Shown here: in pieces, positions 1 through 8,986 of the stretch
How the letters are laid out: the number at the start of each line of letters is the position of its first letter
How positions within the stretch are numbered: the first letter of the stretch is position 1
Assembly (NCBI GenBank): GCA_003164275.1
Contig: PLSY01000105.1
Location: forward strand, 1-8,986
Direction: 5' to 3'
DNA length: 8,986 bases
Source of the DNA: Acidimicrobiaceae bacterium
GTDB taxonomy: Bacteria > Actinomycetota > Acidimicrobiia > Acidimicrobiales > RAAP-2
Program-made: the position numbers and the translations under genes
Notes under the pieces: generated by a model
The model's database searches: none
Told to the model about the DNA's origin: nothing
The model's input: the letters and a program-made list of their open reading frames with translations, nothing else

Positions 1-1041
1 TTCACGCCCTCCTGCTCGCTTGTCGCACCCGGGGAGTCGCTGGTCACACCCACCTCGGTGAAGCCAGGCACCACGGCCACGGCGACCGCCACCGGGTTCA
101 CCCCCGGTGAGACCGTGAACGCCACGGTCCACTCGAACTCCATCGACGTCGGCCAGGCTGTCGCCGCTCCCGACGGCAGTGTCCACCTGACCTTCACCGT
201 CCCGGCCGGCCTGGCGGCGGGGACCCACGATCTGGTCCTGGTCGGCCAGGCGTCGGGTCACATGACCGCAGCCGCCTTCATGGTGACCGCCAGCTCGGGC
301 TACCGGCTGGCCGCAGCGGACGGCCAGGTGTTGCCCTTCGGTGGCGCCGGCCTGTTCGGTTCGGCTGACGCGGAACACCTCACTGCACCCGTCGTCGGCA
401 TCGCCGCGACCTCCGACGGTGGGGGCTACTGGTTGGTGGCCGCCGATGGTGGTGTCTTCGCGTACGGCGATGCCGCGTTCTACGGGTCCATGTCCGGGCG
501 GCACCTCAATAGCCCGATCGTGGGCATCGCGGCGACCTCCGACGGTGGGGGCTACTGGTTGGTGGCCGCCGACGGCGGTGTGTTCGCATTTGGGGACGCC
601 GGATTCCACGGGTCGATGGGTGACACGCGACTCAATGCCCCCGTGGTCGGCATCGCGGCGACCTCCGACGGCGGTGGCTACTGGTTGGTGGCCGCCGACG
701 GCGGTGTCTTCTCCTTCGACGCCTCGTTCCACGGTTCCATGGGTGACACGCGACTCAATGCCCCCGTGGTCGGCATCGCCGCAGGTCCAACCGGTGGCTA
801 CTGGTTGGTGGCCGCCGACGGCGGTGTCTTCTCCTTCGACGCCTCGTTCTACGGGTCGATGGGCGGCAAGAGCCTGAGCGGCCCGATCGTCGGGGTGACC
901 GCTACCTCCGACGGGAGCGGATACTGGATGGTCGGTGCCGACGGGGGAGTCTTCAACTTCGGCGACGCCGTGTTCTCCGGTGCAGCGTCAGGTTCGACCA
1001 CCGGTGCACCGATCGTCGGGATCGCCCCAACGGACGGGTAG
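1..1041 (+). CDS. C-terminal part of a secreted repeat protein with 'GYWLVAADGGVF' repeats (5' end outside window)
   Basis: The frame is open from base 1, so the N-terminus lies outside the window; 346 residues are visible. Residues from about 20 to 98 look like a small Ig-like beta-sandwich domain: Thr/Val/Gly-rich, with 'GFTPGETVNATVHS' and 'FTVPAGLAAGTH'. Six tandem repeats follow, starting at 298, 424, 550, 676, 796 and 919. Each is 40-42 residues, with the core GYWLVAADGGVF, an F-x-GS motif and 'P(I/V)VGIAATSDGG'. Repeats 4 and 5 lack the Gly of 'FGDA' and are one residue shorter there. The repeat type is known from actinobacterial exported proteins and probably folds as a propeller or beta-solenoid (inference). 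No sortase motif or C-terminal membrane segment is seen; the protein ends right after repeat 6. Function is unknown; an extracellular binding or adhesion role is a guess. Confidence 0.85.
   Translation, partial: FTPSCSLVAPGESLVTPTSVKPGTTATATATGFTPGETVNATVHSNSIDVGQAVAAPDGSVHLTFTVPAGLAAGTHDLVLVGQASGHMTAAAFMVTASSGYRLAAADGQVLPFGGAGLFGSADAEHLTAPVVGIAATSDGGGYWLVAADGGVFAYGDAAFYGSMSGRHLNSPIVGIAATSDGGGYWLVAADGGVFAFGDAGFHGSMGDTRLNAPVVGIAATSDGGGYWLVAADGGVFSFDASFHGSMGDTRLNAPVVGIAAGPTGGYWLVAADGGVFSFDASFYGSMGGKSLSGPIVGVTATSDGSGYWMVGADGGVFNFGDAVFSGAASGSTTGAPIVGIAPTDG
298..1038 (+). repeat. Six in-frame tandem repeats of about 120-126 bp
   Basis: Units begin at 298, 424, 550, 676, 796 and 919. Units 3 and 4 share an almost unbroken DNA block around 'GGGTGACACGCGACTCAATG'. 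Units 4 and 5 share another around 'GGTGTCTTCTCCTTCGAC'. Near-identity at DNA level, including silent sites, points to recent intragenic duplication or conversion in the middle of the array. The outer units 1 and 6 are more diverged. Confidence 0.85.
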
Positions 1042-1075
1042 GCGACGGTCCTCGCTGCGATCGCCGTGCTCCAGG

Positions 1076-1151
1076 GTCAAGTAGCCAAAGGGGGCCGCCC
1101 CCCCGGGAGGCCTCTCAGAACCGGACGTGACCGTTTGCCGTCTTCGGGTTC
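1076..1151 (-). ncRNA. Degenerate group II intron domains V and VI
   Basis: Minus strand 1151 to 1118 is exactly 34 nt, the canonical domain V length. Its 3' strand is intact (ACGTCCGGTTC) and its first five bases GAACC pair with the final GGTTC. The catalytic AGC triad position reads AAC, and the middle of the 5' strand pairs poorly. Domain VI follows: GAGAGGCC pairs imperfectly with GGCTACTT, leaving an unpaired A at 1082, 6 nt from the inferred 3' end at 1076. This matches the usual branch-point A. The changed triad implies loss of catalysis. Confidence 0.65.
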
Positions 1152-1172
1152 CCACAGCTCGGCCGCCGGTGA

Positions 1173-1410
1173 TCAGAACAGCCCCCAATGGGCGAACAGG
1201 CGAGGTTCCCTGTGGATGATGGCGCTGAGCCACTCGCGGGCCTCACGCTCACTTGTCCTTCATCCGTCTGGACTTCCGCATCGCCCAGTGCCGGAGATGC
1301 TCGTTGAGGTGTCGTCTCAGGCAGCTCAACTCGGAGCGCTCGAAGTCCGCTCAGTCGTTGATCCAGCCTCAGAACCGAGGGCTGATGTCGCCCTGTGGCG
1401 TATTCGCATC
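1173..1410 (-). pseudogene. Group II intron reverse transcriptase/maturase, C-terminal fragment with stops and a frameshift
   Basis: The last frame, 1173-1244, reads 'REPRLFAHWGLF' and stops, a typical end of group II maturases. A second frame, upstream and ending at a TGA at 1249-1251, reads 'LNEHLRHWAMRKSRRMK'. That matches the maturase domain X pattern L-R-R-I-N-x-Y-L-x-R-W-A-R-R-K. In the same frame, 'GWIND' followed by 'ADFERSEL' corresponds to the usual GW(I/V)NYYGRF-x-SEL segment, with TGAs at 1351-1353 and 1369-1371. Joining the pieces needs one frameshift near 1245 and readthrough of these stops. Further upstream 'TPQGDISP' resembles the RT motif TPQGG-x-ISP; if real, about 200 residues were deleted between the two. 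That last point is weak. Family assignment rests on motif recognition only. Confidence 0.65.
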
Positions 1411-1420
1411 CCAGGTTCCG

Positions 1421-2494
1421 TCAGCTGTCCACGAGGTGGAGCACGAAGGCGGTCAGTTGGCCGCGGCTCCGGACCCCCAGCTTTGCGTAGATGTTGTCGA
1501 GATGCCTCTTGACCGTGCCCTGGGCCACGTGCAGTTGGGCGGCGACTGCAGCATTGCCGGCGCCGAGCACCACGAGCTCGGTGATCTCCGCCTCCCGCGG
1601 GCTCAAACCCAGTGACTCGTAGTCCCGTCGTCGCGCCGGACGAGGTTCCTCATCGACGATGATGGCCCCCGGATGAGCACCCTGGGCCGGCAGGTACCGC
1701 AGCACGATCCGCTGGCCGTCCAGCTGCGCCGTCAATGGACGGATCAGCTTCAGTTCCTCGTGTTCGGCAAGGTGAGCCTGTTGTGAGGCAATCCACCGGT
1801 CCACACGTGCTGGCAACGGCGAGGTGCGGGACGGACGTCCGAAGAACCGGTAGAGCGTGACCAGCGCCCCTGGGGCCAGCTCGTCAGGCGGGTCCCACAA
1901 CACGATGACGTTCCATCCGCGCCCGGTCACCGCGTCGTTGGCGACGTCTACCAGGCCCCGTAGGCGCTCCTGGTCCCGGAAATTGCGCCAGGCCTGGGCC
2001 AAGTGGGGACGCAGCACGTTCAAGGCATCCCGATCGCGATCGCTGAAGTCGCGATCCGCCCGGCTGACGACCAGTCCGAAGACGACCGGTGCCGCGGCCG
2101 GGAGTGTGGCCGACATCTGGTACTCGACGCCCATGGGACCGTAGAGGTCTCGATGCAGCCGGCTGGCGTGGAACATGTCCTGTGACCAGAAGTCGCTGAT
2201 CCGCCAGGCCGAACCGTCACCCGTGGCGGTTGCATGGCGAATCAGCGGGTGCTCAGCGGCGAGCTCGGTGAGCAGCTCAGCGGCATCGTCGGGCACCGCG
2301 AATGACGCCGGCTCCATCCAATAGGTGAGGCGACCGCCGACCGGATCGACTTCGTTGGCGGTGGCGACCAGACACGGCATGAGGGCCGCCACGCCCTCGA
2401 GCGTCGATTGGAGGAAGGTGTCTCGTTCCTTCGCCTCACTAACGACTCGAACAACGTCGAGTACGCGCGAGAGGTCACTCTCGTCGAGCCGCAC
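1421..2494 (-). CDS. LuxR-family transcriptional regulator with a GAF-like N-terminal sensory region
   Basis: The chosen GTG at 2494 gives 357 residues. The C-terminus (about 297-357) is a clear LuxR-type winged HTH: 'LSPREAEITELVVLGAGN', then 'VAAQLHVAQGTVKRHLDNIY' and 'KLGVRSRGQL'. The long N-terminal part has no receiver-like Asp/Lys pattern. It resembles GAF-like or autoinducer-type sensory regions seen in stand-alone LuxR regulators; the ligand is unknown. The frame is open upstream to a TTG at 2656, but those extra 54 residues are low-complexity in character and I exclude them. A TANNNT hexamer lies 7 nt before the GTG and no strong Shine-Dalgarno is seen, supporting a leaderless start. 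The gene stops immediately before the group II intron remnant. It probably controls transcription in the cytoplasm; its targets cannot be read from this window. Confidence 0.85.
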   Translation of the reverse strand: MRLDESDLSRVLDVVRVVSEAKERDTFLQSTLEGVAALMPCLVATANEVDPVGGRLTYWMEPASFAVPDDAAELLTELAAEHPLIRHATATGDGSAWRISDFWSQDMFHASRLHRDLYGPMGVEYQMSATLPAAAPVVFGLVVSRADRDFSDRDRDALNVLRPHLAQAWRNFRDQERLRGLVDVANDAVTGRGWNVIVLWDPPDELAPGALVTLYRFFGRPSRTSPLPARVDRWIASQQAHLAEHEELKLIRPLTAQLDGQRIVLRYLPAQGAHPGAIIVDEEPRPARRRDYESLGLSPREAEITELVVLGAGNAAVAAQLHVAQGTVKRHLDNIYAKLGVRSRGQLTAFVLHLVDS

Positions 2495-2501
2495 GGCACT
2501 T

Positions 2502-2507
2502 ACTCTA
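2502..2507 (-). promoter_or_regulatory. Candidate -10 hexamer (TAGAGT) for a leaderless LuxR-type regulator transcript
   Basis: TAGAGT lies 7 nt upstream of the GTG at 2494, the position of TANNNT -10 elements in actinobacterial leaderless promoters. No convincing -35 is visible 17-18 nt further upstream. Confidence 0.4.
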
Positions 2508-3082
2508 TCCCCGGGTGCTGGTCCGGACCCGATTCCCGCAACGGCGCAATGGCGCGGGACCAGGTTGGGAACTCGGCACCCGCCAAAGGTTTGACTATGC
2601 GCCTCGGTGCGGCTCAAGGTTGGGGCGTCGCCAGCGCCGGGGGCTGCAAAGGGCAAGACAATGTTTTCCGGGCTTGACGCTCAGCTGAAGGATGCATTCC
2701 TCAGGTGGGCAAAGACGCCGAATGCACGGCCCATAAGTGACGAGCGGGTGCAGGCGTGAATCGACGATGGAAGGCCGGTTGGCGGACGGGCGCCAAGTTG
2801 AAAAGGCGTCGGCGAAGCGCACGTTCGAATGGAAGAAGACAGCGACTCGAAGGACGGGGCCTGCGAGGCAGTAGCGATTCCGATCCAGTCATCGCCCTCG
2901 CAATAATCCCGGGCAGCCGATCGAGCCAGGTCAGGCCTTCAATCGACGTCTCTCGTGCCCTCCGAAGGTACCCATGGATGACGATCGACTCGCTCACGAG
3001 CCGAGGCTGGCGAATGTGGCGATCTTTGCGCTGGCGAATGGGGTCGGCCGCACAAGTTCAGAGCTTTCGTGAAGATTGTGTA
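2508..3082. other. Region without a convincing intact gene; possible coding debris
   Basis: No ORF here combines a good start, codon bias and a recognisable protein. A 32-codon ORF at 2661-2759 (plus; 'LDAQLKDAFLRWAKTPNARP') looks protein-like but is not assignable. Plus frame at 2881-3072, around ATG 2974, and minus frame 2701-2997 both give semi-plausible peptides, so neither can be trusted. A long plus frame from 2756 runs into the lipoprotein region, but its first part is Arg/Ser-rich as expected for non-coding high-GC DNA. The stretch is best seen as eroded intergenic sequence preceding repeat copy E. Confidence 0.4.
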
Positions 3083-3216
3083 CGCCGAACGACGGGGGCC
3101 GCCTTCCGAACCTCAGCGCAGAACCAGGCACGTCGGGTGTGCTCTTGGGCGGCCAGCGTGCCGGCGGTCGGGCGGCTCGGGCCACGCCGCAATCCGGCAG
3201 CGTTTAGGGATTTCTG
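3083..3216 (+). repeat. Punctuating repeat, copy E (most diverged, internal deletion)
   Basis: It shares 'GCCGAACGACG' with copy A at its left, then lacks about 30 nt. It matches A and D again at 'CAGCGCAGAA', a two-base insertion, 'GGCACGTCGGGTGTGCTC' (shared with D), 'GTCGGGC' and 'GGGCCACGCCGC' (shared with A). It is in the same orientation as the other copies and precedes the lipoprotein gene. Confidence 0.6.
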
Positions 3217-3317
3217 CCGCCGCCGTAAGTATCACGTAAGAGACATGCCGCTCCTATTGGAGAGCCGGACCAGCTGGGTCATCATGGTGTGTGCTTGGGT
3301 TCCTGGGGCGGTGGCGG

Positions 3318-3676
3318 ATGGGCGCGACTCTGACCACGGTCTCTGGTGCCGTCTGCATGATCGCTGGCTGCTCAACGACGGCGGCTACGGCTCTTCACTT
3401 GCCGTCCGAAGCAGTTGGAATCGTGATGGTGTGGTGGGTGCCTGTGCCCCGCCGATGACTCCGGACGGCTATCAGAAGGTTCCCGTAGGCGTATTGCTGG
3501 TGCAGCACGGACGGACGATCGAGCGACAAACCGTGACAGGCACCCACGCGTTTGTGTTCCATGTCCCACCCGGCGATTACGTCGTCCAGTCAGCGGGAAC
3601 GCCTACGCTGCACATTCCCGCCACTGTTAGGAGCGGTGGGTCAACCATCGTGGACTTGCCCTCACTCTGCTCGTAG
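3318..3676 (+). pseudogene. Small exported lipoprotein gene with a frameshift near 3430
   Basis: From ATG 3318 the frame reads a signal-like segment, 'TLTTVSGAVCMIAGC', with an I-A-G-C lipobox placing the lipidated Cys at residue 18. A possible GTG at 3291 would add 9 residues, including an Arg-Trp-Arg n-region, and make a better signal peptide. This frame ends at TGA 3456-3458 after 'VGIVMVWWVP'. The -1 frame continues coherently from about 3430 to 3676: 'GACAPPMTPDGYQKVPV', then 'THAFVFHVPPGDYVVQSAG' and a Cys-Ser end. The second part has the T-x-x-F-x-F-x-VPPG-x-Y-x-V pattern of a transthyretin-like or carboxypeptidase-regulatory beta-sandwich. A one-base loss (or two-base gain) would join the halves. 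It is either a recent pseudogene or a sequencing error. If intact it would be an outer-surface lipoprotein of unknown role. Confidence 0.5.
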
Positions 3677-3679
3677 TGG

Positions 3680-3792
3680 GCGGCAAAGTCAGACATCTTG
3701 GTCACCCACTCGGCGGTCAGGGACGCTGCGTTGAACAGTGAGCCGGGGTCAGGAGGGATGTCGCTGAGATCGGGCACTATGGAAGTGTGCAA
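3680..3792 (-). pseudogene. Possible orphan coding fragment on the minus strand
   Basis: The minus frame reads 'IVPDLSDIPPDPGSLFNAAS', then 'AEWVTKMSDFAAHYEQSEG'. Third positions are strongly G/C and the composition is protein-like, while the plus strand here has stops and no coding character. No start codon or recognisable domain is present, and the frame runs on into antisense of the lipoprotein gene. It is probably a leftover of an unidentified gene; I would not assign a function. Confidence 0.25.
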
Positions 3793-3845
3793 CCTGGCGG
3801 TTCGTATGGGGGACGCCCATCTGGGTCCTATCGGATTCAGCGGTA

Positions 3846-4538
3846 ATGTCCAATCCTCGACAAGGCCATGAAGACGAGGCCGATTTGGTTGTCAGGGACA
3901 CGGTCGCGCTGGTCGAGCAGCTCAACGACATGGGCTACGTGATCGGATTCGGCAGCGTCGTCATCAAGCCGGACCTCCTGGTCCTTTTCTGGGTCGAAGG
4001 AGACGGTGTCACTTTCGTGGATGATCTGAGACGACTTGGTTTCCGCCACTCCTACAGACTGCGGCCGGCCCGGGAGACCCGGCACCCATCTTGCCTCGGG
4101 ACTGAGGAGGAGTCCGGAACCAACGGGTCCAGACTCGAGTGGACAGTGTGCCAGTCACCACCTGGTCAAGCATCCCAGAAAAAGCTCATATCGCGGGTGG
4201 GGCGCGTGGCGGAAGTGCCGTTCCGGGCGTGCAACAGGAGCAGGCACGGGAGGCCGCCTGCCTCTGCTGAAGAGCATGCGGAACCGCGCTCCGCAGCCAG
4301 TTCCGTGGGCGCCGCCGACCGCGCCCGCTGGGGCGCCGAACGACGCGCCAGAACGACAGCCGTCGCCACCCTGGCCGCAGCGCAGAACGGCACGTCGGGC
4401 GGCTTGGGCCACGCCGCGACCCGGTCAGGGACACACCTTCCCTGGTGTCACGTAAGCGAGAGACGCTCGACGAGAAGCTGCCCTGGCCAGCCATCGCGAT
4501 CAAATGACTCGGTTGGCGTGAATCCCGCAGACTGGTAG
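3846..4538 (+). CDS. Hypothetical protein; only the first 75 or so residues look genuine
   Basis: From ATG 3846 the first part (to about 4065) has high G/C at third positions and reads as a compact alpha/beta domain: 'VALVEQLNDMGYVIGFGSVV', 'IKPDLLVLFWVEGDGVTFVD', 'LRRLGFRHSYRL'. I do not recognise the family. Beyond that the composition turns Arg/Ser/Pro-rich. The frame then runs through repeat copy A and ends antisense to the acetyltransferase gene, which suggests the true stop was lost by insertion or indel at the repeat junction. Upstream, another frame from ATG 3779 reads 'VRMGDAHLGPIGFSG' and might be its original N-terminus, cut off by a frameshift near 3865. No Shine-Dalgarno or TANNNT is seen. 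The coding claim for the first third is moderate; the full ORF length is doubtful. Confidence 0.35.
   Translation: MSNPRQGHEDEADLVVRDTVALVEQLNDMGYVIGFGSVVIKPDLLVLFWVEGDGVTFVDDLRRLGFRHSYRLRPARETRHPSCLGTEEESGTNGSRLEWTVCQSPPGQASQKKLISRVGRVAEVPFRACNRSRHGRPPASAEEHAEPRSAASSVGAADRARWGAERRARTTAVATLAAAQNGTSGGLGHAATRSGTHLPWCHVSERRSTRSCPGQPSRSNDSVGVNPADW
4220..4432 (+). repeat. Punctuating repeat, copy A (longest, both arms)
   Basis: The left arm 'GTTCCGGGC' with 'CAACAGGAGCA' and 'GCACGG' is shared with copy B. The core 'GCGCCAGAACGAC' is shared with C and, with small changes, B and D. The right arm holds 'GCAGCGCAGA', 'GGCACGTCGGG' and 'GGGCCACGCCGCG', shared with D and E. It ends about 15 nt from the 3' end of the acetyltransferase gene. 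Confidence 0.65.
4433..4448. terminator. Weak hairpin at the 3' end of the acetyltransferase gene
   Basis: ACACC and GGTGT form a 5-bp stem around a TTCCCT loop, overlapping the stop codon of the minus-strand acetyltransferase. There is no T-run, so a terminator role is only possible. Confidence 0.2.
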
Positions 4539-4963
4539 TAGCGCACAATCTGTTGGTATCCGCCAGCCCAGCAATCGACTCTCAACAGGCTGAGGCCACG
4601 GGCGAGGCAGTCAGCGCGAGCGTGGTTCAACAGTGCAGTCCCGATCCCTTGCCTGACAAGACGTCTCGAAGTCAGGAGGAGAATGATGTAGAGGCCCGGT
4701 TCGTCTGTCACCGGAGCGTATGCGGGAGAGTCCTCGCTGACGTCAAGAGCGCCGACCAACTCGCCTCCGACCTCAGCAACGGTGAGGTTAGGACTTCTCG
4801 CCAATCTGGCAACCCGCTCCCGCCGATCGGGTATCTCCGACCAGGGCTTGCTACCCCATTGTCCACTGAGACCACGCTCAGCGAGCCAGAGAACCGCCTC
4901 GTCGAAAAGCCGGAGCAAGGACTGCTCGTCGTCGACCGTGCCCGGTCGAAGTAGAACTTCCAT
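4448..4963 (-). CDS. GNAT-family N-acetyltransferase
   Basis: From ATG 4963 the product has 171 residues, the usual size of a single GNAT domain. The acetyl-CoA pyrophosphate-binding motif A is visible as 'RQGIGTALLNHA' (Arg104-Gly106-Gly108). It is preceded by the beta-4 strand 'PGLYIILLLTSRR' and followed by 'GLSLLRVDCWAG' and 'YYQSAGF', the typical motif B helix and strand. Family members transfer an acetyl group from acetyl-CoA to an amine of a small molecule or protein; the substrate is not readable. A longer start (GTG 4996) adds 11 residues but crosses a TANNNT hexamer, so the shorter form is preferred. The gene lies alone between repeats A and B, opposite to the recombinase. Single GNAT genes are common cargo of integron cassettes, but nothing here shows antibiotic modification. 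Confidence 0.85.
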   Translation of the reverse strand: MEVLLRPGTVDDEQSLLRLFDEAVLWLAERGLSGQWGSKPWSEIPDRRERVARLARSPNLTVAEVGGELVGALDVSEDSPAYAPVTDEPGLYIILLLTSRRLVRQGIGTALLNHARADCLARGLSLLRVDCWAGGYQQIVRYYQSAGFTPTESFDRDGWPGQLLVERLSLT

Positions 4964-4971
4964 AGAGAACG

Positions 4972-4977
4972 ACCATA
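4972..4977 (-). promoter_or_regulatory. Candidate -10 hexamer (TATGGT) for the acetyltransferase
   Basis: TATGGT lies 8 nt upstream of ATG 4963 with no Shine-Dalgarno between, consistent with a leaderless or very short leader transcript. No clear -35. Confidence 0.3.
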
Positions 4978-5023
4978 GAGGTCGTCTCGTGAACACGGTC
5001 GGTACGTTCGCCCCACACGTGTT

Positions 5024-5172
5024 GTTCCGGGCACAGCAACAGGAGCAAGCACGGAGGCCGTCAAGGCATCGAGAACCTCGTCGGCAGCGATGTTGCGAGT
5101 GCCGGCGACCGCACCTGCTCGGGTACCGGCCAACGCGCCAGAACTACGGTGGTGATCTCATCCATCTGGGGC
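5024..5172 (+). repeat. Punctuating repeat, copy B (left arm and core; right arm mostly lost)
   Basis: It shares 'GTTCCGGGC', 'GCAACAGGAGCA' and 'AGGCCG' with copy A, then 'GCGACCGCACC' against A's 'CCGACCGCGCC', then the core 'GCGCCAGAAC'. The 'GGCACGTCGGG' segment of the other copies is missing. The repeat ends some 30 nt before the recombinase Shine-Dalgarno, so any promoter of the recombinase should lie in or beside it. Confidence 0.6.
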
Positions 5173-5205
5173 CCGGTCGCCTCGTCCCCCGAGTCCCATC
5201 CACTC

Positions 5206-5212
5206 GGGAGGT
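5206..5212 (+). promoter_or_regulatory. Shine-Dalgarno GGGAGGT deciding the recombinase start
   Basis: GGGAGGT sits 5 nt before ATG 5218. It is the only strong ribosome-binding site in this half of the window and excludes the longer GTG start at 5149. Confidence 0.8.
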
Positions 5213-5217
5213 ATCCC

Positions 5218-6129
5218 ATGACCACCACAGCAAAAGCGATTGTCGTCTACGACCCTGCACTCGCCGGTCCTGAGCACATAGCCCTCGCCGGGTTCCTCGG
5301 CGGCTACCGCGGGCTCACCCGCGACGCCTATGCGCTCGATCTTCGTCAGTTCGTCGCCTTCTGCGATGAGCGCCGCCTGGGTCTCTTCGAGGTCCGGCGA
5401 AGCGACATCGAGGCCTACGGACGGGAGCTGGAAGCTCGGGGTCGGGCAACGGCCACCGTCGGTCGGCGACTGTGCACCGTGACGGGCTTCTACCGCTACG
5501 CCGAAGAGGAAGGTCTGATTGCCCATTCTCCGGCTGTTCACGTGCGTCGACCCCGGATCGATTACGAATCCCATGCCATCGGCCTGGACCGCAACGAGGT
5601 AGGGGCGTTGCTCGTTGCCGCCGGGCTCGGGCCGGCAGGCGAGCATGCGCTGGTTTCACTGCTGGCGCTGAACGGGCTGCGGGTCTCCGAAGCGATCGGA
5701 GCCGACATCGAGGCCCTGGGCCTCGAGCGCGGTCATCGGACACTCACCATCCTTCGCAAGGGCGGGAAGACCGTCACCATCCCGTTGGCACCTCGGACGG
5801 CCCGGGCGGTCGACCTGGCCATCGGAGAACGCGACAGCGGCCCGATCTTCATCACGGCGGACGGTCGACGTCTTGACCGTCACGGCGCCAGCCGGATCGT
5901 TCGGAGGGTCGCCCGCCGTGCTGAGATTTCCAAGGCCATTGGTCCGCACACGTTGCGGCATGCATTCATCACGGCAGCCCTTGATGCTGGGGTGCCGTTG
6001 CGCGACGTCCAAGAGGCTGCTTCACACGCTGATCCACGGACCACGATGCGTTATGACCGGGCCCGGGTGTCCCTGGACCGCCATGCCACGTACATCGTGT
6101 CCACCTACATCGCTGGTGCTGCCCGCTGA
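5218..6129 (+). CDS. Tyrosine recombinase / integrase (XerC/D-like), complete
   Basis: The product has 303 residues, the usual size of an XerC/D-type recombinase. The N-terminal SAM-like core-binding domain spans about residues 20-110 ('TRDAYALDLRQFVAFCDER', 'ATVGRRLCTVTGFYRYAEEE'). The catalytic domain contains all expected residues: Arg155 in 'NGLRVSEAIG', Lys181 in 'LRKGGK', His244 and Arg247 in 'HTLRHAF', His270 in 'ASHADPRTTMRY' and nucleophile Tyr279. It should therefore be active, cutting and rejoining DNA by a covalent phosphotyrosine intermediate. I see no integron-type insertion between the catalytic boxes. It lies alone between repeats B and C. Its last 116 codons are duplicated at 8435-8785. 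Candidate substrates are the flanking repeats or the duplicated 3' end (inference). It could instead be an ordinary phage or island integrase. Confidence 0.93.
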   Translation: MTTTAKAIVVYDPALAGPEHIALAGFLGGYRGLTRDAYALDLRQFVAFCDERRLGLFEVRRSDIEAYGRELEARGRATATVGRRLCTVTGFYRYAEEEGLIAHSPAVHVRRPRIDYESHAIGLDRNEVGALLVAAGLGPAGEHALVSLLALNGLRVSEAIGADIEALGLERGHRTLTILRKGGKTVTIPLAPRTARAVDLAIGERDSGPIFITADGRRLDRHGASRIVRRVARRAEISKAIGPHTLRHAFITAALDAGVPLRDVQEAASHADPRTTMRYDRARVSLDRHATYIVSTYIAGAAR

Positions 6130-6130
6130 C
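5779..6130 (+). repeat. 352-bp direct repeat, parent copy (3' end of the recombinase gene)
   Basis: This segment matches 8435-8786 at a constant offset of 2656 bp with 7 mismatches and no gaps. It starts at codon 188 (Ile-Pro-Leu-Ala) and ends one base after the stop codon. Upstream and immediately downstream the two loci differ. Confidence 0.95.
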
Positions 6131-6135
6131 GGCGC

Positions 6136-6149
6136 CGGCCGTTTGGCCG
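6136..6149. terminator. Short hairpin just downstream of the recombinase stop
   Basis: CGGCC-GTTT-GGCCG forms a 5-bp GC stem with a 4-nt loop, inside a wider imperfect GC-rich dyad. No T-run follows. The second recombinase copy lacks this hairpin. Confidence 0.35.
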
Positions 6150-6234
6150 CCGGCAGATACCTGCTGGCACCCAGGGTCAACGATCTGGCGACCACACTGA
6201 GTCGGCGTCTAGCGTCGCCGAAGAAGTCACAGAG

Positions 6235-6356
6235 CGACGCGCCAGAACGACGACCATCGCCACCTTGCCCGCTGCACGTCGGTTGCGCTCGCGTTCAGCA
6301 AGCATGTTCGGGGTTGTGTCGCTTGAGCCTCGCTGCGAACCGGGTGTTCAGGGACA
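6235..6356 (+). repeat. Punctuating repeat, copy C
   Basis: The core 'CGACGCGCCAGAACGAC' is identical to copy A. It continues with 'ATCGCCACC', 'GCACGTCGG', then 'GCTCGCG' and 'GCAAGCATG' shared with copy D, and 'GCGAACCGGGTGTTCAGGGA' at the right end. The kinase-like gene starts 41 nt beyond the end. Confidence 0.65.
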
Positions 6357-6385
6357 TTTACGCTCCGTGGTCAGCCACAGGTCGA

Positions 6386-6391
6386 TAGCTT
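6386..6391 (+). promoter_or_regulatory. Candidate -10 hexamer (TAGCTT) for the kinase-like gene
   Basis: TAGCTT lies exactly 6 nt before ATG 6398, the same spacing as at the next gene, with no Shine-Dalgarno between. A leaderless transcript is likely; no clear -35. Confidence 0.4.
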
Positions 6392-6397
6392 CTCGGC

Positions 6398-6967
6398 ATG
6401 GACGACGGGATGTTACTCATCCTCGCCGGGCCCCCTGGGGCCGGGAAGACGACGGTGGGAGCGATCATTGCCTCCGAGCCACCGCTGTCCGCCTGCATCC
6501 ACTCGGATTGGTTCTGGACCACGATCGTGAATGGCCACATTCCACCCTGGGAGCGTGCGGCGGATGCTCAGAATCGGGCTGTAATCCGAGCGGCAGCGGC
6601 AGCCGGAATCCGGATGGCAAACGCTGGGTTCACGGTCGTCCTGGACGGCATCCTCGGCCCGTGGCACTTCGAGCCACTGAGGGAGGAACTGGCACAGTGC
6701 ACGGCCCCGGTGAACTACGCCGTGCTTCGACCCGACAGTGACACCTGCGTGGTCCGGGCCCGGGGACGAGTGCTGGAGTCACCACAGCATCGAGACGCCT
6801 TGACCGATGAGGGACCGATTCGGCATATTTGGGACCAGTTCCACCACCTCGGACCGATCGAGCCGTTCGTGATCGACAACTCGGCCATCGATCCCCGAGC
6901 TACGGCGATGCTGGTCCGGAAGCGCATCGCCGCAGGTGAACTCGTCTTCCCAGCCATGGATCTCTAG
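6398..6967 (+). CDS. P-loop NTPase / small-molecule kinase-like protein (AAA_33 or chloramphenicol phosphotransferase-like)
   Basis: The 189-residue product is a single P-loop domain. Walker A is GPPGAGKT at residues 11-18. An Asp in 'HSDWFW' (Asp37) sits where small-molecule kinases of this class carry the catalytic base. A hydrophobic strand ending in Asp, 'FTVVLDGILG', fits a Walker B-like position. 'VVRARGR' resembles an Arg-rich lid that clamps ATP. The family includes nucleotide and metabolite kinases, chloramphenicol 3-O-phosphotransferase and, more distantly, zeta toxins; the substrate here is unknown and no antitoxin gene is beside it. An in-frame ATG at 6410 is an alternative start, but the TANNNT spacing favours 6398. 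The gene follows repeat C and precedes the isomerase-like gene by 97 nt, in the same direction. Confidence 0.8.
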   Translation: MDDGMLLILAGPPGAGKTTVGAIIASEPPLSACIHSDWFWTTIVNGHIPPWERAADAQNRAVIRAAAAAGIRMANAGFTVVLDGILGPWHFEPLREELAQCTAPVNYAVLRPDSDTCVVRARGRVLESPQHRDALTDEGPIRHIWDQFHHLGPIEPFVIDNSAIDPRATAMLVRKRIAAGELVFPAMDL

Positions 6968-7052
6968 CGCCTCGCTCCCGCTGGCATGGGACACCTGCTG
7001 GTGGGGGGCGCGTCCAATGCCGTAAGGGCAAGATCGGCCTGACCGACGTCGG

Positions 7053-7058
7053 TAGTGT
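7053..7058 (+). promoter_or_regulatory. Candidate -10 hexamer (TAGTGT) for the isomerase-like gene
   Basis: TAGTGT lies exactly 6 nt before ATG 7065. The nearest purine-rich stretch (GAG) touches the start codon, too close for ribosome binding, so leaderless transcription is likely. No clear -35. Confidence 0.4.
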
Positions 7059-7064
7059 TTCGAG

Positions 7065-7652
7065 ATGGAGCCAGCCGACTATATCGAGGTTTGCCGGACG
7101 AGCCATCGAAAGTTGCTCGAAGGACTGGCGCCACTAGCGGATCACGATTTCCGTGCGCCAAGTCTCCTGCCTCGATTTACACGAGGGCATGTGGTCACTC
7201 ATCTCGCCAACAAGGCGAGGGCCCATGCCTGGCTCTTCGGTGGACCAGCAGAAGGCGAGGTCCGACGCCTCCATCCCGCTGGGTACGATGCCGACGCGGC
7301 GGCTTACTTAGGCGCTGGCCGTTCGGCGACCGAACTTCGCACCGATCTCGAGGGTTCGTTTGACCTGCTTGAGGCGGCATGGATCGCCCTGGATGCCAGA
7401 TCATGGAACGAACTGGGCGAGATGACTGCCGGGCCACGGAATATGGTCGAGATCATTGTTCATCATCTGAGAAACGTCGAAGTCCATCACGTGGATCTCG
7501 ACGTCGGCTATCTGGCCTCCGACTGGCCCACCCAGTTCGTTGAGGGTGAGCTCGCCAAGCGCCTCCGCACGCTTCCCGGACGAGCTGATCACGCAGATCT
7601 TCTCGCTTGGCTCCTCGACCGGGCGCGTGCGCCGGACCTAGCGCCTTGGTAG
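7065..7652 (+). CDS. Maleylpyruvate isomerase / mycothiol-dependent (DinB-like) family protein
   Basis: The 195-residue product has the four-helix metal-binding domain of the actinobacterial MDMPI/DinB superfamily. Visible signatures are 'RFTRGHVVTHLANKARAH' (His46 as likely metal ligand), 'GAGRSATEL', and 'NVEVHHVDLDVGY' followed by 'ASDWP'. Characterised relatives isomerise maleylpyruvate using mycothiol and a divalent metal; many others are mycothiol S-transferase-like detoxification enzymes. The family normally reads R-E-V-x-V-H-H; here the position of that first Glu appears to be Asn137. This may alter metal binding, although alignment by eye is uncertain. The C-terminal substrate domain of true MDMPI is largely absent, so a generic mycothiol-dependent enzyme is the safer call. 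The gene is convergent with the HAD gene, 72 nt away. Confidence 0.85.
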   Translation: MEPADYIEVCRTSHRKLLEGLAPLADHDFRAPSLLPRFTRGHVVTHLANKARAHAWLFGGPAEGEVRRLHPAGYDADAAAYLGAGRSATELRTDLEGSFDLLEAAWIALDARSWNELGEMTAGPRNMVEIIVHHLRNVEVHHVDLDVGYLASDWPTQFVEGELAKRLRTLPGRADHADLLAWLLDRARAPDLAPW

Positions 7653-7684
7653 CTGTCCCTTGGGGTGAATCCGGAAGGGGCACG

Positions 7685-7709
7685 CAGCCATCGGTCGGGG
7701 CAGTGGCTG
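7685..7709. terminator. Hairpin between convergent genes, possible shared terminator
   Basis: CAGCCA and TGGCTG form a perfect 6-bp stem around a 13-nt loop in the 72-nt gap between the isomerase-like and HAD genes. No T-run is present on either strand. Confidence 0.3.
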
Positions 7710-7724
7710 ACTCGACCCAGAGCG

Positions 7725-8408
7725 TCAGATCCCGAGGAGAGATGAGATCTCGCTAAGCGAACTGATTCTGTCTCCCGTCCAGTCGATCTCCTCGTCTGGG
7801 CGTTCCCTGCCATCCTCTCTGGGGTCGGCGACCAAGACCGCGTGCATGCCAAGCGCCTTAGCTCCACTGAGTTCATGGCTGCCGCCGTCACCCACGTACA
7901 GGCACTCACCAGGCGAGACGCCGAGAGTACGGGTGGCTTCAAGGTACATCTCGGGATGCGGCTTCCTAACTCCGAGCTGACACGAGAACGAGATCGCATC
8001 GAGCAGGCTGCTCAGCCACGTGGCGTCCCAAATCGTCGGTGTCTCGATCGAGCAATCGCTGACGACCCCCAATCGGAAGCCCACCGAGCGAAGGTGATCC
8101 AGCACGGGAGCAGCGCTGGTGTCGCCAAGAAGCTGGCGGGAGAAGTTCAGCCGTATCTCGATGGCCCGATCGACTTGCTTAGGTTGGGGGGAACCGCCGA
8201 GGCGACGAGCCAGTTCGACGTAGGTATCGGTGAGGCCGCCGAGTTCGCCCTTCATGCGGCTATCGAAGGTGGAGCGTACGAGTTCGGCGAACGCCTGGCC
8301 GTCCACGCACAGTTCAGCGGCTACCTGGTGCGAGACCGACTCACGATCGGACATCGAGCCAGACTCGACCAGCGTGCCGAAGAGATCGAACAGGACCGCC
8401 CGTATCAT
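7725..8408 (-). CDS. HAD-superfamily hydrolase (haloacid dehalogenase/phosphatase type)
   Basis: From ATG 8408 the product has 227 residues with all four HAD motifs: I 'FDLFGTL' (nucleophile Asp8), II 'VVSDCS' (Ser117), III 'GVRKPHPEMY' (Lys149) and IV 'YVGDGGSHELSGA' (Asp174, Glu179). A helical cap of subfamily I lies between motifs I and II. The residue two after the nucleophile is Phe, not the Asp of classical phosphatases. This is common in 'DLFGTL' members of the dehalogenase branch, so phosphatase versus dehalogenase activity is open. It acts in the cytoplasm on a small substrate that cannot be named. A frame extension to 8447 would start inside the recombinase fragment and is rejected. 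The gene is divergent from that fragment, whose edge lies 26 nt upstream of the ATG. Confidence 0.88.
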   Translation of the reverse strand: MIRAVLFDLFGTLVESGSMSDRESVSHQVAAELCVDGQAFAELVRSTFDSRMKGELGGLTDTYVELARRLGGSPQPKQVDRAIEIRLNFSRQLLGDTSAAPVLDHLRSVGFRLGVVSDCSIETPTIWDATWLSSLLDAISFSCQLGVRKPHPEMYLEATRTLGVSPGECLYVGDGGSHELSGAKALGMHAVLVADPREDGRERPDEEIDWTGDRISSLSEISSLLGI

Positions 8409-8415
8409 CGGCAAG

Positions 8416-8421
8416 ACGTTA
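8416..8421 (-). promoter_or_regulatory. Candidate -10 hexamer (TAACGT) for the HAD gene
   Basis: TAACGT lies 7 nt before ATG 8408 with no Shine-Dalgarno. The corresponding -35 region falls inside the recombinase fragment beginning at 8435, so the insertion that brought the fragment may have replaced part of the promoter. Confidence 0.35.
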
Positions 8422-8434
8422 GACCGCCTCTGAG

Positions 8435-8785
8435 ATCCCATTGGCATCTCGGACGGCCCGGGCGGTCGACCTGGCCATCGGAGAACGCGACAGCGGCCCG
8501 ATCTTCATCACGGCGGACGGTCGACGTCTTGACCGTCACGGCGCCAGCCGGATCGTTCGGAGGGTCGCCCGCCGTGCTGAGATATCCAGGGCCATTGGTC
8601 CGCACTCGTTGCGGCATGCATTCATCACGGCAGCCCTTGATGCCGGGGTTCCGTTGCGCGACGTCCAAGAGGCTGCTTCACACGCTGATCCACGGACCAC
8701 GATGCGTTATGACCGGGCCCGGGTGTCCCTGGACCGCCATGCCACGTACATCGTGTCCACCTACATCGCTGGTGCTGCCCGCTGA
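8435..8785 (+). pseudogene. 3' fragment of the tyrosine recombinase (codons 188 to stop)
   Basis: The fragment is a near-identical copy of the end of the recombinase gene at 5779-6129, with three amino-acid changes: Pro to Ser in 'LAPR', Lys to Arg in 'EISKA' and Thr to Ser in 'HTLRH'. It retains the His-x-x-Arg, second His and Tyr nucleophile, but lacks the core-binding domain, the first catalytic Arg and the Lys. A TTG at 8441 could start a 114-residue ORF, but there is no ribosome-binding site and the product could not recombine DNA on its own. The frame is intact and the changes are mild, so the copy is young or kept uniform by conversion. It lies between the HAD gene and repeat D, mirroring the parent's position before repeat C. 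Confidence 0.92.
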
Positions 8786-8844
8786 CCATCCGGGACTGCT
8801 GAGACCACACCGCGCCGGTCTATTGCGTTGTCGAGGGGGAACAG

Positions 8845-8977
8845 AACAACGCTCCAGAACGATGGCTGTCACCATCCCGGGCGCAGCGCAGATCGGCACG
8901 TCGGGTGTGCTCGCGTACTGCAAGCATGCTCGGCGTCGGGCAACTTATCCCCCGCCGCGAACCGGCGATCGGAGACA
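8845..8977 (+). repeat. Punctuating repeat, copy D (reaches nearly to the window end)
   Basis: The core reads 'GCTCCAGAACGA'. The right arm reads 'GCGCAGCGCAGATCGGCACG', then 'TCGGGTGTGCTCGCG', 'GCAAGCATGCTCGG' and 'CGCCGCGAACCGG'. These match C in the 'GCAAGCATG' and 'GCGAACCGG' blocks, and E in 'GGCACGTCGGGTGTGCTC'. It follows the recombinase fragment by about 60 nt. Between stop codon and core, 'GACCACAC' also recurs downstream of the parent gene. Confidence 0.65.
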
Positions 8978-8986
8978 GGTGGGAGC

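Follow-up and report, generated by a model that had tools for sequence, protein, structure and literature searches.

An 8,986-nucleotide contig of an Acidimicrobiaceae bacterium (PLSY01000105.1; the whole stretch is called the window here) carries related direct repeats that separate gene modules, one of which is a tyrosine recombinase. This arrangement raises the question of whether the modules form an array joined by recombination at a specific site and, if so, which enzyme acts on that site. The initial annotation had proposed a cassette-like array, similar to an integron in layout but with another type of recombinase and repeat, and this proposal is supported by the copies, their orientation, their intergenic position, and a variable locus. 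We consider the window to be part of a gene-module array joined by a double-stranded tyrosine-recombinase-type site, with the Xer-like module as the likeliest enzyme, at slightly better than even odds (a probability of about 0.55).

RESULTS

Five copies of one site punctuate the window

The window was searched with a profile (model length, 297) of 39 copies from six other genomes, built without letters from the window or from locus L044. All five repeats of the initial annotation were recovered, in the order given there and on the plus strand. Since the 39 copies had been found via models begun from window sequence, this test is independent in letters but not in discovery. The next-best match in the window had an E value of 0.37, and the top score among 100 first-order shuffled windows was 6.0 bits. 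Compared with each other, the window copies are mostly 64 to 81% alike across 38 to 70 nt, with pairwise blastn E values of 6e-13 to 4e-5 when the database was the window together with 102 loci (1.2 Mb).

In all, the site measures about 280 bp. Its left arm (about 190 bp) starts with an inverted core (GTGCCGTT) and is followed by a pair of direct CAGAACG[A/G]C cores (CCAGAACGAC and GCAGAACGGC), which lie about 40 bp from each other, and then by a right arm (about 75 bp). The window copies are unequal: both cores are present in A, C, and D, the left arm is missing from E, and B has nothing to the right of core 1 (the GCGCCAGAACGAC type). Profile ends are bimodal, with 27 of 101 at model positions 90 to 109 and 57 of 101 at position 150 or beyond.

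The upstream border of the array is copy E (3082 to 3203, plus strand), a right half that runs from core 1 (3082 to 3095) into the right arm (profile match, 3087 to 3203; model positions 170 to 284; E = 1.4e-23). Among 32 alignment rows, 23 pair this stretch with site copies, none starting before window position 3083 and 14 starting exactly there. The sequence before E (2945 to 3094) is 75% identical to contig C109 of genome G101 as far as the core, after which the two diverge. Module 1 (3096 to 4342, plus strand) contains unassigned open reading frames, including 3846 to 4538 (plus strand); the lipoprotein that the initial annotation placed here was not borne out, as two frames tested gave no Pfam match. 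Copy A (4212 to 4427, plus strand; model positions 7 to 281; E = 1.7e-36) is a full site, with an inverted left end (GTGCCGTTCCGGGC) from 4215, core 1 at 4343 to 4359, and core 2 at 4380 to 4393. Module 2 encodes a GNAT acetyltransferase (4448 to 4996; Pfam Acetyltransf_1, 9.5e-10) on the minus strand, opposite to the sites. Copy B (5013 to 5152, plus strand; model positions 4 to 181; E = 3.3e-12), which a narrower profile missed, is a left half only and ends at core 1 (5133 to 5149), where the recombinase unit starts. A block upstream of the recombinase that is common to the window and loci L001, L004, L033, L048, and L053 starts at 5144 to 5145, and L004 and L048 have a longer mutual block there (215 nt).

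The recombinase gene (module 3; 5218 to 6129, plus strand) occupies a unit between copies B and C and so sits between two repeats like the other modules, as first described. The match to copy C (6190 to 6349, plus strand; model positions 110 to 284; E = 9.8e-30; core 1 at 6237 to 6253) starts 61 to 78 bp past the recombinase stop. Module 4 encodes a P-loop kinase-like AAA_33 protein (6398 to 6967, plus strand; Pfam, 6.5e-10), an MDMPI_N (mycothiol maleylpyruvate isomerase N-terminal) domain protein (7065 to 7652, plus strand; Pfam, 6.3e-17), and a HAD hydrolase (7725 to 8447, minus strand; Pfam Hydrolase, 2.1e-16). It also holds the recombinase 3' fragment noted earlier, from about residue 188 (8435 to 8785, plus strand), which is identical to 5779 to 6129 at 344 of 351 positions. 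Copy D (8821 to 8978, plus strand) comprises core 1 (8849 to 8865), core 2 (8886 to 8899), and the right arm; the 39-copy profile matched it from 8704 to 8978 (model positions 28 to 291; E = 1.4e-42) and the narrower profile from 8821 to 8972. The window contains no tRNA genes or known RNA families, and positions 2600 to 8986 gave no megablast match among plasmid records.

The resident recombinase is Xer-like

The 303-residue recombinase has the Pfam domains Phage_int_SAM_1 and Phage_integrase (1.3e-24), that is, a SAM-like N-terminal domain and a catalytic domain, and its catalytic residues are complete (R155, K181, H244, R247, H270, and Y279). It scores below the NCBIfam cut-offs for XerC/XerD proper (TIGR02225, 128.8 of 329.6 bits; TIGR02224, 125 of 335.15 bits) and for the integron integrase family (TIGR02249, 67 of 265 bits, with the best stretch at residues 221 to 295). 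As judged from its sequence, the enzyme is a simple Xer-like tyrosine recombinase, other than an integron integrase. The AlphaFold model was unusable (mean pLDDT, 44).

Related genomes carry same-strand arrays of the site

The initial annotation had looked for support in many further copies among relatives, and these were found with model R2: the three richest genomes hold at least 28 (G001), 20 (G102), and 14 (G167) copies, the first figure being the number scored and thus a minimum. Same-strand arrays are the rule, since 41 of 43 adjacent pairs share an orientation and 2 are opposed, at spacings of 611 to 5,874 bp (median, 1,507 bp); the 41 include three window pairs and the L218 site, which an IS110-family element interrupts. 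Many contigs of one genome can carry copies, and none of 97 copies lies inside a called gene (expected, 51.8). The expectation of a single variable gene beside each copy held in part: copies are intergenic, but the units comprise one to several genes on either strand. For 86 of the 97 copies, our own gene caller placed upstream neighbors on the site strand in 44 cases and opposite in 42, and downstream neighbors in 39 and 47 cases, respectively. Cargo that was sampled includes GNAT acetyltransferases, an antitoxin-acetyltransferase pair, a PIN-like protein, UvrD-type helicases, and a hydrolase.

A single site common to all clades was rejected because R1, the marine-type model, matched only 5 of 36 other genomes at an E value of 0.01, with one match each and one of these strong (G090, 4.8e-15).

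Inverted ends (GTGCCGTT...AACGGCAC) are possible in the left arm, with 12 such pairs at sites and 30 elsewhere in 463 kb. The folding tendency of the site is mild (mean z, -1.5, for 12 left arms against mononucleotide shuffles), and neither site family showed covariation support for a fold, the covariation term being about zero. Among the 78 sites that scored at least 60 bits out of 103 model hits, only 1 has an attC-type RYYYAAC/GTTRRRY box pair. Among the copies inspected closely, IS110-family insertion into the site was seen only in L044 (transposase, 757 to 1779), where it splits the site near the cores, and probably in L216.

Near-identical flanks part at the cores

Where paired flanks are at least 95% identical, they separate at core motifs; there are five such junctions, a small number, and they fall on three core positions. 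Two pairs part at core 1 (L199/L200 and L192/L196) and two at core 2 (L192/L203 and L236/L219). Between L194 and L210, identity is complete over 254 nt that end exactly at the inverted core GTGCCGTT, and no bases directly past it are identical. L194 (G001), L210 (G099), and L209 (G167) are orthologs of a single locus in which both the site arms and the sequence past them differ, so that relatives do differ in repeat-bounded content, as had been anticipated, at this locus in three genomes. A UvrD-type module is common to G001 and G167 at 88%, with different neighbors.

Other borders are less regular. The L201 array border was considered as an integration junction; there, an interrupted RecD-like helicase gene is joined to part of a methyltransferase gene, with a 7-nt match (GAGCAGG) at the join. 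Since this join lies away from the site, it was dropped as evidence and taken as a point against a neat model. At L192, the border is some 55 bp outside the left arm. A scheme in which left halves mark the downstream end of an array and right halves the upstream end found no support in position counts: when only uncensored copies are considered, the last copy in line is a left half in 8 of 21 cases versus 18 of 44 for full sites, and 19 of 33 left halves are first in line versus 16 of 41 full sites. Left halves are not concentrated at array ends, a pattern that would not be expected from simple circle insertion.

Association of the enzyme with the site

In three clades with unlike motifs, the recurring motif particular to each clade lies next to the 3' end of a recombinase of the window family. 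In the marine-type clade, this motif lies about 50 to 210 bp downstream of the recombinase in L010 to L013, L025, and L067 and is also close in L027. In G070, the motif beside the recombinase occurs 12 times; four other genomes contain no copy, and the reversed pattern likewise gives 0. Every genome linking enzyme to sites was reached through the recombinase, and sites would adjoin any module of an array, so adjacency cannot by itself name the enzyme.

Among 10 marine-type relatives with at least five sites, a strong recombinase match (E < 1e-100) occurs in G002 to G005 only, and the G005 copy has stops. Because these are the genomes from which the analysis started, confidence in the favored explanation was lowered and that in a passenger recombinase was raised. 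The other six comprise G042, with a weaker match (1e-40), and five with no match at 1e-25. Among seven peat-type genomes with at least four sites, a copy close to the window enzyme occurs only in G001, where contig ends break it into pieces; distant relatives occur in G102 and G167, and G099, G101, G155, and G164 have none at 1e-25. All of the site-rich relatives appear to be draft assemblies. In G039, the enzyme is present and the marine-type site is absent.

DISCUSSION

The site anatomy, the same-strand arrays, the half-sites, the five core junctions, and the differing content at an orthologous site are observed; the circles, the direction of events, and the enzyme are inferred. If two direct copies recombined, the module between them would leave as a circle, which would be inserted again by recombining with a further copy or with a chromosomal sequence that resembles a core. 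The likeliest enzyme is the Xer-like recombinase, which may travel as one module (B to C). A less probable alternative is that the arrays are real and site specific but that another enzyme acts on them, either host XerC/XerD or another tyrosine recombinase, and that the window recombinase is a passenger. G001 has 36 tyrosine recombinase matches, other integrase matches lie about 1 to 3 kb from sites (G001 contigs C99 and C127, G167 contig C33, and G101 contig C143), and site-rich genomes reached otherwise mostly lack a close relative of the window enzyme, all of which suits a passenger. The recurring motifs at the 3' ends of window-family recombinases in three clades argue for the resident enzyme instead, and an unsystematic look noticed no other single recombinase with such a link.

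Old dispersed MITE- or REP-like repeats, with modules shuffled by homologous recombination and no site-specific enzyme, could account for the possible inverted ends of the left arm and the spread of copies over many contigs. We regard this explanation as improbable given the shared orientation of nearly all adjacent pairs, the similarity of the window copies (mostly 64 to 81% over 38 to 70 nt), and the half-sites and near-identical flanks that break at identical short motifs. Least probable is a canonical chromosomal integron whose attC sites have diverged. The layout, with a recombinase inside an array of repeat-bounded modules, does recall one, but this reading was rejected on the basis of an integrase score far under the cut-off, the near absence of attC box pairs, and the lack of covariation support for a fold; the mild folding tendency and neighbor genes without a preferred strand also speak against it.

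The site-specific array that we favor may, more tentatively, belong to a third kind of system for capturing gene modules, alongside integrons and dif modules, with a large Xer-like family in Acidimicrobiia and their kin, lineage-specific double-stranded sites, and a recombinase that is itself a module. Platform and cargo would then be one thing, and arrays could seed new chromosomal loci. If this is true, site-specific recombination has given rise to module capture on more than one occasion (here in soil, peat, and marine Acidimicrobiia), and the site profile and recombinase would offer an annotation handle for a large unrecognized source of variation in the gene content of uncultured bacteria. 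Among gene-capture platforms, integrons are the textbook case, and Actinobacteria are named in a minority of the integron papers found, as far as the accessible portions of those papers go. No account of such arrays was found in a literature search whose scope left out preprints and most subscription papers.

Comparison with known systems

IS110/IS1111 elements that target attC sites or repeats, as described in the accessible parts of the sources, resemble the IS110-family element within the L044 site; that element is an insertion into a site, however, and IS110 leaves the arrays unexplained. Integrative elements accrete at a common attachment site as tandem units with attachment sites between them and with half-sites. 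The arrays share the tandem, site-separated units and the half-sites, but a unit here often comprises a single ordinary gene or a few of them, and the units occupy many loci. The dif (pdif) modules of Acinetobacter, in the portions of the literature available, are likewise bounded by Xer-type sites and shuffled as units, but theirs are XerC/XerD sites served by host enzymes, mostly on plasmids, unlike the long, mostly same-oriented sites described here, with their own recombinase among the modules. The pdif sites are 28 bp long and alternate in orientation. With sedentary chromosomal integrons, the system shares an array of modules, same-oriented sites, a tyrosine recombinase adjoining a copy, and content that varies at one site. 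Unlike integrons, it has an Xer-like enzyme under the IntI cut-off, a site of about 280 bp that has no supported fold and almost never an attC box pair (1 of 78), genes on either strand, arrays across many contigs of one genome, and a recombinase that itself lies between two sites.

One repeat recurs through the window

The window contains one repeat in five copies, all on the plus strand, and comparison of the copies within the window gave E-values of 6e-13 to 4e-5. A profile of 39 copies from six other genomes, with letters from the window and from the L044/L218 site left out, found copies E (3083), A (4220), B (5024), C (6235) and D (8845) with E-values of 3.3e-12 to 1.4e-42, confirming the five related, same-orientation repeats of the initial annotation; these 39 copies were originally found with models begun from window sequence, and their discovery is therefore not independent of the window. 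The next-best match in the window had an E-value of 0.37, and 100 first-order shuffled windows gave at most 6.0 bits.

In aligned copies, a left arm of ~190 nt, often beginning with GTGCCGTTCCGGGCGC (the inverted form of core 2), is followed by core 1 (GCGCCAGAACGAC), ~30 variable nucleotides, core 2 (GCGCAGAACGGCAC) and a right arm reading GTCGGG.G.GCTCGCG...GAACCGG. Paired inverted ends (at most one mismatch per end, 150 to 230 nt apart) numbered 12 at sites and 30 elsewhere in the same 463 kb and are therefore no signature by themselves. The 12 arms bearing them folded slightly better than shuffled sequence (mean z, -1.5). Mean column identity across 21 aligned left arms was 79%, and RNAalifold gave no covariation support for a fold in these 21 arms (folding, -16.75; covariation, +0.3). 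Profile ends were bimodal, with 27 of 101 copies ending at model positions 90 to 109, just past core 2, and 57 extending to 150 or further. Classified by extent, 55 were full, 38 left type and 8 right type.

The recombinase unit starts at core 1 of copy B, a left half that stops there, and copy E is a right half that begins at core 1. E aligned with site copies in 23 of 32 alignment rows, none of which began before position 3083 and 14 of which began exactly there. The 150 nt preceding E were 75% identical to contig C109 of genome G101 as far as the core and then diverged. Past the matching stretch, G101 continues with different sequence and a site copy ~1.8 kb further on, so that this locus cannot be taken as a proven empty target.

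The window encodes a repeat-rich protein with no match over the Pfam cutoff (1 to 1041), a LuxR-type regulator (1421 to 2656, minus strand), a GNAT acetyltransferase (4448 to 4996, minus), the tyrosine recombinase (5218 to 6129, plus), an AAA_33 kinase-like protein (6398 to 6967, plus), an MDMPI_N protein (7065 to 7652, plus) and a HAD hydrolase (7725 to 8447, minus). The recombinase 3' end (5779 to 6129) is duplicated at 8435 to 8785 (344/351 identical), which bears out the recombinase fragment annotated near the window end. Positions 297 to 1041 hold tandem 120- to 126-nt repeats encoding a GGYWLVAADGGVF-type repeat protein; DNA 68% similar to them lies in L200 (2552 to 3107), within a G102 array module flanked by sites at 2237 and 3961.

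Site copies in related genomes

We searched 120 relatives of G001, the genome that carries L044, with model R2, which was built from L044 and the window copies. At an E-value of 0.01 or better the model matched 26 of the 120, in line with the expectation of many more copies in related genomes. Seven genomes had four or more: G001 (at least 28, as the count equals the number scored), G102 (20), G167 (14), G155 (6), G101 (5), G164 (5) and G099 (4). The remaining 19 had one to three matches each, many of them weak.

The window and 60 other stretches held 101 copies, 4 of them in the window. Adjacent copies (<8 kb between) were 611 to 5874 bp apart (median, 1507), and 41 of 43 such pairs were on the same strand; of these 41, three come from the window and one is the L218 site, interrupted by an IS110-family element. 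The pairs are nonindependent because the genomes are related. With genes called by our own codon-usage caller, none of the 97 nonwindow copies was centered within a gene, versus a mean of 51.8 (minimum, 38) in 500 random placements, an intergenic placement that favors the initial interpretation. Among the 74 copies on contigs of known size (of 76 R2 copies listed for six genomes), 36 lay no more than 2 kb from a contig end versus 24.7 expected, a modest excess. We place the probability that the repeats and modules form a module array at about 0.85.

IS110-family elements were also seen at sites. One (Pfam DEDD_Tnp_IS110) lies within the L044 site near the cores (~546 to 1980), and 471 nt at and after a left-half site in L216 (4256 to 4695) are 85% similar to L044 527 to 997. 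Transposases of this family also occur near marine-type sites (L143, 17419 to 18444; L160, 1969 to 3003).

Junctions and differing content

A BLAST search for copy pairs with one common flank yielded five left-shared and five right-shared pairs. Left flanks of L199/L200 (G001 versus G102; 596 nt) and L192/L196 (both G001; 648 nt) were 96% identical and lost identity at core 1, and right flanks of L192/L203 and L236/L219 (95 to 96%) gained it at core 2. L194 (G001) and L210 (G099) shared 254 identical nucleotides ending exactly at GTGCCGTT, none of the bases that directly follow being identical; the L194 contig begins 21 nt ahead of this run, and the site arms and the sequence past them are unlike. 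The remaining five pairs were left out (four involve the IS110-split L218, and L210/L238 starts >230 nt from the anchor).

L209 (G167) has a third content at the L194/L210 locus, an outcome that favors the initial interpretation. The L194/L210 difference may reflect strain variation or a misbinned contig, since G001 and G099 match at 100% over a further 3,921 nt here (L195/L210), while at another locus G099 is 87 to 92% and G001 98% identical to G102. Three results count against a tidy scheme. The L201 border has nothing to do with the site and joins an interrupted RecD-like gene to part of a methyltransferase gene. In L192, the border with a flank conserved in L202 sits ~55 bp outside the left arm. 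Left halves were not concentrated at downstream array ends (no further copy downstream of 8/21 uncensored left halves versus 18/44 full sites).

A UvrD-type helicase module (881 and 887 amino acids) was 88% identical between L198 (G001) and L206 (G167) with differing neighbors; a single comparison of chromosomal sequence between the two genomes yielded 81%. In L206 6430 to 10588, the UvrD-type module matches GajB helicase models and adjoins a module protein with a nucleotide-cyclase domain that weakly matches Pycsar cyclase models; either could be defense cargo.

The recombinase and its pairing with sites

The window recombinase has all six catalytic residues. Its nearest NCBIfam models were XerD/XerC, yet far below their cutoffs, with integron integrase more distant; among solved structures, XerD and XerA scored best, and the integron IntI4 match was limited to residues 221 to 292. 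Among the 120 matches listed of at least 7999 scored, relatives were 76 to 95% identical, and those with a named taxon were Acidimicrobiales or Actinomycetota MAG proteins. Relatives are also encoded on 23 viral contigs (L080 to L102; best segments, 30 to 61%).

Enzyme and motif occurred together in three lineages, all found starting from the recombinase. In the window and L044, a site lies 36 to 78 nt past the recombinase 3' end. In marine-type loci (L010 to L013, L025, L027 and L067), a different ~70-nt repeat lies downstream of the recombinase, with 21, 15, 7, 8, 1 and 5 copies in their six genomes (E 0.01), and 24 of 60 G002 relatives also carry it (E 1e-4); the orthologous loci L011/L012 and L010/L013 match over 2.2 to 2.4 kb, ending at the recombinase 3' end. 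In G070, a 25-nt motif occurs 12 times and is also part of a hairpin adjoining the recombinase; it was absent from four other genomes, and the reversed pattern gave no match.

We infer that the window recombinase acts on the sites. This link is limited because any array module has adjoining sites and the lineages were chosen through the recombinase. Ten marine-type relatives had at least five sites; a strong recombinase match was limited to four of them (G002 to G005), all starting genomes, with the G005 match containing internal stops. G042 had a weaker match, and G009, G010, G012, G022 and G046 gave no match at 1e-25; the enzyme is present in G039 without the marine-type site. Among the seven peat-type genomes with at least four sites, a close copy of the window enzyme was present in G001 only, and there just in fragments truncated by contig ends; the relatives in G102 and G167 are distant, and G099, G101, G155 and G164 had no match at 1e-25. 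Draft assemblies may partly explain these absences. A module array with the window recombinase as its acting enzyme is slightly favored overall, with confidence lowered because the genomes were selected through the enzyme.

C-terminal-only recombinase pieces like window 8435 to 8785 occur in several genomes (L059, L063 to L065, L071 to L075 and L077), and N-terminal-only pieces (L053 and L078) are rarer. In L192 1 to 765, the contig opens inside a recombinase gene copy whose match ends after residue ~235 and which adjoins another integrase-like frame on the opposite strand. By eye, a strong hairpin of differing sequence directly follows the recombinase stop in the window (~6130 to 6175), L033, L044, L001, L040, L006 and L066. 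The recombinase and short flanks are conserved together, with sharply defined ends, in varied contexts (L006, L007 and L066, ~1,060 nt; L040 and L009), as if this unit were itself mobile.

Comparison with known systems

A literature search on selected terms, with preprints and most subscription papers outside its scope, found no such arrays. The window differs from integrons in enzyme family, attC boxes, fold and gene orientation, which agrees with the initial description of an integron-like layout with a different recombinase and repeat. The layout works like that of an integron or a dif-module array.
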